DNA of 64,000 nucleotides, taken from a virus. The stretch lies in IMG/VR virus record IMGVR_UViG_3300030390_000715, positions 62,001 through 126,000 of that record; one strand, written 5' to 3'. The first letter of the stretch is position 1; each line of letters starts with the position of its first letter. This document shows positions 1-64,000 of the stretch, one piece after another. Both the position numbers and the translations under genes were made by a program. The notes under the pieces were generated by a model. The model ran no database searches. It was given only the letters and a program-made list of their open reading frames with translations, and was not told the origin of the DNA.

Positions 1-15
1 GCTATTATCGAGAGA

Positions 16-44
16 TCGAAATAAACACTATATACTGTTATAAT
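16..44 (+). promoter_or_regulatory. possible sigma70-type promoter upstream of the first gene
   Basis: A perfect -10 box (TATAAT, 39-44) lies 17 bases after a poor -35 (TCGAAA, 16-21), 20 bases before the first complete gene. The first 24 bases could be the 3' end of a preceding gene, because they read as seven codons followed by TAA at 22-24. Both calls are weak. Confidence 0.35.
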
Positions 45-63
45 CCTAAAGTATATCGAGCAT

Positions 64-432
64 ATGAAATTTTTTGAGACACTAGACGAAAGCACGTTCA
101 CTATTTTCGCGGCACATCATTACCAAAATCCAACATGCATTGATGCAGATGAATTTTACGAAGATATTAAGCGTTTCAAGTATATAAAACGTCTAGTCAA
201 TAGACACCTCGAAGGTGGTAAGCTATCAGTCCATCTTATATTGAATCACTTGATCGTAGTCTTTAATGTGTTTGGTAATGGTGCAGGATTAAAGATGTTA
301 GAGTATAAGCTAGAGGAACGGCATTGGTCAACGATCAAACCATTCATAATCTATCTTAGAATCGTCACAAACGAAAAATATACTGGTGTCGAAATGGACG
401 CTGAAGTTGTCGAAGGGTTGAGAAAAATATGA
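64..432 (+). CDS. conserved hypothetical phage protein, 122 aa
   Basis: I recognise the type but not a function: short acidic/aromatic proteins of this kind, starting MKFF and carrying an ILNHLIV-x3-NVFG core (here about residues 60-73), recur in T4-like phages, to my recollection next to a homologue of the following gene. The protein is soluble, mostly helical in appearance, with no signal peptide or catalytic motif. Its last four bases overlap the next start (ATGA), so the two are translationally coupled. The function is unknown. Confidence 0.75.
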   Translation: MKFFETLDESTFTIFAAHHYQNPTCIDADEFYEDIKRFKYIKRLVNRHLEGGKLSVHLILNHLIVVFNVFGNGAGLKMLEYKLEERHWSTIKPFIIYLRIVTNEKYTGVEMDAEVVEGLRKI

Positions 433-1016
433 GTCTAGCAAGTAAAGCTGGTGATCTGCTATACACGTTTCGCTTTCTAAAGATGTTAACCACACCTTGG
501 GAAGAATCGGACGCGTTTAAGCTTGGGCTTATTGACGAGAATGGCAAACGTGTAAAAAGTGTGAAGATGGATTCTAAAGAGAAAAAACTCGCGCTAGGTC
601 CTTTTGTTCGATTAGTGTTTAATCTTAAACGCGCTCTCAATAAAGTGCCCGGAGGCAAGACAACACTGGGTAGCTATGCGGCGGCTCTATTTCTACTCAA
701 AGAACACTATGATATCAGCGACAAGAATATTAAAAAGATATTAGATACCGCGGGAGTTGATCCTCTTGATCTCATTAGCGAAGATCATTCTTGGTACATA
801 CTTAATAACGGATGCCTCTCACCAGGAATATATCGAGTCAAAGAAGAAAAAGTTCTTGCTACCGGACTCGAAGACGTTGTTAATGCCAAAGATCAAATTC
901 GTGTCAATGAATCAGCGCACCCAATAGGCGAAGTATTAGGCTTGCATGTTTTCGAAGCATATCATCTAAACACTCATAAGAGGGTGTACGTCACCGTCGG
1001 AGAAATCTACAAATGA
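429..1016 (+). CDS. conserved hypothetical phage protein, 195 aa
   Basis: The N-terminus (MSLASKAGDLLYTFRFLKML) is like that of a conserved T4-like phage family of unknown role. The first half is basic with a helical LVFNLKRAL segment near residue 60. The second half ends in a beta-rich part (IGEVLGLHVFEAYHL, about 168-182) that could bind another protein. It overlaps the genes on both sides by four bases (ATGA), forming a three-gene coupled unit. No enzyme motif is visible. Confidence 0.75.
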   Translation: MSLASKAGDLLYTFRFLKMLTTPWEESDAFKLGLIDENGKRVKSVKMDSKEKKLALGPFVRLVFNLKRALNKVPGGKTTLGSYAAALFLLKEHYDISDKNIKKILDTAGVDPLDLISEDHSWYILNNGCLSPGIYRVKEEKVLATGLEDVVNAKDQIRVNESAHPIGEVLGLHVFEAYHLNTHKRVYVTVGEIYK

Positions 1017-1195
1017 AAAAGTTCAATGATTACGTAATCCCATCCATAAAAGAAGAACCTACAATGACAACCGGACCTGGTATTGCAGGAACAAGTGATG
1101 GCGATACTGCTGATTGGATGCATGGTAAGAAGAAAAAACCTCTCACCCGAAGATTCATCGAGATCATGGGTAAAAGAAAAAAACTCGTAAAATAG
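1013..1195 (+). CDS. small conserved basic phage protein, 60 aa
   Basis: It is very small, with a PTMTTGPGIAGT motif at about residues 17-28 and a Lys/Arg-rich C-terminus. The same layout (short N-terminus, Gly-Thr motif, basic tail) is familiar from small proteins of T4-like marine phages. It starts inside the stop of the upstream gene (ATGA overlap). The basic tail could bind nucleic acid or another virion protein, but nothing in the sequence decides this. Confidence 0.6.
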   Translation: MKKFNDYVIPSIKEEPTMTTGPGIAGTSDGDTADWMHGKKKKPLTRRFIEIMGKRKKLVK

Positions 1196-1279
1196 TAAAA
1201 TAAATCTAGATATTCTCGTTTTTATGGTGTATACTTACGCTATATAATTCCACTAACCCTAAATAAAAGAGAAAGGTAA

Positions 1280-3286
1280 ATGCCCGTAAAAATTGATAAA
1301 AATCGCGATGAATTATTAAAAGATTATGCTGTAGGAATGTTGCGCGATTTCTATATGACAGACAAAGAAACCTCACCACAGCAAGCCTATCGAAGAGCCG
1401 CAAGAGCATGGTCTTGTTACGAGGGTCAAATGGACGAAGCCCTAGCACAACGCTTATATGACTATGTTTCGAAAAAGTGGTTTATGTTCGCTTCCCCAGT
1501 TTTATCGAATGCGCCTGAAATGAGTAACGGTCTGTCTCCAAAGGGTATGCCTATATCATGTTTCTTGACATATGTTCCAGATACATTAGAGGGCTTGATT
1601 AGTCACACTTCTGAACTACGTTGGTTATCTGTTTATGGGGGTGGAGTTGGCGGACACTGGAGTGCTGTTCGGACTGTATCAGACGTAGCACCTGGTCCTA
1701 TGCCTTTTCTACATACAGTTGATGCAGACATGATCGCTTATAGACAAGGTAAAACGAGAAAGGGTTCATACGCGGCTTATATGGACATCTCTCACCCAGA
1801 CATTATCGAATTCTTAAATATGCGCGTACCTACAGGTGACGTACAGCGTAAAGCACTAAACCTTCATAACGCTATTAATATCACTGATGAATTCATGGAG
1901 GCGGTGCGATTCAATTACGAGTTTGCATTGCGTGATCCTAAAGACAACGGTATAAAGGAGATGATCAACGCTCGAAAGACTTGGGAACGTATTCTGGAAA
2001 TTCGCTTCAGAACAGGCGAACCCTATCTAAACTTTATTGATACTGCTAATCGCGATCTACCTCAACCACTGAAAGACTTGGGGCTGAAGATTAATGGTTC
2101 AAACCTATGTAACGAAATTCACTTACCTACTGATGCAGAAAGAACCGCTGTTTGTTGTCTCTCTTCATTAAATCTGGAGTACTATGATGAATGGAAAGAT
2201 ACCTCTATTGTTCGTGATCTTATCCGTATGCTTGATAACGTCCTGCAATACTTTATCGACAACGCTCCAGATACAATTGAAAGAGCGAAGTTTAGTGCGG
2301 GTCGGGAACGAAGCATTGGTCTGGGAGCCATGGGGTTCCACTCCCTACTGCAAAAACAGTCTGTTGCTTGGGAATCACAAACCGCAAAGGAGATTAATCA
2401 AGTTGTGTTTCAGCACATTAATTCCGAAGCGCACAAAGAGACTGAACTTCTCGCTCAAGAAAGAGGAGAATATCCAGACGGAATCGGCAGTGGAAAGCGA
2501 AACTCACACTTGTTGGCAATCGCGCCCAACGCCAGTAGTGGTGTTATCTTGTCAACGTCACCTTCGATTGAACCCCTAAAAGCATGTGCATATACGCACA
2601 GAACCCGCGCAGGTTCTTTCTTAGTTAAAAACATCTATCTTGACAGTCTCTTGACTGAGATTGGGCATAATAATGACGCGATATGGACATCTATTATCAC
2701 AAACAAAGGATCTGTTCAACATCTACCTATTCTTAACGAAGGGCAGAAAGCCATATTCAAAACTGCGCAAGAGCTTGATCAGAACTGGGTCATAGAACAT
2801 GCCGCTAACAGGCAGAAGTATATTTGCCAAGGGCAATCTGTCAACGTATTCTTTCCAGCCGGTGCTGATAAGGACTATGTCAATTCTGTACACTTGAATG
2901 CTTGGATAAAAGGATTAAAAGGATTGTACTATCTACGCACAGAAGCTAAAAATCGTGCGGAGAATGTGTCCGAGAAAGTAGAACGCGTAGCTCTTTCTGG
3001 TGATATGCGAAGCATTGTATACAGCAAGCCTGGGTGCCCGTTCTGTACGTTAGCTGAAGAAGAATTAAAACTTCGAGGTATCTCTTTTGATAAGATATGT
3101 CTAAAAGAAATAGGAAAGACTGCGGCTGAAGTCACAGGCAGAAACGTCAAGACAGTTCCACAAATATATATTGCAGGCGAGTATGTTGGTGGTTATGATG
3201 ATCTTATGGTCCACTTGACAGCCGATCTTGAAGCTGATACAATATCCATAGACGAAGATAATGAGTGCCGAGCCTGCGAAGGGTAG
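1280..3286 (+). CDS. nrdA: class I ribonucleoside-diphosphate reductase large subunit with internal glutaredoxin domain
   Basis: Reduces ribonucleotides to deoxyribonucleotides with the NrdB radical subunit. The catalytic barrel shows the redox Cys94 (PISCF), the thiyl-radical loop SNLCNEI (Asn275, Cys277, Glu279), the partner Cys292 and the paired radical-transfer tyrosines Tyr550-Tyr551. The N-terminal ATP-cone of host NrdA is absent: the protein starts straight in the catalytic domain. From about residue 576 a glutaredoxin domain follows, with CPFC at 586-589 and the cis-proline TVPQIYI at 625-631. The normal redox-active C-terminal tail comes after it (Cys663, Cys666, CRACEG). The glutaredoxin is therefore inserted between core and tail. 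AAAGG lies upstream of the ATG; a -10-like TATAAT is at 1243-1248. nrdB follows after 34 bases. Confidence 0.97.
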   Translation: MPVKIDKNRDELLKDYAVGMLRDFYMTDKETSPQQAYRRAARAWSCYEGQMDEALAQRLYDYVSKKWFMFASPVLSNAPEMSNGLSPKGMPISCFLTYVPDTLEGLISHTSELRWLSVYGGGVGGHWSAVRTVSDVAPGPMPFLHTVDADMIAYRQGKTRKGSYAAYMDISHPDIIEFLNMRVPTGDVQRKALNLHNAINITDEFMEAVRFNYEFALRDPKDNGIKEMINARKTWERILEIRFRTGEPYLNFIDTANRDLPQPLKDLGLKINGSNLCNEIHLPTDAERTAVCCLSSLNLEYYDEWKDTSIVRDLIRMLDNVLQYFIDNAPDTIERAKFSAGRERSIGLGAMGFHSLLQKQSVAWESQTAKEINQVVFQHINSEAHKETELLAQERGEYPDGIGSGKRNSHLLAIAPNASSGVILSTSPSIEPLKACAYTHRTRAGSFLVKNIYLDSLLTEIGHNNDAIWTSIITNKGSVQHLPILNEGQKAIFKTAQELDQNWVIEHAANRQKYICQGQSVNVFFPAGADKDYVNSVHLNAWIKGLKGLYYLRTEAKNRAENVSEKVERVALSGDMRSIVYSKPGCPFCTLAEEELKLRGISFDKICLKEIGKTAAEVTGRNVKTVPQIYIAGEYVGGYDDLMVHLTADLEADTISIDEDNECRACEG

Positions 3287-3320
3287 GTCATAAACAACAA
3301 ACAAATTAAAAGGAAACGCC

Positions 3321-4295
3321 GTGTCATTACTAGCATTCAGCAAAACGTACAAGCCATTTTTATATCCATGGGCAGTGGAGTTAACAACGAAGCATGAAGA
3401 GATTCATTGGGTTGAGTCCGAAGCGGAGTTATCCGAAGATATTCAAGATTGGAAAACTAAGCTTTCAGTCGAGGAGAAAGAGTTTATCACTCAAGTACTG
3501 AGACTATTCACGCAGTCTGATGTCCAGGTAGGCGAAAACTACCACGAACTATTGATACCCAAGTTCAAAAATAACGAAATTCGTAACATGTTATCATCGT
3601 TCGCTAACAGGGAAGGCGTTCACCAACGTGCCTATGCGCTCCTGAACGATACTTTGGGGCTACCTGACGAAGAACATTCTGCATTCTTAGAATACCAAGA
3701 AATGGCTGATAAAATCGATTTCATGAAACAGGGCGATATTAATTCACATACAGGACTTGCTCTAGTACTTGCACAGTCGGTGTTCAACGAAGGCATGTCA
3801 TTGTTCGCCTCGTTTGTAATGCTACTTAATTTTCAGCGTTTTGGTAAGATGAAAGGTATGGGCACAATCGTCGAGTGGTCTATTCGAGACGAGACAATAC
3901 ACGTTCAAGGTAACGCAAAACTATTCCGCGAATTCTGTCAAGAACATCCTCGAATCGTGAATGACGAACTGAAGTCGAAGATATACGAGATGGCAAAGAA
4001 CTCTGTTAAGCTAGAAGATCGATTCATTAAGCTTGCATATAAGGGAGCTGAGATCGAAGGTCTAAGTGAAGCTGATGTTAAACAATATATTCGACATATT
4101 GCTGATCGTCGTTTGCTACAGCTAGGAATGAAGCCCAACTTCAAAGCAAAAGATAATCCATTGCCATGGCTCGATTGGGTATTGAACGGTGCTTCTCATG
4201 ACAATTTCTTTGAGAAACGTGTTACAGAATATTCAGTCAACGGCATGGAAGGTGATTGGGGTTGGGAAACACCACTAATGGACGTAACCCAATGA
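3321..4295 (+). CDS. nrdB: class I ribonucleotide reductase small (radical) subunit
   Basis: Houses the diiron-tyrosyl radical used by NrdA. All expected ligands are visible with the family spacing: Asp67, Glu98, His101, Glu157, Glu191, His194, and the radical Tyr105 (EGVHQRAY). The start is GTG at 3321, preceded by AAGGAA; no better ATG is near. Length (324 aa) is normal for a phage NrdB. The last four bases overlap the following zinc-ribbon gene (ATGA). With nrdA it forms an early/middle nucleotide-supply operon. Confidence 0.97.
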   Translation: MSLLAFSKTYKPFLYPWAVELTTKHEEIHWVESEAELSEDIQDWKTKLSVEEKEFITQVLRLFTQSDVQVGENYHELLIPKFKNNEIRNMLSSFANREGVHQRAYALLNDTLGLPDEEHSAFLEYQEMADKIDFMKQGDINSHTGLALVLAQSVFNEGMSLFASFVMLLNFQRFGKMKGMGTIVEWSIRDETIHVQGNAKLFREFCQEHPRIVNDELKSKIYEMAKNSVKLEDRFIKLAYKGAEIEGLSEADVKQYIRHIADRRLLQLGMKPNFKAKDNPLPWLDWVLNGASHDNFFEKRVTEYSVNGMEGDWGWETPLMDVTQ

Positions 4296-4483
4296 GTATA
4301 ATCTTAGAAGAACGACGAAGATTCTTTACCGACTGCGGGATTTGCGAAAGCCAAACACTCGTCGAGGTAATCAATGTTGACGAAGAAGTAGTTTTCTGTC
4401 CAATGTGTGGAACTGAAGCTCTAACAACCGAAGTAGATCAAGACGAAATGTCCGAAGTAGATAGAGCCGAAACAGAACTGTAA
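4292..4483 (+). CDS. small zinc-ribbon protein, 63 aa
   Basis: Two CxxC pairs (CGIC near residue 15 and CPMC near residue 36) make a likely single zinc ribbon, followed by a very acidic tail. The start was set at 4292 because it gives an ATGA overlap with nrdB; an upstream in-frame ATG lies inside nrdB. Coupling to nrdB suggests a role linked to nucleotide metabolism, but that is inference from position only. Confidence 0.65.
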   Translation: MSIILEERRRFFTDCGICESQTLVEVINVDEEVVFCPMCGTEALTTEVDQDEMSEVDRAETEL

Positions 4484-4592
4484 AGCTTCTAAGTGCTACC
4501 TTAGGATAGACCTGAGCATGTCGACTGTCAATTACACCTAAACTGCTCACTTTATAACGACTAAATAGTTTCATCTTAATAGGTGATACTAC

Positions 4593-6185
4593 ATGAAACC
4601 ATCGATATGCCTCTATGAGGGTCATGACACTAACATAACGGTGTATGACCCCAACACCAATTCTTTCTATATCTATGAGTTTGAACGCGTCTCGGGTGTT
4701 AAACATCATAACGTCAAAGAAATAAAAGACCTACCTACGCAAAAACACACTGATTGTATCAATCAAATTCTAGATCATCTACTCGAAGTCCATGGCATTG
4801 AAAATGATTTCGAAACATTCATATTTAAACCTCTTTTTTGGGATCTATCGTATATCGACCGATCCGCTATAAAAGCTGATACTATCACATTCTCGGCTAT
4901 CGATCATCATGACGCGCATTCGTGGTGTGCCTATGCACAATCACCCTTTGATAAAGCCGCTAGTATTAGTTGGGATGGATGGGGCGATAACACCTCATTC
5001 AAGTATTCTTGTTTCGACGGAATGAATCGTTATGGCGTAGAATCGAAAGCAAGCTATAAATTTTCTAACATATACACCGCAGTGGGGCTATGCATATCAT
5101 ATCTACATGGTACGTATGCACTCGACGTTCCGGGTAAGTTAATGGGGCTAACAGCATACGGAGAAACTAACGACGATTACGTCCGTTTATTCAAGCGAAG
5201 TATGCTAAGTGAATCACACATCGCGCCTTTAGAGGACTTGATACCAAAATTGCCTATCATTAATTATAGAGAAGTATCTGTAAGTGAAAAGGCTGATAAA
5301 CTCCACGCATTCAATATCGCTAAGTCTGTACAGGTCGCGTTCGAAGATGGTATCGTCGAAACTATACGTGACGAATTTATGCCTATGATTTCAAAACATG
5401 GAAATAATCTTATCATGTCAGGCGGCAATGCGTTAAATGTATTAGCTAACGAGAGAATAAAGCGAGAGTTTCCTGAGGTGAATATCTACATACCGCCTAA
5501 CACTCATGACGGAGGGTTAAGCTTTGGTATTCTATACGAGCATTTACAAAGGAACGAATTCAGCCGCTCCTATAAATACGATGTGACTCGATCAGGACCA
5601 AGACTGTTCGACTATCTCGATATACCTCGAATCGTTCAAGAGAGACGAGCCAAGAAAGTTTCTGTAGATGATATCACAACATTATTAAAAGATCAAAAGA
5701 TCATAGGAATGTGTATCGGTAATATGGAAGTTGGTCCTAGAGCGTTGGGCAATCGTTCTATACTATGTGATGCTTCTAATCCCAAGATGAAAGATACCCT
5801 TAATTGTCGGGTCAAGTTTCGAGAGTGGTTTAGACCGTTCGCGCCAATATGCAGAAAAGAGGATGCACACAAATACTTCTACTCACCTAACTTCGAAAAC
5901 ATGGAATGTATGCAATTCGTCGCTGATGTGTTACCTGAACATAGAACGTCTTTGTTCTCGGTAACACACTATGATGACACTGCCAGGCTTCAGGTAGTGA
6001 CGCCTAAGAGCAACAAACCAATACATGACATACTTACTGCATTCGATGGGGTGCTTATAAACACTTCCTTCAATGTCCAGGGCAAACCTATACTTAATAG
6101 ACTATCGGATGCGCTCGATGTGCTGAGAGACACTGGGCTTGATCATGTGGTGGTTGAATACGAACAAGAATACTACTTATTCTAG
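4593..6185 (+). CDS. carbamoyltransferase of the NodU/CmcH/TobZ family
   Basis: The family transfers a carbamoyl group from carbamoyl phosphate via carbamoyl-AMP to a hydroxyl group of a sugar, antibiotic or, in some phages, hydroxymethylated DNA bases. The Kae1-like N-terminal half has DHHDAHS at 104-110 (metal-binding histidines) and SWDGWGDNTS at 126-135 (nucleotide-binding loop). The C-terminal YrdC-like half has the signature GPRALGNRS from Gly381, then KFREWFRPFAP. Length (530 aa) is close to the family's usual size. The substrate is not shown. Candidates are a glycan made by the island downstream or a modified base, given the TAGT-like genes at 22-24 kb. Confidence 0.93.
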   Translation: MKPSICLYEGHDTNITVYDPNTNSFYIYEFERVSGVKHHNVKEIKDLPTQKHTDCINQILDHLLEVHGIENDFETFIFKPLFWDLSYIDRSAIKADTITFSAIDHHDAHSWCAYAQSPFDKAASISWDGWGDNTSFKYSCFDGMNRYGVESKASYKFSNIYTAVGLCISYLHGTYALDVPGKLMGLTAYGETNDDYVRLFKRSMLSESHIAPLEDLIPKLPIINYREVSVSEKADKLHAFNIAKSVQVAFEDGIVETIRDEFMPMISKHGNNLIMSGGNALNVLANERIKREFPEVNIYIPPNTHDGGLSFGILYEHLQRNEFSRSYKYDVTRSGPRLFDYLDIPRIVQERRAKKVSVDDITTLLKDQKIIGMCIGNMEVGPRALGNRSILCDASNPKMKDTLNCRVKFREWFRPFAPICRKEDAHKYFYSPNFENMECMQFVADVLPEHRTSLFSVTHYDDTARLQVVTPKSNKPIHDILTAFDGVLINTSFNVQGKPILNRLSDALDVLRDTGLDHVVVEYEQEYYLF

Positions 6186-6199
6186 GAGCTATATACTGC

Positions 6200-6613
6200 A
6201 TGTGGAATTATAACGAAGAAGAGTTTGATCCGAGCGAAGAGTTTCTAAAAGACTATGTGGGCTTTGTGTATCGTATCACCGAGAAAGATACTGGTAGAAT
6301 GTATATTGGTAAGAAACTGTTCTGGAGACCCAAGACTCTGCCCGTCAATAAAACGAGAAAGCGTAAAGTTAAATTGAAGGTAATATCAGATTGGCAGAAA
6401 TACTACGGTTCGAGTGAACATCTCAAAGAGTCTATTGCAAGAACTGGTGTCGATAATTACCATCGCGAGATACTAAAATTATGTAGAACAAAGGGCGAAT
6501 GCTCATACTATGAGGCTAAAATGCAGTTTGAGAATGATGTTCTGTTAGACGATATGTATTATAACGCATTCATAGGATGTAAAATTCACGCGAAGCATTT
6601 ACCTAAAGATTAA
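6200..6613 (+). CDS. GIY-YIG-like nuclease-fold protein, 137 aa
   Basis: The N-terminal part matches the GIY-YIG pattern in a relaxed form: GFVY at 21-24 and YIG at 35-37, separated by a turn with Asp-Thr-Gly. A later YYEAK element contains a Glu that could be the metal ligand. Phages use such small proteins as homing or host-DNA-degrading nucleases (T4 DenA is a relative in fold). There is no intron or flanking repeat to argue for homing. It follows the carbamoyltransferase by 14 bases with AGGAG upstream. Confidence 0.6.
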   Translation: MWNYNEEEFDPSEEFLKDYVGFVYRITEKDTGRMYIGKKLFWRPKTLPVNKTRKRKVKLKVISDWQKYYGSSEHLKESIARTGVDNYHREILKLCRTKGECSYYEAKMQFENDVLLDDMYYNAFIGCKIHAKHLPKD

Positions 6614-6663
6614 ATAACACTAAATAAGAGTATAATTTTAAACTCACATTCACGGAAGCAAAC

Positions 6664-7347
6664 ATGTTAAAGTTCTCTCAATATCTAGACGAAGGCGTAA
6701 ATGATCCTGCTATATTTAAAGCGGTATTTCTAGCGGGTGGACCAGGTTCGGGTAAATCATTTATAGTAGGAAAGACTGGATTAACTTCTATGGGCTATAG
6801 AGTTAGTAATTCCGATGATGCATTCGAAGCGGGCTTAAAGAAAGCAGGATTAGAGATGAATCCCGAAAATATATTCTCTGTCAAAGGGCAAGAGCTTCGA
6901 GGTAAAGCGACCGCTATAACTGGTACTAGACAAACAATGTATATTAAGGGTCGTTTAGGTCTAGTTATCGATGGCACAGGCAAGAACATGGATAAAATGA
7001 AACAGCAAGCGAAGGATCTCAAAAAGCTTGGATATGACGTAGCTATGGTTTTTGTCAATACTGACCTAGAAACTGCTATGACCAGAAATCGTAATAGAGC
7101 GAGAAAGCTTCCTGATGATATGGTTAAATCTTATTGGCAAGAGATTCAAAACAATATAGGCGCATTTCAAGCTTTGTTTGGTAAAAAGAACTTTCTTGTT
7201 GTTGATAATTCAGACGGTAAAGACTACAATAAGGAAACTCTTCGTGCGTACAAAGATGTACGAAAGTTCACTGAACGAGCTCCTGAGAACCGTACAGCGA
7301 TCAAATGGATTAAATCTGAGAAAAAGAAAAGAAATATAAAGAAATAG
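6664..7347 (+). CDS. P-loop kinase (zeta-toxin/polynucleotide-kinase-like)
   Basis: A clear Walker A motif, GGPGSGKS, lies at residues 25-32 after a beta strand (AVFLAG). A second strand, VIDGTGKN (about 100-107), and a C-terminal Arg-rich lid (RNRNRARKLP, about 140-149) complete the layout of small kinases of the zeta-toxin/AAA_33 group. The substrate is unknown: a nucleotide, a nucleic-acid end or a sugar nucleotide are possible. The C-terminus is strongly basic. CTAAATAAGAG at 6622-6632 may be a promoter element. The stop is followed at once by a strong sigma70 promoter for the next gene. Confidence 0.75.
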   Translation: MLKFSQYLDEGVNDPAIFKAVFLAGGPGSGKSFIVGKTGLTSMGYRVSNSDDAFEAGLKKAGLEMNPENIFSVKGQELRGKATAITGTRQTMYIKGRLGLVIDGTGKNMDKMKQQAKDLKKLGYDVAMVFVNTDLETAMTRNRNRARKLPDDMVKSYWQEIQNNIGAFQALFGKKNFLVVDNSDGKDYNKETLRAYKDVRKFTERAPENRTAIKWIKSEKKKRNIKK

Positions 7348-7348
7348 C

Positions 7349-7377
7349 TTGACAACAATCTAGTGTCCTGATATAAT
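7349..7377 (+). promoter_or_regulatory. strong sigma70-type promoter
   Basis: Perfect TTGACA (7349-7354) and perfect TATAAT (7372-7377) with a 17-base spacer, 61 bases upstream of the next ATG. This is a host-RNA-polymerase early promoter by sequence. Confidence 0.85.
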
Positions 7378-7437
7378 GCACTTAGAGAAAAAACAATGAT
7401 TGAACTGATTAACAACTAAAGGAAGTTAAGGTACCCT

Positions 7438-7872
7438 ATGAACAAAAGTAAACGCTTAGAAATCTTTGAGATACTAGAAGTATTCGCTAAAACAAAATCT
7501 AAAGCAGACAAGATTGCGCTCCTCCGTGAACATAATATTATGGCACTTAGAGATGTCCTCCAAGGAACTTTCGATCCCGCTATTCAATGGAATCTGCCCG
7601 AAGGCAAACCCCCATATATAGAGAATGAAAATCATAATGCTCCTTCGACATTACTTAGACAACATAGATATTTTAAATACTTTGTCAAAGGTGTTCATGA
7701 AAGCGAGAAGCTAACGAGAGTTAAACGAGAGAAAATGTTCATTGAATTACTCGAAGCTGTTCACCCCGAAGATTCTAAAATCCTACTAGCTATGGTGTCT
7801 AAGAAAAGCCCTGTTAAAGGTCTTACTCTAAAAATCGTAACAGAGGCATTACCCGATTTGATAAGTAAATAA
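7438..7872 (+). CDS. conserved T4-like phage protein (DUF6433-like), 144 aa
   Basis: The C-terminal half carries a motif familiar from a conserved phage family of unknown function: REKMFIELLEAVHPED (about residues 99-114) followed by Lys-rich KGLT and a helical end. The N-terminal part is helical and basic. The family name is from memory and should be confirmed. It has its own strong promoter, so it is probably expressed early. Confidence 0.65.
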   Translation: MNKSKRLEIFEILEVFAKTKSKADKIALLREHNIMALRDVLQGTFDPAIQWNLPEGKPPYIENENHNAPSTLLRQHRYFKYFVKGVHESEKLTRVKREKMFIELLEAVHPEDSKILLAMVSKKSPVKGLTLKIVTEALPDLISK

Positions 7873-7918
7873 ATTATATTATGTGAATTATAACTAAAAC
7901 CCCCGAAGGAGTACGTCT

Positions 7919-8089
7919 ATGGTAGAAGCATACAGTACAACGAGAATAGGGAAGCGCGATATGCGCGGACTTGGTAATTACATTCACAAACTTAAATCTA
8001 AGGGTAAGACTGACAAAGCCTATAAGATTGCGAGACAACAATTGAAGGCTAATACTCAATTCGAGTATACAACACAGACAAGGGGGTGA
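7919..8089 (+). CDS. small basic hypothetical protein, 56 aa
   Basis: An open frame of 56 codons with a good ribosome-binding site (AAGGAG, 8 bases before ATG). It encodes a Lys/Arg-rich protein starting MVEAYSTTRIGKRDMRG with a YKIARQQLK helix near residues 35-43. It was read directly because it is shorter than usual ORF cut-offs. No family is recognised; a basic helix could bind nucleic acid. Confidence 0.55.
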   Translation: MVEAYSTTRIGKRDMRGLGNYIHKLKSKGKTDKAYKIARQQLKANTQFEYTTQTRG

Positions 8090-8156
8090 TCATCTAGGCT
8101 ACAGGCTCAAGGATGAGTCGTAGTCCCTCTTATACATAATATAAAGGTATAACACT

Positions 8157-8342
8157 ATGGATAATGATACTAACAGAATGATCTTCACCGATACTGGTGG
8201 CGCACAACGCACGTTCCCATTGATTGCTACTAAAAAGCATAAGTATAAAGAGATTAAAGCCTTGCTTGAGAGAGCGAGTGAGCTGTTGGATACGGCATAT
8301 GTCGCGCATTTAGAAAATAGACTTAAAAAGAGAAGAAAATAG
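8157..8342 (+). CDS. small hypothetical protein, 61 aa
   Basis: Short protein with an N-terminal beta-like part and a C-terminal amphipathic basic helix ending in KKRRK. AAAGG lies about ten bases before the ATG, and it sits one base before the next start, as in a coupled pair. No family recognised. Confidence 0.55.
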   Translation: MDNDTNRMIFTDTGGAQRTFPLIATKKHKYKEIKALLERASELLDTAYVAHLENRLKKRRK

Positions 8343-8343
8343 A

Positions 8344-8574
8344 ATGCCAATCTACACAGTGAAACATAAAGAAACCGGAGTTGAGAAAGATGTTCTTATG
8401 TCGATTTCAGGGATGCAAGACTTTCTAGCTAAAGGTGAATACGCGCAAGTCATAACAGCACCTGCGCTTATTACTCATACTGGTAACATCGTCAATAAAA
8501 CCTCGGGCGACTGGAAAGATCATCTAAAAGCGATCAAGAAAAACTCGACGGATAATAATACGATAAATGTTTAA
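8344..8574 (+). CDS. small conserved phage protein, 76 aa
   Basis: It starts MPIYTVKHKETG and has a VITAPALI stretch at about residues 37-44. This layout (short strand with conserved Pro-x-Tyr, an LxxGEY helix, then Ile-Thr-Ala-Pro) is one I associate with small T4-like phage proteins that have lost the Cys pairs of FmdB-type ribbons. Function unknown. Its stop overlaps the stop of the convergent lysozyme gene by four bases. Confidence 0.6.
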   Translation: MPIYTVKHKETGVEKDVLMSISGMQDFLAKGEYAQVITAPALITHTGNIVNKTSGDWKDHLKAIKKNSTDNNTINV

Positions 8575-9041
8575 GCATCATGGTTATAAACATAGATGCT
8601 TTCAAGGCGTACCATTAAGCGTTCTGCTCTAGCACGAACCTGATCTTTCCACCACCAACTATCGCGACCTTCTATTGCCGCTTGTTTCCAATCACCTTCG
8701 CATAAAGCTTTCTTAAAGTTTACGAACTTTGAAAGATTTGGTCGACCCATGTTAAACATCATGTTCACGCAGACTTCTTGAACCTCGTCGGGCCAGAGAT
8801 TAAACTTAGGTCCATACAATCGAACACATTCCATAGATGCTATATGAACATCATTATCAAACGCTTGTCTCACACGATCTTCTGACACCTCAACACCTAC
8901 AGGTAAACCGTACTCTTCGTCATTCTTTGTGATCAAGTGTCCTATACCAAATGTAGGATATCCTAGATGGTCTTTATAGATATTATAAACCACGCCTTCG
9001 TCAATTTCTAGCTGTTCTCTCAATTTTGTATTATCTTTCAT
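8571..9041 (-). CDS. e: T4-type lysozyme (endolysin, glycoside hydrolase family 24)
   Basis: Cleaves the glycan strands of peptidoglycan at lysis. The catalytic triad has the exact T4 spacing Glu-x8-Asp-x5-Thr (EGVVYNIYKD...TFGIGH), with Glu15 in this start model, close to Glu11 of T4. No signal peptide, so a holin elsewhere would be required. The start at 9041 is preferred: it has GGAG upstream and gives 156 aa (T4 has 164). An earlier in-frame ATG at 9098 adds 19 residues, but a late-promoter-like box on this strand (9103-9110) would start transcription at about that ATG. It is alone on the minus strand among early genes. Confidence 0.9.
   Translation of the reverse strand: MKDNTKLREQLEIDEGVVYNIYKDHLGYPTFGIGHLITKNDEEYGLPVGVEVSEDRVRQAFDNDVHIASMECVRLYGPKFNLWPDEVQEVCVNMMFNMGRPNLSKFVNFKKALCEGDWKQAAIEGRDSWWWKDQVRARAERLMVRLESIYVYNHDA
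8573..8601. terminator. possible bidirectional hairpin between convergent genes
   Basis: AAGCATC (8573-8579) pairs with GATGCTT (8595-8601); the loop can extend with ATG/CAT. It lies exactly where the rightward small-gene operon meets the leftward lysozyme gene. There is no long T-run, so termination is uncertain. Confidence 0.35.
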
Positions 9042-9102
9042 TAGTGGCTTCTCTCCGCTTTTCTTGGTGAATAACTTTATTAGACATTTTTTAAACATAC
9101 TT

Positions 9103-9110
9103 TATCTATA
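9103..9110 (-). promoter_or_regulatory. late-promoter-like box for the lysozyme gene
   Basis: On the minus strand this reads TATAGATA, one base different from the T4 late consensus TATAAATA. With the usual late-promoter geometry, transcription would begin near 9097. This fits late expression of lysozyme and the shorter start codon choice. Confidence 0.45.
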
Positions 9111-9124
9111 ATGAAAATAAAAGC

Positions 9125-9152
9125 TTGACAGGCGCATTGAATCGTATATAAT
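9125..9152 (+). promoter_or_regulatory. sigma70-type promoter
   Basis: Perfect TTGACA (9125-9130) and TATAAT (9147-9152), spacer 16. The 15 bases TAAAAGCTTGACAGG at 9118-9132 recur exactly at 25981-25995, where no -10 box follows. Confidence 0.85.
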
Positions 9153-9185
9153 AGCAATTCATTAACGAAACAGAGTGAGGAAATT

Positions 9186-9365
9186 ATGAACAACTCTAAC
9201 CTAATTGAATATCGTCTAGTTGAATACCGTTTATCTAACAGCTTCGAGACTAGAACAGTAACAGGCGAAGACTTTATGCGTCATGTATGCGAGTCGGTGA
9301 CTTGCGAGACTATAACACTCGCTAACGGTTTAGGGTGTTTGGTAATAACTAAACACATAAAATAA
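9186..9365 (+). CDS. small hypothetical protein, 59 aa
   Basis: An open frame just under common length cut-offs with TGAGGAA before the ATG and a strong promoter 34 bases upstream, so it is very likely a real early gene. It begins MNNSNLIEYRLVEYRL (a near repeat of EYRL) and has three Cys residues in the second half. No family recognised. Confidence 0.65.
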   Translation: MNNSNLIEYRLVEYRLSNSFETRTVTGEDFMRHVCESVTCETITLANGLGCLVITKHIK

Positions 9366-9376
9366 GGAGATACGTA

Positions 9377-9550
9377 ATGAACAGCGATATGAACAGCGAT
9401 GAATTTCACGAAGGCTTTTCAATAGACACTTGGGCTAGATTTGCAAATGCGCGATGTATGACCGAGCGAGACGTTTTTAATCTTGATGGTCTAGAGAACG
9501 CTTCAAGGGAATTCATGGATCGACTTTTAGATAGCATTAACCTTTGGTAA
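9377..9550 (+). CDS. small acidic hypothetical protein, 57 aa
   Basis: Starts MNSDMNSDEF, an internal duplication of MNSD, preceded by AAGGAG ten bases upstream. Acidic, helical, ends in INLW. Follows the previous small gene by 11 bases and shares its promoter. The size and neat ribosome-binding site argue for a true gene; no function can be given. Confidence 0.6.
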   Translation: MNSDMNSDEFHEGFSIDTWARFANARCMTERDVFNLDGLENASREFMDRLLDSINLW

Positions 9551-9558
9551 ATTAATGC

Positions 9559-9586
9559 TTGACATCCCTTGTGACCTTGATATAAT
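9559..9586 (+). promoter_or_regulatory. sigma70-type promoter (duplicated copy 1)
   Basis: TTGACA (9559-9564) and TATAAT (9581-9586), spacer 16. A 27-base stretch including the whole spacer (9558-9584) is identical to 29215-29241. The leader after it also resembles the leader at 25658-25695. Confidence 0.88.
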
Positions 9587-9620
9587 AGTACTTCATTAAC
9601 CAATGTAGAGAGATAAGATT

Positions 9621-10151
9621 ATGGCTAAATCACTAATACTCGTTGTTCAGACTCAACTCGCAGAAAACTATGGCGCACATTGTTGGAACGGTGAAGGTAA
9701 CTGTCCTCAGCGTTGGAAGTTTAAGGGTGGTGACACCTATGTTGTATCTGACGCGAAGGATACTGACAAGTTTCGTGACTTGGTTTCTAGTTCGATAGTC
9801 TCGGCAAATGATTACTATTCAGAAAGCATCCTCGACATTAAGGTGATGGCTGTATCAGATTATGTCGAGAGTGAACATGTAGAACACTGGGAAAGCCCAA
9901 TCTTTCTTCGTTACACTGGTAAACACGGCTCTAATGCGTTTTTCGCGAGAACCGAAAAAAGCAACGATTATATGAAGCATTTTACTGCCAGACGTTCGAG
10001 TTGGGTACAATCTGATGGTGAAAGACGAGACATTTCTTTTTCGTTTCTAGGAAGAAATGGCTCTTGGATGACTAACGAAGAACTTTCAGCAATAGGGGTA
10101 GCTATGATAAGTACATTGCCAGAAGTAACAGAGGGAGTAGGAAATGAGTGA
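9621..10151 (+). CDS. conserved hypothetical phage protein, 176 aa
   Basis: The N-terminal half has a striking motif, NYGAHCWNGEGNCPQRWKF (about residues 16-34), with two Cys, His and several Trp, followed by a GGDTYVV strand. I have the impression of similar motifs in other phage proteins without a known role. A metal or nucleic-acid site is possible. It has its own strong promoter and an 8-base overlap with the next gene. Confidence 0.65.
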   Translation: MAKSLILVVQTQLAENYGAHCWNGEGNCPQRWKFKGGDTYVVSDAKDTDKFRDLVSSSIVSANDYYSESILDIKVMAVSDYVESEHVEHWESPIFLRYTGKHGSNAFFARTEKSNDYMKHFTARRSSWVQSDGERRDISFSFLGRNGSWMTNEELSAIGVAMISTLPEVTEGVGNE

Positions 10152-10665
10152 ATATAAAAGTAAAGAAAATAATTATTTTTTTGGTCACAAAACTGGAGAT
10201 GGTGATCGAGTTTATATAACAATGCCCCGATGGGAGTGTGGATGGTACTGGAGTTTTGGTAATCTTGTTAGTAACATAGGTAATTCGCCGCAACCAAATG
10301 AGACTTCTAATCTAGCTAACTACCGAGACGCTAGAAAGCTCTGCATGTATGAGACGTTAAAAGCAGATTATGCTTTATGTGAACCTTTGCGAAATGATGA
10401 TAACTTATGGAAGTTTTGCGAGTTGACTTATTCTTGCATAACTCTAAAGAATGCCGCCGAACTTTATTCGCGAGGTAGTAATCACGCGTATTCCCTTTCT
10501 GGTCGTATAAGGAATGAGGCAGAGTCTGTCAGACTCAATAATGTAGTCTTGCCAGCCCTATTCACTGAGATTGAATCGATCTTTATCAAAAAGGACCAGG
10601 CTTTTCTAGATTACGAAGCTGGCAGTAAACTCCTTTTTAATAATAAGCCCCGCAATTATATTTGA
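10144..10665 (+). CDS. conserved hypothetical phage protein, 173 aa
   Basis: Aromatic-rich N-terminus with PRWECGWYWSFG at about residues 28-39, a motif I associate with uncharacterised phage proteins. The rest is helical, with several scattered Cys. It is translationally coupled to the preceding gene by an 8-base overlap, so the two Trp-rich proteins may work together. No function inferred. Confidence 0.6.
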   Translation: MSEYKSKENNYFFGHKTGDGDRVYITMPRWECGWYWSFGNLVSNIGNSPQPNETSNLANYRDARKLCMYETLKADYALCEPLRNDDNLWKFCELTYSCITLKNAAELYSRGSNHAYSLSGRIRNEAESVRLNNVVLPALFTEIESIFIKKDQAFLDYEAGSKLLFNNKPRNYI

Positions 10666-10690
10666 CAACTACCATTAAACCTGTTACTAT
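10662..10690 (+). promoter_or_regulatory. sigma70-type promoter
   Basis: TTGACA (10662-10667) and TACTAT (10685-10690) with spacer 17, starting within the stop codon region of the previous gene and 33 bases before the next ATG. Confidence 0.7.
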
Positions 10691-10722
10691 TTAAAAATCA
10701 ACTAAAACAAGGATATTATATT

Positions 10723-11226
10723 ATGACAATTAAAAAAGATGCTAAAATTGAAGCGAAGATTCGCGACCGATTTTGTTCGGAAGTCAAAGACGAGTGGTTA
10801 TATAACCGCAATGCAGTAGTCGAAGGTCGTCTATGCAAGGAAGCTTGTGAAGAGATCGAAAGATTGCGCAAAATTGAGAGTAAGTTTAGTGAACTACAAC
10901 ATAGCATCTGGAAGGCAGATAAGGGTATGATAGACTCGGTGATCAGAGATTTAGGTCAAGTCGAAGTTAATTTTCCGAGTGTAGCACTCGATTTTGAATC
11001 GATTATGCCCTCAAAACCAATGAATAGTTTTCCTACTAAGATGGGACCCGAACTAACCGCCTTATCAGAGTTGTATAAAGTTGTTGCTGTAGAGACAGAA
11101 GAAAGAGCCCGGACTGCCGTGACGAACTACGAGGCGAAAACAGAAGAATCGCGTGAAGCTCTAATTAATACACTGAAACGATTCAAAGAGGCTTTAAAAG
11201 AAGCTGGTGTACGGTACCCGTTTTAA
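10723..11226 (+). CDS. hypothetical protein, 167 aa, largely helical
   Basis: Charged helical protein; residues 1-70 and 105-160 look like coiled-coil or helical bundles, and the middle is proline-rich. The ribosome-binding region (AAGGATATTATATT before ATG) is identical to that of the next gene. No family recognised. Confidence 0.6.
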   Translation: MTIKKDAKIEAKIRDRFCSEVKDEWLYNRNAVVEGRLCKEACEEIERLRKIESKFSELQHSIWKADKGMIDSVIRDLGQVEVNFPSVALDFESIMPSKPMNSFPTKMGPELTALSELYKVVAVETEERARTAVTNYEAKTEESREALINTLKRFKEALKEAGVRYPF

Positions 11227-11249
11227 ACTCACAGTAAGGATATTATATT

Positions 11250-11471
11250 ATGAAAGAAACAGGAACGTGGGTTACTCGCTCATATCAAGATGTTAAAATG
11301 CATAAAAGCGAAGATGTGACATACCATTGCAATGAGAAAGAATTCGCCAATTTAGCCGCCGCGCGACTTTATATGAATAAGAAGAACATTATGTATGGTT
11401 ATGTGAAACACACTATCGAAGAACGGACTGTATCACATATAGAAATATGTTCAAGTCGGTACGTGAGTTAG
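11250..11471 (+). CDS. small hypothetical protein, 73 aa
   Basis: Beta-rich small protein starting MKETGTWVTRSYQD. It shares the exact AAGGATATTATATT leader with the previous gene, which suggests duplication of the start region or a selected expression level. No family recognised. Confidence 0.55.
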   Translation: MKETGTWVTRSYQDVKMHKSEDVTYHCNEKEFANLAAARLYMNKKNIMYGYVKHTIEERTVSHIEICSSRYVS

Positions 11472-11485
11472 ATTATATATAGTGT

Positions 11486-12358
11486 ATGCCTTTAAAAGAA
11501 TACATTGAACCATGGAAAAAGTTACCTTTCCTTTTTACTGACACTAATGTCGTAGATTGGAAAGGTACCATTGGCATGGGAGATATTCTTTTCGGGCTAA
11601 ATGCTGTTCATATGCTAACACACTTGGCTAGAAAAGAACGAGATATAGAATTCACTACGATGAATGTCCACTGGGTTCATGGACCAGACCACCTTCACCA
11701 CTTCGAAGACCCCGAAACTATTATAGAGCGAACTGAATACCTTCACTCGTTTTATCATGATCATACCGCAGTGCGTATTAATCACGTATTCGACTCTGAT
11801 GATAAAGAACTTTCAAGACTGAGACATAGAGGATTGCAACGTAAGTCTGGCGCAAGAGATGTGCTTGACGGAGTTCCTTCGTGGATATTTCGTAGAGATT
11901 CCTGGAGAGATTCTAGTGATAGTAACAAGATTACTTTTTGGAGACCCTACGCACTAAATGCTGAGATACCGAAGGGATGGAAAAGGACATTCAGTCCCGC
12001 AGATTGGGAAAGAATGTTGTCTATTCTTAGAGATCAAGGCTATGATCTTGTTGAATTGTCATATAGAACACCTGTACGTGAGGCGATGTATCATATCAAT
12101 ACTTCTAGGTTTTGCATATTCTATGATGGTATGTGGCAGTATATAGCACGAAATTTGTGCAAGCCTGTTATTGCATTAGGTGATAACGGCATTATTAACG
12201 TACATAATCCACAGGGGGTGAACTTTAAGTTTCCCACTACAGATAAACGAGGCGAATCTATATTCACCTATCTAACTGATTTACCGAGAACACAGAAGCA
12301 CATGGATGGTCGAGCAAAGAAGTATCGAGATTTTATCACGAACGAGTTGAATTTGTGA
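11486..12358 (+). CDS. putative GT-B-type glycosyltransferase, 290 aa
   Basis: Residues 29-42 (IGMGDILFGLNAVH) form a glycine-rich N-terminal loop like that of GT-B enzymes such as heptosyltransferases. The second half has a GT-B-like donor part with FYDGMWQYIARNLCKPVIALG (about 211-231, split across strands). It heads the sugar/modification island and has a weak ribosome-binding site. Donor and acceptor are unknown. A nucleotide-sugar epimerase-like role is less likely because no Rossmann GxxGxxG is seen. Confidence 0.55.
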   Translation: MPLKEYIEPWKKLPFLFTDTNVVDWKGTIGMGDILFGLNAVHMLTHLARKERDIEFTTMNVHWVHGPDHLHHFEDPETIIERTEYLHSFYHDHTAVRINHVFDSDDKELSRLRHRGLQRKSGARDVLDGVPSWIFRRDSWRDSSDSNKITFWRPYALNAEIPKGWKRTFSPADWERMLSILRDQGYDLVELSYRTPVREAMYHINTSRFCIFYDGMWQYIARNLCKPVIALGDNGIINVHNPQGVNFKFPTTDKRGESIFTYLTDLPRTQKHMDGRAKKYRDFITNELNL

Positions 12359-12400
12359 TAGGCTTAGCGTATACTACAGAATCCTATATAAGAGAATAAT

Positions 12401-13372
12401 ATGAAAATCGATAGAGCAGTAATAGAGATTGTCGGAGCTTGTAACTTCTCTTGTACGATGTGCCCGCAGGATAAGCGCAACGAACAGGGTGGTCGGCACA
12501 AAAACTTTCTCCGTAAAATGAACTTGCTTGAGTTTGAAAATTACGTTAGTGATTGCGCTAAACATGGTCTACGCGTAGTGAATCTCGACGGTTCGGGAGA
12601 AGCCACTGTTAACAGACAACTTCCTGAATACATTAAGATCGTCAAGAGATATGGCGCTGAGTGCGTGATCTTCTCAAACGGCTTTAAGATGCACGGCAAG
12701 TTTATGCAGGACTGCGTGGACGCTGGATTAGACTTCTTTAGATTTTCGTTTATAGGCTCTGATTCAGCCGAGTATGATAAGTGGATGTATAATACTAGAG
12801 GATCTAACTTCGATTTCATTAAAAAGAACATACGCGAGATGCGAGAATATGTTAAAACGTCTGGATCAAGCTGTACAGTCGCGACCTATCATCTAATCAC
12901 TGATAACGATAACATCGAAGTTCAGCTTGACAAATATAAGAAAATTGTTGAGGAACTAGATGTCAGGACTGAAATCTGGAAGATGCACAACTGGTCAGGC
13001 GTTTATGACATAGAGGATAATGCTAGAGAAGGTAAAACGAAAACCTGTGGTCGACCATTCTCACCTGATGTTGTGATAAGATCGGGTGGCTTAGACGGTA
13101 AAGTGGGAGCGGTAGCTCCTTGCTGTCAAGTATTAGGTCGTGACGAAGAGGCTGTTCTGGGTCATTGTTCAGAGAATACGATTGAAGAGATATGGGATGG
13201 ACCTGCATACACTGAGTTACGCGAACAACACACTTCAGGTAATTATCCAGACTATTGTAAATCGTGCGATTTCTTACTTGATGATCCAGAAGTTCTAGTG
13301 TACAGTAATCACGAAAGAGACTTACATAAAATGTATGGTACTGAATTCAACTTGGATGATTTTAGAGTATGA
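12401..13372 (+). CDS. radical SAM enzyme with C-terminal SPASM-like Cys cluster
   Basis: The 4Fe-4S radical SAM motif CxxxCxxC is at Cys14-Cys18-Cys21 (CNFSCTMC). The following GSGEAT (about residues 65-70) is the GGE-like SAM-binding strand. The C-terminal part has a set of cysteines (TCGRPF, PCCQVLG, GHC and CKSCD) typical of SPASM/twitch domains that bind extra Fe-S clusters. Such enzymes modify peptides, proteins or sugars. The four-base overlap with the next GT25-like gene puts it in the glycan operon, so sugar or protein modification is likely. Confidence 0.88.
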   Translation: MKIDRAVIEIVGACNFSCTMCPQDKRNEQGGRHKNFLRKMNLLEFENYVSDCAKHGLRVVNLDGSGEATVNRQLPEYIKIVKRYGAECVIFSNGFKMHGKFMQDCVDAGLDFFRFSFIGSDSAEYDKWMYNTRGSNFDFIKKNIREMREYVKTSGSSCTVATYHLITDNDNIEVQLDKYKKIVEELDVRTEIWKMHNWSGVYDIEDNAREGKTKTCGRPFSPDVVIRSGGLDGKVGAVAPCCQVLGRDEEAVLGHCSENTIEEIWDGPAYTELREQHTSGNYPDYCKSCDFLLDDPEVLVYSNHERDLHKMYGTEFNLDDFRV

Positions 13373-13956
13373 GCAAACCCGATGTACACATGATTGCCAT
13401 GTCAGAAAATGCAATTTCTATGCACTATCGCGACTACGTGCTTCCTTCATGGAAAGACGCGGGATATAACGTAGTGGAATTTGAAGCTATTGTTCCTGAT
13501 GATCTGAGTAGTCTCGGGCGTATAATTCCTTTGGGTGATAAGACGCGAAGAAATAAAGTCGTGGGATTTACTGATACCGAAAAAGCAGTTTGGTACAGTC
13601 ACTATAGCACATGGATGCTATGTCGAAAACTCAATAAACCTATCATAGTTATTGAACATGATATATTGTTAGAACATAACGAAATAGACTCTGAGGTATT
13701 TAACTATGACATTGCATGTCTATCTCATGTCACGCGCAAGAATGGTGATCACGCAAAGTTAGCCGGTGGTGCGTACTACATTACTCCGAAAGGCGCAAAG
13801 AGGCTTTGCGCAATTAAAGATCATAGGGATTTGATCACTTATAACTCGGACGCTTGGATTCATAGTCAATGCGACAAATACGGTAAATGGTTTATGATGA
13901 CAACGATACAATATCAAGACCCTAAAATAGGTGTTACAGTGGAGCATTTAAAATGA
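13369..13956 (+). CDS. GT25-like glycosyltransferase, 195 aa
   Basis: Glycosyltransferase family 25 (LPS glycosyltransferase/LgtB-type) layout: a conserved EKAVWYSHYSTW region (about 71-82) then IIVIEHDI, where family members have the E-D-D metal site, and a late GGAYYITPKGAKRL (about 129-142). This is one of four paralogues in the island (also at 17.66, 18.36 and 19.07 kb). Acts on an unknown acceptor in the host cytoplasm. Overlaps the genes on both sides by four bases. Confidence 0.75.
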   Translation: MSKPDVHMIAMSENAISMHYRDYVLPSWKDAGYNVVEFEAIVPDDLSSLGRIIPLGDKTRRNKVVGFTDTEKAVWYSHYSTWMLCRKLNKPIIVIEHDILLEHNEIDSEVFNYDIACLSHVTRKNGDHAKLAGGAYYITPKGAKRLCAIKDHRDLITYNSDAWIHSQCDKYGKWFMMTTIQYQDPKIGVTVEHLK

Positions 13957-14777
13957 AGAAAATGATATACCAAGTATCTGTTGGTCCAAGATCGACACTC
14001 TATGATGCGTGTATTAAAAGCGTAGCCGCATATTGTGATCGCCATGGATTCGAACATGTTGTACAAACATCGCCTAAGCTAAGAATCGCACCTGACATAT
14101 TTGATACAATGAGAAGCCCTGAGTCATATGGCAAATACGGTGGATATTTACCCATCTATGAAAAGGAGAATGCATTTAACTATATCAATGACTTTGATCA
14201 GATAGCAATTATCGATGCGGACATATTCATTCGCGAAGATGCTCCGAGTGTGTTCGACGATTTGACACCAGGGTGTGCTTTTGGTGCAGTGATCGAGCGC
14301 GAGATGCCTCTGGTGCCCGCTTATCAAAATAAGATTATCAGTTATAGTCAGATGCAATATGCCACATTACATAACGAAACAGATTTTAAGCCTAATAAAT
14401 TGGGATATGAATTTGCAAACATGGGTATGATTGTGTTAGACTGTAAGCTGTTCAATGGCAATTATCTGAAGAATCGAAGTGCAAGAGAGTTCCTAGAAGC
14501 ACCTGAGTTCAAGCGATTCATCGATGGCATAGGTTGTTGGAAGTGGTCTACGGATCAAACATTACTAAATTTTTATATCAAGAAGAATAAAGTACCGTTC
14601 GCTAACATGTCTCATGTATGGAACGGGCTTTACACTGCTAACGCTAAGATCAGTGAATGTAATTTCATACACTTTTTCTTAAAAGATAAACTGCCTGATA
14701 GAGGTGAATCGCTATTTAATTCAGACTCTTCTCTTTCAGAAAACTATGTTGTTGTTGAGAGACTAATTAATGTCTAA
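13953..14777 (+). CDS. GT-A-fold glycosyltransferase (GT8-like), 274 aa
   Basis: The DxD metal/nucleotide-sugar motif is visible as IIDADIFI (about residues 87-94). A later NMGMIVLD and a WSTDQTLLNFY element (about 196-206) match the acceptor/aspartate region of GT8-type enzymes. Substrates unknown. It is in the glycan operon, with an ATGA overlap upstream and an 8-base overlap with the following radical SAM gene. Confidence 0.75.
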   Translation: MKKMIYQVSVGPRSTLYDACIKSVAAYCDRHGFEHVVQTSPKLRIAPDIFDTMRSPESYGKYGGYLPIYEKENAFNYINDFDQIAIIDADIFIREDAPSVFDDLTPGCAFGAVIEREMPLVPAYQNKIISYSQMQYATLHNETDFKPNKLGYEFANMGMIVLDCKLFNGNYLKNRSAREFLEAPEFKRFIDGIGCWKWSTDQTLLNFYIKKNKVPFANMSHVWNGLYTANAKISECNFIHFFLKDKLPDRGESLFNSDSSLSENYVVVERLINV

Positions 14778-15891
14778 GTCGCAGGCTAAGTCATACGAAG
14801 AAAAGACGCAGAAGTATAGCACCTGGGGAGATAAACTCCTCCAGCATGCCGATCTCTTAGCTTCTATACAAGTCGAAGATAAGTTTAAGCCTGTCACGAT
14901 TCAGCTATCGTTGTGTGAAATGTGTGACAGTGATTGCCCATTCTGTTCGGTCGCGGCTAGACCTCTGAAGAGTTTCATACCTTGGGAGAAAGTTAAGAAG
15001 CTTCTACTTGATTTTAAATCATTAGGTGCTAAGAGTGTAGAGATAACAGGCGGTGGTAATCCATTACTGTATCGAGATAAAGCTGAGAAAAAGAATATCA
15101 ACGATGTGATCAGATTTGCTAGTGAAGAGTGTGGATTCGATATTGGTATTATTACGAACACTGCGAAGTTAGAACGACATTTATCTCCTGAAGTATATCC
15201 GTTTATCAATTGGCTTCGCATTAGCTTGATCAAGATAGACGAGGGTAAGAGTTGGGAACAATATGATTTCGGATCATTCCCTAGACATAAATTAGGATTC
15301 AGTTACATTATCTACGATAGCACAAACGGTATACCCGATGAATTGTCAAGAACTAATAAGGCTTATCTAGGAACTACAGTAGAAAGTATCGAAAGAATAG
15401 CCAGTTTGATAGAAGCTAATCCTGAAGTTAAGTTCTGTCGTATCGCAGGAAATTGCTTAATATCTTCGCACAACACTGAGATACGAGGTAAGTTCGGTAG
15501 TGTTATTGAAGCACTAGATAAACATAACAAGTTTTTTATCAAAGAGATATGGGACCAAGACAAAGCTTTCGGTGACGGTTGTTATGTCGGTCTTGTTCGC
15601 CCGTACGTAGCACCTCATCCACAAGGAGGTGAGTATCAAATTTATATTTGTACTAGTCACGTATTAGAGAATCGCATATATGATATGGATTATTCTCTTG
15701 GATCTATTGACAACGTGGTTGATATATGGTATAATGCTAATCAGCGATATGCAAAGACAGGAAATCCTTATGAGATACGCGGTAACTGTGGTGATGATTG
15801 GGATAAGTCTTGCGTTAAATGTTTTTATTACAACAACAACAAGCTACTGCACACCGTAGCACAACCTATGGAAGACCCGAACTTTCCTTAA
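14770..15891 (+). CDS. radical SAM enzyme, second copy in island
   Basis: CxxxCxxC at Cys52-Cys56-Cys59 (CDSDCPFC), with an additional Cys49 just before. ITGGGNP (about 93-99) is the SAM-binding GGE-like strand. Further cysteines near the C-terminus (ICTS, RGNCG, CVKC) suggest an auxiliary Fe-S cluster. It is only distantly similar to the radical SAM protein at 12.4 kb. Its place between two transferases fits a tailored sugar or peptide modification. Confidence 0.85.
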   Translation: MSKSQAKSYEEKTQKYSTWGDKLLQHADLLASIQVEDKFKPVTIQLSLCEMCDSDCPFCSVAARPLKSFIPWEKVKKLLLDFKSLGAKSVEITGGGNPLLYRDKAEKKNINDVIRFASEECGFDIGIITNTAKLERHLSPEVYPFINWLRISLIKIDEGKSWEQYDFGSFPRHKLGFSYIIYDSTNGIPDELSRTNKAYLGTTVESIERIASLIEANPEVKFCRIAGNCLISSHNTEIRGKFGSVIEALDKHNKFFIKEIWDQDKAFGDGCYVGLVRPYVAPHPQGGEYQIYICTSHVLENRIYDMDYSLGSIDNVVDIWYNANQRYAKTGNPYEIRGNCGDDWDKSCVKCFYYNNNKLLHTVAQPMEDPNFP

Positions 15892-15893
15892 AT

Positions 15894-16022
15894 ATGAACA
15901 ATATAGTACACGTAGTTTTTATGTTATGGCTGTCGTTATCGATAGAAGCAGATGACGATTTATATGGAGCATTGCGATCACTGAAATTAGTGGAGCAATC
16001 AAAAAAGGTGATATTATTATGA
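15894..16022 (+). CDS. very small hypothetical protein, 42 aa
   Basis: ATG three bases after the previous stop, ending with an ATGA overlap onto the methyltransferase start, so it fits the coupled operon. The N-terminal half (IVHVVFMLWLSLSI) is hydrophobic enough to cross or touch the membrane. The second half is an amphipathic helix. It could also be a remnant of a larger gene. Low certainty. Confidence 0.4.
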   Translation: MNNIVHVVFMLWLSLSIEADDDLYGALRSLKLVEQSKKVILL

Positions 16023-16600
16023 GTGAATTTAGTGAAGATTATTACGCGTCAAATAACTATAGCGATTATATGCAACGAGGTGATCGCTATCTAAGAACAG
16101 CGGATGAAATTGTCCAACAACTAGAAACTCTTGGTCTTAATAAAGAAGGTCTGATCTGCGATTTCGGTTGTGCCGTAGGATTTCTTTCTGCTGGATTAAA
16201 ATCTGTTCAGAAAAACCCTGTTTACGGTGTTGATGTTTCAGAGTATGCGAGAGGAGTGTGCGAGAGAAAGGGCATTACCGCACTCAAAGAGATAACTGAC
16301 AGCCAACACTCGGTAGTATTTTCTCTTGATGTGTTCGAGCATCTATCTAGTTCCGAGCTTCATGATATGTTTTCTAAACTAAAAACAGAGTGTATTGTAT
16401 TTCGTATGCCTGTCGTGGTCAATTCAGGCGAAGATTATCCTCTCGCCGTCTCTCGCGCTGATCCTACCCACAAGATTAGATGGACAAAAGATGAATGGCG
16501 TAGTTTCTTTAAAGAATATGGCTTCATGTCTCTCGACTTAAACCTTCACACAATATATAACTCCGATGGAGTCTTCACAGGAATAGCGATTAAATTATGA
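16019..16600 (+). CDS. class I SAM-dependent methyltransferase, 193 aa
   Basis: Motif I is at residues 46-55 (ICDFGCAVGF), followed by motif II VYGVDVS and the post-motif strand SLDVFEHL, as in Methyltransf_11/23 enzymes that methylate small molecules or sugars. There is no DNA-recognition domain and no DPPY or PCQ motif, so it is not a DNA methylase. Probably methylates a sugar or an intermediate made by its neighbours. ATGA overlaps on both sides. Confidence 0.8.
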   Translation: MSEFSEDYYASNNYSDYMQRGDRYLRTADEIVQQLETLGLNKEGLICDFGCAVGFLSAGLKSVQKNPVYGVDVSEYARGVCERKGITALKEITDSQHSVVFSLDVFEHLSSSELHDMFSKLKTECIVFRMPVVVNSGEDYPLAVSRADPTHKIRWTKDEWRSFFKEYGFMSLDLNLHTIYNSDGVFTGIAIKL

Positions 16601-17133
16601 AAAAAATAAAGGATGTAATGGACGATATGTTTTATGACAATAGAATTATTAGAACATTTATGAATAAGTTGCCTGTACCACCAAGATATGAGCATAAACA
16701 TAGACAACTCCAGATTCAGTTGGCTAGATTGGCACAAGATGAAGTTGACTCGTCAAAGGTACATAAAGCACTATTCGCTGAACATCGCCAGTTGACGTTT
16801 AAGTATGAAGCTGTTAAGAATTCTTATGAACAGAACGAATTCGATCTTATTAGTTTATATAAGATGATGTGGAAAAATCGAACCGGGGAGACTCCCAAAA
16901 CTATATCGTATGATCTATACAATAGACTAAAAGAACTTTATGTTATGAGCCCTAGATTGATTAAATACGAAATGCCAGTAATTGGAGTCGACCGTACAAC
17001 GATTCTAATTTCTTCTAAATTGACCCCTATTAAGTGGGATGAAATGCGAATGTTAATTTTTGGTGTGTCTCATGGTAAACTAGTTCTTCCGGACTTTAGT
17101 ATGGAATTGGTTGATGCGTATGACAACTCATAA
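16597..17133 (+). CDS. hypothetical protein, 178 aa, helical
   Basis: Basic, helical first half with a His/Arg-rich segment (YEHKHRQLQIQLARL, about 31-45), and a beta-containing second half. No family recognised. Coupled to the methyltransferase by an ATGA overlap and overlapping the next gene's start by about 20 bases, so it belongs to the same operon. Confidence 0.55.
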   Translation: MKKIKDVMDDMFYDNRIIRTFMNKLPVPPRYEHKHRQLQIQLARLAQDEVDSSKVHKALFAEHRQLTFKYEAVKNSYEQNEFDLISLYKMMWKNRTGETPKTISYDLYNRLKELYVMSPRLIKYEMPVIGVDRTTILISSKLTPIKWDEMRMLIFGVSHGKLVLPDFSMELVDAYDNS

Positions 17134-17671
17134 TTCATTTAGAGTAGAGCGAATCATTACCCCGCACGAAGTTAATATATTAAAAGATAATTTCAATAAA
17201 TTAACACCTCGACTCGCGCACCAAGATTACAACTTGTTTGATGTCGATAAGCGATTGATCGATGACTATAGCCATCCGATTCTTCGAAAGATAGATAGAC
17301 ATGTTGATCTTAAACCTATGTCACATTATTTCGTCAAGTATGGCGAAGAAGGATTCACTAGTCTACACACCGACGATGATGGTGTGGTTAAACTAACAGT
17401 AGTTACTTTGATCGAGGATACTGATCTAGTCGGGGGCGAAACTTTAGTCATTGATCGTTACATGAAATCAGCTAGACCGAAAAATAAGTATGCGAAACGT
17501 GGAAAGATGGTTAATGCACCGATTGGTCAAAGTAAGATACCTGTTATAGCTAAGATGAAAGTTGGCGAATCAGTCATATACGATAACAAAGTCACTCACG
17601 GTGTATGCCAAGTTGAAAGAGGATCACGCTTAGTTCTTGTAAGTTGGTATATGGCACACGATGAAATGTAA
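17114..17671 (+). CDS. 2-oxoglutarate/Fe(II)-dependent oxygenase (prolyl-hydroxylase-like)
   Basis: The facial triad is visible: His85 and Asp87 (LHTDDD) and distal His162 (VTHGVCQ), followed by an Arg (RGSRLVLVSWY) positioned to bind 2-oxoglutarate. A GGETLVI strand lies between, as in P4H-type double-stranded beta-helix enzymes. T4-like marine phages often carry such oxygenases; substrates are mostly unknown (protein, sugar or base). ATG 17114 is used; ATG 17120 is also possible. It overlaps the next gene by 11 bases. Confidence 0.85.
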   Translation: MRMTTHNSFRVERIITPHEVNILKDNFNKLTPRLAHQDYNLFDVDKRLIDDYSHPILRKIDRHVDLKPMSHYFVKYGEEGFTSLHTDDDGVVKLTVVTLIEDTDLVGGETLVIDRYMKSARPKNKYAKRGKMVNAPIGQSKIPVIAKMKVGESVIYDNKVTHGVCQVERGSRLVLVSWYMAHDEM

Positions 17672-18347
17672 TATAATATATGTCGCAGGTCATCCTCTAT
17701 CTGAAAAATGTCGAAAATTAACTGAGAATAGTCTTAAACACCACAGATATGATTATGAATCTATAAAGGGTGTCACCCCCGATACGATTATCGCGAGTGA
17801 TTTTCCCTTTCCTAATCTTATACTAGGAAGATTGTACGACTTCTATATTACTGGTCAAGATAGGAAATATGTTGTCAAAAAGAGTTGTTTGTTTAACAAT
17901 CTCAAATTCGCGCAAAGAGTCATTGAAGCTGATGAACCTATGATATTTCTTGAGCATGATACGATAGCTGTATCGCGTCTGCCCGACTTTGACTTTGACG
18001 AGTTCTGTATGCTATCATATGACTATGCATTCAAAGCACCTACCGCATTAGCGAAGGCACCATATGATAGCTATAACTTATACAGTAAAAGAGGGGTTCA
18101 TGATTTTCCGAGCAATTATCCTTTACGATACTATAAGCCCACAAAGTATAAAGGTGAGATCATGACTCCGGGCACCGCAGCCTATGCGCTATCGCCTAAA
18201 GGTGCGAAGAAGTTATTACAAGCCGCTAAAAAAGGCATAGAGCAATCCGACTTTATTATTAATTCTGGTACACTGAGACTTCAGCATTTAAGTCCTAGCC
18301 CGTTTCGTTACCAAAGCGTGAATCCAAATTTATCACATATATTATAA
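17661..18347 (+). CDS. GT25-like glycosyltransferase, 228 aa
   Basis: Second GT25-like paralogue. Carries the core pattern FLEHDTIA (about residues 94-101) in place of the family E-D-D, and TAAYALSPKGAKKLL (about 174-188), the same late motif as the 13.4 kb copy. The N-terminal strand is CNIIYVAGHP. Substrate unknown. Confidence 0.7.
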   Translation: MKCNIIYVAGHPLSEKCRKLTENSLKHHRYDYESIKGVTPDTIIASDFPFPNLILGRLYDFYITGQDRKYVVKKSCLFNNLKFAQRVIEADEPMIFLEHDTIAVSRLPDFDFDEFCMLSYDYAFKAPTALAKAPYDSYNLYSKRGVHDFPSNYPLRYYKPTKYKGEIMTPGTAAYALSPKGAKKLLQAAKKGIEQSDFIINSGTLRLQHLSPSPFRYQSVNPNLSHIL

Positions 18348-18356
18348 GGCAATACA

Positions 18357-19076
18357 ATGACTGGAATTGAAGGATATGTAATTACGATAGATGGACATGA
18401 GCCGTCGGAGAGTGCTTACTCAAGATTAGTTTCGAGTTCTTCCCAGACTTTCGGAAACACGTTCACTCTCCGCAAGTTTTCAGCTATCACACCAAAAGAT
18501 GATGTGTACGCTATAATGGCTAAACATACTATTGGATGGAATTATCCGGATATGGGTCAGGGTAGTCATCTATGCTACGATACAGGATTACTTAAATCTC
18601 CGTATCAATCAGAGGTATTAGAGAAAAGAATAGCTTGTTTTCTATCTCACTACGAACTATGGTGCAAATGTTTTGATACACAGCAGGCTATGCTAATCTT
18701 CGAACATGATGCTATATTCACGAGAAAGCTCCAACTTGACGTTTTGCAACTTTCGCGTTATGATGTCATTGGACTAAATGATCCTCGAGGCGCGACACGA
18801 AGATCCGATATGTATCACAATGCATCCAAAAAGTATAACGGTGTCGGACCTGCACCAAGAATAGACGATATAAATGTGCCTCAAGGAATTGCGGGTAACT
18901 CTGCGTACTATATAAATCCAAAGGGTGCAAGAAGATTGATCTTAAATGTATCGGAATATGGTGCTTGGCCCAACGATGCGATAATGTGTAGACAGCTAAT
19001 GGGTGGTAAACTAGGTCAATTGCATCCTTATGTAACAAAAATTCAACAAGGAATAGTTTCGACTACGGTGTTATGA
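18357..19076 (+). CDS. GT25-like glycosyltransferase, 239 aa
   Basis: Third GT25-like paralogue and the most typical: EGYVITIDG at the N-terminus, RIACFLSHYELW (about 96-107), IFEHDAI (about 119-125) and NSAYYINPKGARRLI (about 181-195). Related enzymes add galactose or similar sugars to LPS or to protein-linked glycans. Its stop overlaps the next start by four bases. Confidence 0.8.
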   Translation: MTGIEGYVITIDGHEPSESAYSRLVSSSSQTFGNTFTLRKFSAITPKDDVYAIMAKHTIGWNYPDMGQGSHLCYDTGLLKSPYQSEVLEKRIACFLSHYELWCKCFDTQQAMLIFEHDAIFTRKLQLDVLQLSRYDVIGLNDPRGATRRSDMYHNASKKYNGVGPAPRIDDINVPQGIAGNSAYYINPKGARRLILNVSEYGAWPNDAIMCRQLMGGKLGQLHPYVTKIQQGIVSTTVL

Positions 19077-19717
19077 AATCATATGTAATCACGATAAAGG
19101 AATTACCTGAATCAGTTAAAGCCGCAGAGCGCATGATAGCCTCTGCTCCTGAGTATGACATTCAAATGTTCGATGCGATTGTACCATCAAACAATCCAAA
19201 GCAAATTCTTGCTAACAATAATATTCCTGTTGGCTGGTTTAAAGAAAAAGGTTCTTACATTGATAACTGCATAGCCGCTTTTCTTTCTCACTGGACACTC
19301 TGGCAAATGTGTGTACGAGATGGTGAAGAGTATCAGATTTTCGAACATGATGCTGTAGCAGTAGTGCCTATTCCTCGACATATAAATTATCAAGGATGTA
19401 TTAATCTAGGCGCACCAAGTTACGGTTCACAAAACCAATGTAGAATTCTTGGTGTTAATCCTCTAACAACTAAGCGGTATTTTCCTGGCGCACATGCATA
19501 TAGATTAAAGCCTCGTGCGGCTGAGTCGTTAGTAGAGATGGCATATGAATATGCACAACCAACTGACCTTTTTCTAAACTTATCCTTCTTCCCATGGCTC
19601 GAGGAGTTCTATCCTCATCCTGTAGAGGCTAAAGATACGTTCACGACTATACAGAAAGTTGATGGTTGTACTGCAAAGCATAATTATGGAGAATCATATG
19701 AAATCATCGAATTTTGA
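19073..19717 (+). CDS. GT25-like glycosyltransferase, 214 aa
   Basis: Fourth GT25-like paralogue: KSYVITIKELP start, CIAAFLSHWTLW (about 68-79), IFEHDAVAV, and a diverged PGAHAYRLKPRAAESL in place of the usual PKGA motif. The direct neighbour and closest relative appears to be the 18.36 kb copy, suggesting local duplication. It overlaps the following GT-A gene by 20 bases. Confidence 0.75.
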   Translation: MKSYVITIKELPESVKAAERMIASAPEYDIQMFDAIVPSNNPKQILANNNIPVGWFKEKGSYIDNCIAAFLSHWTLWQMCVRDGEEYQIFEHDAVAVVPIPRHINYQGCINLGAPSYGSQNQCRILGVNPLTTKRYFPGAHAYRLKPRAAESLVEMAYEYAQPTDLFLNLSFFPWLEEFYPHPVEAKDTFTTIQKVDGCTAKHNYGESYEIIEF

Positions 19718-20378
19718 TAGATGTTTTATAACAGGATGCGATGCTAATACGGAGTGGATGCTTCCTTGGTTCTTAAAGCACTATCTAAAGCATAACGACA
19801 CCCCCATAGTTTTCGCTGATTTCGGTGTTAGTGATGCTACTCGTGCATGGATAATGCAGGTGAGTGAATTTTCTGATTACATTCCAATGGAGAAACAGCG
19901 AACAAACGGTTGGTTCTTAAAGCCTGCGGCTATGCTTAACTATCGAGTGACAGAATTGTGTTGGCTTGATACTGACATTCATGTTCTTGGTGATCTATCA
20001 GGCGTGTGGAATCATGTTGGTCATAACAAGTTGGGTATGGTTCAAGATCATCCGTGGTCATTACGAAGAAAAGAAACTTGGCATAACTCTGGTGTTGTTG
20101 CGATAAAGGGTAAGCCTGAGATACTTCGAAAATGGGCTATTGAATGTCAGAAAAACGAAAGAGAAGCGGCTCTTGGTATGGGTGATCAAGAAATACTTCA
20201 TGACATGATAGGAAATGACCCACTATCACGCCTCTCATTTATCGATGATATTCCAAACATATATAATTGGTTACGTATACAACTGATAGACGGGCAAGAC
20301 AATGCTAACAAACTAGCGATGCATTGGACTGGTGCTAAAGGTAATGATCAAATTAGGAAGATAATGTATAATGAGTAA
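19698..20378 (+). CDS. GT-A-fold glycosyltransferase (GT8-like), 226 aa
   Basis: The DxD motif is LDTDIHVLGDLSGVW (about residues 91-105). HNSGVVAI and GDQEILHDMI (about 155-164) match later GT8 elements, and HWTGAKG near the end could hold the nucleotide-binding His. The start at 19698 is preferred because GGAG lies eight bases before it; longer upstream starts would be non-ATG or lack a binding site. Confidence 0.75.
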   Translation: MKSSNFDRCFITGCDANTEWMLPWFLKHYLKHNDTPIVFADFGVSDATRAWIMQVSEFSDYIPMEKQRTNGWFLKPAAMLNYRVTELCWLDTDIHVLGDLSGVWNHVGHNKLGMVQDHPWSLRRKETWHNSGVVAIKGKPEILRKWAIECQKNEREAALGMGDQEILHDMIGNDPLSRLSFIDDIPNIYNWLRIQLIDGQDNANKLAMHWTGAKGNDQIRKIMYNE

Positions 20379-21090
20379 GAAAGTATTCCATGTTTTAGGC
20401 AATGGTGATAAAGCGAGTTACTATCTTGAGGAAAATCGAGTAGGAACAAAACTTCTCTGTAATATGCCTCCATTCGAAATGCCGCCAGATGACGTTTACG
20501 GCACATGTATGGTCGATTTTAAAATGATGATGGCACTCACAGAAGGTTCTGTTAGACTTGATCAATATATGTGGATTCTAGGCACTCGTCCTCGCGAATG
20601 GATGTATCAACGATCTGACTTTCACATGAAGTATGCAACAAACATTAAAGAGTTCTATACTCACGTGCCTAAATATGCAGGCAACGCAACCAACTTTAAT
20701 TGCGGTCACATGGCAGTTCACTATGCCGCGAGTAAAGGTGCTGAAGAGATTAACATGTATGGATTCGATACCATATTCGATTTCAATATGAGAAGCGTAA
20801 CCGATCTAGTTTTATCGAGCGATAGAACACAGCAAAACAACTATAGATTGCTAAACAACTGGAGACCTGTTTGGCGTGATATCATGCGAGAGTTTCCTAA
20901 CACTAAGTTTATTCTACACCACAACCATGACGGCTTGAAGATCCCTTTGCTTGACAATGTAGAGGTAAAGGTGTATAATGATGCACTTAGCAACCCACAA
21001 CAAAGAGAGGACAAAAGTGATATATCTGATGGTCGCGGTATGGATCAACAAGCTATCGAACCCGGTGTTTCGATCAAAAGCACGAAATAA
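20371..21090 (+). CDS. putative glycosyltransferase (DUF115/sialyltransferase-like fold), 239 aa
   Basis: Starts with a VFHVLGNGDKASYY strand-loop and has CGHMAVHYAASKGAEEINMYGFD (split over about 110-132), resembling the helix and GxD strand of DUF115 and family-42 sialyltransferases. The match is by eye and weak. The C-terminal 40 residues are polar and probably disordered. Last gene of the island operon. Alternative: an unknown Rossmann-like enzyme. Confidence 0.4.
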   Translation: MSKKVFHVLGNGDKASYYLEENRVGTKLLCNMPPFEMPPDDVYGTCMVDFKMMMALTEGSVRLDQYMWILGTRPREWMYQRSDFHMKYATNIKEFYTHVPKYAGNATNFNCGHMAVHYAASKGAEEINMYGFDTIFDFNMRSVTDLVLSSDRTQQNNYRLLNNWRPVWRDIMREFPNTKFILHHNHDGLKIPLLDNVEVKVYNDALSNPQQREDKSDISDGRGMDQQAIEPGVSIKSTK

Positions 21091-21094
21091 ACTA

Positions 21095-21123
21095 TTGCGT
21101 TTTTCTCGCGTTTGTGTTATAAT
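21095..21123 (+). promoter_or_regulatory. sigma70-type promoter, good -10, poor -35
   Basis: TTGCGT (21095-21100) and perfect TATAAT (21118-21123), spacer 17, 33 bases before the next ATG and directly after the island operon. Confidence 0.55.
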
Positions 21124-21155
21124 GGCTATATGCTAATAAACTATGGAAATATATT

Positions 21156-21905
21156 ATGATTGAAGACAAGCTCGACACGATGGGCGAAGCTTTGGTAGCT
21201 ATCGCAAAAATTCAGGATAAATTTGAACATGTTACAGATTTTAAATTGGACTATGGCGACCTCGAATGCGAAACTCTTCCTACAGGTCGTACATACAAAA
21301 CACCAGACGGTGAGAAATACCCTTCAATAACAACTGTACTGAGTGTTAATTCTGGCGACTCTATCGCTAAATGGCGCGCTCGTGTTGGTAACGAAGAAGC
21401 TGATAAGATTTCATTTAGAGCCTCAACGCGTGGTACACTCGTCCACGAAATCATCGAAGACTATATTAACAACAAAGAAGACTACGCTAAAAAGTATATG
21501 CCTAATATCGTTGCTAATTTTCTTGATGTTAAGGATATCCTAGATAGTCGTATAGGTAAAGTTTACGCGCAAGAAGTACCTTTGTATTCTGATCATTTAG
21601 GCATAGCGGGTCGTGTTGACTGCGTGGCTGAGTTTGACGGCAAGTTGTCGATCATCGATTTCAAAACATCTACGCGCACAAAGCTCCGTAAGTATGTTTT
21701 GAATTATTTTCAGCAAGAAGCCTTCTATGCAATTGCTTGGGAAGAACGTACTAAGTTACCTATCACGCAACTGGTTACTATTATCGCTGTAGACAACGAA
21801 GCACCTCAAGTCTTTATTGAACACCGTGATGTACATGCGCCAGAGTTAATTAAAACAATAGCCAAATATAGAGAGAAGAAAGATGCCGAACAAAGAAGTT
21901 TCTGA
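21156..21905 (+). CDS. PD-(D/E)XK-family nuclease (Cas4/RecB-like exonuclease)
   Basis: Motifs in order: TRGTLVHEII with His97, Glu140, GRVDCVAEF with Asp155, and IIDFKT with Asp168 and Lys170, then a QQEAFYA helix (motif QxxxY). This is the layout of Cas4/RecB-type phage exonucleases, with no visible Fe-S cysteines. Probably acts in phage recombination, DNA processing or host DNA breakdown. Overlaps the next gene by 23 bases. Confidence 0.85.
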   Translation: MIEDKLDTMGEALVAIAKIQDKFEHVTDFKLDYGDLECETLPTGRTYKTPDGEKYPSITTVLSVNSGDSIAKWRARVGNEEADKISFRASTRGTLVHEIIEDYINNKEDYAKKYMPNIVANFLDVKDILDSRIGKVYAQEVPLYSDHLGIAGRVDCVAEFDGKLSIIDFKTSTRTKLRKYVLNYFQQEAFYAIAWEERTKLPITQLVTIIAVDNEAPQVFIEHRDVHAPELIKTIAKYREKKDAEQRSF

Positions 21906-22215
21906 ATCAGCCGAGTACGAGAATTTCGTGGGTCAGACAGAAGTACCCGTAGATAATGAGCCTGCCAGTCTCGCAGAATTTGCTGGCATGGAAGATCCTA
22001 AGAAAGAATGGAAGAAAGAATGGGTCGGTATGCCCGAATTTGTACAGGAAGATAATCCTACATATAAGACTATATCAATGCACTTTCGCAACCAAGAAGA
22101 CTACGAGGAGTTCGCTAAGTTGATAGGGCAACCTCTGACTAAGAAGACAAAGAGTACATGGTATCCTAGATTAGATCGAAGCGCAAATTCGCTACTGCGA
22201 TGGGTTGAAGATTAA
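21883..22215 (+). CDS. conserved phage protein, 110 aa
   Basis: The second half has a conserved-looking core: EWVGMPEF (about 46-53), then YKTISMHFRNQEDYEEF and IGQPLTKKTKSTWYP (about 85-99). I have seen this core in other phage proteins and in ParB/methylase-linked contexts, but no activity is known to me. The N-terminus is acidic and disordered. Coupled by overlap to the nuclease. Confidence 0.65.
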   Translation: MPNKEVSESAEYENFVGQTEVPVDNEPASLAEFAGMEDPKKEWKKEWVGMPEFVQEDNPTYKTISMHFRNQEDYEEFAKLIGQPLTKKTKSTWYPRLDRSANSLLRWVED

Positions 22216-23073
22216 ATGATCGAAAGAATATACATACCGACTGTTCGAAGATGCGACAATCAAATTACGTTCGAGAATCTTCCTAGAGATTTGCAGAAAC
22301 GAGTTGTGATGGTTGTTGAGTCTGGTGAGCGACACCTGTATGAATATGATTGTGAGTACCTAGAAATACCCGAAAGCATAGTAGGTACTTGGACACAGTT
22401 AGCACAGACTAGATTGTTCATTCATAAACATGCAGGAGCAATTAAGTATTGTGTAGCCGACGATGATATAAAAATTCGAAGAAGAAACGCTAAGTATTGG
22501 ACTGGTCAGTCTAACATGGAAAAGTCTAAACAAGATGCGACCTCAGAAGAAATACTTGATATGTATGAAACTGTGGATAAATGGCTCGACGAAGAGCCTA
22601 TAGGAGTTGTTGGTCTTTCTGATAGTTTGAGTCCACCTGCGACCAATGTTTATCAGGATACGAAAGGCGTGTTCTCTTATGTATTTTATGATGGTAGAAT
22701 GCTTTCAGAGATTATCGATGATCTGGACATATGCTCATTGAGAGTAGCAGAGGATCTCCTGTTTCTCTTTGAGGTACTATCTAGAGGAATAAATACTAGG
22801 CAGTCTACCGAGTGGCTGTATGATAACAAAAGCATGACTGATAAAAAACTTGCGGAATCTAGAATAGTCTGGTCAGAAATGTATAAAGATGGTGACGAAA
22901 AGCCGGTCAACTACTTTCAAGGTGAAGAGCATTATGACGCTATGAGATTCATTCAAAGCAAGTATCCCCACTGCATGAAAATTTTCGAAAAGGATGGAAA
23001 GATGAAAAACGTCAAATATTGGAAAAGAGTATACCAACCTCGGGATACATCTAACTTAATGGAGTTCTTTTAA
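22216..23073 (+). CDS. putative TAGT-like glycosyltransferase, 285 aa
   Basis: A GT-A-like layout: IYIPTVRR strand at the N-terminus, TRLFIHKHAG, then YCVADDDIKIRRRN (about 77-90), where DDD would bind metal and nucleotide sugar. This resembles TET/JBP-associated glycosyltransferases (TAGT), a phage family predicted to glycosylate modified DNA bases. It directly precedes a clearer member of that family with no gap. Identity by eye only. Confidence 0.55.
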   Translation: MIERIYIPTVRRCDNQITFENLPRDLQKRVVMVVESGERHLYEYDCEYLEIPESIVGTWTQLAQTRLFIHKHAGAIKYCVADDDIKIRRRNAKYWTGQSNMEKSKQDATSEEILDMYETVDKWLDEEPIGVVGLSDSLSPPATNVYQDTKGVFSYVFYDGRMLSEIIDDLDICSLRVAEDLLFLFEVLSRGINTRQSTEWLYDNKSMTDKKLAESRIVWSEMYKDGDEKPVNYFQGEEHYDAMRFIQSKYPHCMKIFEKDGKMKNVKYWKRVYQPRDTSNLMEFF

Positions 23074-24005
23074 TGACTGATGCACGTTACCCGATATACA
23101 TTATTTCGAAGGGTAGATCAGATTCGATGGTATCTTCAAACTCATTAGCGAGAATGAAGATACCTCACTACATATCAATAGAACCTCAAGATTGGGATGA
23201 TTATGAGAAAGCACTTGATAAATTTGGTACTCGCGATTTTGTTACTCTTCTATTACTTCCCTTTAGCAACCACGGAGATGGTCCGGGTCGCGCTAGGAAT
23301 TGGTGTTGGGATCATTCTATTACTTTGGGTGCTAAACGCCATTGGGTTCTGGACGATAATATCGCTGACTTTTATCGTCTACATAATAACCAAAGAATAC
23401 GAATAGAGAGTTCTGCATTCTTTAGACCTATGGAAGATTTTGTTGATCGCTACACTAACGTAAAGATTGCAGGTCCACAATATAGATTCTTCTGCGCCTC
23501 TAATCAATCGTATCCTGCTTATGTAAAGAACACCCGAATCTATTCATGTCTGCTTATTGAGAATGATTGTAAACACAGATGGCGTGGTCGTTACAACGAA
23601 GATACTGATCTTAGTCTTCGAGTGATGAAAGATGGTGACTGTACGATCCAGTTCAATGCGTTCCTTCAAGGTAAAATGCCTACGCAAGCTTTGAAGGGTG
23701 GTAATACTGCTGAGTTTTATCATAAAGAAACTGGGCTAGATGAAAATGGTGTTGCTATTCAATCTGGTGAGCTTGTTAAATTCGAAGGTAAATACAATGC
23801 CGCAGGTACTGTAGCAAAGTCGCAGATGTTGGTTGACATGCACCCAGATGTAGCTACAATGGTATGGAGATATGATCGTTGGCATCACCATGTCAACTAT
23901 GATTCTTTCAAGAAGAATACGCTAAGGAAAGTTGATGGTCTTGTAGTACCGAAGGGTATCAATAATTACGGAATGAAATTAATTAATAATTATGGAGGAA
24001 AGTAG
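23073..24005 (+). CDS. TET/JBP-associated glycosyltransferase-like protein (TAGT), 310 aa
   Basis: Contains the features I associate with TAGT: PIYIISKGR start (residues 7-15), GDGPGRARNWCWDHS (about 67-81), the DxD-like HWVLDDNI (about 90-97), NTRIYSCLLI and RGRYNEDTDLSLR (about 171-183), with HPDV and RWHHHVNY near the end. The family is predicted to transfer sugars to hydroxylated or otherwise modified pyrimidines in phage DNA. Overlaps the previous gene by one base. No TET/JBP oxygenase is present here; the only 2OG oxygenase (17.1 kb) looks P4H-like. Confidence 0.75.
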   Translation: MTDARYPIYIISKGRSDSMVSSNSLARMKIPHYISIEPQDWDDYEKALDKFGTRDFVTLLLLPFSNHGDGPGRARNWCWDHSITLGAKRHWVLDDNIADFYRLHNNQRIRIESSAFFRPMEDFVDRYTNVKIAGPQYRFFCASNQSYPAYVKNTRIYSCLLIENDCKHRWRGRYNEDTDLSLRVMKDGDCTIQFNAFLQGKMPTQALKGGNTAEFYHKETGLDENGVAIQSGELVKFEGKYNAAGTVAKSQMLVDMHPDVATMVWRYDRWHHHVNYDSFKKNTLRKVDGLVVPKGINNYGMKLINNYGGK

Positions 24006-24011
24006 AGTTAT

Positions 24012-24566
24012 ATGAATATACGAGACGCGACAAAGGCGATGCATGATAAGGTAGAGGAAACACCCTTTGCTATAAAACTGATGACCGGTAAATTGTCGAG
24101 GCAGGAATACTTCAATTATCTTAAAGTACAGCGACACATTTTCTCTGATATGGAATATCGTTGGAGCTATGACATTTTGAATGGACTGGCTCGAACGACC
24201 AAGATAGATGCCGATATTGATGAAATGTTACGAGGTGACCAACCTCTCGAAAACAATAATTTTGATGCTACACTCATGCTTGAGATATGCGAATATAGCC
24301 GCTTCATGGGCAGATGCCGTGATCCAGTAACAAAACTTTATACAAAAGACTATGAGATCGCGAACATATATCTAAACTATATGGGTTTAATGTTCGGTGG
24401 TGGTATTGCGGCGAAGCTAGGATACACCACTGAAGGTAACATTTATAACTTCGAGAGCCGAAATGAATTGATAAGATACATTCGTAGCTTAGACGTAAAC
24501 GCTGATATTGTTAATGAAGCTTTTCAATACCATATAAACATTTTTGAGGCTTTGGATAACCAATGA
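24012..24566 (+). CDS. ho: heme oxygenase
   Basis: Opens heme to biliverdin, iron and CO using reduced ferredoxin. The proximal heme-ligand histidine is His11 (ATKAMHDKVEE), followed by the family helix YFNYLKVQRHIFSDMEYR. The distal helix is YMGLMFGGGIAAKLG (about 118-132), with the glycines that let O2 bind. Length (184 aa) fits compact bacterial and phage enzymes. It overlaps the next gene, a bilin reductase, by four bases, which gives a two-step heme to biliverdin to reduced-bilin pathway. Similar pairs are known from cyanophages and oceanic phage contigs. Confidence 0.85.
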   Translation: MNIRDATKAMHDKVEETPFAIKLMTGKLSRQEYFNYLKVQRHIFSDMEYRWSYDILNGLARTTKIDADIDEMLRGDQPLENNNFDATLMLEICEYSRFMGRCRDPVTKLYTKDYEIANIYLNYMGLMFGGGIAAKLGYTTEGNIYNFESRNELIRYIRSLDVNADIVNEAFQYHINIFEALDNQ

Positions 24567-25249
24567 GTGTACTCTGGAACAAACTGCACGAATTTTCACA
24601 TTCACTTGAGACCATCATTCATGACGGCTTAGGTGATTGTGACGAGTTTACAGCGACTTACGATAACACCGTTGTTGAGAATGGCATTCATAAAAATGTT
24701 ATGTTTCAGAGCGAGAAGTTGGATTTAGGTCATATCTCTATTATTGATATGCGAGAGAAGCGCGGTATGTGGATGATGCACTTCGCATGTTTCGCTGACG
24801 GTGATTATCCTATGCCTATATTCGGCTTTGATATTATTTGTGGAAAGAACAAGGTCACTGGTTGTTTTCATGATGTATCACCTGTTGGAGTTAAGAGTCA
24901 AGCAGAACAGGATTTTCGCGAGAACGTGAAAGAGTATGTTCCGGAAAGGACTAGAGAGTTGCCTCCTTGGGCAAAAGAAATCTTCTCTGACAGTATGCTC
25001 GTTCAAGGTGTCACTAAGAATGAAGATGACATAGACAATCTAACAAGAATAGGATTAGCCAATCTAACGTCTTGGATAAGTGAGTTGTCAAGTAGAGATG
25101 AAATGCAAAATTGCATGACCTATCGAAATGCCTTATCGAAGTATTGTTATAATCAGCTTCAGAATACTAACTCAAAGAATGTAATGATATCATTAGGATT
25201 AGAAGAAAGTTATGTCGATAAATTTAAACGTGTCCAGTTCCCCTATTAA
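24563..25249 (+). CDS. pcyX: ferredoxin-dependent bilin reductase (PcyX/PcyA-like)
   Basis: Reduces biliverdin to a coloured bilin with electrons from ferredoxin. Three blocks align by eye with PcyA: PMPIFGFDIICG (about 83-94) with the catalytic Asp90 (Asp105 of PcyA), HDVSP just after it, RELPPWAKEIFS (about 130-141), and the C-terminal YCYNQLQNTNSK...VDKFKRVQF. The PcyA His88 position seems to be Asp54 here, so it is not a standard PcyA. PcyX, the oceanic-phage branch that makes phycoerythrobilin, is the best candidate. Preceded by heme oxygenase (ATGA overlap) and overlapped by the DUF454 gene by 38 bases. Confidence 0.85.
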   Translation: MSVLWNKLHEFSHSLETIIHDGLGDCDEFTATYDNTVVENGIHKNVMFQSEKLDLGHISIIDMREKRGMWMMHFACFADGDYPMPIFGFDIICGKNKVTGCFHDVSPVGVKSQAEQDFRENVKEYVPERTRELPPWAKEIFSDSMLVQGVTKNEDDIDNLTRIGLANLTSWISELSSRDEMQNCMTYRNALSKYCYNQLQNTNSKNVMISLGLEESYVDKFKRVQFPY

Positions 25250-25637
25250 AAAAGCTCTATGGTATATCACAGGAATGGCTAGTCTAGTACTAGCCTATAT
25301 CGGCTTTATCACTCCTGGTATTCCATTCTCTTGCTTCCTAGTATTCTCTGCATATTGCTTCAGTAAGTCTTCGAAGAAAATGCACGACTGGCTATACAAT
25401 CACAGGTGGTTCGGTCCCTTTCTCACAAACTGGACGGAATATAAAATATTTCCCACACCCATGAAATACTCGATGGTCATTGTCATGTCTTCGAGTGTAA
25501 TCATTCTCTGGCTCACTACTGAGAGTTTAAAAGCTGTACTCTGGAGTGGTGGTTTTATGTTTCTTGTCGCTTGTTGGGCATGGACATATCCAGGATCAAA
25601 AAAGGAATGGGACAAAAGAAATTCAAAAAAAGCTTGA
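25212..25637 (+). CDS. DUF454 (YbaN-like) inner-membrane protein, 141 aa
   Basis: Membrane segments at about residues 15-47 (one or two passes, ITGMASLVLAYIGFITPGIP) and two more at about 87-122. The hallmark PGIPFSCFLVFSAYCFSKSS (about 35-54), then LYNHRWFGPFL, matches the DUF454 pattern. Function of the family is unknown. The 38-base overlap with the bilin reductase makes a three-gene unit, so it may help heme or bilin handling at the membrane; that is inference from position. DUF454 is unusual cargo for a phage. Confidence 0.8.
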   Translation: MSINLNVSSSPIKKALWYITGMASLVLAYIGFITPGIPFSCFLVFSAYCFSKSSKKMHDWLYNHRWFGPFLTNWTEYKIFPTPMKYSMVIVMSSSVIILWLTTESLKAVLWSGGFMFLVACWAWTYPGSKKEWDKRNSKKA

Positions 25638-25663
25638 CAATATCTCCCAGTGTGTTGTATAAT
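25634..25663 (+). promoter_or_regulatory. sigma70-type promoter with repeated leader cassette
   Basis: TTGACA (25634-25639) and TATAAT (25658-25663), spacer 18. From the -10 to the start codon (25658-25695) it closely matches 9581-9623: both read ATAATAGTACTTCATT, then AGAGAGATAAGATTATG. Confidence 0.85.
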
Positions 25664-25692
25664 AGTACTTCATTGATTAGAGAGATAAGATT

Positions 25693-25983
25693 ATGAAACG
25701 ACAACTAACTAACGCAGAAGCCGTTACTAAATTCCGTAGTGCTAAGGTGATGGGTGACTTTAATACAGAACTGGCACTAGCGAATGATAACTCACGTATT
25801 ACGAAAAGAGAGTTAGACGAAATCATATGTCAGTTTCAGGATTCAGGCGTAGCTGATTGGTCCGATAGTATGCTTGCGTCAAAGCTCGAAACATTCCAGA
25901 AGCGGACGCTCGATTATGCCACTGACATGCGCACACTTAAAGTTTTGGAAAAGAAACGTGACGAGATTTTATGGGGTCTTTAA
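25693..25983 (+). CDS. hypothetical protein, 96 aa
   Basis: Helical, charged protein (MKRQLTNAEAVTKFRSAK start) with no recognised family. It is driven by its own strong promoter and begins the accessory small-gene array. Two bases before its stop a 15-base copy of another promoter's -35 region starts (25981-25995). Confidence 0.6.
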   Translation: MKRQLTNAEAVTKFRSAKVMGDFNTELALANDNSRITKRELDEIICQFQDSGVADWSDSMLASKLETFQKRTLDYATDMRTLKVLEKKRDEILWGL

Positions 25984-25995
25984 AAGCTTGACAGG
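25981..25995 (+). repeat. orphan -35 cassette (promoter remnant)
   Basis: TAAAAGCTTGACAGG is identical to 9118-9132, the -35 part of an intact promoter, but here a ribosome-binding site follows and no -10 box. Confidence 0.7.
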
Positions 25996-26004
25996 GAGAG
26001 TGAT

Positions 26005-26208
26005 ATGACGATAAAAAGAGAAGATTTTGAAATATTTGACCAATCTTACATGATGTACGCAGAAGGTTGTCAATATGATAAACCTACTGAGGTTGATGTA
26101 TCACTGGCCGTGTCCCATGCTTACTATTATGCATACAATATAGAGATATTTTTTGATAGTCTTCAGAAATTCTGGCGATGGACTTGTGACATTAAGAGAT
26201 CCAATTGA
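26005..26208 (+). CDS. small hypothetical protein, 67 aa
   Basis: Tyr/Phe-rich helical protein (AVSHAYYYAYNIEIFFDSL, about 36-54). The ribosome-binding site AGGGAGAG sits inside the promoter-remnant cassette. No family recognised. Confidence 0.55.
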   Translation: MTIKREDFEIFDQSYMMYAEGCQYDKPTEVDVSLAVSHAYYYAYNIEIFFDSLQKFWRWTCDIKRSN

Positions 26209-26223
26209 AAAGAGAGATACAAA

Positions 26224-26682
26224 ATGACAAACTTAGAACAGCTAAAAAACGAGAAACAATTTACGGATATAGAAATATTAGATTTTGCTAAGAAAAATCT
26301 CAGGTTTACTACCGATGGTTCTGGAAAGACTCAACTGCATGTGCTATGTGATGTTAATACTGTTGACGGTAATGCTGTTCTTGTCGGCGGTAATGTTGGT
26401 AGTGTTGACGGTAATGTTGGTAGTGTTGACGGTAATGTTGATGTTGTTCGCGGTGATGTTGATATTGTCGGCGGTAATGTTGATCTTGTATTCGGCTGGG
26501 GGGGTGATGTTCGCGGTAATGTTCGCAAGGTTGGCGGTGATGTTGAAGATGTTGTCGGTAGTGTTGATACTGTTAGCGGCAATGTTCGCAAGGTTTACGG
26601 TGTTGTTGAAGATGTTGTCAGTAATTCTTATGCTGTTAGCGGTGGTGTTGTTCTTGTCGGCGGTGTTCCTTATGATAGTTAA
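26224..26682 (+). CDS. heptapeptide-repeat protein, probable beta-solenoid, 152 aa
   Basis: Residues 1-40 form a non-repeat head. From about residue 43 to the end there are some fourteen copies of a seven-residue unit, consensus V-x-G-[ND]-V-x-x (for example VDGNVGS twice in a row, VRGDVDI, VSGNVRK). Val every third or fourth place with Gly/Asn turns is typical of a small parallel beta-helix. The DNA repeats are 21 bases long. Role unknown; an adhesive or capping module is possible. It overlaps the next gene by 11 bases. Confidence 0.7.
   Translation: MTNLEQLKNEKQFTDIEILDFAKKNLRFTTDGSGKTQLHVLCDVNTVDGNAVLVGGNVGSVDGNVGSVDGNVDVVRGDVDIVGGNVDLVFGWGGDVRGNVRKVGGDVEDVVGSVDTVSGNVRKVYGVVEDVVSNSYAVSGGVVLVGGVPYDS
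26350..26679 (+). repeat. array of imperfect 21-base repeats
   Basis: About fourteen units with a GTTGxCGGTAATGTTG-like core coding the heptapeptide repeats. Two of the early units are identical. A run of seven G lies at 26498-26504. Confidence 0.85.
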
Positions 26683-26968
26683 ATATCGAAAAAAACCAGT
26701 AACAATCGAGGCGATGCTATATATCTATCCCGCCTGTGATATATTAAAAGTATGGCTAGGCAATTCTTGTGGCACAGAATCGTTGCCGCGAGTTGGAGCG
26801 AAAGGTGAGCTTGAGATAGTTACTTTAGAAGACGGCTTTGACGCTAGAGTCTGTCACGTTGCTACTGAGGGCGATTACATCATTAAGGGTGTTCAAGGGG
26901 AATTTTATTCCTGCAAACCCGATATTTTTGATATGACTTATGAACTGGAATATTTGGTATCAAATTGA
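26672..26968 (+). CDS. conserved phage protein of the KYRKKP type, 98 aa
   Basis: Starts MIVKYRKKPVTIEAM and ends with GDYIIKGVQGEFYSCKPDIFDMTYE (split), a combination found in many unrelated phages and prophages. No biochemical role is established to my knowledge. The start at 26672 was chosen because the conserved N-terminus begins there; the same frame stays open far upstream only because it runs through the heptad repeats. Confidence 0.8.
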   Translation: MIVKYRKKPVTIEAMLYIYPACDILKVWLGNSCGTESLPRVGAKGELEIVTLEDGFDARVCHVATEGDYIIKGVQGEFYSCKPDIFDMTYELEYLVSN

Positions 26969-26987
26969 CTAGGCAGGGAGAGCATGA

Positions 26988-27194
26988 ATGAACCACAAAG
27001 AGCGTAGCTATCTAATCAAACAGGTTATTGACGCGGCAAAGTCTCATGCAAAGTGTGGAAACCTACACCACAAAAAATCCCATCAGCATTTAGATGGATG
27101 GATCTGTCCGGCTGAGACCGAGCTAGAAGCGGCTATTTATAAAGTGGAACTAATGTTACAGAAGGGAGAGCATAAAAGTAATGAGCATTTATAA
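26988..27194 (+). CDS. small hypothetical protein, 68 aa
   Basis: His/Lys-rich (HAKCGNLHHKKSHQHLDGW, about 18-36) with two Cys, which might bind a metal. CAGGGAGAG upstream resembles the sites of its neighbours. It overlaps the next gene by 14 bases. Confidence 0.55.
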   Translation: MNHKERSYLIKQVIDAAKSHAKCGNLHHKKSHQHLDGWICPAETELEAAIYKVELMLQKGEHKSNEHL

Positions 27195-27363
27195 GGTAAA
27201 ACTTACATATAGGTATTTTGATGTTGTTGATTTTTATGTTTTTGATGTTGTTGAGGTTGAAGCCGATAATGAGAAAGATGCGCTAAAAAAAGCGACTGAG
27301 CTTTTAGATGACGCGGATTACGAGAGTCTTGAAGATAGCAAAATACTTGAAGTCAACAACTAG
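27181..27363 (+). CDS. small acidic hypothetical protein, 60 aa
   Basis: Beta strands YRYFDVVDFYVFDVVEVEAD, then an acidic helix with NEKDALKKA, as in small phage proteins that mimic charged surfaces. No family recognised. AGGGAGAG lies upstream, within the previous gene. Confidence 0.55.
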   Translation: MSIYKVKLTYRYFDVVDFYVFDVVEVEADNEKDALKKATELLDDADYESLEDSKILEVNN

Positions 27364-27372
27364 GAGAAAGTC

Positions 27373-27594
27373 ATGAGTAATACTAATACACCACAAGAAT
27401 TCATGGCCGCTTACGATATAAACAATAGTGACGGGTCTGCTACCCTTAATTTAATGAAGGCAGCTTTACTTCCAAGCTGGCGCGAAACCTTTAAAAAATT
27501 AGAAGCATCTAGCCAGTTAGAAAACAAAAAACGCCGAGTCAGAGCGGCAACAACAGGAGAAAGTTATGATACTAATTCTAAGTCCGAAAGATAG
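27373..27594 (+). CDS. small hypothetical protein, 73 aa
   Basis: Preceded by the array's standard site AGGAGAAAGTC-ATG. The protein is polar with a basic C-terminal stretch (NKKRRVRAATTG, about 51-62). Overlaps the next gene by 29 bases. No family recognised. Confidence 0.5.
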   Translation: MSNTNTPQEFMAAYDINNSDGSATLNLMKAALLPSWRETFKKLEASSQLENKKRRVRAATTGESYDTNSKSER

Positions 27595-27760
27595 TCTGTC
27601 TAAGTTGACGCTAGAGAACGTCGAGTCTTTTGCTCAAGAGGGTAATACGCTTTTAGTAGTGTTTGAAGACGGTCGGGCACGAAACTATCCTCTCGTACAT
27701 TTGTGGTATTACCAAAGCACCACCAAGCTACTAGGAGAAAGTGGTGAAAATAACAGATGA
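27566..27760 (+). CDS. small hypothetical protein, 64 aa
   Basis: Beta-rich protein (MILILSPKDS start, TLLVVFEDGRARNYPL near residues 28-43). Preceded by AGGAGAAAGTT-ATG. The EDGR turn between strands resembles small barrel proteins of the DUF2442 kind, a weak guess. Confidence 0.5.
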   Translation: MILILSPKDSLSKLTLENVESFAQEGNTLLVVFEDGRARNYPLVHLWYYQSTTKLLGESGENNR

Positions 27761-27914
27761 CGAAACTTTGCAGGAATTTATCAGCAATCATTTAGACGTA
27801 CAAGATTTTGGTTTTTTAGTTATAGCCAATGATGACTCGTTAAACCATCAGGCTTTAAGCCTTATACGTAGCAAGCTAAAAGCGTTCCTTGAAGGAGAAA
27901 ATGATGAAAGATAA
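27744..27914 (+). CDS. small hypothetical protein, 56 aa, GTG start
   Basis: Read directly; no ATG. The cassette AGGAGAAAGTG that precedes its neighbours' ATG codons precedes GTG at 27744 here, which fixes the start. The protein is acidic at the N-terminus (VKITDDETLQEF) with a LSLIRSKLKAFL helix at the end. It overlaps the next gene by 11 bases. No family recognised. Confidence 0.5.
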   Translation: MKITDDETLQEFISNHLDVQDFGFLVIANDDSLNHQALSLIRSKLKAFLEGENDER

Positions 27915-28089
27915 AAAACTTATAAAAGCGGCAAAGAAGTTAGAGGATGCGGCACAAGAGTATAGGTACTTGCATCAGAAAGGGAGTGAAAGGGACGCTC
28001 TTATCTGGATACAAAACAACACAACTGGCGAGGGTGTTTTTATAGCTGACAATTTAAACATGGAACTTATAAAGGCAAGGTATTGTTAA
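27904..28089 (+). CDS. small hypothetical protein, 61 aa
   Basis: Lys-rich helical N-terminus (MKDKKLIKAAKKLEDAAQEY) and a short beta part. Start placed at 27904 by the shared cassette (AGGAGAAAATG-ATG); ATG 27901 is also possible. No family recognised. Confidence 0.5.
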   Translation: MKDKKLIKAAKKLEDAAQEYRYLHQKGSERDALIWIQNNTTGEGVFIADNLNMELIKARYC

Positions 28090-28109
28090 TCAACAACTAG
28101 GAGAAAGTG

Positions 28110-28568
28110 ATGGAAATTGATTTGATTGAACTGATTTTCTGGACGATATGCGTATCTGTAGTGGTAATGTGTATTGTGGAAATGATTAATAGCCCTAACA
28201 ACCCTAATGGGTATAAACATGATGATGCGCTACGCAAGTTATGCGGGGCTAACGTCCGTATAAGCTATGGTTTCAGATTTGTTACTTACGAAAGTTTGTG
28301 CGGTAAAAATAGAGTCGATTTTCCACTAGATAAAGACCTATTACGCCATATGAATAAAGACCTATTAGACTGTATGGAAACGATGCCCTGCTGTCCTTCA
28401 AAAGAATTTTCTCCACTTTATATAGAGTGGCAAGGAGAGAGATTTGTGTATGTGGGTTATTACGATGTGAATAATTTAGGTAGGGGTTCTGGAGATAAGG
28501 TAGTTGGAGAAAGGTATGGCAAACATTTTGGAGAGTATGGATATATGTCAGGAGAAAGTGATGAATAA
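28110..28568 (+). CDS. membrane-anchored hypothetical protein, 152 aa
   Basis: One transmembrane helix at about residues 6-25 (LIELIFWTICVSVVVMCIVE), then a soluble domain with two adjacent Cys near residue 93. Start at 28110 follows AGGAGAAAGTG. It may sit in the inner membrane with the domain in the cytoplasm or periplasm. Its stop overlaps the next start by eight bases. Confidence 0.6.
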   Translation: MEIDLIELIFWTICVSVVVMCIVEMINSPNNPNGYKHDDALRKLCGANVRISYGFRFVTYESLCGKNRVDFPLDKDLLRHMNKDLLDCMETMPCCPSKEFSPLYIEWQGERFVYVGYYDVNNLGRGSGDKVVGERYGKHFGEYGYMSGESDE

Positions 28569-28758
28569 GGAAAACAGCATAAAAAATGAATGGGACAGAC
28601 TCAAAAAAGAACACCCCGCGATTGTATCTGACGATGAAATGCAAGAAGCGCACGACTGCATTGAGCAACAAGCGCACGACTGCATTGAGCAACAAGTCAT
28701 TGATTACTGTAACCAGACTAATGTTAGCGATGGCAGTACGGCAAGCTACTATGAATAA
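28561..28758 (+). CDS. small hypothetical protein with a tandem eight-residue duplication, 65 aa
   Basis: AGGAGAAAGTG-ATG precedes the start. Residues 30-45 are a perfect duplication of AHDCIEQQ, encoded by two identical 24-base units at 28648-28671 and 28672-28695. Acidic and helical. The repeat looks recent because there is no third-base drift. Confidence 0.55.
   Translation: MNKENSIKNEWDRLKKEHPAIVSDDEMQEAHDCIEQQAHDCIEQQVIDYCNQTNVSDGSTASYYE
28648..28695 (+). repeat. tandem 24-base duplication in a small gene
   Basis: Two identical 24-base units back to back, coding AHDCIEQQ twice. Confidence 0.95.
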
Positions 28759-28915
28759 ATTAATAATAGCTAAAATATTTTTGGGGTTAGCTTTAGGGCT
28801 TGTGGTAGCTGGTGTTACATTTCCTGATTTTGGGTTGGTAGAGCTTATTGTTTTTAGTGCATTTACTCTGGGGCAATTTGCTGTATACCTAAAACTGAAA
28901 AGGTGGAAACGATGA
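28751..28915 (+). CDS. small two-helix membrane protein, 54 aa
   Basis: Two hydrophobic helices (about residues 4-22 and 27-46) joined by a short turn (PDFG), with a basic end (KLKRWKR). Start at 28751 overlaps the previous stop by eight bases. Size and topology would fit a holin-type or membrane-modulating protein, but nothing more supports that. Confidence 0.55.
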   Translation: MNKLIIAKIFLGLALGLVVAGVTFPDFGLVELIVFSAFTLGQFAVYLKLKRWKR

Positions 28916-28960
28916 TAATGGATGATGATTTTGGCTGGCGATAACAGCAGGAGAAAAGTG

Positions 28961-29203
28961 ATGGATAAATGCAAAAAATGCCCTGATGGAGAGATGGTGC
29001 TCAAAATAGAAGATTACGAATTTCAGCATGAGGGAAAGCCGTTAGTGGTGCCGAGTCCTTACCATGAGTGTAATTCGTGTGGCTTCGACATGGTTTCTTA
29101 TGAGCTATCGGTACTGAACGATGCACTAGTCCATCACGCCAAAAACAAATCGTCTAACAGAACACCATTCTCAAACTGCATTGGAGATAAAAAATGGATA
29201 TAA
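28961..29203 (+). CDS. YgiT/MqsA-type zinc-ribbon protein, 80 aa
   Basis: Two Cys pairs, CKKC (residues 3-6) and CNSC (about 37-40), with VVPSPYHEC before the second pair. This is the layout of the zinc-binding N-terminal domain of MqsA-type antitoxins. The DNA-binding HTH half is missing and no toxin gene lies next to it. Start at 28961 follows the array's standard site (AGGAGAAAAGTG). It may be a stand-alone regulator or anti-defence protein; that is speculation. Confidence 0.6.
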   Translation: MDKCKKCPDGEMVLKIEDYEFQHEGKPLVVPSPYHECNSCGFDMVSYELSVLNDALVHHAKNKSSNRTPFSNCIGDKKWI

Positions 29204-29215
29204 TAGCGAAAAATC

Positions 29216-29243
29216 TTGACATCCCTTGTGACCTTGATATACT
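29216..29243 (+). promoter_or_regulatory. sigma70-type promoter (duplicated copy 2)
   Basis: TTGACA (29216-29221) and TATACT (29238-29243), spacer 16; 29215-29241 is identical to 9558-9584. It is followed within about 55 bases by a strong terminator and no ORF. Confidence 0.75.
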
Positions 29244-29276
29244 AGAGACTGCACCATAAAACGATCACTCACAACC

Positions 29277-29301
29277 AGCCTTCTTTCGAGAAGGCTTTTT
29301 T
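29277..29301 (+). terminator. intrinsic terminator with UUCG tetraloop
   Basis: AGCCTTCT (29277-29284), loop TTCG, AGAAGGCT (29289-29296), then a run of six T (29296-29301). It is a textbook Rho-independent terminator, ending the accessory array. Confidence 0.92.
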
Positions 29302-29309
29302 AATTCCAC

Positions 29310-29338
29310 TTGACAAATGGTAGAAGACCTGCTATAAT
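29310..29338 (+). promoter_or_regulatory. strong sigma70-type promoter for thyX
   Basis: Perfect TTGACA (29310-29315) and TATAAT (29333-29338), spacer 17, right behind the terminator. Confidence 0.88.
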
Positions 29339-29345
29339 ACAACCT

Positions 29346-29392
29346 GATCGACAATCTCGTAAATTGGTGAATTCCTAGGTGGTGCGTCGATC
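29346..29392 (+). ncRNA. possible structured leader of thyX
   Basis: GATCGAC (29346-29352) is perfectly complementary to GTCGATC (29386-29392), closing a 33-base loop that contains the palindromes GAATTC and CCTAGG. It lies in the transcribed leader between the promoter and the thyX start. No known riboswitch was recognised. Confidence 0.35.
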
Positions 29393-29418
29393 TTATTTTA
29401 ACTTAACTGGAGATGTGT

Positions 29419-30075
29419 GTGGTAAATTTAATTGCGCTAAGTAAACCGAGCGCGTATAGTGAATGCAGAACAGCCGAAGAATTAGTAGCGTATACTGCGC
29501 GAGTAAGTAATCCGGCTAATCAAAATAACACTGGGACAGCAAGCAAGCTCCTCTCGTATCTCATTAGAGAAAATCATTGGTCGCCTCTAGAGATGGTTCA
29601 TATGACAATGGAAATTAAAACGACTAGAGATATTAGTCGCCAGATTTTACGTCATCGATCCTTCTCGTTTCAAGAGTTTAGTCAACGATATGCGGTGAGT
29701 GAGAATATAGACGTAGTTAGAGAAACACGATTACAAGATAAATCGAATCGTCAAAACTCTATAGAGACGGATGATAAACATGTACATCATGAATGGCTTG
29801 ACGCGCAGACTAAAGTTAGAACACTAGCAAAAGAGCAGTATCATAGGGCTCTTGATCTAGGTGTCGCGAAAGAGCAAGCGAGGTCATTGTTACCCGAAGG
29901 TCTTACCGAGACTACGCTATATATGTCGGGTAGTCTAAGATCGTGGGTACACTATTGCGATCTTAGAATGTCAAACGGTACACAGAAAGAACATATGGAA
30001 ATCGCTAAGTCCTGTTGGGAAATTATAGGACAGCACTTTCCTAGTGTAATTAATTCAATTGAAGATAAGGAATAA
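29419..30075 (+). CDS. thyX: flavin-dependent thymidylate synthase
   Basis: Makes dTMP from dUMP using FAD, NADPH and methylene-tetrahydrofolate. The ThyX signature RHRxxSxQExSQRY is present (RHRSFSFQEFSQRY, from about residue 78), with a C-terminal SLRSWVHYCDLR region for dUMP/FAD binding. GTG at 29419 is preferred as start because GGAG lies six bases before it. The ATG at 29413 directly abuts GGAG and is too close. Works with nrdAB in dNTP supply and is under its own early promoter. Confidence 0.95.
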   Translation: MVNLIALSKPSAYSECRTAEELVAYTARVSNPANQNNTGTASKLLSYLIRENHWSPLEMVHMTMEIKTTRDISRQILRHRSFSFQEFSQRYAVSENIDVVRETRLQDKSNRQNSIETDDKHVHHEWLDAQTKVRTLAKEQYHRALDLGVAKEQARSLLPEGLTETTLYMSGSLRSWVHYCDLRMSNGTQKEHMEIAKSCWEIIGQHFPSVINSIEDKE

Positions 30076-30079
30076 AGAA

Positions 30080-30382
30080 ATGGGTATAGGAATATTGACG
30101 GGCCTAAGTAATTTAATAGGAGAAGTGGTATCGGTCGTAACAGTTTCTGGTGAGTATGTTGGCGTTTTTGAAGGTGAAGGCAAAGATGGCGAGATCGTCG
30201 TTAAAAATCCTCGAATGTTAATCGCAACTGAAGAAGGTGTAGGATTTGCGAGAGGTCTATGTATGACTGGTATGGCTGATGCGAAGATGGTACGGTTTAA
30301 AGACTATGTTTTTCTTACAGCCACTAATGATGATTTCGCAAATTCCTACAGAGAAGCGACCTCATTGATACAACGAGTGTGA
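30080..30382 (+). CDS. small conserved phage protein, possible Sm-like barrel, 100 aa
   Basis: The N-terminal segment GEVVSVVTVSGEYVGVFEG followed by GEIVVKNPRML (about 17-50) has the strand-turn-strand pattern of Sm/Hfq-like barrels. A MADAKMVRFKDYVFL part follows. Start at ATG 30080 with AAGGA upstream. I recall similar proteins in marine T4-like phages without an assigned function. Confidence 0.6.
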   Translation: MGIGILTGLSNLIGEVVSVVTVSGEYVGVFEGEGKDGEIVVKNPRMLIATEEGVGFARGLCMTGMADAKMVRFKDYVFLTATNDDFANSYREATSLIQRV

Positions 30383-30525
30383 ATAGCAAAAAAGCCAAGC
30401 TCTTCCGTAAAGTAGGAAAGGTTGACAAAAGGTCTAAGAAACTGTACAATACTTTAGATCACAAAGAGCGTGAAGTTCTTGGCGAAATATATGCTATTCT
30501 AAAAACTAAACAAAAGGTGAAATAA
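30379..30525 (+). CDS. small basic conserved phage protein, 48 aa, GTG start
   Basis: GTGA overlap with the previous stop fixes a GTG start at 30379. The protein is Lys/Arg-rich (SKKAKLFRKVGKVDKRSKKL) with a LDHKEREVLGEIY helix, a type I have seen in T4-like phages. Overlooked by length filters. A promoter-like element lies inside it. Confidence 0.55.
   Translation: MNSKKAKLFRKVGKVDKRSKKLYNTLDHKEREVLGEIYAILKTKQKVK
30422..30450 (+). promoter_or_regulatory. possible sigma70-type promoter inside the 48-aa gene
   Basis: TTGACA (30422-30427) and TACAAT (30445-30450), spacer 17, 77 bases before the next ATG. Confidence 0.55.
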
Positions 30526-30526
30526 G

Positions 30527-31075
30527 ATGAACGTGTTCTACTTAGATAAAGACCCAGTAGTATGTGCTGAAATGCATAACGACAAGCACGTGGTAAAGAT
30601 GCTTGTAGAATACGCGCAACTTATGTCGACGGCTCATAGAATTATTGATGGTGAACACTGGGAGGGAAGAACTACAAACGGTCGCAGAATCGCAAGGTTC
30701 TTCCACCCAGACGCCGCTATGCAACATACTCTATATAAGGCTACTCACATGAATCATCCATCTGCGGTGTGGCTCCGAGAATCAGCACAGAATTATACGT
30801 GGTTGTACGATATGTGGACAGCATTACATCATGAGTTTGAACACAGATATGGCAAGTCTCACCTTTCATTCACTAAGCTAGAGTATTACTTGATATCCCC
30901 TCCCGAGGGTTTAACTGGTGTATCCGGCTTTACAGATCCACCTCCTGCTATGGGTCAATTCCCTGATTGTATCGTTCCGGGCGATTCAATAAAATCTTAT
31001 CGCAACTACTATCAAGTAGCTAAGAAGAGTTTTGCAGTGTGGACAAAACGCGACACACCCTATTGGTGGAAATAA
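30527..31075 (+). CDS. conserved phage protein, 182 aa
   Basis: Starts MNVFYLDKDPVVCAEMHNDK and continues HVVKMLVEYAQLMSTAHRI (residues 21-39), a His/Asp-rich helical core that I recognise from many marine and enteric phage proteins of unknown function. Many Trp and Tyr in the second half. The His/Asp pattern could hold a metal. It overlaps the next gene by one base (TAATG). Confidence 0.7.
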   Translation: MNVFYLDKDPVVCAEMHNDKHVVKMLVEYAQLMSTAHRIIDGEHWEGRTTNGRRIARFFHPDAAMQHTLYKATHMNHPSAVWLRESAQNYTWLYDMWTALHHEFEHRYGKSHLSFTKLEYYLISPPEGLTGVSGFTDPPPAMGQFPDCIVPGDSIKSYRNYYQVAKKSFAVWTKRDTPYWWK

Positions 31076-31242
31076 TGGCAACAAAAAATGACGTAACTGG
31101 AGATAGTATCCAGAGTAAGAAAAGCAGTAAGAACTATCGTGATAATTATGGAAACATATGGAAGAAACCCGATGAATCGCCAGTACCACATCGCGAGGAT
31201 ACGGATACAGATAATGAAACATATCGAAGAGGATACGATTGA
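31075..31242 (+). CDS. small conserved phage protein, 55 aa
   Basis: The N-terminus MATKNDVTGDSIQSK is a widely shared phage motif with no known role. The rest is polar and probably unfolded. Start at 31075 overlaps the previous stop (TAATG). Confidence 0.65.
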   Translation: MATKNDVTGDSIQSKKSSKNYRDNYGNIWKKPDESPVPHREDTDTDNETYRRGYD

Positions 31243-32012
31243 TGGCTAAAAAAGTGACTGCTAAAAGAGTTAAACGTGCCAAGTTTGTGCCTAAACCCAA
31301 GAAGACGTTGATACCTCAACCTAATTGGAGTAAACTTGAAAAGGCTACGACCGAAGATCAGCGTATGCAAGCTTGGTTAGATTGTGATATGTTCGTGCAT
31401 TGTGAAGTGACTGATAAAGAATATCTTCACTCTATGAAGAAGTGGCTTAGAAAAGAAAGCGGTTGGGGTGTAAATGACGAGGTGCTTTTAATACCAGATA
31501 CGTTCTTAGTAGCTTGCGCAAAGCATGGTTGGAAAGCGATACGTCTGGGCTACATGCCGGTTGCAGTTCGAACGTCTTTATATAAGATACTAATGCCGTT
31601 ACTGAAAAATGCGCAGGCACTTAAAGATAAGGTCACGGGCGATCCATTGATTCACCCCACCGTATCTGATAAAGATGAAGATCATGCGCTATATCTGCCC
31701 AAAGTGAAAGAGTGGATTGTTTCGATTAAGCAATACCTCAAAGCGAGTAAGCATTACGAAGAATCGTCTGATGCGAAGTTAAGAATGCAATACCAAACAG
31801 CAACGACCTATCTGTATAATCTATCTGCTTATATGCGAACAGGCGTGTGGCTAGATTCGCATTACGGTGAGAAGCGAGAGTATAAGCAAGTATCTGTTTG
31901 CATAGCTCCCTCATATCGCCCAGACGGTACTATGAATAGAACGATAGGTGTCCACTATCCTGATGTTGGGGCTGTATGGACACGAGAAATGGAGTATCCG
32001 AATGAAGCTTGA
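31242..32012 (+). CDS. conserved hypothetical phage protein, 256 aa
   Basis: Basic N-terminal tail (KKVTAKRVKRAKF) followed by a helical body and an aromatic C-terminal part with PSYRPDGTMNRTIG. Its place just before the gp33-like gene and gp32 is where T4 has gp59 (helicase loader) in the reverse order, but I see no clear gp59 similarity. Start at ATG 31242, overlapping the previous stop by one base, with AGAGGA upstream. Confidence 0.55.
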   Translation: MAKKVTAKRVKRAKFVPKPKKTLIPQPNWSKLEKATTEDQRMQAWLDCDMFVHCEVTDKEYLHSMKKWLRKESGWGVNDEVLLIPDTFLVACAKHGWKAIRLGYMPVAVRTSLYKILMPLLKNAQALKDKVTGDPLIHPTVSDKDEDHALYLPKVKEWIVSIKQYLKASKHYEESSDAKLRMQYQTATTYLYNLSAYMRTGVWLDSHYGEKREYKQVSVCIAPSYRPDGTMNRTIGVHYPDVGAVWTREMEYPNEA

Positions 32013-32232
32013 TGGAATGATGATGACGAAGAGTAGGTTCACTAAGATGGTCGAAGACTGGGTGCGTGAAAAGCGAATGCCCTACATGGATGCAGTCTGC
32101 GCTATATGTGAACAACACAAGATGGAGATCGAAGATGTTAAGAAGTACATATCTCCTGTTATAAAGAATAAGATAGAAGCTGAAGCAATGAGCCTAAACT
32201 ATCTTCCTCGCCAAAACACTTTACCAATTTAG
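32002..32232 (+). CDS. 33: late-transcription coactivator (T4 gp33-like)
   Basis: T4 gp33 bridges the sliding clamp and RNA polymerase at late promoters. Residues 11-76 follow the gp33 pattern by eye: FTKMVEDWVREKRMPYMDAV, then a CEQHKMEIEDVKKYISP helix pair, KIEAEA, and a short tail. Length 76 aa, shorter than T4 (112 aa) at the N-terminus. It lies next to gp32 as in T4, and exact late boxes (TATAAATA) are present in the structural region, which supports the call. Confidence 0.7.
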   Translation: MKLDGMMMTKSRFTKMVEDWVREKRMPYMDAVCAICEQHKMEIEDVKKYISPVIKNKIEAEAMSLNYLPRQNTLPI

Positions 32233-32258
32233 CTATATACTAATGCGTAATAAAATGA

Positions 32259-32287
32259 TTGACTTTGGTTGATCATTATGTTACAAT
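32259..32287 (+). promoter_or_regulatory. sigma70-type promoter for gp32
   Basis: TTGACT (32259-32264) and TACAAT (32282-32287), spacer 17, 52 bases before gene 32. Confidence 0.65.
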
Positions 32288-32338
32288 ACTCGAAGTACCA
32301 TAAACTGAAATACACTGTTAATAATAGGAACAAGAAAT

Positions 32339-33247
32339 ATGTCTTTTGCAAATTTAAAACGTAACCGCAATTCAATCGCAGACCTCGTATCTGCGGGCGC
32401 CACAAACACTGAAAAGAAAAACTATGACGATGATCGTCAATGGAAAGCGACGGTCGATAAAGCTGGTAATGGCTATGCCGTTCTCCGTTTCTTGCCTGCA
32501 CCAGAAGGTAATGAGACTCCATGGGCTAGATATTGGGACCATGGCTTTAAAGGACCTACCGGTCAATGGATGATCGAACGATCATTGACTAGTATCGGGC
32601 AACCATGTCCAATATCAGAAGCAAATAGTGCGCTCTGGAATTCGGGCAACGAAGATGATAAAGCTATCGTGCGTGATCGTAAGCGTAGGCTTCATTATGT
32701 ATCGAATGTATTGGTCGTAAGTGATCCGAGCAACCCTTCTAATGAAGGTAAAGTAATGCTCTATACTTTCGGTAAGAAGATTCATGATAAGATCATGGAT
32801 GTTATGCAACCTCAGTTTCAAGATGAAGCTCCACTTAACCCATATGATATGTGGGAAGGCGCAGACTTCAAATTGAAAATCAGAAATTGGGAGGGTTATC
32901 GCAACTATGATAAGTCAGAGTTCGCCAGTCAATCAGCCTTATTAGGTGGTGATGACGAGAAGCTTGAAGCATTGTATGCCAAGACATATGATTTACATGA
33001 GTACACAGATCCTGCTAATTACAAAACTTACGCAGAATTATCTGCTCGTCTAGCTCTTGTATTGGGTCAATCTAGTCCTCAAACTCTGGCTCATTCTGCA
33101 TCACTTGATGCTCAATCTCCTGCTCCTGCTCCTGCAAGCGCACCTCAACCCAGCATCCCAGCCGCTGATGCCGCAGTTCCATCATCCGCAGCCTCTGATG
33201 ATGATGATACTATGGCATACTTCAGTTCTCTAGCGGCTGAAGACTAA
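32339..33247 (+). CDS. 32: single-stranded DNA-binding protein (T4 gp32)
   Basis: Coats single-stranded DNA during replication, recombination and repair. Layout matches gp32: basic LAST-like N-terminus (NLKRNR), OB core with RYWDHGFKG, YVSNVLVVSDPSNPSNEGKV (about 119-138, split) and WEGADFKLKIRNWEGYRNYDKS, then a Pro/Ala linker and an acidic, aromatic C-terminal tail (SDDDDTMAYFSSLAAED) for partner binding. The T4 zinc site is missing: the protein has one Cys only (GQPCPISE). It is flanked by its own promoter and terminator. Confidence 0.95.
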   Translation: MSFANLKRNRNSIADLVSAGATNTEKKNYDDDRQWKATVDKAGNGYAVLRFLPAPEGNETPWARYWDHGFKGPTGQWMIERSLTSIGQPCPISEANSALWNSGNEDDKAIVRDRKRRLHYVSNVLVVSDPSNPSNEGKVMLYTFGKKIHDKIMDVMQPQFQDEAPLNPYDMWEGADFKLKIRNWEGYRNYDKSEFASQSALLGGDDEKLEALYAKTYDLHEYTDPANYKTYAELSARLALVLGQSSPQTLAHSASLDAQSPAPAPASAPQPSIPAADAAVPSSAASDDDDTMAYFSSLAAED

Positions 33248-33254
33248 ACTAATC

Positions 33255-33282
33255 GGGGTTGGCATTCGTCAACCCCTTTTTT
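33255..33282 (+). terminator. intrinsic terminator after gp32
   Basis: GGGGTTG (33255-33261), eight-base loop, CAACCCC (33270-33276), then six T (33277-33282). Confidence 0.92.
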
Positions 33283-33301
33283 AATTTGAAGGACTTATAT
33301 T

Positions 33302-34006
33302 ATGGATTACTCAACAATTCTCCAACTTTATTCACCATCGATTTTAGAATATATCTTTCTAGGAATTATATTATTAAGTTTCATTCTATATCTTTATAAT
33401 CCTAAGGAACATTGGTCGATAGAGATGCAGAAGCGATTCGAATACCAGAACATGCCCGTATTAATACCAGTCCCTATCATAACTAAAGATATGGGATTCT
33501 GGAGTGCAATGAGAACTTGGCTATTCACTCGAAGGACCTTTGAGCTAGGTGAAGATTTTAATTTTTCATTAAGAAGATATGGCACAGATTTTATTATACC
33601 AAAAGGATTTCGTACAGACTGCGCCTCTATACCTAGATTTCTTGGCGCATTCTTATCTCCGACTGGTCTTCTTTTGATTCCAGGAATCGTTCACGATTAT
33701 TGCTATCGAACAGGATACTATCCACCCGCGCCGGGTAGTGAGTTTTTCTATGTAGACGCTATTTCGCGAAAGGAATCAGATATTTGGTTTCGTGAAATCG
33801 CTACTTCGGTCAACGGTTTTGTTGTATTGAACCATATCGCGTATGTAGCACTAAGACTAACCGGATGGTGGGGATGGAAAGGGAGTGCTAGTGAACAAAC
33901 AAAATGGTGGCTTAAACCAGGCTTTATCTTTTGGATTCTTGCCGCAGTCGTGTTGACCCTTTACTCTTGTAACGTACCTAGGTATGATATAATATATACA
34001 TATTGA
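33302..34006 (+). CDS. DUF1353 membrane protein, 234 aa
   Basis: The central DUF1353 motif is clear: IPKGFRTDCASIPR (about 99-112), PTGLLLIPGIVHDYCYRTGY (split, about 119-138) and a later YVALRLTGWWGW. Hydrophobic helices lie at about residues 14-33 and 209-226, so it is probably anchored at both ends. The function of the family is not established; it is common in phages and prophages. Preceded by AAGGA. Confidence 0.75.
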   Translation: MDYSTILQLYSPSILEYIFLGIILLSFILYLYNPKEHWSIEMQKRFEYQNMPVLIPVPIITKDMGFWSAMRTWLFTRRTFELGEDFNFSLRRYGTDFIIPKGFRTDCASIPRFLGAFLSPTGLLLIPGIVHDYCYRTGYYPPAPGSEFFYVDAISRKESDIWFREIATSVNGFVVLNHIAYVALRLTGWWGWKGSASEQTKWWLKPGFIFWILAAVVLTLYSCNVPRYDIIYTY

Positions 34007-34021
34007 CAGAGGATGCAATAA

Positions 34022-34453
34022 ATGTTTGAATATAGATGTAAAGTAGTGAGAGTCATTGACGGAGATACAGTGGTTGTAGATATCGACTTAGGTTTCGGTA
34101 TCGAAATGAGGAATCAGACCATAAGATTGCGTGGTGTAGATACTCCGGAAGTTCGTACACGAGATGACATAGAAAAGATGTACGGTAATATAGCCAAAGA
34201 CTATGTGGAACATATGCTACTTTCGCAAGAAGAAACACATGGGTATGTTGTTTTGAAATCATATTCGTTTTCAGGAAAGTACGGTAGAACGCTCGGTGAT
34301 TTTATAGTAGAAGGATCTTCACTCGCTTCGATGATAATAGAAGAGCATGTTGGTGTAGAATACATCATCACGGAATCAAAAGAAGATCGAGCAAAAAAGC
34401 ATGTTCTCAATAGAACCTTAATAAGTGAAGAGATGACAGAGGGCTATATTTGA
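34022..34453 (+). CDS. staphylococcal-nuclease-type (SNase/TNase) endonuclease
   Basis: SNase fold motifs: VIDGDTVVVDIDLG (residues 11-24) with the metal-binding Asp15, RLRGVDTPE (35-43) with Arg37 and catalytic Glu43, and GKYGRTLGDF (about 85-94) with the second Arg. No signal peptide, so it acts in the cytoplasm, perhaps in host nucleic acid breakdown. It ends directly before the next start. Confidence 0.88.
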   Translation: MFEYRCKVVRVIDGDTVVVDIDLGFGIEMRNQTIRLRGVDTPEVRTRDDIEKMYGNIAKDYVEHMLLSQEETHGYVVLKSYSFSGKYGRTLGDFIVEGSSLASMIIEEHVGVEYIITESKEDRAKKHVLNRTLISEEMTEGYI

Positions 34454-34750
34454 ATGGCTAAACACATCGAAGATAAAACGCATAGCGGAAATGAACTAAG
34501 AACCATATGTGAAATGCATCGTGAGTTATACGATATAGTGTATGAGGTTGATGGCATGGAAGAAGCTTGTAGAATTCTTCAAGAAGCTTACACCGCGGCA
34601 AAGAAGATGGACGCAAAGCTTCGCCAATATGCGGGTGACTATGATAACGAATGGTGGGAGCTTGAACGTGAGATAGTCATATCAGAAAAGATACAAAACA
34701 GAACAGCCCGATCAATAGAACGGAAAGAAATAAAAAAACGAGAGATGTAA
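34454..34750 (+). CDS. hypothetical protein, 98 aa, helical
   Basis: Highly charged, almost all helix, with a DNEWWELERE segment and a basic end (ERKEIKKREM). Starts immediately after the nuclease stop, so it is co-translated with it and could be its partner or inhibitor. No family recognised. Confidence 0.55.
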   Translation: MAKHIEDKTHSGNELRTICEMHRELYDIVYEVDGMEEACRILQEAYTAAKKMDAKLRQYAGDYDNEWWELEREIVISEKIQNRTARSIERKEIKKREM

Positions 34751-34756
34751 TGTACG

Positions 34757-34892
34757 AGAGATGTAATTGATCTCTAGTGGGCTCCCCACGACGAGAAGCG
34801 AGATAATTACTCGTAGGAGACGAGCTATCAATAGACTAGCCGTTATGGTAAAGCGTCACACGATTATGAATGGCTTGGCCGCTAGTAATCGT
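34757..34892 (+). ncRNA. possible structured RNA or complex terminator in convergent gap
   Basis: The 159-base gap between convergent genes has no supported ORF but several pairings: AGAGAT (34757-34762) with ATCTCT (34770-34775); GTGGG-CTC-CCCAC (34777-34789); CTCGT (34810-34814) with either ACGAG at 34791-34795 or at 34820-34824; ACTAGC (34835-34840) with GCTAGT (34881-34886); ACGATTA (34860-34866) with TAATCGT (34886-34892). The last two interleave like a pseudoknot. Strand of transcription is not known. Confidence 0.4.
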
Positions 34893-34909
34893 TCCACTAA
34901 ATTTTTAAT

Positions 34910-36301
34910 TTACCAAGAGTAAGCGTTTGATCGTGTTCCGTTGTTTGTTGTAGGACTAGTCATAACAAACGGGCTACTAGTATTAGAAACATTGTTTTGT
35001 GTAGTAGTCGGTGCTGATACTTGGGTTGTCTGTACAATGGTCACATTAGCGTCACCAGACGCACTGGATGTCTGTCTCCCGATCTCTTCGCTAACACTCT
35101 GTCGAGACTCGTCACCTTTTATCATTTCCGCAGTAACAGTTTTTGTTACAAACTCAACGCGCTCTTGCGCGTCTGTACGTTGTTCAGCTTTCCATCTAGA
35201 AAGATCACCATACTTCTCACTTTCGTTTACGCCAGTAATCGAAGCTATATCAGCCATAGTACTGGCAGAAAAGGTGGGCTGAGGTATGGGTGGCTTTTCA
35301 CCCTTACCAGAGTTGTCGTTGAATCCATTATCGAATTCGCGCATGAATGCTTCTATCGGAGAATCGCCTTTAGTGAAGATAGCTTTAATTGCGGCTGTCG
35401 CACCTCTACCTACACCTTCGACGAAATTCAAGATAGTGTCAACAATACTACCGAAGCTGTCTGCCATTGAAAACCCGTCGAGTAGTTTAGAGAAATTATC
35501 AAAGCCTAGTTTACTAGACAACCAAGAGATTCCATCTTTGAGTAGATCAAGGGGTAGGGTAACTAGGCTACCGATTCCTTTAAGAACACCTTTCGCAACG
35601 GCTGTAAACTTAGCGAACAGATCAGAGCCATCACCTAGACTAGTCAACTCTTCGAATATTGCCATTCCGGTTTCTATTGCTAATGTGATAGGCAAGAATG
35701 CTCTACCAATAATTCTGAAAAAACCAAATACCTTAGAGAACGAAGCTCCGAACTTTGATATGAATCTCGTAACAGGCTCAAAGAAGCTTGTAATCTTTGC
35801 GAATGTTTTACCTATAACGCCCTTTGTGCCTATAAATGAATTCAATCTACCGAAGAAGTCTGTCATAGGTTTGAAGGACGATCCAATCTTTGTGAGTATT
35901 GCTCCCACCTTTCCGTTTGCGCTAAAGATAGCTTTAAAGCTATTTGACCATTTTGTTAGTCTAGCTCCGACATCGAAATTCATCTTCTTCAGAATAGCAT
36001 TCAAGGTGTCGCCTAGCCCCAAAGTGAAGCCTGCTATGGAGCCTGCTATTCCTGCTACTAAAGCCGCGAATCCAAAGTTTAGACCTTCGGTATTCTTAAC
36101 AGTAGGCACTTCAGGTTGGACGCTCGAATCATCTTTACCAGAAATACGCTCACGCATATTCTCAGCCTCGTCCATCTTGTTACTAGCCCAGAGAGTGATA
36201 AAGTTGTCGATGTTGCGATCAAGCCTAGTGAGAACGTCATTATTCGCACGTTGCTCCATGACAACATCATTTAGAGTCTTACCTTTAGCTTTCTTAGCCA
36301 C
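34910..36301 (-). CDS. probable tail tape-measure protein, 463 aa
   Basis: Long helical protein with a glycine/alanine-rich hydrophobic stretch (LVAGIAGSIAGFTLGLG, about residues 82-98) and many amphipathic helices rich in Phe/Lys/Gly (residues 110-320). A polar Thr/Ser/Asn-rich C-terminus follows. It stands directly behind the gp26 gene and its frameshift extension, the standard position of a tape measure after its chaperones. Start is GTG at 36301, overlapping the upstream frame by eight bases. No clear similarity to T4 gp29. Alternative: another internal tail or hub protein. Confidence 0.6.
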   Translation of the reverse strand: MAKKAKGKTLNDVVMEQRANNDVLTRLDRNIDNFITLWASNKMDEAENMRERISGKDDSSVQPEVPTVKNTEGLNFGFAALVAGIAGSIAGFTLGLGDTLNAILKKMNFDVGARLTKWSNSFKAIFSANGKVGAILTKIGSSFKPMTDFFGRLNSFIGTKGVIGKTFAKITSFFEPVTRFISKFGASFSKVFGFFRIIGRAFLPITLAIETGMAIFEELTSLGDGSDLFAKFTAVAKGVLKGIGSLVTLPLDLLKDGISWLSSKLGFDNFSKLLDGFSMADSFGSIVDTILNFVEGVGRGATAAIKAIFTKGDSPIEAFMREFDNGFNDNSGKGEKPPIPQPTFSASTMADIASITGVNESEKYGDLSRWKAEQRTDAQERVEFVTKTVTAEMIKGDESRQSVSEEIGRQTSSASGDANVTIVQTTQVSAPTTTQNNVSNTSSPFVMTSPTTNNGTRSNAYSW

Positions 36302-36490
36302 CGTTTTCTTGCTCCTTTCGTTGGGCTTCTTCTTCTTCTAGAGCTTGCATTAACATGATCATATGTACCTCTCTCTCCCATGGCATCATTTCATCTAACT
36401 CTGTTAAAGAGTATTTATGATACCTAAGTAGCATAAAGTTCGATTTAAAATAATTTGTAAGGGACTCATGAGAGAGGCATACTAAAAAAA
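36294..36490 (-). CDS. -1 frameshift extension of gp26 (tail chaperone T-like part)
   Basis: The frame one base back from gp26 is open from the T7 run at gp26's end to TAA at 36294. The clearest protein-like part, from ATG 36434 (46 aa), reads HKYSLTELDEMMPWEREVHM and ends in Glu-rich helix, like the short second part of tail-assembly chaperones made by frameshifting. It has no obvious ribosome-binding site of its own. The stop overlaps the tape-measure GTG start. Confidence 0.6.
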
Positions 36491-37180
36491 CGACTGCATG
36501 CCCTCAAGTTTTAATTTATTTGCATGCCCGCAATCCGAACACTCAAACTCTATAGTATGCTTAACTGCTGGCATATTCTCAAGATAATCGGATAGCTTTG
36601 AGAACTGGCTTTGAGTCATTGAGTCAATGAATTCTCCCATACTCTCTTCGCTCTCCTCACTAGCGTTTATTCTATTTTCGCCATTATCTGTTATTATTGT
36701 CTTAATACATTTACCTAGTACACTGAATCCTTGCGTTCTACTATCACCGTCGAAGTCAAGCATCGTGTAATTAGGGTAATCCATCTCCACGCTAATATCG
36801 TCAGTAAGTTCTATGATCGATGACGAAGCGGTCTTCTCGCATTTAATCGAGCTAATGTCAATACTATTCTTGTTAGGAGTCTTACACTCAGAACAATCTA
36901 GTTTTACGTCTATCTTATCTCCTACAGACTTAGATCGAATTTGCAAGAACATATATTCGATGTCAAATGTTTTGAGATCATCGTTCTTTATATTACCGTC
37001 GATACAAGCAATAACGGTATCTACAACCGCAGACATTATTTGTCCAGGGTCTTGCTGTTCTGATGCCATTAACAATATCTTTTCTTCTTTAACTAAGTAA
37101 GGTCTGTACTTGACTTTCTTGCCTGTAGATGGTATAGTTAGTGTATATTTTGGAACACTATTTAACTGTGGTAATGCCAT
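36482..37180 (-). CDS. 26: baseplate hub/tail assembly protein (T4 gp26-like)
   Basis: N-terminus follows the gp26 pattern: PSTGKKVKYRPYLVKEEKILLMA (about 17-39). Two Cys pairs (CSEC near residue 96 and CSDC near 215) could bind zinc. In T4, gp26 is needed for hub assembly. Here the position before the tape measure and the T7 run at the 3' end suggest a chaperone whose longer form is made by frameshift. 232 aa against 208 in T4. Confidence 0.8.
   Translation of the reverse strand: MALPQLNSVPKYTLTIPSTGKKVKYRPYLVKEEKILLMASEQQDPGQIMSAVVDTVIACIDGNIKNDDLKTFDIEYMFLQIRSKSVGDKIDVKLDCSECKTPNKNSIDISSIKCEKTASSSIIELTDDISVEMDYPNYTMLDFDGDSRTQGFSVLGKCIKTIITDNGENRINASEESEESMGEFIDSMTQSQFSKLSDYLENMPAVKHTIEFECSDCGHANKLKLEGMQSFF
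36484..36490 (-). promoter_or_regulatory. candidate -1 ribosomal frameshift site (T7 run)
   Basis: Seven T in a row on the coding (minus) strand at the last two Phe codons of gp26 (TTT-TTT-TAG). Slipping back one base replaces the stop with TTA-GTA and enters the frame of the 36294-36434 extension. Confidence 0.55.
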
Positions 37181-37196
37181 GATTTATTCTCAGTTG

Positions 37197-37925
37197 TTAT
37201 ATTGAATTATATAGTGAGTTTGTTAACTTATTTAGTATGCCCGTAGTAGCCGCTCCAGTAGCTGTAATTCCTACCTTACCCTTATCTTTGTTCTGGAGTA
37301 CTTCGCCCTGCCAAGACTTGTATGTAAACTCTACAGTGAATTGACTTATCTCATTAGAAGCACCGTCCGAAAATGTTTCGTATGATACAGACTTAGGATA
37401 TGCACGATCTAATAGCCAATGGTAGTTAGCAAAGCCCGAAGTACCTGCGTCAATATCTAAGTCGAGATTTATATTGATTGGTCCTAATCTTACGTCTTTA
37501 CTCTTGTTGAGAATAGGTATGCTGAATCCTTTCTCTAATTGATAGATGTGTAAAGGAAAGCAGTAGTTGTCGGCATACTCAGAAACATACCTACCTTCTA
37601 GATCGTCAGTACGAACGATAATGCTATCCATCCAACCTTCGAAATATCGTCGGGTACTCTGATCATTCATTACACGAAAGGTCATAGAGACTTCAGGATT
37701 CTGAAACCCGTACGCGACTTGTTGTTGATCAACACCCATATCACGAGCCGCAGTAAGAATTTGCCTCGAAGGTAATGTCACACTCGTACAGAGAAACGAC
37801 ATGTTCCTAGGAGAATCAGCTCCTTGAATCGCAGGCAATTGAACATGATATAAATTCGTCTTTGCGGCTCCACGTTTTGAACCTACAAGACTTTTAAATT
37901 CATCTATGCTACTTGGTCTAAACAT
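37197..37925 (-). CDS. tail-tube-fold protein (gp54/gp19-like), 242 aa
   Basis: Tail tube fold signs: N-terminal NLYHVQLP, a SFLCTSVTLPSRQI strand pair, VSMTFRVMND in the middle and the C-terminal RAYPKSVSYETFSDGASNEI then FTVEFTYKSW. That could be the tube protein gp19 or the tube initiator gp54 of T4. Its length and its place beside gp26 and gp4 rather than the sheath gene favour the initiator. Starts with a TAATG overlap on the upstream stop. Confidence 0.7.
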   Translation of the reverse strand: MFRPSSIDEFKSLVGSKRGAAKTNLYHVQLPAIQGADSPRNMSFLCTSVTLPSRQILTAARDMGVDQQQVAYGFQNPEVSMTFRVMNDQSTRRYFEGWMDSIIVRTDDLEGRYVSEYADNYCFPLHIYQLEKGFSIPILNKSKDVRLGPININLDLDIDAGTSGFANYHWLLDRAYPKSVSYETFSDGASNEISQFTVEFTYKSWQGEVLQNKDKGKVGITATGAATTGILNKLTNSLYNSI

Positions 37926-38524
37926 TAGATCATGCTCCTTGAATCTTTATAAACAGCACCTTTATTACCCTGAAATTGTTGCGTCGGTAAAAATGTCGCT
38001 ATTTCCCATTCTGGTGGTGGTACGTATGCCATCTGCCCTTCAATTTGAGAAGTCAGGTAATGCTTTAAACACGGCTTGAACCATTTAAACTTTGAACTAG
38101 CAGTAAGAAATTTGTATGAGGCTTGAAACTTAGTAGTTTCATCCCACGCTTTATTGTTTGTAACTTTCATTAGTTCGTCCAGTAACTTGGCACGAAGTGG
38201 TATAGGCAAGTAGTGAAGATTCAGCCCTAGAAACCCACCCTTTGCAGGACCAACAATGATCACTAAAGGAAATGCGTCCCAGTACGGAAGCGTATCTCGG
38301 TGCTTGGCATCGTAGAAGTACATGTACATATCACCAATGCCTTTGCTACTACGAGCGCCACGCGTACTGCGTAACTCTAGCTCTTGTTCTCGCATAAGAG
38401 CGCGACGATTAATGCCTCGCATTTTTTGCACTTTCTTTCTAAACCATGCAGTCGCCTCTTTACTACGTGGCGTTATGCCCGCACGAAACGCTTCTTGTTC
38501 TACTTTTTTAAAGATTTCACTCAT
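37925..38524 (-). CDS. conserved T4-like virion-associated protein, 199 aa
   Basis: Core motif MYFYDAKHRDTLPYWDAFPL (about 67-86), followed by GGFLGLNLHYLPIPLRAKLL. I know this pattern from structural-gene regions of marine T4-like phages but cannot attach a T4 gene number. Basic N-terminus (RKKVQKMRGINRRALMR). Lies between gp4 and the tube-fold gene in one leftward operon. Confidence 0.65.
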   Translation of the reverse strand: MSEIFKKVEQEAFRAGITPRSKEATAWFRKKVQKMRGINRRALMREQELELRSTRGARSSKGIGDMYMYFYDAKHRDTLPYWDAFPLVIIVGPAKGGFLGLNLHYLPIPLRAKLLDELMKVTNNKAWDETTKFQASYKFLTASSKFKWFKPCLKHYLTSQIEGQMAYVPPPEWEIATFLPTQQFQGNKGAVYKDSRSMI

Positions 38525-38528
38525 ACGT

Positions 38529-39023
38529 TTATTTAGTCTTTTTCTTAGTGGATTTTAATTTCTTTAGTGGTTTTAGTTTCTTCAGTGGCTTAGGCATTAT
38601 TCCTTTCGCAGTCAACTCAACCTCTGTCCATATTTCAAACGACCAACCGTTATCTTTTGCGAAGTTAGAGGCGGCTTTCCATTTATTCTGGTTTTTAACA
38701 TACGTCAATCCCTCGTTTAAATATCGTCGGGTGCGCTTATCACCTTTTGGTGGCATCGTCTCTTTCTTCGGCTTGATCTCAATAAGAACAGTTCGACGAT
38801 CAGCATATGTCACTTTCAAGTCCATGAAGTATCGATGATATCGTTTATCGATGTCATAGTAATAGGGTATCACAACCTCTTCGCTTGACCATCCTATAAC
38901 ATTAGGGTCATCGTCGCACCATGTAAAGGCGTATTTCTCCCACATTGATCGATACACCACTTTAGAATAGTCACCCTTATACTTGGATGGGTTTTTAACT
39001 TTATATCTGCCAGAATAAGCCAC
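38529..39023 (-). CDS. 4: head completion protein (T4 gp4-like)
   Basis: T4 gp4 finishes the filled head before tail joining. Matching blocks by eye: KVKNPSKYKGDYSKVVYRSMWE (split, about 8-29), DDDPNVIGWSSEEVVIPY (37-54), HRYFMDLKV, VLIEIKPKKETMPP (about 79-92) and KWKAASNFAKDNGW. The E-I-K in LIEIKP and the upstream Asp give a nuclease-like (PD-(D/E)XK) look. GTG start at 39023 with AAGGGA upstream. The C-terminus has a Lys-Pro-Leu repeat (KPLKKLKPLKKLKSTKKK). Confidence 0.92.
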   Translation of the reverse strand: MAYSGRYKVKNPSKYKGDYSKVVYRSMWEKYAFTWCDDDPNVIGWSSEEVVIPYYYDIDKRYHRYFMDLKVTYADRRTVLIEIKPKKETMPPKGDKRTRRYLNEGLTYVKNQNKWKAASNFAKDNGWSFEIWTEVELTAKGIMPKPLKKLKPLKKLKSTKKKTK

Positions 39024-39032
39024 TAGTTCCCT

Positions 39033-39040
39033 TATAAATA
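39033..39040 (+). promoter_or_regulatory. T4-type late promoter box
   Basis: Exact TATAAATA, 38 bases before the gp48 start, in the gap between the leftward and rightward tail operons. Confidence 0.75.
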
Positions 39041-39078
39041 AAGATTATTAGAAACTATATTTAGTAAGGTTTAAAAAT

Positions 39079-40251
39079 ATGAATCCTAGTCAAATTAAGA
39101 AAGCGGAGCAGGATGCGCGTAACACAGCACAGTCTATAAGTCAAGACGCGACCAATGTTATTTTTGACAAAAAGATGGAGGGACTTGATGGTACTGAATC
39201 GACTCGTTCTGAAGTCTCGGCTCTTAATGCTAAAACTCGTGAATTCAGATATCCTCTGTCTATGCCTATGTCGGGTAAAGGCTACCCCGGAACAATTACA
39301 TTTACTGCATACAAGATTGATGGTAAACTTGACCTTGGTGCATCTCTAGGATCAGCATTCGATAGAGCTACGAAATTCTTATCAGGTACTGATACAGACA
39401 TTAGTGAGGCTGAAATAGATGCAAGGGCAACCGAAAGCGCGTTGGTCCTTGCAGAACAGAAAGCTAATGCAGGTAAAAAGAATCGATCAACTACGTCTTA
39501 TGAGAATACTTCGCGAGGTGAACCAGTAGGTAAAGTGGTGATGCCCCTCCAAAGAGACTTACGCTTTTCTGACAATGTTACATACGATTCACCACCTCTT
39601 GGAGCATTAGGAGCTGGTCTCGAAGCGATAGGTGGTGGTAGAAATCCATTCGCCGGAGCTACTAACGGTGACGGAACATTCACAACTACTGCGGCTGCCT
39701 TAGCCGCGCAAGCTGTAGCAAAAGCTTCGGGTGCTGGTATTGGTGCTATAGTCGGTAAGTTAGCAGGAAGCGCATTAGGTGGTGCTGTCATAGGATCTGG
39801 AGCGACCGAAGGATTAGGTGATGCTGTTCGAAGTTCGACACGTATATCCTCCGCACCTAATCACAGAACATTATTCAAAGAAGTTCAGCTTCGACAATTC
39901 TCTTTCACATTTAAGATGATAGCAAATAGCGAACGAGAAGCGTTTGAGATAAAGCAGATCATAAAGTTCTTTAGGCAAGAGTTGTATCCTGAAAAGATCA
40001 CAGTAGGTGACGAGAACATACCTATTGCATACAAGTTTCCTAATGTATTTGAACTTCAGGTGAAGAATCAAACAGGTGGTAATCCCGCTTCAAAAATTCA
40101 GCGGTGCTATCTTAAAGATGTGCAAACATCATATAACTCAACGGGTAACGGTCTACATACAGACGGATCGTTTGTAGAATGTGATTTAACGATTAACTTC
40201 CAAGAGATATCAGCACTCGATAAAAACATGATAAGGGACAGAGGATACTAA
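39079..40251 (+). CDS. 48: baseplate tail-tube cap (T4 gp48-like)
   Basis: Caps the baseplate and starts the tube. The N-terminal third is polar. A central Gly/Ala-rich, hydrophobic segment (about 175-260) is followed by the conserved end: NHRTLFKEVQLRQFSFTFKM (about 265-284), YKFPNVFEL, CYLKDVQTSYN and DGSFVECDLTINFQEI, as in gp48. 390 aa against 364 in T4. First gene of the rightward baseplate operon. Confidence 0.85.
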   Translation: MNPSQIKKAEQDARNTAQSISQDATNVIFDKKMEGLDGTESTRSEVSALNAKTREFRYPLSMPMSGKGYPGTITFTAYKIDGKLDLGASLGSAFDRATKFLSGTDTDISEAEIDARATESALVLAEQKANAGKKNRSTTSYENTSRGEPVGKVVMPLQRDLRFSDNVTYDSPPLGALGAGLEAIGGGRNPFAGATNGDGTFTTTAAALAAQAVAKASGAGIGAIVGKLAGSALGGAVIGSGATEGLGDAVRSSTRISSAPNHRTLFKEVQLRQFSFTFKMIANSEREAFEIKQIIKFFRQELYPEKITVGDENIPIAYKFPNVFELQVKNQTGGNPASKIQRCYLKDVQTSYNSTGNGLHTDGSFVECDLTINFQEISALDKNMIRDRGY

Positions 40252-41171
40252 TGTCAAATTATTTCGAAAACTTTCCGAGACAACTCTATAAGTTCGGTGA
40301 TGCGGAAGATCCTGTTTACTTTCAAAAGTTAGCCCAATACGTCGATCTAGTCGATAGGGTTGGCGATGATGCAAGTACATATATTGAATATGAGATACTA
40401 GATTTTGATAGACCGGATACCCTAGCACATAAGCTATATGGCACCAGCGAGTATGAGTGGACATTCTTTTCGATGAACCCCCGACTTCGCGAGTCTGGCT
40501 GGCCCATGACTCTTCAAGATGTCAGTGACTATGCGATCAAGAAAGCGTATCCAAATTATGTTTGTCAACTAGGTATTTCTATACCAACAGCCATCGTAGG
40601 CGACTCTGCTGAACTTGGATATGCAGATAGTGCTACAGCAAGAGTTGATGTGTTAGCAAAACATATCGCTATCGCATTTCCTGTCGGGCAGACTGTTACT
40701 ATTGGTAATTTCTACGGTGAAGTACTCGACCTCAATATACAAAATGCTGAAGTGACTATTGGTAATGTCAAAGATAGTGCGAGAAGTACTACGTTCGCTA
40801 CGGGTGATTCTGTAGCAGGTCAAGCCGCTTATTTAGCTCCTACTACTATAACATACGGAACGGCTGATAGCGCAACAATCGCAGTCAATTATCCTATCGT
40901 TTATCAAGACACGATTCCTACTGTCGACTCCGCTATCTCTTTGAATGAAATGCTTTCGGTAAGTACAAAGTATGAATATGAAGGAACACACCATTTCACG
41001 GATTCTGTTGGTGAAGTTGTTGACTATCTATTCTTCGATGGAACGATAACTGCGGTATCGAACATCGATTGGTTGATTGCAGAGAATGACAAGACAAAAA
41101 GAATACGCGTGATCAAGAACCAATTCATTGATAAGATTGTCGGTGAACATAAACGCCTTACTGCGAGATAA
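40251..41171 (+). CDS. 53: baseplate wedge protein (T4 gp53-like), 306 aa
   Basis: gp53 signature near the N-terminus: DFDRPDTLAHKLYGTSEYEWTFFSMN (split, about 51-76). An insertion rich in Asp-Ser-Ala (about 110-215, GDSAELGYADSATARV and similar) separates it from the C-terminal part (IDWLIAENDKTKRIRVIK). T4 gp53 is 196 aa, so this one is clearly longer. Overlaps the gp48 stop by one base. Confidence 0.85.
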   Translation: MSNYFENFPRQLYKFGDAEDPVYFQKLAQYVDLVDRVGDDASTYIEYEILDFDRPDTLAHKLYGTSEYEWTFFSMNPRLRESGWPMTLQDVSDYAIKKAYPNYVCQLGISIPTAIVGDSAELGYADSATARVDVLAKHIAIAFPVGQTVTIGNFYGEVLDLNIQNAEVTIGNVKDSARSTTFATGDSVAGQAAYLAPTTITYGTADSATIAVNYPIVYQDTIPTVDSAISLNEMLSVSTKYEYEGTHHFTDSVGEVVDYLFFDGTITAVSNIDWLIAENDKTKRIRVIKNQFIDKIVGEHKRLTAR

Positions 41172-41174
41172 TTA

Positions 41175-42530
41175 ATGCCTTCGACTCAATCACAATTTAG
41201 TATACTAGAAGCCTCGATAATATCTACGTCCACATATGATGACGAAAGTGTTGTTGATGTAAAAAGTAATGTTCTTGAATTACAATTCTTCGAGCATATT
41301 GGTAAACCTTTTGTCGATGCTAAGATAGTGCTTATCGATGATATGGGTTTAAAAGATGCGCTAGGAATTCAAGGCACAGAGAAGTTTCGAATTGTTATTG
41401 GTGATCCATCGGGTCTCGAAGAACCTTCGATTGTCAAGTATTTTTACATATCAAATATTACACAGACAAAGAAGCTCAATGATCGAAGCGAAATGTTAGC
41501 GATTGATCTAGTAGAGGAGCAAGTGTTCGTTGACGCGGTAAAGCAGTTTAGTAGGTCTTACACCTCAACACTCGAAGATATGATCACTAGTATTTGTGAA
41601 CGTGATCTAGGAAAGACTGTAGATAAAGAAGATTTCGAAGGTAGCGTACAGGGCGTTAGAAAAGTCATTATACCTTTCATGAGCCCTTTGAGCGCAATTC
41701 AGTGGCTGAAGAATCGGGCTACGAGCAAAATTGGTGCACCCATCTATCTGTACTCAAGTCTATATCAAGACGAATTGAAGATGGCTAACTTAGACAAACT
41801 ATTGCAAGCTGATGTAATCAATGATAAACTGCCCCTTAGATTTTCGAAGGCTGTTCAAGGAACAGACGATCCTCTTAGACCTTATTTTGAAGTTTTAGAG
41901 TTAAACGAGATCGGGGGTGATAACGCACTAGAACTTTACGAAGATGGTGCGATCGGCTCTTTCTACTCAAACCTCGATGCAGGTACAGGAAACTCAGTTG
42001 ACAACCACATAACGATTCGTGATATCATTGACGAGTTCTATACGAACGACTTAATCTCTGCTGATACAATTCAATCGATATATGACGATGCTTTGCTGAT
42101 TGGAGGCAAGCTGTCAGATACGTACAACTCTTTACATATTCACCAAGTGACTTCGAGCGGAACTTACAACCAATTCCTCAGTTATCACGACGAATCGACT
42201 CTTCTTGACGATAAAAATAATATAATCGAATCGAGATTAAAGGTTAAAAATAAAATCATTCGTGCTATAATGAAAAAGAATATGATTGATATTGGCATAG
42301 ATGGAAGTATGCTTATTCGAGGTGAAGTTACTGTCGGTAATAAACTCCGCGTGTTATTCTTAAAATCTGATGCTAACGGAGACGAGAAGGATTTAAGCGA
42401 ACAGGTAGACATGAGCAAGTCTGGTGATTATTTTATTGTTGCGATAAATAATAAAATGTCAAGCGAGAGTCATGTAGCACAATTAAGACTGTCTAAACTA
42501 GGTGACCTACCGGATAACTTCACACTATGA
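41175..42530 (+). CDS. 27: baseplate hub (T4 gp27-like), 451 aa
   Basis: Forms the ring that carries the spike at the tail tip. Recognised by SNVLELQFFEHIGKP and AKIVLIDDMGLKDAL in the first tube-like domain, IPFMSPLSAIQWLKNRA (about 157-173) and the late GEVTVGNKLRVLF with SGDYFIVAI, as in gp27/gpD hubs. Overlaps the gp5-like gene by four bases, as expected for partners. Confidence 0.88.
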   Translation: MPSTQSQFSILEASIISTSTYDDESVVDVKSNVLELQFFEHIGKPFVDAKIVLIDDMGLKDALGIQGTEKFRIVIGDPSGLEEPSIVKYFYISNITQTKKLNDRSEMLAIDLVEEQVFVDAVKQFSRSYTSTLEDMITSICERDLGKTVDKEDFEGSVQGVRKVIIPFMSPLSAIQWLKNRATSKIGAPIYLYSSLYQDELKMANLDKLLQADVINDKLPLRFSKAVQGTDDPLRPYFEVLELNEIGGDNALELYEDGAIGSFYSNLDAGTGNSVDNHITIRDIIDEFYTNDLISADTIQSIYDDALLIGGKLSDTYNSLHIHQVTSSGTYNQFLSYHDESTLLDDKNNIIESRLKVKNKIIRAIMKKNMIDIGIDGSMLIRGEVTVGNKLRVLFLKSDANGDEKDLSEQVDMSKSGDYFIVAINNKMSSESHVAQLRLSKLGDLPDNFTL

Positions 42531-43408
42531 ATATTCTAACTCCTATTCAAAAAGAATTTTACGGTGATGACCTTCGTTGGTTCTTAGGCACATGTATTAA
42601 TGCACACCCACCTGCAGGACTAGAGGGGCGCGTAAAAGTTCGAATCAACGGAGTTCATAGCGCAAGTACCGCTGATATTCCGGAGAGGGATTTACCTTGG
42701 GCTCAAGTTCTATTGCCAACTACTGAAGGTGGTTCTTCAGGTATTGGTCGTATTCCTCAGATAGTACAAGGCTCGTTCGTCTTTGGTATGTTCATGGACG
42801 GAGTATCTTCGCAATTGCCCTTAGTACTAGGAACATTACCTAGAATAGAATTACCTTCTTCTGTACAGACTGATCGACGTACTTCAAACGAGAGTGCAAC
42901 GGACTATACAAAACGCAGATTACAGAATGTTACTACTCAAAAATTCAAAGATGATGGTGTACGAAACGCCTCTGTTGGATTACGTAGACAACAATCGATG
43001 AAGTTCTTTATTGATAATGGATATGATTTAATTCAAGCCTCAGCTATTACAGGTGCGCTTCAGGCTGAATCGCGATTCATTTTATACGACGAGCAGTGGT
43101 ATGATTCACTAACTACTCCTAAACTTGGCATTGCTAACTGGAGAAAAGTAGCTACGCTTGGTAGTCGATATACTAATCTATTGAATTTTGCTTCTCAATT
43201 CTCACCCAACGCTGACTGGAAATTATTCTCTATTCAGTTGCAGTTCGTGTTGTATGAATTGAGGAACGATTTCAATCAAGTCAATAGTCGTTTAATAGCA
43301 ACCACTAATGTCAAGGATGCGAGTGAAGTTGTCAATAGATACTATCTCAAGAACACGAATGAAAGCTACAAGTTGGCTCAACAAGCCTACGAAGAGGTCT
43401 TATCATAA
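42527..43408 (+). CDS. 5: spike part 1: gp5-like OB domain plus tail lysozyme
   Basis: Residues 15-110 look like the gp5 OB domain (FLGTCINAHPP, GRVKVRINGVHS, PWAQVLLPT, GSFVFGMFMDG). Residues about 155-285 form a tail-lysozyme-2-type domain: FFIDNGYDLIQASAITGALQ with AESRF, then GIANWRKVA and QLQFVLYEL. It would cut peptidoglycan during DNA entry. T4 gp5 carries these domains plus a beta-helix in one chain; here the beta-helix is in another gene. Confidence 0.85.
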   Translation: MNILTPIQKEFYGDDLRWFLGTCINAHPPAGLEGRVKVRINGVHSASTADIPERDLPWAQVLLPTTEGGSSGIGRIPQIVQGSFVFGMFMDGVSSQLPLVLGTLPRIELPSSVQTDRRTSNESATDYTKRRLQNVTTQKFKDDGVRNASVGLRRQQSMKFFIDNGYDLIQASAITGALQAESRFILYDEQWYDSLTTPKLGIANWRKVATLGSRYTNLLNFASQFSPNADWKLFSIQLQFVLYELRNDFNQVNSRLIATTNVKDASEVVNRYYLKNTNESYKLAQQAYEEVLS

Positions 43409-45318
43409 TGAGCAATGACGTATTAAAGAGTGAAGTCGAAGCAAGTTTTAAATCAATCGACGAAACTCCTATTATCGAAAACTCTAAAAGAGCGATTGAA
43501 AGCCAAAAGAATACTGCTGAAACAATAGCGGGTTCTATCGCAGGTCAAGTAGAAGGTGGCATTCAATCCATCACCTCTAAAATAGACGAATATAGCGATA
43601 AAGTAAACACTGTATCTACAGAAGGATTACTCGACGATGGACTTCAAAGTCTCAAGGGTATGGGTACCGATGCAGTCAATACAGCAATATCAGGCTTTTT
43701 AGGTTCAAGCGGATCTTCTGTTAAAGTTGTATTTACTGATCCAGATTCTAACGGTATGGTATACCCACTATCATCATCGCTCGAAGCGTCCGGTGGTGCG
43801 AGTGCTACGGTATCAGCGATACTTCAGTTGATCACAGGACTAGGAGTAGGACCAGGCAGTCTTCAGAAAGTAGTTGCTGATGCAAGCCCCGCTGGACTAA
43901 TCAGCGCAACAAAATCCATTACTGGTAAATTAGGCGCATTCGATGGGGCTGAAGCTATCGCTTCGCTCACAGAAAATGCTATCAACTCAGTCAAGATCGA
44001 TCTAGAAAATGCCACAACGGGCAGTCTGGCTAACATCAAAGATAATAGCGGTAATGTTCTTAATACACTTAATAAGACAATAACGAATATTCCTTCGACT
44101 TGGGATTCTGACGGCATTGTCACTTCAGTAACATCTATTACGGGTGTCGCTAAAAATAACGATAGCGCATTCAATCTGTCTATGACTGATCTTGATAATT
44201 CTATTGTCGACCTTAAAGGTGCAGTGACTAAGAGCCAAGACATCTCAGCTAATTCCGCAGGACAAGTTTCTGATCTAACTAATCTATCAGGTGGCAAAGA
44301 CGGCACGTCCGTAAAGTCTGATCTTGATAATGGCGCGAATTACTATAGAGCTAATTTCTCAAAGAGTGGCGACGAGTATAGAAGTGTTGTTAAAAGAAGA
44401 GTGGCTAAAGATTCTAAGAGAGGAATTATACAAGGTATTAGTCAAGACGCTCTCAGCGACATTAGGAGTCGTTTCACAGCATTCAATTCACCCTTCACGC
44501 TGTCTGATGTTGTTATCAACGAAGTAATCAATTTATCGCAAGGAGATGTCGCTGATTTTTCGCAAGCAGTTAAACTCCTACATGATCAAACTGGTAAAGA
44601 GTATGATGTTGTTAAATCATTCTTACAGACAATCGATACGACAATCCATGCGGCAACAAGACCCGTATTATCTGATATAGTCTTTGCGGAGCCTTATGTT
44701 ATTGGTTCATATCAAAAGAATTGGAATAAAGGCGCAGGCGATCCAGTCTTTCCGTACATATCTTCGCTCGAAGAATTACGGGCTGAAATCAAGAATATAC
44801 AGCGAGAAGTTACTGAAGTTGTTGTGCATTGGACCGAGACCCATACAGATAAGAATATAGGTTCTGAAGAAGTCAATAAATATCATTTAGTCGCTGGGTT
44901 AGATGGAATTGGCTATCACTACATTATTCGTCGCGATGGTTCTCTTCAGAGAGGTCGACCCATTAATATACAAGGTCAACACTCACCAAAGAACTTTCAC
45001 GATCTCCGTAGTTTATCGATAGCGTTTGTTGGTGGAATTAACGTACCGAGCGGTACACCCAATAGTGAAAACTTCTTGTCCGCACAGTCGTTGACCCGTA
45101 GTCAGTTTAACACATTCGATCATGTCTGTCGAGCAATATATAATGCTATTCCTGGTATTCAAATTGTAGGTCATATCGATATAGATGATGATGAATTAGA
45201 TCCAGGCTTTGATGTTATATCCTACGCACAATCGAACTTTGGATTAAAGAGCGAGTTCAAGACTCCGCTCAAGCAACAACCCTTTACAGCTAAAGAGTTA
45301 TTAACAAATGACGAATAA
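43408..45318 (+). CDS. spike part 2: tail protein with C-terminal N-acetylmuramoyl-L-alanine amidase domain
   Basis: Residues 1-450 are Ser/Thr/Gly-rich and largely helical, perhaps for packing in the hub. Residues about 465-610 are an amidase_2 domain (zinc amidase): VVVHWTET with His474, GYHYIIRRDGSLQRGRP, SLSIAFVGG, GHIDIDDDELDPGFDV with His589 and Asp598. The Tyr/His set for T7-lysozyme-type catalysis is present. It gives the tail a second, different cell-wall cutter. Overlaps its neighbours by one and eleven bases. Confidence 0.85.
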   Translation: MSNDVLKSEVEASFKSIDETPIIENSKRAIESQKNTAETIAGSIAGQVEGGIQSITSKIDEYSDKVNTVSTEGLLDDGLQSLKGMGTDAVNTAISGFLGSSGSSVKVVFTDPDSNGMVYPLSSSLEASGGASATVSAILQLITGLGVGPGSLQKVVADASPAGLISATKSITGKLGAFDGAEAIASLTENAINSVKIDLENATTGSLANIKDNSGNVLNTLNKTITNIPSTWDSDGIVTSVTSITGVAKNNDSAFNLSMTDLDNSIVDLKGAVTKSQDISANSAGQVSDLTNLSGGKDGTSVKSDLDNGANYYRANFSKSGDEYRSVVKRRVAKDSKRGIIQGISQDALSDIRSRFTAFNSPFTLSDVVINEVINLSQGDVADFSQAVKLLHDQTGKEYDVVKSFLQTIDTTIHAATRPVLSDIVFAEPYVIGSYQKNWNKGAGDPVFPYISSLEELRAEIKNIQREVTEVVVHWTETHTDKNIGSEEVNKYHLVAGLDGIGYHYIIRRDGSLQRGRPINIQGQHSPKNFHDLRSLSIAFVGGINVPSGTPNSENFLSAQSLTRSQFNTFDHVCRAIYNAIPGIQIVGHIDIDDDELDPGFDVISYAQSNFGLKSEFKTPLKQQPFTAKELLTNDE

Positions 45319-46762
45319 AGTAGATAATTTAGACGCACGAGAAAAAAATCTAGGTGTTGGTCAAGAAGATACCGTCGGTGTGCCAAAGGATGGATTCAGT
45401 GATCCGTCAGGCGAATTTCCTAAGCGAGAATATTTCTTTAGCTCAAGTGTAAACAAAGCCGCTAAAGGCGAGAAAGTTAATAATCTTGATATTGGTGGTG
45501 GTGATCTAGGTGTATCGATTGATATGCCTAGCCAAGAGCCTTCGATGTATCCTCACAACGATACTAACGAAACTCCTTCGGGTCATGTTATCGAGTATGA
45601 CGATACGCCCGGGGGTGAAAGAATATTATTAAAGCACAGAACAGGCGCTGGTGTAGAAATGAGGGCTGACGGCACAGTAGTTGTCGTGTCTAAAAATAAA
45701 AGAATTGAAGTGACAGGCGGTGATCATACCGCAATTATTGAAGGGGATGGTGATCTTGTTTATAAAGGTAGTCTTAATTTACGTGTTAGTGGTGATTATA
45801 ATGTCGACGTGGGTGGCGATTATAAAGTCACTGTCGCCGGTGACACCAAAGAAAGTATAAAAGGTCGGCACAACAAAACTGTCGGTAAAGATCAGAACTA
45901 TACGATACGAGGTTCGAGAGGAGCGCAAGTGGTAGGTATGAACACCGAAACACTATTAGGCTCTACTAATGTATTAGTTAAAGGTGATCAGAAAAATTAT
46001 GTTGAAGGTGATATTGAGATGTTATCGTCTAACAATATTACACAAACTGCTGTCAACGAGTGGGTCGTCGCGTCGAGCGTGGCAGGTATTAGCGCAAGAC
46101 ATATTAGCGTTATCGGTCATAAAGGAACAATAGGTGGTTCAACAATTGACTATTACGGCAAGACGTATGGTGGTATGCCAGGAGGTCTAACTAATCTTGC
46201 GACATTCTACGGAACATTGGTCGGTAAAGCTACAGAAGCGAATCATGCAGATTATGCTATTAAATCATCTATCGCAGAATATGCAAGTGGTGCGGCTAAG
46301 GCGTTAGTAGCCGCTAAAGAAAAGCCAACTACAATTTCATCCCCTAATCCAATACCCGGAATTATGACATATCTTCCTTTAGCACCCACAGCACCTTTAC
46401 CAAACCCCGCTATAGTAGAGATGCAGTTATCGACAAGCAACTACGGAATCAGAAATGTTGAGGTCGACCCTTTACTTAAAGAAAAGATAAGTAAGTCGGA
46501 TGACTACAAAGAATTGTTTAATGAAGATCCTTCGATTCATGAGATAAGATCGAAGCTAAGAGATACAGCGCATTTTAACAATAATGCATTTACGAGCTTT
46601 CTTGTAAGTGAAAATAAACTTAACAGAGATTTTAAAAAGAACATTCCTAGAAACATTGGTAGATCAGCAAATAAGAAAGGAACAATTCATTTCGGAACTA
46701 CTACATTAGGAAACAATCCCGCTGACACGAGAAGCAAAAGATTTAAGGTGAACACAAAATGA
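45308..46762 (+). CDS. spike part 3: gp5 C-terminal beta-helix protein, 484 aa
   Basis: Residues 95-240 match the gp5/VgrG pattern: HVIEYDDTPGGERILLKHRTG leading into GVEMRADGTVVVV, then repeated short strands (VSGDYNVDVGGDYKVTVAGD, KGRHNKTVGKDQNYTIRG) that form a triple-stranded beta-helix needle. The rest is helical and polar, ending in KKGTIHFGTTTLG. Probably trimeric and attached to the OB/lysozyme protein. Overlaps its neighbours by 11 and 4 bases. Confidence 0.82.
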   Translation: MTNKVDNLDAREKNLGVGQEDTVGVPKDGFSDPSGEFPKREYFFSSSVNKAAKGEKVNNLDIGGGDLGVSIDMPSQEPSMYPHNDTNETPSGHVIEYDDTPGGERILLKHRTGAGVEMRADGTVVVVSKNKRIEVTGGDHTAIIEGDGDLVYKGSLNLRVSGDYNVDVGGDYKVTVAGDTKESIKGRHNKTVGKDQNYTIRGSRGAQVVGMNTETLLGSTNVLVKGDQKNYVEGDIEMLSSNNITQTAVNEWVVASSVAGISARHISVIGHKGTIGGSTIDYYGKTYGGMPGGLTNLATFYGTLVGKATEANHADYAIKSSIAEYASGAAKALVAAKEKPTTISSPNPIPGIMTYLPLAPTAPLPNPAIVEMQLSTSNYGIRNVEVDPLLKEKISKSDDYKELFNEDPSIHEIRSKLRDTAHFNNNAFTSFLVSENKLNRDFKKNIPRNIGRSANKKGTIHFGTTTLGNNPADTRSKRFKVNTK

Positions 46763-47517
46763 TACTACTGGTTAATCCACAATATAATCCTGACTTCGAA
46801 GATGATATAACGTCTACGACTAAACTAGGTCCTGGCATATCTCTTGCGAAGTTCTTAGGTGCTAAAGGATCGCGTACACAACTTGATACGCTATATGCGG
46901 AAGACTTCTTTGGTGCACCTGATAAAAGACAGATTGCTCGTAATCTAGTCCTACACACTCAAGTCATCCAGTCAGTAATAGCAAACTCGTTTTTCTCTAG
47001 GCATCGCTTAGTTGTGAGCGAAGGAATATACGAACCTAATCCAAAGTTCACAGTAGAAGAACGCGCTGTCGGGAGTGAAGCGCAAGCTAAGAAACTAGCG
47101 AGTGAAAATAAAGGATCGTTTGGTAAAGGTCCGGACGGATGGATAGCTCGTATTCCAACTTATATCGGTGAGAGACCCACCGCTGGCAGTATCAATGATT
47201 TAAGAAGAACCGGTAGAGCCGTAGCGTATCAGCTTGTCGACAAGAAAGGTAAGTCAGACCCACAAATGTCGTTTGACCTAGCAGTGTACTTAAAAGACTA
47301 TTGCAATTATGATAAACTGACACTTGACTACGATACGTTCGATCCGTCGGGTGATCTCACATGCTCGATTATATTAGAGATGCCAAAAGTTCCAACAACA
47401 TACGACCTTTCATTTAAATATGATCTTGAAACGACATACAATGGTGAGCTTCAAGCAAAAGACGAACTACTCGAAATACTTCCTGAAGTAGAAAGTATAT
47501 TTGATTTCTTCTCTTGA
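46759..47517 (+). CDS. baseplate-region protein of unknown function, 252 aa
   Basis: Contains ILHTQVIQSVI-like helices (LVLHTQVIQSVIANSFF, about 63-79), SEGIYEPNPKFTVEERAVG and a C-terminal CSIILEMPKVPTTYDLSF strand pair. A cell-wall peptidase fold is conceivable from the beta-rich end and its place, but no zinc triad is clear. Coupled to the spike gene by an ATGA overlap. Confidence 0.6.
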   Translation: MILLVNPQYNPDFEDDITSTTKLGPGISLAKFLGAKGSRTQLDTLYAEDFFGAPDKRQIARNLVLHTQVIQSVIANSFFSRHRLVVSEGIYEPNPKFTVEERAVGSEAQAKKLASENKGSFGKGPDGWIARIPTYIGERPTAGSINDLRRTGRAVAYQLVDKKGKSDPQMSFDLAVYLKDYCNYDKLTLDYDTFDPSGDLTCSIILEMPKVPTTYDLSFKYDLETTYNGELQAKDELLEILPEVESIFDFFS

Positions 47518-47523
47518 AAAGAC

Positions 47524-47531
47524 TATAAATA
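47524..47531 (+). promoter_or_regulatory. T4-type late promoter box
   Basis: Exact TATAAATA, 20 bases before the gp25 start. Confidence 0.75.
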
Positions 47532-47551
47532 AAAGAAAAGGGCGATAATGC

Positions 47552-48214
47552 ATGGCTAAGATTTTCTCTACAGAGGACGGTAAACTTAACACTAGTGTTA
47601 GGCTTACGAGCGAACGACTGTATACTGACTTCGATCTAGTCTTCGAGAAAAAGACATCTACGGATGGCGATATCTTTAAAAAGACCGATGCGGGTGCAGT
47701 AAAGCAGGCTATTAAAACTCTGCTATTAACTAATCGTTTCGAGAAGCCTTATAGACCACAATTCGGTGCTGACCTATATTCACTATTGTTTAGTCTAGCT
47801 GACGAAGAATCGGGCGAAGAAATATCTTCGGCTATCACAGAAGCGATTGAACGATACGAGCCAAGGGTTGCAGTACAGAGACTTCAAGTATCAGCCACAC
47901 CTGATTACAATACGGTCGATGTTACAATAGAATTTCGTGTTATCAATACACAATTAATTGATACACTGCGATTAAGTATCACTGATCAAATAGCCGGACC
48001 AGATAGAGGCGTGGTTGTTCCTGTCACTGTAGCTGATATACCTCAACAAGTAATTAAGACTGAATACGATAATCGCATATTATCAGAGTTTGGACTTTAC
48101 TTGTCAAGAGATATAGGTAAAACTATTGACGGTGCAATTCTAACTCAAGACGGTGACGAAATAGCATTCGCAGATACTTCTGGCAATGTACTTATCATAT
48201 CTACCCCATCTTAA
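47552..48214 (+). CDS. 25: baseplate wedge (T4 gp25-like), 220 aa
   Basis: The gp25/sheath-initiator core is at residues 15-150: TDFDLVFEKK, GAVKQAIKTLLLTNRFEKPYRP (split), FGADLYSLLF and the conserved YEPRV (about 108-112), then VTIEFRV. T4 gp25 has 132 aa; about 70 additional C-terminal residues are present here. Has its own late box. Confidence 0.92.
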   Translation: MAKIFSTEDGKLNTSVRLTSERLYTDFDLVFEKKTSTDGDIFKKTDAGAVKQAIKTLLLTNRFEKPYRPQFGADLYSLLFSLADEESGEEISSAITEAIERYEPRVAVQRLQVSATPDYNTVDVTIEFRVINTQLIDTLRLSITDQIAGPDRGVVVPVTVADIPQQVIKTEYDNRILSEFGLYLSRDIGKTIDGAILTQDGDEIAFADTSGNVLIISTPS

Positions 48215-48229
48215 CGGAGAGAAAGCGTA

Positions 48230-50026
48230 ATGGCTACAACCATTAAATCTACTGATCTAGATTTTAACGAAATAAAGAATAGTCTAAAAGTGCATCTACA
48301 GAACAGTGCGGAATTTAGTGACTATAACTTTGAGGCTTCGGCTCTATCGAGTCTTCTTGACGTTCTAGCCTATAACACACACCAAAATAGTTTGGTCGCT
48401 AACTACGCTTTGAACGAATCGTTTTTAAGTACCGCACAGCTTAGATCGTCTCTTGTTGGTCTTGCAAGTAGCTTGGGCTACACTGTCAATTCAAGAACAG
48501 CTTCATATGCTGTCGTGAATCTATTCACAACAATCGATGTTAATCCTCCGTCGAGCGTAACATTACCTGCGGGCAGTACATTTTCATCTACTGTCGATAA
48601 CAAGACTTATACGTTCCAAACACGAAATACCCTTATCGCAAGAAACAATGGAAGCGATCAGTACTTCTTCGCGATTGATGGTAATCAGAATGTTCCTATC
48701 TATGAAGGTGTTGTCAAAACAAAATCATTCATTGCTGGTCAAGGCAGTGATCTCGACTCATATGTTATACCAGTAACAAACTTAGACCTAGATACAGTCA
48801 AAGTCACAGTGTTTGATTCACCATCTTCTATAAACGGAAAGACGTTTATCAACATTAACGGTGCGACTTCAATTAACGAAAAAACGCGCTTGTTCGTGTG
48901 TAAAGAGACACCCAACGGATTCTATGAGTTGTCGTTTGGTAATGGTGTTCGTCTAGGTTCTCAAGCACCCGTTGCAGGCAATAAAATTCTTGTCGAATAC
49001 ACTGCTGTATCTGGAGCTGAAGCGAACGGTGCAAGAACATTTAGCCCTGATGCACAGATTGCAGGCGGCTATGATATTACTGTAACGACTATCGCACAAT
49101 CTGGTGGTGGTAACGCAAAAGAATCAATTGAGTCGATTCGTAAAAACGCGCCTTACATATACGCTTCGCAGAACAGAATGGTCACTGCTGAAGACTATGC
49201 CGCTTTGACACTCAGAAGCTATGCTAATGTTATAAAGGACATCAAAGCTTGGGGCGGTGAAGATAATTTTCCTGCGACATACGGATCAGTCTTTCTATCA
49301 ATCGAATTCTCTACGACCGACGCTACTGTTATAACTAACACTAAAGAAGCCATAACGAATCTTGCAAAAGACTTATCGGTCGCTTCATTCGACATTAAAT
49401 TTTCTGATCCAGTAGACACGTTCCTTGAAGTGAAAACATTCTTTCAATTCAATCCTAACTTGACTTCATCCTCTCGTTCGCAAGTCGAGACGAATGTGGC
49501 TAGTGCTATGGAAACATACTTCGAGAATAATCTTGGTGCGTTCGACAAGTCTTTCCGAAGATCGAATATGCTAAGTGCTATTGATGCGGTCGATGGTTCT
49601 GTATTGTCCAGTCGCGCAGAAATTAGTATGCAGTCAAGATTCGATCCTAAACTCGGTGCGGTTGATTACATCATTAATTATCCAACTTCAATAAGTCCTC
49701 CTGATGATACGCTATATGTTATTAGTTCAGGCAACTTCTTTATTAACGGTAAGATATGTTTTCTCCGGAATGTTCTTGATTCAAATGTCATTCAAGCTAT
49801 TAGTGTCGCTACCGGCATTGCGGAAGTCGATGACATTGGTTCTTATGATGCAGGCGCAGGAACAGTAACATTAAACTCGTTTGGCGGCACACTCATTAAT
49901 GGTGAATTTGTCAAGATTAATGCCACTCCGGCTAACCAGTCAGTGATCAATCCTTTCAGAAATAACATTCTGAAATTCGATGCTACAGCTTCAACGGCTC
50001 TAGCAGTACTCACAGATACAGTATAA
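48230..50026 (+). CDS. 6: baseplate wedge (T4 gp6-like), 598 aa
   Basis: Forms the inner baseplate ring. Recognised by SALSSLLDVLAYNTHQNSLV and ANYALNESFLSTAQLRSSLV at about residues 43-82, GLASSLGY, NGFYELSFGNGVRLG (about 229-243) and APYIYASQNRMVTAEDYAA (about 306-324), all typical of gp6/gpJ. Length close to T4 (660 aa). Confidence 0.93.
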   Translation: MATTIKSTDLDFNEIKNSLKVHLQNSAEFSDYNFEASALSSLLDVLAYNTHQNSLVANYALNESFLSTAQLRSSLVGLASSLGYTVNSRTASYAVVNLFTTIDVNPPSSVTLPAGSTFSSTVDNKTYTFQTRNTLIARNNGSDQYFFAIDGNQNVPIYEGVVKTKSFIAGQGSDLDSYVIPVTNLDLDTVKVTVFDSPSSINGKTFININGATSINEKTRLFVCKETPNGFYELSFGNGVRLGSQAPVAGNKILVEYTAVSGAEANGARTFSPDAQIAGGYDITVTTIAQSGGGNAKESIESIRKNAPYIYASQNRMVTAEDYAALTLRSYANVIKDIKAWGGEDNFPATYGSVFLSIEFSTTDATVITNTKEAITNLAKDLSVASFDIKFSDPVDTFLEVKTFFQFNPNLTSSSRSQVETNVASAMETYFENNLGAFDKSFRRSNMLSAIDAVDGSVLSSRAEISMQSRFDPKLGAVDYIINYPTSISPPDDTLYVISSGNFFINGKICFLRNVLDSNVIQAISVATGIAEVDDIGSYDAGAGTVTLNSFGGTLINGEFVKINATPANQSVINPFRNNILKFDATASTALAVLTDTV

Positions 50027-50029
50027 ATA
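50022..50029 (+). promoter_or_regulatory. T4-type late promoter box
   Basis: Exact TATAAATA overlapping the gp6 stop codon, 26 bases before the gp8 start. Confidence 0.75.
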
Positions 50030-50055
50030 GATACATATTAATAAGAGAACTAATC

Positions 50056-51438
50056 ATGACCTCAGCGATTACTAATCAATTTCGAATGTCTCTGCTAGAC
50101 GAGTTAAAAGCCGACATTGACGGATCCGTATCAAACTACTATGTGGGTCTAGCAAAGGGAGACGCGTATAATATCTCGGGTCTCGTTAACATTGCTCCTT
50201 CTGATGTTGGCTCAAACTACGCGCAATCTCAAATTAGACAAACCCTCCAGTCAGTCAAAACACTTGCGAATACTTCGTATGTTGTGCCTACTGTTAATTG
50301 GGTGAGTGGTACAATTTATAATCATTGGGATGACAACAACCACGCATTAACAAACTTCTATGCTATAAACTCATTCAATGATGTGTTTATTTGCGTAGGT
50401 GTTGGTAAATTATCTGACGGTACTATTAACACTTCTGTAGACGAACCCACCCAAACATTTCAACGAAGTTCTGCTCTAGGTGGGGGCTACGCTTCTGACG
50501 GAAAGACGTTCGAGCTTGGTGATGGATATAGATGGAGATTCATGTATAGAATATCCAACGTAGCTTATGCGACATACAGAACAGCAAACTGGACACCGGT
50601 TAAAAAAGTATCTGCTCTTGGATTAATTGCAGAAGAGAACGCACAAAAGAATCTTCAAGATGCTTCTATAGGCGGTGAAATAATAGGAGTTGAGATTGTA
50701 AGTGGTGGAACTACAGTAACAAGTGTCCCTACTATAACAGTTACAGGCAACGGAAGTCTAGCCGCATTCACTGTCGATATTTCTAACGGAGCAGTGACAC
50801 GAGTATTAGTAGATACAGATGCCAACACAGGTGAATATCGACATGGAAGTGGCTATGATTATGCTGATCTAAAACTCAGTGTAGGCGATGCCGTTCTGCG
50901 CCCTATACTATCACCAAAATTGGGCGTTCATGCTGATATCGCCAAAACATTAAAGTCGAACGCGCTGATGCTTCAGACTGACTTTATTGCGAACGAGAAC
51001 GAAAGTATTAGAATAGAGAACGACTTTAATCAGATCGCCCTATTCAAAAATGTAAACGCCTTTGGCACTTCGACTGCTTTCTCTGCTAACACAGGAAGTG
51101 CCTTGAAGGGTCTATCTGTTACTGTATCAAATGGCACGTTTGAAATCGACGATCTATTCAAAAATGATGCAGGAACAGCTACAGCTAAGGTCTATTACCA
51201 CGATACAGTAGATAGTAAATTATATTACTGGCAAGACGAACAAACAGGATTTGGTGAATTCAATGCTACAGACGGGCTATCTAACTTAATTCGTACAGGC
51301 ATTGCAGGAACAAGCGCATTATTATCACCCGACATTGATGCATATTCGGGTGATATAATGTATATAAATAATGTAGACGAGATTACTAGAGCAAGTAATC
51401 AAACCGAAGATATTCGAATCGTAATTCAGCTAAGATAA
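50056..51438 (+). CDS. 8: baseplate wedge (T4 gp8-like), 460 aa
   Basis: N-terminus NQFRMSLLDELKADIDGSV then YYVGLAKGD, the core LGDGYRWRFMYRI (about 154-166) and the C-terminal ASNQTEDIRIVIQ are those of gp8-type wedge proteins of marine T4-like phages. A middle repeat-like part (GTTVTSVPTITVTGNGSLAAF, about 217-237, split) looks like an inserted immunoglobulin-like or YHYH module. Longer than T4 gp8 (334 aa). Confidence 0.8.
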   Translation: MTSAITNQFRMSLLDELKADIDGSVSNYYVGLAKGDAYNISGLVNIAPSDVGSNYAQSQIRQTLQSVKTLANTSYVVPTVNWVSGTIYNHWDDNNHALTNFYAINSFNDVFICVGVGKLSDGTINTSVDEPTQTFQRSSALGGGYASDGKTFELGDGYRWRFMYRISNVAYATYRTANWTPVKKVSALGLIAEENAQKNLQDASIGGEIIGVEIVSGGTTVTSVPTITVTGNGSLAAFTVDISNGAVTRVLVDTDANTGEYRHGSGYDYADLKLSVGDAVLRPILSPKLGVHADIAKTLKSNALMLQTDFIANENESIRIENDFNQIALFKNVNAFGTSTAFSANTGSALKGLSVTVSNGTFEIDDLFKNDAGTATAKVYYHDTVDSKLYYWQDEQTGFGEFNATDGLSNLIRTGIAGTSALLSPDIDAYSGDIMYINNVDEITRASNQTEDIRIVIQLR

Positions 51439-51452
51439 TAAGAGACTAAAAA

Positions 51453-54400
51453 ATGGCAAACCAATATACTTCCGCTACGTTACCAGGTACTTACGCAGAC
51501 GATTTTGACCCAACAAACAATTATCATCAAATATTGTTTAATAGTGGTCGCGCATTGCAAGCCCGAGAACTTACTCAATTGCAGAGTATCATCTTTGCTG
51601 AAATGAGCAGGATGGGCGGCAATTTATACAAAGAAGGTGCGGCTATCTCAGGTGCTGGCACTAGTATCAATAGCGCATACGATTATGTCAAGATCGCTTC
51701 GACAAATGCAGGTGGCGAATTCTCTGCTATACCCGTCGGAACAATATTCTCTGATCCTATTACTAATATCAAAGCACAAGTCCTAGAAGTATCGCAAGCA
51801 AAAACAGGGCAGTTATTTGATACGTTGTTCATTGAATATATCAATAACGGAAGCGCAGTCTCAGGAAACACTCCTACTAGATTTGGTGATCAGGTCACAC
51901 TCTTCGATCAGTCAGGTGGTGGTTATGAATTAATCACAGAAACACCTAACGCTACTGGTAAAGGTGTTAAGTTTACTGTCGCAGAAGGCGAGTTCTTTGC
52001 TCTAGGTAGATTCGTTAATACTATTGAACAATCTATCATATTATCTCCTTACGAAAATTCTGCGATTGATACTGTCGTAGGATTTAGAGTCGTTCAAGAT
52101 ATTGTTACTGTCAATGACACTGAAGCATTATATGACAACACAAACGGTGTCGTTAATACAGCTTCTCCTGGTGCTGATCGCTATCGTATCAGCCTAGTTC
52201 TAACTACCGAAGATCAAGTTACTGACTCGCAAACATTCTTGTTCTTAGCGCGAGTTGAAAACTCAAAGATCAGCGAAGAAATACAAATTCAAGACTCGTT
52301 CAATAAAATTAATGATCTACTTTCTATACGCACTAAAGAAGAGTCAGGCGATTATGTAGTTAATCCTTTTACTGTTAACGTCGACGATTTTGATAACGGT
52401 CTTGATTCTAACCTCGATCTTATTGTATCAGAAGGCACAGCATATATCAATGGGTACAGAGTAGAAAATCAAAGTTCTGCTAAGTTTAAATTGCCGAGAC
52501 CCACTGCTACTGAATTAGTTAATAACGATACTATCGGTATTCAGTTAGGCAACTATTTCCTATGTAATGTCAACAAAGATATTCCTATTCTTGATTATAC
52601 AGAAGTGAATCTATACTCTGCTGTCACTGCGGGCGGTTCTGTAGTCGGTACAGCGAGAGTCCGAGGAATTCAACACTTCAGCGACACCGTACAAAAAGTA
52701 TTTGTCTATGATGTTACTATGCAACCCGGTCAATCTATTGCCCAGATAAGAAGTCTAGGTACGGCTTCTACTAATTATTTTGACATAGTTGTCGCCACAA
52801 ACGGTATTAAATTATACGAGACTGATAATAACGATCTATTATTTGCTACTAACAACGCACGACCTTCAGACTTTGATGATATTACAGTAACAGTTCAGAA
52901 GTACCAGACGAAAACTGCTGTTGGTAATGCGGTCACATTAGATCAATTACCTGTTGGTCAATCTTACACACAATCTTCTGAGTGGATATTAAGTACTGCT
53001 CAAACCAGTGGTGTGGAATTACCAAGTACTTATGTTGTTACTATAACTAACAGTGGTCGCGATGCTTCTGTAACGAGTCTCGCGCAAGCTACTGACGATT
53101 ATAAAATTATCGCGTTTGTGCAAAAGACTGCTACGATAAAGCCTAAGACTGCTACTACTTCGGGCACGACTTCATTCACCTCTTCTGTAGATGCGGTATC
53201 TGGTGTTACGTATTTTAATCTTGGTCTTCCTGATATCTACTCTGTCGATTCTGTCAGACAAAACAATAGTGCTGGTAATGATTTATCGTCTATCTTTACA
53301 ATAGATGATGGTCAACGCGACAATTATTACGGTGACGGTCGCCTAGTACTTAAAGACGGCTTCGCAGATCCAGGCACAATCTATGTAAACTTCAAGTCGT
53401 TCACTCGTGGTGCAGGCGATTTCTATGCGGTCAATTCATACAACGTACCATATAGTGATATTCCTAAGCACATAACGAATACTGGTGAAGAGATATCGTT
53501 GCATGATGTTATCGACTTTAGACCTGATCAAAATACTGCGGGCACAGTGTCGAATATACCTGCGCTTCCTCTCAACGGTTCTTTAATCACTGCTGACGTT
53601 AATTATTATTTGCCTCGTGCTGATAAAGTTATCATGACTCATGACGGTGAGATCAACATTCTAATGGGGCAACAAGCCCGCGATCCACAATTCAAAGAGA
53701 CACCTGATAACTCTATGGAATTGTATAAGATCATATTGAATGCAAACACCAAGGATGAAAATGATCTTGTTGTCGTGCCTACTGCTCAACAACGTGGCTA
53801 CACGATGAAAGATATCGGTGATCTAGAAAATAAGATCGATGCTATAGAAGAGTCTACTTCACTTAGTATTTTTGAATTAGAAGCGCGTCTTGATAACGTA
53901 CTTGACAGTGATGGCGTAATTCGTATCATTAGTGGTCTTCAAGTCAACGAAGCGACTGATCATACTGGCACCGACACGGGTTCACCTGATCATAGAGCTT
54001 CGATAGATCCTGAGAATCGTTTGATTAGACCATCATTCGAAGAAGGTAATACTAGACTAGTCTACGTACCAAACAATACTGCTGATGCTTTCACAACATC
54101 ACATTCAAGTACGGGTGTTGTCAAGAAGGGCGATAACATCTATCTTGCGCACGATTCCGCAGAATGGACATTCCAGAAACTCGCTTCACGTACTACAAAG
54201 ATTAATCCTTTTGGATTGATCGACAATGTTGGTACATTAAAACTTTCTCCTTCTACTGATGAATGGAAAGAGTCTATTCAAGATGCTGTTAAGGTTCTAG
54301 CTGGTACTAATAAGCTGTCCGCAAAACAAGCGCATTGCTGGAATAACTGGCAGTGGAATTGGGGTGGTCGAACTAACGGATCTAATTTCACGGCTAATGT

Positions 54401-56759
54401 TAGACGAGTAGTAGCCTCCGAAAGTCTACGTAGAGTGATTGGTGATAGAACAGTCGATCTTGCCCTTGTACCATGGATTCGATCACGAAAGATTTTCTTC
54501 AAGGCGCAAGGCTTAACTCCGAACACTAAGTTTACTCCATTCTTTGACGGTAAAGATGTCTCTGCATGGTGTCGAGAAGAAGTTGCATTCGTTCAGTGGT
54601 CAGATCGAGTAGATGATATTGGTAATAAGAATACATACTCAACAATGTCTGGTCACCCTGACGGAACTACTGATCTTATTGCTGATGCCAACGGTGAAGT
54701 CATTGGGTCATTCTTCATACCTAATATTACACCTAAGTATGCGCTACAACACACAAAATATCGTGGAAGATATAATAGATATTATCTACGATTTAGAGCC
54801 GGTGCAAGAGAATTTAAACTTCTTGATATCAACGTGAACGACTGGGCTAGTGCAAACAGTAAAGCATTTACGCATTATACTGCTAAGGGCTTGTTGCCAT
54901 GGGTATGGTGGAATCCTCTTACGCGCTCAAGAGGCAATAAATATCTTTATCCTTACAACTACACACGTAAACTTTACTCTGCTAAAGAATTGAAACGTGT
55001 ACTCGATAGAGTACCTGCGGCTTCTGTTAAGCTAATCGATCCTCAGTTATCTGGTTTATATGGACCTGATGGTGTTGCACTAGATGGTGCGGCTCTACAG
55101 ACATTAGCAAACAATACTCAAATGTCGAAAGTTTTGTCCGATTATATTAACATTAACTTTAATCAGTTTGCAGACATTTTACCTGCTACAGTCCAAGCGG
55201 CTACGATGAATCCATTAGCGCAGACTTTTCATGTTAGTAACGATGTTGGTGTTACATTGACTAAGATTGATTTATTCTTCAAGTCAAAGCCAACGACTAC
55301 TGGCTTACCTGTATCTGTTCATATTCGTCCGGTAGAGAATGGCAAGCCGTCAACTTCAGACATTATACCTGATTCACATGTATATGTTAATAGTGCTGAT
55401 GTTGTCGCAACATCTAATACGAATCAATTGGTTACTATTCAGGGTGCACCAACACCTTTCGTATTTGAAGAGCCACTTTACTTATCGCCTGGGCAAGACT
55501 ACGCTATTGTGGTCACTTCGCAATCTACAGAGTACGAGCTTTACACTGCAAAGACTCGCGAACCAGTAATCAATTCGAAGGCTAGATCGATCACAACACA
55601 GTCTGCGCCAGGAGCAATGTTCTTACCTCAGAATGGTGTTAACTGGACTGATTCGAAAGATCAAGACTTAATGTTCAAGCTAACACGCGCTAAGTTTGGT
55701 ACGAACGGTGGAGCTAACGGCAGTCTTGTATTGAAAAATGCTGATGTTCCTGCTAGACTATTGAGTGAGAACCCATTACAAACTACAATTAGTGATCATA
55801 AAATATATGTTCGTCACGCCAATCACGGTCTACAGCCAGGAGATGGTGCTAGACTAGATAGTTGTGCCGAAATAGGTGGATTCAGTTCTGCGCAGTTAAG
55901 CGGTAGTTTCGAAGTTATTGATGTCGATGCATACGGATATCGTTTCGAGATTGATCCAAGTAATAGAGTCACAGCGACTACTACTGAAGTTGGTGGTGGT
56001 GAGAAATGTCTTTCTTTAGGAAACACTAACTTTTCTGTCGCTAATCCTCATATCGAATCGATAATACCTAACACGACTTCGATTGATGTCTCTGCACAAT
56101 TTACTTCTGGTAAGTCTGTATCTGGTTCTGAAACACGATTCGTAAGAGATACGAAGTATACGAGAATCACGCCTAAGACAAACACTGATTTTGAGAAGGT
56201 CAATACGTTATATAACTCTTATTCTCAAGACTCAGATATTGGTGCGGGCATTGCCTCTGCTTACTTCAAGGTTGATATGAAATCAGCAAGCGATTTTGTT
56301 TCTCCTATCATTGATTTACAGCGTTCTTCGTTAATAACTGTTAACAACTTGATCGATGATCCGTCAGTTACACCGCATATCTATCCTGTCGCTGAAACAT
56401 CTGCAACGGGTAGTACTACAGTAGCGTCTCATATTAATAGCCCTGTAGTATTGCAAGAGACTGCTGTTGGTATTCAAATAAAGACTGACGCGTCCGTTCA
56501 CTCGGAATGCAACTTTAGATTAGCCTATCGTGTTTGTTCTTCTGATCAAGATATTCAGAACACACCGTGGGTAGTTCAAAATCCTACTGACGCTATCGTA
56601 AAGGATGGAAGTGTGCGCTCCGTTGAATTCTTAGTCGGTGATAAGAATGGCACAATACCTCCATTTAGTCAAGTTCAGACTAAGTTCATTCTAGAAAGTA
56701 AGAATAGTGGTAAGCCAGTAACCATAGGCAATAGTGTGGTCAAGTACTTAGCGGTATGA
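51453..56759 (+). CDS. large virion structural protein with DUF4815-like N-terminus, 1768 aa
   Basis: The first 60 residues (FDPTNNYHQILFNSGRALQ, ARELTQLQSII, GNLYKEGAAISG) are the DUF4815-type entry found in large baseplate or tail proteins of marine myophages. Later parts are beta-rich with W-rich ones at about 965-985 and a fibre-like end with Asn/Gly motifs. By size and place after gp8 it probably combines T4 gp7/gp10-like wedge and fibre-holding roles. No gap or frameshift was seen. Confidence 0.75.
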   Translation: MANQYTSATLPGTYADDFDPTNNYHQILFNSGRALQARELTQLQSIIFAEMSRMGGNLYKEGAAISGAGTSINSAYDYVKIASTNAGGEFSAIPVGTIFSDPITNIKAQVLEVSQAKTGQLFDTLFIEYINNGSAVSGNTPTRFGDQVTLFDQSGGGYELITETPNATGKGVKFTVAEGEFFALGRFVNTIEQSIILSPYENSAIDTVVGFRVVQDIVTVNDTEALYDNTNGVVNTASPGADRYRISLVLTTEDQVTDSQTFLFLARVENSKISEEIQIQDSFNKINDLLSIRTKEESGDYVVNPFTVNVDDFDNGLDSNLDLIVSEGTAYINGYRVENQSSAKFKLPRPTATELVNNDTIGIQLGNYFLCNVNKDIPILDYTEVNLYSAVTAGGSVVGTARVRGIQHFSDTVQKVFVYDVTMQPGQSIAQIRSLGTASTNYFDIVVATNGIKLYETDNNDLLFATNNARPSDFDDITVTVQKYQTKTAVGNAVTLDQLPVGQSYTQSSEWILSTAQTSGVELPSTYVVTITNSGRDASVTSLAQATDDYKIIAFVQKTATIKPKTATTSGTTSFTSSVDAVSGVTYFNLGLPDIYSVDSVRQNNSAGNDLSSIFTIDDGQRDNYYGDGRLVLKDGFADPGTIYVNFKSFTRGAGDFYAVNSYNVPYSDIPKHITNTGEEISLHDVIDFRPDQNTAGTVSNIPALPLNGSLITADVNYYLPRADKVIMTHDGEINILMGQQARDPQFKETPDNSMELYKIILNANTKDENDLVVVPTAQQRGYTMKDIGDLENKIDAIEESTSLSIFELEARLDNVLDSDGVIRIISGLQVNEATDHTGTDTGSPDHRASIDPENRLIRPSFEEGNTRLVYVPNNTADAFTTSHSSTGVVKKGDNIYLAHDSAEWTFQKLASRTTKINPFGLIDNVGTLKLSPSTDEWKESIQDAVKVLAGTNKLSAKQAHCWNNWQWNWGGRTNGSNFTANVRRVVASESLRRVIGDRTVDLALVPWIRSRKIFFKAQGLTPNTKFTPFFDGKDVSAWCREEVAFVQWSDRVDDIGNKNTYSTMSGHPDGTTDLIADANGEVIGSFFIPNITPKYALQHTKYRGRYNRYYLRFRAGAREFKLLDINVNDWASANSKAFTHYTAKGLLPWVWWNPLTRSRGNKYLYPYNYTRKLYSAKELKRVLDRVPAASVKLIDPQLSGLYGPDGVALDGAALQTLANNTQMSKVLSDYININFNQFADILPATVQAATMNPLAQTFHVSNDVGVTLTKIDLFFKSKPTTTGLPVSVHIRPVENGKPSTSDIIPDSHVYVNSADVVATSNTNQLVTIQGAPTPFVFEEPLYLSPGQDYAIVVTSQSTEYELYTAKTREPVINSKARSITTQSAPGAMFLPQNGVNWTDSKDQDLMFKLTRAKFGTNGGANGSLVLKNADVPARLLSENPLQTTISDHKIYVRHANHGLQPGDGARLDSCAEIGGFSSAQLSGSFEVIDVDAYGYRFEIDPSNRVTATTTEVGGGEKCLSLGNTNFSVANPHIESIIPNTTSIDVSAQFTSGKSVSGSETRFVRDTKYTRITPKTNTDFEKVNTLYNSYSQDSDIGAGIASAYFKVDMKSASDFVSPIIDLQRSSLITVNNLIDDPSVTPHIYPVAETSATGSTTVASHINSPVVLQETAVGIQIKTDASVHSECNFRLAYRVCSSDQDIQNTPWVVQNPTDAIVKDGSVRSVEFLVGDKNGTIPPFSQVQTKFILESKNSGKPVTIGNSVVKYLAV

Positions 56760-56992
56760 TCAATTATCGTCACATAAAAGTCGAGGGGGTTCCTAGTTTA
56801 GTTCGAGATGTTGAAACAAACGCTATACTAAGTGTAGATGCAAAAGCAATCGAACTAGCTAGAACCCAAAAAAGAATACGAGCCGCAAAGAAAATTGAAC
56901 ATACAGCCTTAGAGAATAAGGTCGATAGTCTCCAAAAAGACATAGAGGATATTAAAAAAATACTAGAATTGTTAGTCTCTGATAACGTATAA
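56756..56992 (+). CDS. small coiled-coil structural protein, 78 aa
   Basis: RHIKVEGVPSLVRDVETNAIL at the N-terminus (residues 5-25, split) is a motif common to small marine phage proteins. Residues 48-75 form a coiled coil (LENKVDSLQKDIEDIKKILELL). It overlaps the large structural gene by four bases and precedes the giant fibre, so an adaptor role is likely. Confidence 0.65.
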   Translation: MINYRHIKVEGVPSLVRDVETNAILSVDAKAIELARTQKRIRAAKKIEHTALENKVDSLQKDIEDIKKILELLVSDNV

Positions 56993-56995
56993 ATA
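56988..56995 (+). promoter_or_regulatory. T4-type late promoter box for the giant fibre gene
   Basis: Exact TATAAATA across the previous stop, 36 bases before the next ATG. Confidence 0.75.
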
Positions 56996-57030
56996 ACTGT
57001 AACTCTTGACGAATAAGAAGACTGACACCT

Positions 57031-60000
57031 ATGTCTCTACCCTTAAAACATCTTGGCAATGGCGCGCTTCAAGAATTAGCTTCCGTTGATCTTGATTCCA
57101 TTGCTTATAGGGCGGGTGTTCATCTAGGTAAAATGGGCGCAGAAGATGCTTCGGCTCTAACTACAACCTCTACTGCTAACACTCTAGTCGGTTCAATCGA
57201 TGATACGTTTTACGAAACCACTATAGGTTCTACTCCAGGAACAACATGGACAGTTAATCTAGCTGTCGATCATATATCGGACACAACTACCGGTGTTCAT
57301 ACTGCGACATTCACACAATTAAACGAATTTCCCTCTCCTATCTTTGTTGGCGATACTGTAAGAGTTATTGTTACAGGTGATGCTCAGACAGGTTTTGAAG
57401 AGATCGCTCACGAATTGTCCGAGTCTGGTACAGCACTCTTCAGTACAGAAAGTGTAACAACAACACCGTCCGCGTCTATCATCGAAGATACTCGCGTCGA
57501 ATGGGAAGATTTTGTTTATGGTCTGACAGGCACATTTATCTCACAGTTTGAGGTTAAGGTGACTCAACCTGGAGTAATAAACTTTTCGTTGAATGTGAGT
57601 ACCACTGACTTAAACAACACAACTAATAATACCGCTAACGCGTCTATATCGTTTGCGACTGTCGATGTTGAAGAAACATTACCGCCAGAAGCGACTAGCG
57701 TTCAATATGACTTATATCAATCCAATGCTGGTATTGTTACGCAAAGCGTACACAAAAAGAACCCTGTTTTCTGGACCAGATATCTAACGCCAAATGGTAT
57801 CAAAGAAATGTCTGATGCAGAACTTGATTCGTTCTGCGAAAAATTAGTCATACGAATTATGGCAAACGAATTGCCAGGCACATACAGATTAAATGCTAAC
57901 AGCCCAGGCTCTGATTGGGTTCAATTTGTTAGCAACGTATTTACAGATACACGCGCAGACGGATCGACTACTGACTACTCGATATGGCTAAGACAGTCAG
58001 GTACTGCGCCTACTCAAGTTAATCTTGTATATCCGAAGCGCGTCTTGGGTGAATACGCAGGATTAAATGAGTATACAGACAATCAAGTCGAATTTACTTT
58101 TGGCGAAAGAGTTAAGAAAGCCATTGCCACTACCGGTATTGGTAAATATGTACTAAGATCATCTACTCAAGGTGCGCCTACTGAAACAGGAACGTGGGTT
58201 GCTCGTGGTAGTGCGATTGATACTAGACTAGAATATTATTATGACCCAGGTTATGTTTCAACACCTGCATATTCAAGTCAATATGTAGAAGATTATGCAA
58301 CCGACTATGTTGACACGTATGAAGGTAATTATGAGCCTACATATACTGGCGATTTCACTGCTGACTTTGAAGGTACATACGAAGCGGAATATCTAGGCAA
58401 CTATACGCCAGATTATGACACAGGATATGATGCCGAATACACTCAAAACTTTGAAGCTGATTATCAAAGCCAGTATGAGCAAGAATATCTTGGGGACTAC
58501 GTTAGCCAATATGTACCCACATACGACGGTGCTATTTTTAACGAACAGTACAGTACGGATTATCTAGCCGCTGATTTTATAGGCGACTACATTAGCGATT
58601 ATACAGCCGACGCATACGATTCAGGATATACTTCGGACTATCAAATTGATTACATTGGTTCATACACTGGTCAATACACTAGTAACTATGACAGCGTATA
58701 TGAAGATATCAATTACGCTACAGATTACAGCGTAGATTATACAGGGCAATATGAGTCTGTATATGCGACCACGTATGAGAATGACTACACTAGTAATTAT
58801 AGTTCCCAGTACACTTCTCAATATTCGGATGAATACGAGTCTGTATATGAAGATATAGAATACTTGACCGATTACATCTCGGTCTATAATAGCGACTATA
58901 CTACTGACTATCTAAGCGATTATGATAATACAGCATATAGTACGATTTTCGAAACTACCTACGCCACAAATTATTCTACTGGCTTTGAATCTACCTTTAT
59001 AGGCACGTATGATGACACTGACTATGCGGCTACCTTTTCTGGCGATTATGTCTCTAATTATGATAACTCATTCGTAAGTCCGGAGTATCAGAGTGTTTAC
59101 GAGGGTAGCCCATACTCTGTAGACTTTGTTGGAGATTACACATCCACTTATGATTCTTCGTTCGTACAGGATTTTGTAGGCACGTATGATGACACTGACT
59201 ATGTGACTAACTTCGTCGGTGATTATGCTAGTCAATATATCAGTCAGTTTAGCCAAGACTTTGCTGTCGATTATAATACAGACGATTACGTGGTAGACTT
59301 TGTTGGTGATTATACGTCATCTTACGATGCTTCGTTCGCACAGGACTTCGTTGGAAATTATAGTGACACTGACTATGCGACTACCTTCGTCGGTGATTAT
59401 GCTAGTCAATATATCAATCAGTTTAGTCAGAACTTTGCGGCAGTGTTTGATGGTTCTCAATATACTACTGTTTTTGAATCGAACTATGTGGGTGATTATG
59501 CAGGATCATTCGAAGGCAACTTCAACAACATATTCGAAGGTGCAAGTTATGTTTCTACCTTTGCCAACTCTTATGCTAGTCAATATACGTCACAGTTCAG
59601 TCAAGCATTCTCGGCTAACTATGATAACACAACATACACTGGTGACTTTAATGAGACTTATTCTGGCGATTACATTGGTCTGTATAGCGCGTCTTTCGCA
59701 GGCAATTATGAGCGAACTACATATGAAACGCAATTTAGCGCGTCATACACCGGCAACTATGTGGGTCTTTTCTCACAGACTTTCTTAGGAACATATGACA
59801 GTCAAGGATACACTGCTGACTTTACAGCAAACTATACTGGCGACTACAGCGGTACGTTCGGAACTACGTTTCTTGGAAATTATGATAGTCAACAATTTAA
59901 CGCTATCTTCGAGAGTACTTACACTGGTGATTATGACGGACAATTTAGTGCTACGTTTATCGGTGAATACGATAGAGTAAACTACAACACAAACTTCGTA

Positions 60001-63000
60001 GGCGATTACGTCGGTGATTATAGCGGAGCATTTAGTGCTACGTTTGTAGGCAATTACGAAAGATTGACGTACCAAGGCGAGTATGTTTCTACGTACACTG
60101 GTGATTATACCGGAACATTTAATGCCAACTTTAACGCTACTTACGATGGAGCTAATTACGCCTCTCAATATACTGGCGGTTATACTGGCGCTCCGTCTGA
60201 AACCTTTAGTGCTAACTTTATAGGCGAATACCAGCGAATTGATTACACTAGCCAATATACTGGTCAATACGTATCACAGATAAGCGAATCGTTCGGTGCT
60301 TCATATACGGGTGTCTACGAAAGAACCAATTACACTTCTGTTTACACTGGTGGTTATACTGGACAAGTAAACGAAAACGAGGATAGCACTAACGAAGAGT
60401 CGTTCGCTCGTGACACTTACGTCTCACAATACACTGGCGGATACACTGGTGGTTATGCAGGGCTATACGAACGCGCAGTGAATGAATCGTTTTCAGGTGC
60501 CTCATTCACTGGTGATTATACAGGGCAGTATGTTGGTCAAGTTGGCGAAACCATAATTGATAATATCGATGAATCGTTCAATGTGAACTATACAGGCGAA
60601 TATACAGGTCAGTATGTTGGTCAAGTTGGCGAAACCATAGGCGATGCTATCAACGAATCATTCAATGTAAATTACACTGGTGATTATACAGGGCAGTATG
60701 TTGGTCAAGTTGGTGAAACCGAGCAACAAACATTTACAGCAACTTTTAACTCTGCTAATAACTACAATACGCAATATACAGGGCAGTATATTGGTCAAGT
60801 AACCGAGAATGAAAGTACAACGGAACAACAATCTTATACAGGCGCATATACAGGCGATTACACAGGTCAGTATGTTGGTCAAGTAAGTGAGACAGAACAA
60901 ACAGCTATCAACGAAGGTTTTGTTACCACATATATTGGAACATATACTGGTGGTTATGAACGCGCACAAACAGAAAATGAAGACCAAACACAATCGACCA
61001 CATACACGGGCGGTTATGTACGCGCACAAAACACTACTAATCAAGATACGGTGACTGATGCCGTAGGGGAAGTTTTCAATGGAAACTTCCAAGGAAACTA
61101 CGTTAGTACCTCTACAACTTTTTACAATGGACCAAATGCTCATACAACAAGTACGATGGTTGCTGACGAATATGCTGATCTAAATGATTACAACCTTTCG
61201 GGTACAGCCGGTTATTCCTCTGTTTCTTCTACCCTTGGTGGTAGTTTCAGCCCAACTTCACTTAATCTTGGCATGGGATCTGTAAGGGCTCTATTTCACA
61301 ACTGGACTACGATTTTTACTTCTGGTGTTGGTGTTAAAACATCGCAAGGTTTAACGCTTCAACTCAACGCTGGTAGTAATCCCACAAACTGGCAATCGAT
61401 GCACCTTGTAGCACCCGGTGGCGCGGTTACGATTGTCAATAGAACGTCTATGTCTTATACGCTGTCAGGTGGAATTGCGACTTTCTCTATATCTTCCTCG
61501 GTTGCCCCCGGACCCGTCTTCTTTGGTCAAAATGAATCTTGGACTGTTAAGTTTATTAATCCCTTTGGCAACACAGCGGGATATGCCGGTGGAGGTGGCA
61601 GTTCAACTTTCATAGGAGATTACGTAAGTTCATACATAGGCTCTTATTTAGGCGCATACACGGGCTCATACACAGGGCAATATACAGGAACAGTGAACGA
61701 GAATTTCACGGGTGATTATGTCGGGCAGTATTCGGGTCAATATGTTGGTGTTGTTCAAGAGGGCATAGATGAAGGCTTTGCGTCTACATACACTGGTCAA
61801 TACACTGGTGGCTATACAGGTTTATACGAACGAGCGCAGAACCAGTCGTTTGCTACGGTTCAATCATCGACATATACCGGTGGCTATACAGGGCAATATA
61901 CAGGCTTATACGAACGAGCGCAGAATGAAAACTTCGCGGTCAACTATAACAGTTCATACATAGGCAACTACACTGGTGGTTATGCAGGGCTATATGAACG
62001 AGCGCAGAGTGAAACTTTCGCGGCTGTTTATGCTGGAACGTACACAGGTCAATACACTGGTGGCTATTCAGGATTATATGAACGAGCGCAGAGTGAAACT
62101 TTCGCGGCTGTCTATGCCGGCACATACACTGGACAATACTCTGGTGGTTATGCAGGGCTATATGAACGCGCAGTGAATGAAACTTTCAGTGTTGCTTACG
62201 CGGCTGATTATATTGGTCAGTATGTTGGTCAAATAGCTGAAGTAGAACAGACTACAGAACAAGAAACATTCTCCGCGTCTTATATTGGAAATTACATTGG
62301 TGGTTATACTGGTCAGTACTTAGGGCAATATGAGCGTACACAACAACAAAACTTTTCCGCTAACTACTTAGCCTCGTTTGAAGGTGCATTTAACGCAACA
62401 TATGTGGGGCTATACGAACGCGCTATTGATGAAACATTTAGTGCTAACTACCTCGGAACATTCGCGGGCGATTATGTCTCACAATATACTGGAGCATACG
62501 AATCTGTAGATAGCGAAACATTTACGGCTAACTTCACTGGCTCTTATAATAGCACATATTTGTCATCGTATGACGGTACCTTTGTTGCTAACTTTAATCA
62601 AACATTCATTGACCAATACACCGGAACATTCCTTGGTGATTATCTTTCGCAGTATACAGGCGGATTCTCAGAGTCCTTCGCCGGAGACTACGCTTCTGAT
62701 TATCTCGGAACATTCGCGGGCGATTATCTTTCGCAGTACACGGGCGTCTTTACACAAAACTTTGTAGGCACATACACTTCGGGCTATACAAGAACATTCG
62801 ACGGCGACTACGTTTCACAATACGAAGGTAACTTCTCGGCTGTATACACAGGAAACTTTACTGCACAATACACCGGAACATTCGACGGCAACTACGTTTC
62901 ACAATATGAAGGTAACTTCTCGGCTAATTTTGGAGCGCAGTTTAGCGCACAGTATCTTGGAACATTCATAGGTGATTATGCTTCGAGCTACGAAGGTGCG

Positions 63001-64000
63001 TTTGGTGTCTCATATTCTGGAAACTTTACTGAAGACTACGTTGACACGTATACATCCCAGTATACATCCCAGTATACATCTGATTTTGAAGCCATTTACG
63101 TCGGTGATTTTGAAGGAGCTTATCAAGCTTCCTTTGAAGGTAACTTTGCGGCTCAATACGAAGGATCTTTTGCGCAGACCTTCACAGGATCATACGATAC
63201 ACAGTACACTGGATCTTACATATCACAGTATTTGTCGACATACGAATCAGCTTTCACAGCTATATTCGGTAGTGATTACACGTCCGAGTATCTAGGAACA
63301 TTCGACGGTAACTATGTCTCAGCCTATGCCAATGTGTTCAGCCAGACATTCTCGGGCAATTATGTTTCTAGTTATCTCGGAACATTCACTGGTCAATATA
63401 CGGGTGAGTACGAGTCAGACTATACAAGCTCATTCGCAGGAGATTATGCATCCGAGTATCTTGGAACATTCGACGGTAACTATGTCTCAGCCTATGCCAA
63501 TGTGTTCAGCCAGACATTCTCGGGCAATTATGTAACTGATTATATTGATTCTTATCAGTCTGCTTATATTACTACCTATGACAGTACATTCACATCTAAC
63601 TTTAGTGGTGAATACACGTCCGAGTATCTCGGAACATTCGATGGTGATTATACTTCGGAATATGCTAGTATATACCTGAACGAATATGTCGGTACTTACA
63701 CATCTGAATACACTGACACTTACACTGGCAACTTCTTAGATACATACGAAGGAACTTTCGCTGATGCGTATGAAACTGGTTATACTGGCACATATGCTTC
63801 CGAGTATCAAACCAATTACGGATCGGAGTTTATAAGTGAATATGCTAGTGATTATACCACTGATTACAATACCGATTATGCTACGCAATTCGAAGGCACG
63901 TTCATTGGTCAATATGAGAATGAGTACCTAGGCACTTACGAAAGCACCTTCATAGAGAATTACGAGTCGACTGAATCATACATTGCATATGGTACTTCCT
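57031..64000 (+). CDS. giant Tyr/Phe tetrapeptide-repeat tail-fibre-like protein, 3' end beyond window
   Basis: One open frame of at least 2,323 codons, no stop before the window end. It is easily missed because it has no end here. Residues 1-400 form a non-repeat head (MSLPLKHLGNGALQELASVD start). From about residue 403 almost every fourth residue is Tyr or Phe (units such as YTGQ, YTGD, YVGQ, FEGN), with acidic or Gln breaks (VGETEQQ, YERAQ). A non-repeat island lies at about residues 1351-1525. Regular aromatic spacing suggests a long beta fibre. Expected role: host recognition or virion decoration. Upstream stop is at 57007. Confidence 0.85.
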   Translation, partial: MSLPLKHLGNGALQELASVDLDSIAYRAGVHLGKMGAEDASALTTTSTANTLVGSIDDTFYETTIGSTPGTTWTVNLAVDHISDTTTGVHTATFTQLNEFPSPIFVGDTVRVIVTGDAQTGFEEIAHELSESGTALFSTESVTTTPSASIIEDTRVEWEDFVYGLTGTFISQFEVKVTQPGVINFSLNVSTTDLNNTTNNTANASISFATVDVEETLPPEATSVQYDLYQSNAGIVTQSVHKKNPVFWTRYLTPNGIKEMSDAELDSFCEKLVIRIMANELPGTYRLNANSPGSDWVQFVSNVFTDTRADGSTTDYSIWLRQSGTAPTQVNLVYPKRVLGEYAGLNEYTDNQVEFTFGERVKKAIATTGIGKYVLRSSTQGAPTETGTWVARGSAIDTRLEYYYDPGYVSTPAYSSQYVEDYATDYVDTYEGNYEPTYTGDFTADFEGTYEAEYLGNYTPDYDTGYDAEYTQNFEADYQSQYEQEYLGDYVSQYVPTYDGAIFNEQYSTDYLAADFIGDYISDYTADAYDSGYTSDYQIDYIGSYTGQYTSNYDSVYEDINYATDYSVDYTGQYESVYATTYENDYTSNYSSQYTSQYSDEYESVYEDIEYLTDYISVYNSDYTTDYLSDYDNTAYSTIFETTYATNYSTGFESTFIGTYDDTDYAATFSGDYVSNYDNSFVSPEYQSVYEGSPYSVDFVGDYTSTYDSSFVQDFVGTYDDTDYVTNFVGDYASQYISQFSQDFAVDYNTDDYVVDFVGDYTSSYDASFAQDFVGNYSDTDYATTFVGDYASQYINQFSQNFAAVFDGSQYTTVFESNYVGDYAGSFEGNFNNIFEGASYVSTFANSYASQYTSQFSQAFSANYDNTTYTGDFNETYSGDYIGLYSASFAGNYERTTYETQFSASYTGNYVGLFSQTFLGTYDSQGYTADFTANYTGDYSGTFGTTFLGNYDSQQFNAIFESTYTGDYDGQFSATFIGEYDRVNYNTNFVGDYVGDYSGAFSATFVGNYERLTYQGEYVSTYTGDYTGTFNANFNATYDGANYASQYTGGYTGAPSETFSANFIGEYQRIDYTSQYTGQYVSQISESFGASYTGVYERTNYTSVYTGGYTGQVNENEDSTNEESFARDTYVSQYTGGYTGGYAGLYERAVNESFSGASFTGDYTGQYVGQVGETIIDNIDESFNVNYTGEYTGQYVGQVGETIGDAINESFNVNYTGDYTGQYVGQVGETEQQTFTATFNSANNYNTQYTGQYIGQVTENESTTEQQSYTGAYTGDYTGQYVGQVSETEQTAINEGFVTTYIGTYTGGYERAQTENEDQTQSTTYTGGYVRAQNTTNQDTVTDAVGEVFNGNFQGNYVSTSTTFYNGPNAHTTSTMVADEYADLNDYNLSGTAGYSSVSSTLGGSFSPTSLNLGMGSVRALFHNWTTIFTSGVGVKTSQGLTLQLNAGSNPTNWQSMHLVAPGGAVTIVNRTSMSYTLSGGIATFSISSSVAPGPVFFGQNESWTVKFINPFGNTAGYAGGGGSSTFIGDYVSSYIGSYLGAYTGSYTGQYTGTVNENFTGDYVGQYSGQYVGVVQEGIDEGFASTYTGQYTGGYTGLYERAQNQSFATVQSSTYTGGYTGQYTGLYERAQNENFAVNYNSSYIGNYTGGYAGLYERAQSETFAAVYAGTYTGQYTGGYSGLYERAQSETFAAVYAGTYTGQYSGGYAGLYERAVNETFSVAYAADYIGQYVGQIAEVEQTTEQETFSASYIGNYIGGYTGQYLGQYERTQQQNFSANYLASFEGAFNATYVGLYERAIDETFSANYLGTFAGDYVSQYTGAYESVDSETFTANFTGSYNSTYLSSYDGTFVANFNQTFIDQYTGTFLGDYLSQYTGGFSESFAGDYASDYLGTFAGDYLSQYTGVFTQNFVGTYTSGYTRTFDGDYVSQYEGNFSAVYTGNFTAQYTGTFDGNYVSQYEGNFSANFGAQFSAQYLGTFIGDYASSYEGAFGVSYSGNFTEDYVDTYTSQYTSQYTSDFEAIYVGDFEGAYQASFEGNFAAQYEGSFAQTFTGSYDTQYTGSYISQYLSTYESAFTAIFGSDYTSEYLGTFDGNYVSAYANVFSQTFSGNYVSSYLGTFTGQYTGEYESDYTSSFAGDYASEYLGTFDGNYVSAYANVFSQTFSGNYVTDYIDSYQSAYITTYDSTFTSNFSGEYTSEYLGTFDGDYTSEYASIYLNEYVGTYTSEYTDTYTGNFLDTYEGTFADAYETGYTGTYASEYQTNYGSEFISEYASDYTTDYNTDYATQFEGTFIGQYENEYLGTYESTFIENYESTESYIAYGTS
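61081..61605 (+). other. non-repeat domain embedded in the repeat fibre
   Basis: About 175 residues (1351-1525 of the protein) without the four-residue Tyr pattern, rich in Ser/Thr/Gly and hydrophobic strands (LTLQLNAGSN, MHLVAPGGAVTIV), ending in a GGGG linker. It could be a carbohydrate-binding or knob domain; no family recognised. Confidence 0.6.
63295..63365 (+). repeat. 71-base direct repeat, copy 1
   Basis: Identical at every base to 63463-63533; the copies are 168 bases apart (56 codons, 14 tetrapeptide units), in frame within the fibre gene. Confidence 0.95.
63463..63533 (+). repeat. 71-base direct repeat, copy 2
   Basis: Second copy of the 63295-63365 sequence, in the same frame. 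Confidence 0.95.

Follow-up and report, generated by a model that had tools for sequence, protein, structure and literature searches.

Why phages of nonphototrophic bacteria degrade heme and then reduce what is formed was called enigmatic in a 2024 paper on hemO-pcyA/X(-alaS) cassettes, which occur in pelagimyophages and freshwater phages and which, in phage CB_2, encode working enzymes (PMC11480375). The 64,000-nucleotide stretch of viral DNA analyzed here (the window) raises the same question. A preliminary description had recognized two overlapping genes, one for a heme oxygenase (hemO) and one for a ferredoxin-dependent bilin reductase (FDBR). Both open reading frames lie where they had been placed, but the gene set was incomplete, as a third overlapping gene encoding a DUF454/YbaN-family protein had been overlooked (Table 1). 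The hemO-FDBR pair is real, correctly identified, and known in kind; the two altered active sites and the third gene appear to be new.

Table 1. The source record and the features of the hemO-FDBR-DUF454 locus, in window coordinates.
Feature	Position	Strand	Length and basis
Source record IMGVR_UViG_3300030390_000715	152,753 bp; window = 62001-126000		
Heme oxygenase, HemO	24012..24566	+	184 aa; PF01126, PDB profile match, predicted fold
Ferredoxin-dependent bilin reductase, FDBR	24563..25249	+	228 aa; PF05996, 5owg, model, tree
DUF454/YbaN-family predicted membrane protein	25212..25637	+	141 aa; PF04304, hydrophobic stretches, linkage
Promoter-like TTGACA-18-TATAAT (12/12)	25634..25663	+	consensus scan only

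The hemO and FDBR genes run in the same direction and share an ATGA overlap, and the start of the DUF454 gene overlaps the end of the FDBR gene by 38 bases. Because the full-consensus promoter-like sequence sits exactly at the DUF454 3' end, the next transcription unit would start there, and this element at the operon 3' end probably serves the next gene. Just upstream of hemO (window 13369-24005) lies a GT25-type glycosyltransferase cluster together with two TAGT (DNA-hypermodification type) glycosyltransferases. Downstream, window 26224-26682 encodes a repeat-rich protein of GGNV/DGNV units, and another long frame (26285-26968) overlaps it.

The phage, a marine virus, is T4-like, as its record contains a T4-type major head protein, DNA polymerase, ribonucleotide reductase, and single-strand binding protein. 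Its terminase shares 71.5% identity with the C48C1 phage terminase (Kyanoviridae) and about 45% with those of cyanophages; the record of C48C1, the nearest relative, names no host, and we located no paper on it. In a tblastn search of the 152,753-bp record with cyanophage queries, gp43, gp23, and td were detected, and psbA, hli, CP12, cpeT, PTOX, talC, pstS, and phoH gave no match. The Photo_RC, phytochrome (PHY), and Fer2 (2Fe-2S ferredoxin) profiles likewise matched nothing in the record, and neither 5-aminolevulinate synthase (AlaS) nor ferrochelatase was found across its 152,753 bp; the record may be incomplete, so genes missing from it are no proof of absence. A search for a bilin-binding partner in the record yielded a single phycobilisome-profile match, which fell below the cut-off (18.7 versus 22.2 bits). 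This match falls within a 1648-codon frame among the tail genes, annotated as a tail fibre by position, and was rejected as due to chance. The earlier picture of a T4-like phage without photosynthesis or cyanophage genes is thus borne out over the whole record by both tblastn and profile searches, and the infected bacterium is probably nonphototrophic.

We then considered the two enzymes. HemO matches Pfam PF01126 at 5.8e-7 (30.0 bits; curated cut-off 23), and a PDB search with a profile of its phage family retrieves human HO-2 at 5.2e-29. Its AlphaFold model (pLDDT 91.6) has the all-helical heme oxygenase fold, with Foldseek matches to HO-2, HmuO, and HO-1 at about 1e-5 to 1e-4. The proximal heme ligand His11 is invariant in 39 sequences. 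Profile search, PDB match, and predicted fold therefore agree with the earlier assignment of this protein as a heme oxygenase with His11. A motif alignment shows that the distal Asp of the Gly-rich helix is replaced, with GLMFGG in place of the canonical GDLSGG; this Asp is a trait of canonical heme oxygenases and not of every family member.

The FDBR matches PF05996 at 2.1e-12 (47.7 bits; cut-off 31) and PHROG 7278 at 7.1e-19, and its closest solved sequence is PcyX (EBK42635, PDB 5owg; 1.2e-31). Its model (pLDDT 93.1) retrieves PcyA at 3.6e-12 and PcyX at 4.1e-9 in Foldseek. PebS was absent among the sequence matches, and the structural match to it is weaker, at about 5e-5. Residues His57, His73, and Asp90 align with PcyA His74, His88, and Asp105; the latter two of these, His73 and Asp90, are invariant in 44 sequences, and the spacing to PcyX is ungapped. 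The preliminary description had placed this protein among the FDBRs on the basis of Asp90 and an RELPPW block; both are present, and profile search and structure prediction agree. It had the family right but treated the enzyme as generic. At the position of PcyA Glu76 and PcyX Asp55, the window FDBR carries Ser59. Glu76 is specific to PcyA and required for 18-vinyl reduction (PMC10151467), and Asp55 has been called the PcyX-specific catalytic residue (PMC11480375).

To place this substitution, we built a tree of 87 FDBRs from viral contigs and references, dereplicated at 95% and composed without pre-PcyA and alphaproteobacterial PcyA. Sequences separate by the residue at this position. The D clade (Asp) has 57 tips with a support of 0.88 and includes PcyX and the FDBR of Pelagibacter phage Mosig EXVC030M; the S clade (Ser), which includes the window FDBR, and the K clade (Lys) have 14 tips each, both with a support of 1.0; and the two PcyA references carry Glu. 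A deeper grouping of the S and K clades has a support of only 0.63. The window enzyme therefore belongs to a separate Ser59 clade, which is further distinguished by His43 for Trp, Cys101 for Ala, and Gln225 for Leu. The change extends to the partner enzyme, as the distal Asp is missing from every one of the 14 S-clade heme oxygenases (GLMFGG, GFMFGG, AMMMGG, and similar), which keep the proximal His, and the distal position is Asp in the D clade and Asp or Glu in the K clade. Since the S-clade FDBR and HemO changes fall on one branch, they represent one joint event and not 14 independent ones. Two further observations were made among these loci: part of the heme oxygenases at the K-clade loci (L015-L049) have Glu replacing the distal Asp, and at L010:1620-2430 the FDBR spans two overlapping frames, reflecting a frameshift or a sequencing error.

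The paired changes might signal noncanonical chemistry, in which a HemO without the distal Asp would have ceased to form biliverdin IX-alpha, serving to bind or handle heme or to cleave it in some other way, and a different tetrapyrrole would be the FDBR substrate. Such a reading draws on the uniform loss of the distal Asp in S-clade HemO and of the catalytic acid in all their FDBRs, on the retention of Asp or Glu in HemO of the other clades, and on the fact that the FDBR fold, as seen by Foldseek, is common to RCCR and coproporphyrinogen oxidase. We nonetheless consider it quite unlikely: HemO keeps His11, the Gly-rich helix, and the heme oxygenase fold, and the losses, lying on one branch, count statistically as a single event. 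Some bacterial heme oxygenases are also functional without the distal Asp.

Comparison with known systems shows what is shared and what is distinct. The preliminary description had implied that a hemO-FDBR pair in a virus of a nonphototroph would be novel; such pairs were already known from the cassettes of PMC11480375 and from Mosig, a cultured virus of a nonphotosynthetic bacterium in which adjacent heme oxygenase and FDBR genes are annotated. Mosig is also a T4-like phage, and its hemO and FDBR genes overlap in the same order. However, Mosig has both acidic residues that the window phage lacks, Asp at the Asp55 position of its FDBR and the distal Asp of its HemO; the two FDBRs are about 38% identical, and no DUF454 gene lies within the surrounding 20.5 kb in Mosig. 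PcyX (EBK42635, 5owg) shares the His and Asp residues with the window FDBR but differs at Asp55 versus Ser59 and falls outside the fully supported clade of the latter. The hemO-pcyA/X-alaS cassettes, including that of freshwater CB_2, are phage tetrapyrrole cassettes like the window operon, whereas their alaS has no counterpart found in the window phage. The S-clade FDBR with Ser59, the HemO without the distal Asp, and DUF454 as a third gene appear to be new.

The locus could still be an ordinary PcyX-type cassette that makes phycoerythrobilin, with DUF454 as a passenger and with the Ser59 and distal-Asp changes chemically neutral. PcyX is indeed the nearest solved enzyme, the gene pair and its order are those of Mosig, and Asp55 is missing from K-clade phages too, which shows natural variation at this position. 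Yet Ser59 is invariant in the 14 S-clade tips, as is Asp in the 57 D-clade tips, at a position described as catalytic and PcyX-specific (PMC11480375), and the linkage of DUF454 recurs in several arrangements. On this evidence we regard an ordinary cassette as somewhat unlikely.

The third gene was characterized through its genomic neighbors. It matches PF04304 at 5.6e-25 (88.0 bits; cut-off 35.1), and a search for solved structural relatives found none. In nearly all relatives with enough flank, hemO lies beside the FDBR gene, and close relatives repeat the order hemO-FDBR-DUF454, with the FDBR and DUF454 genes often overlapping as they do in the window. Of the 14 S-clade tips, 10 have DUF454 and 4 do not, against a background of 0/14 K-clade and 3/57 D-clade FDBRs. 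A search anchored on the window DUF454 alone returned 43 viral loci, which were reduced to 21 after 95% dereplication. Fourteen of these are tetrapyrrole-linked, with 5 adjoining FDBR and 9 adjoining AlaS (5-aminolevulinate synthase by NCBIfam, 2.5e-163), and 7 adjoin neither. When AlaS served as the anchor, DUF454 was found within 1.5 kb in 28 of 50 distinct loci, mostly overlapping, a figure that is an upper guide because the AlaS query was built largely from DUF454-linked AlaS. The arrangements include AlaS-DUF454, DUF454-AlaS-FDBR with 4-base overlaps, DUF454-FDBR, and convergent DUF454/AlaS, and some phages carry both hemO-FDBR and AlaS-DUF454. In viral contigs L235, L236, L237, and L239, overlapping DUF454-AlaS-FDBR genes occur with no heme oxygenase detected nearby. 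The S-clade copies form one group (0.93) in the DUF454 tree and the other FDBR-linked copy falls elsewhere, which suggests that the pairing arose at least two times, deep support in this tree being weak.

An exclusively heme-linked role for DUF454 was ruled out, as 7 of the 21 phage clusters and several bacterial plasmid copies lie elsewhere. Some of the remaining loci are near genes that, judged by eye, are NrdB-like, Fe-superoxide-dismutase-like, or A-type Fe-S carrier-like; at L105:745-1443 and L108:3385-4062, DUF454 directly follows a gene of the last kind (also by eye), an iron-linked pairing. A bacterial origin of DUF454 was sought in a genome scan and set aside, the scan giving only seven loci, all in MAGs, one with a phage-like AlaS-DUF454 setting. 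The Neomarinimicrobiota-binned contig L106 has AlaS-DUF454 in the gene setting of a phage contig and may be a mis-binned large phage.

Some bacterial copies are found at heme-related loci. In an Acinetobacter heme-uptake locus whose record bears a phage name, and on a Pseudoalteromonas plasmid that also has TonB and Slam genes, ybaN comes directly after a heme oxygenase gene; on an Acinetobacter plasmid it lies inside a heme-receptor cluster. These HemO-YbaN loci share with the window operon a DUF454/YbaN gene right after the heme oxygenase; unlike it, they carry TonB, Slam/T11SS, or receptor genes, an FDBR is absent from the stretches inspected, and their DUF454 copies are distant. The records named Acinetobacter phage MD-2021a appear to be host contigs, as their content is that of an ordinary bacterial chromosome, with chemotaxis, tRNA, and heme-uptake genes. 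Published work is consistent with an iron link: T11SS loci are enriched in DUF454 as well as in haem oxygenase (PMC12282271), E. coli ybaN is among the genes directly controlled by Fur (PMC7157518), and DUF454 increases under iron starvation (PMC7970244). DUF454/YbaN is not named in the text of PMC11480375, and we found no paper in the searchable literature that contains YbaN and heme oxygenase as whole words; the association of DUF454 with phage tetrapyrrole genes thus appears undescribed in searchable papers.

These associations also bear on light sensing, in which a phytochrome or bilin-binding globin of the host would receive the phage bilin, with an effect on host signaling. There is precedent for this idea, as a coexpressed CB_2 phage PcyA gave a functional phytochrome its chromophore (PMC11480375) and in heterotrophs, pre-PcyA genes are found together with those of bilin-binding globins (PMC10151467). 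The record, however, contains neither a phytochrome (PHY) nor a credible phycobilisome-family gene, and the links of DUF454 are to iron and heme, which makes light sensing, in our view, quite unlikely. A light-harvesting role is unlikely as well.

Our preferred proposal is that the hemO-FDBR-DUF454 operon degrades the heme of its host, probably a nonphototrophic bacterium, in the course of infection, a reading for which we see the chances as even. From family membership, we infer that HemO would open host heme to a biliverdin, releasing iron and CO, and that the FDBR would reduce this biliverdin; host ferredoxin is the proposed reductant, as a Fer2 ferredoxin was sought in the record and not found. 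Without Glu76, PCB is an improbable product, and the bilin formed is probably a different one; as PcyX Asp55 is missing too, 15,16-dihydrobiliverdin, phytochromobilin, or phycoerythrobilin is proposed. DUF454 may act as a membrane partner on the heme, iron, or bilin side. The gain would most likely lie in managing the iron and tetrapyrroles of the infected cell and not in light harvesting, a preference that follows from the DUF454 associations and from the poor fit of a photosynthetic role. Against this heme-breakdown reading stand the missing distal Asp of HemO and the distribution of DUF454, which is lacking at 4 of the 14 S-clade tips and also occurs away from tetrapyrrole genes. A further weakness is that iron release alone needs no bilin reductase; biliverdin detoxification or export is one possibility.

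More tentatively, the S-clade operon could constitute a distinct phage heme-catabolic pathway, which would combine an altered HemO with a Ser-type FDBR, yield a different bilin, and have DUF454 as a general tetrapyrrole partner; we hold this to be possible but short of probable. The Ser59 clade offers a natural test of what the catalytic acid of PcyA and PcyX decides. DUF454 is a widespread, Fur-regulated bacterial membrane family, and its linkage in phages points to heme or iron handling, which is testable in laboratory strains. If the proposal is true, the role of DUF454 in phages would extend to a function for the Fur-regulated YbaN family of bacteria.
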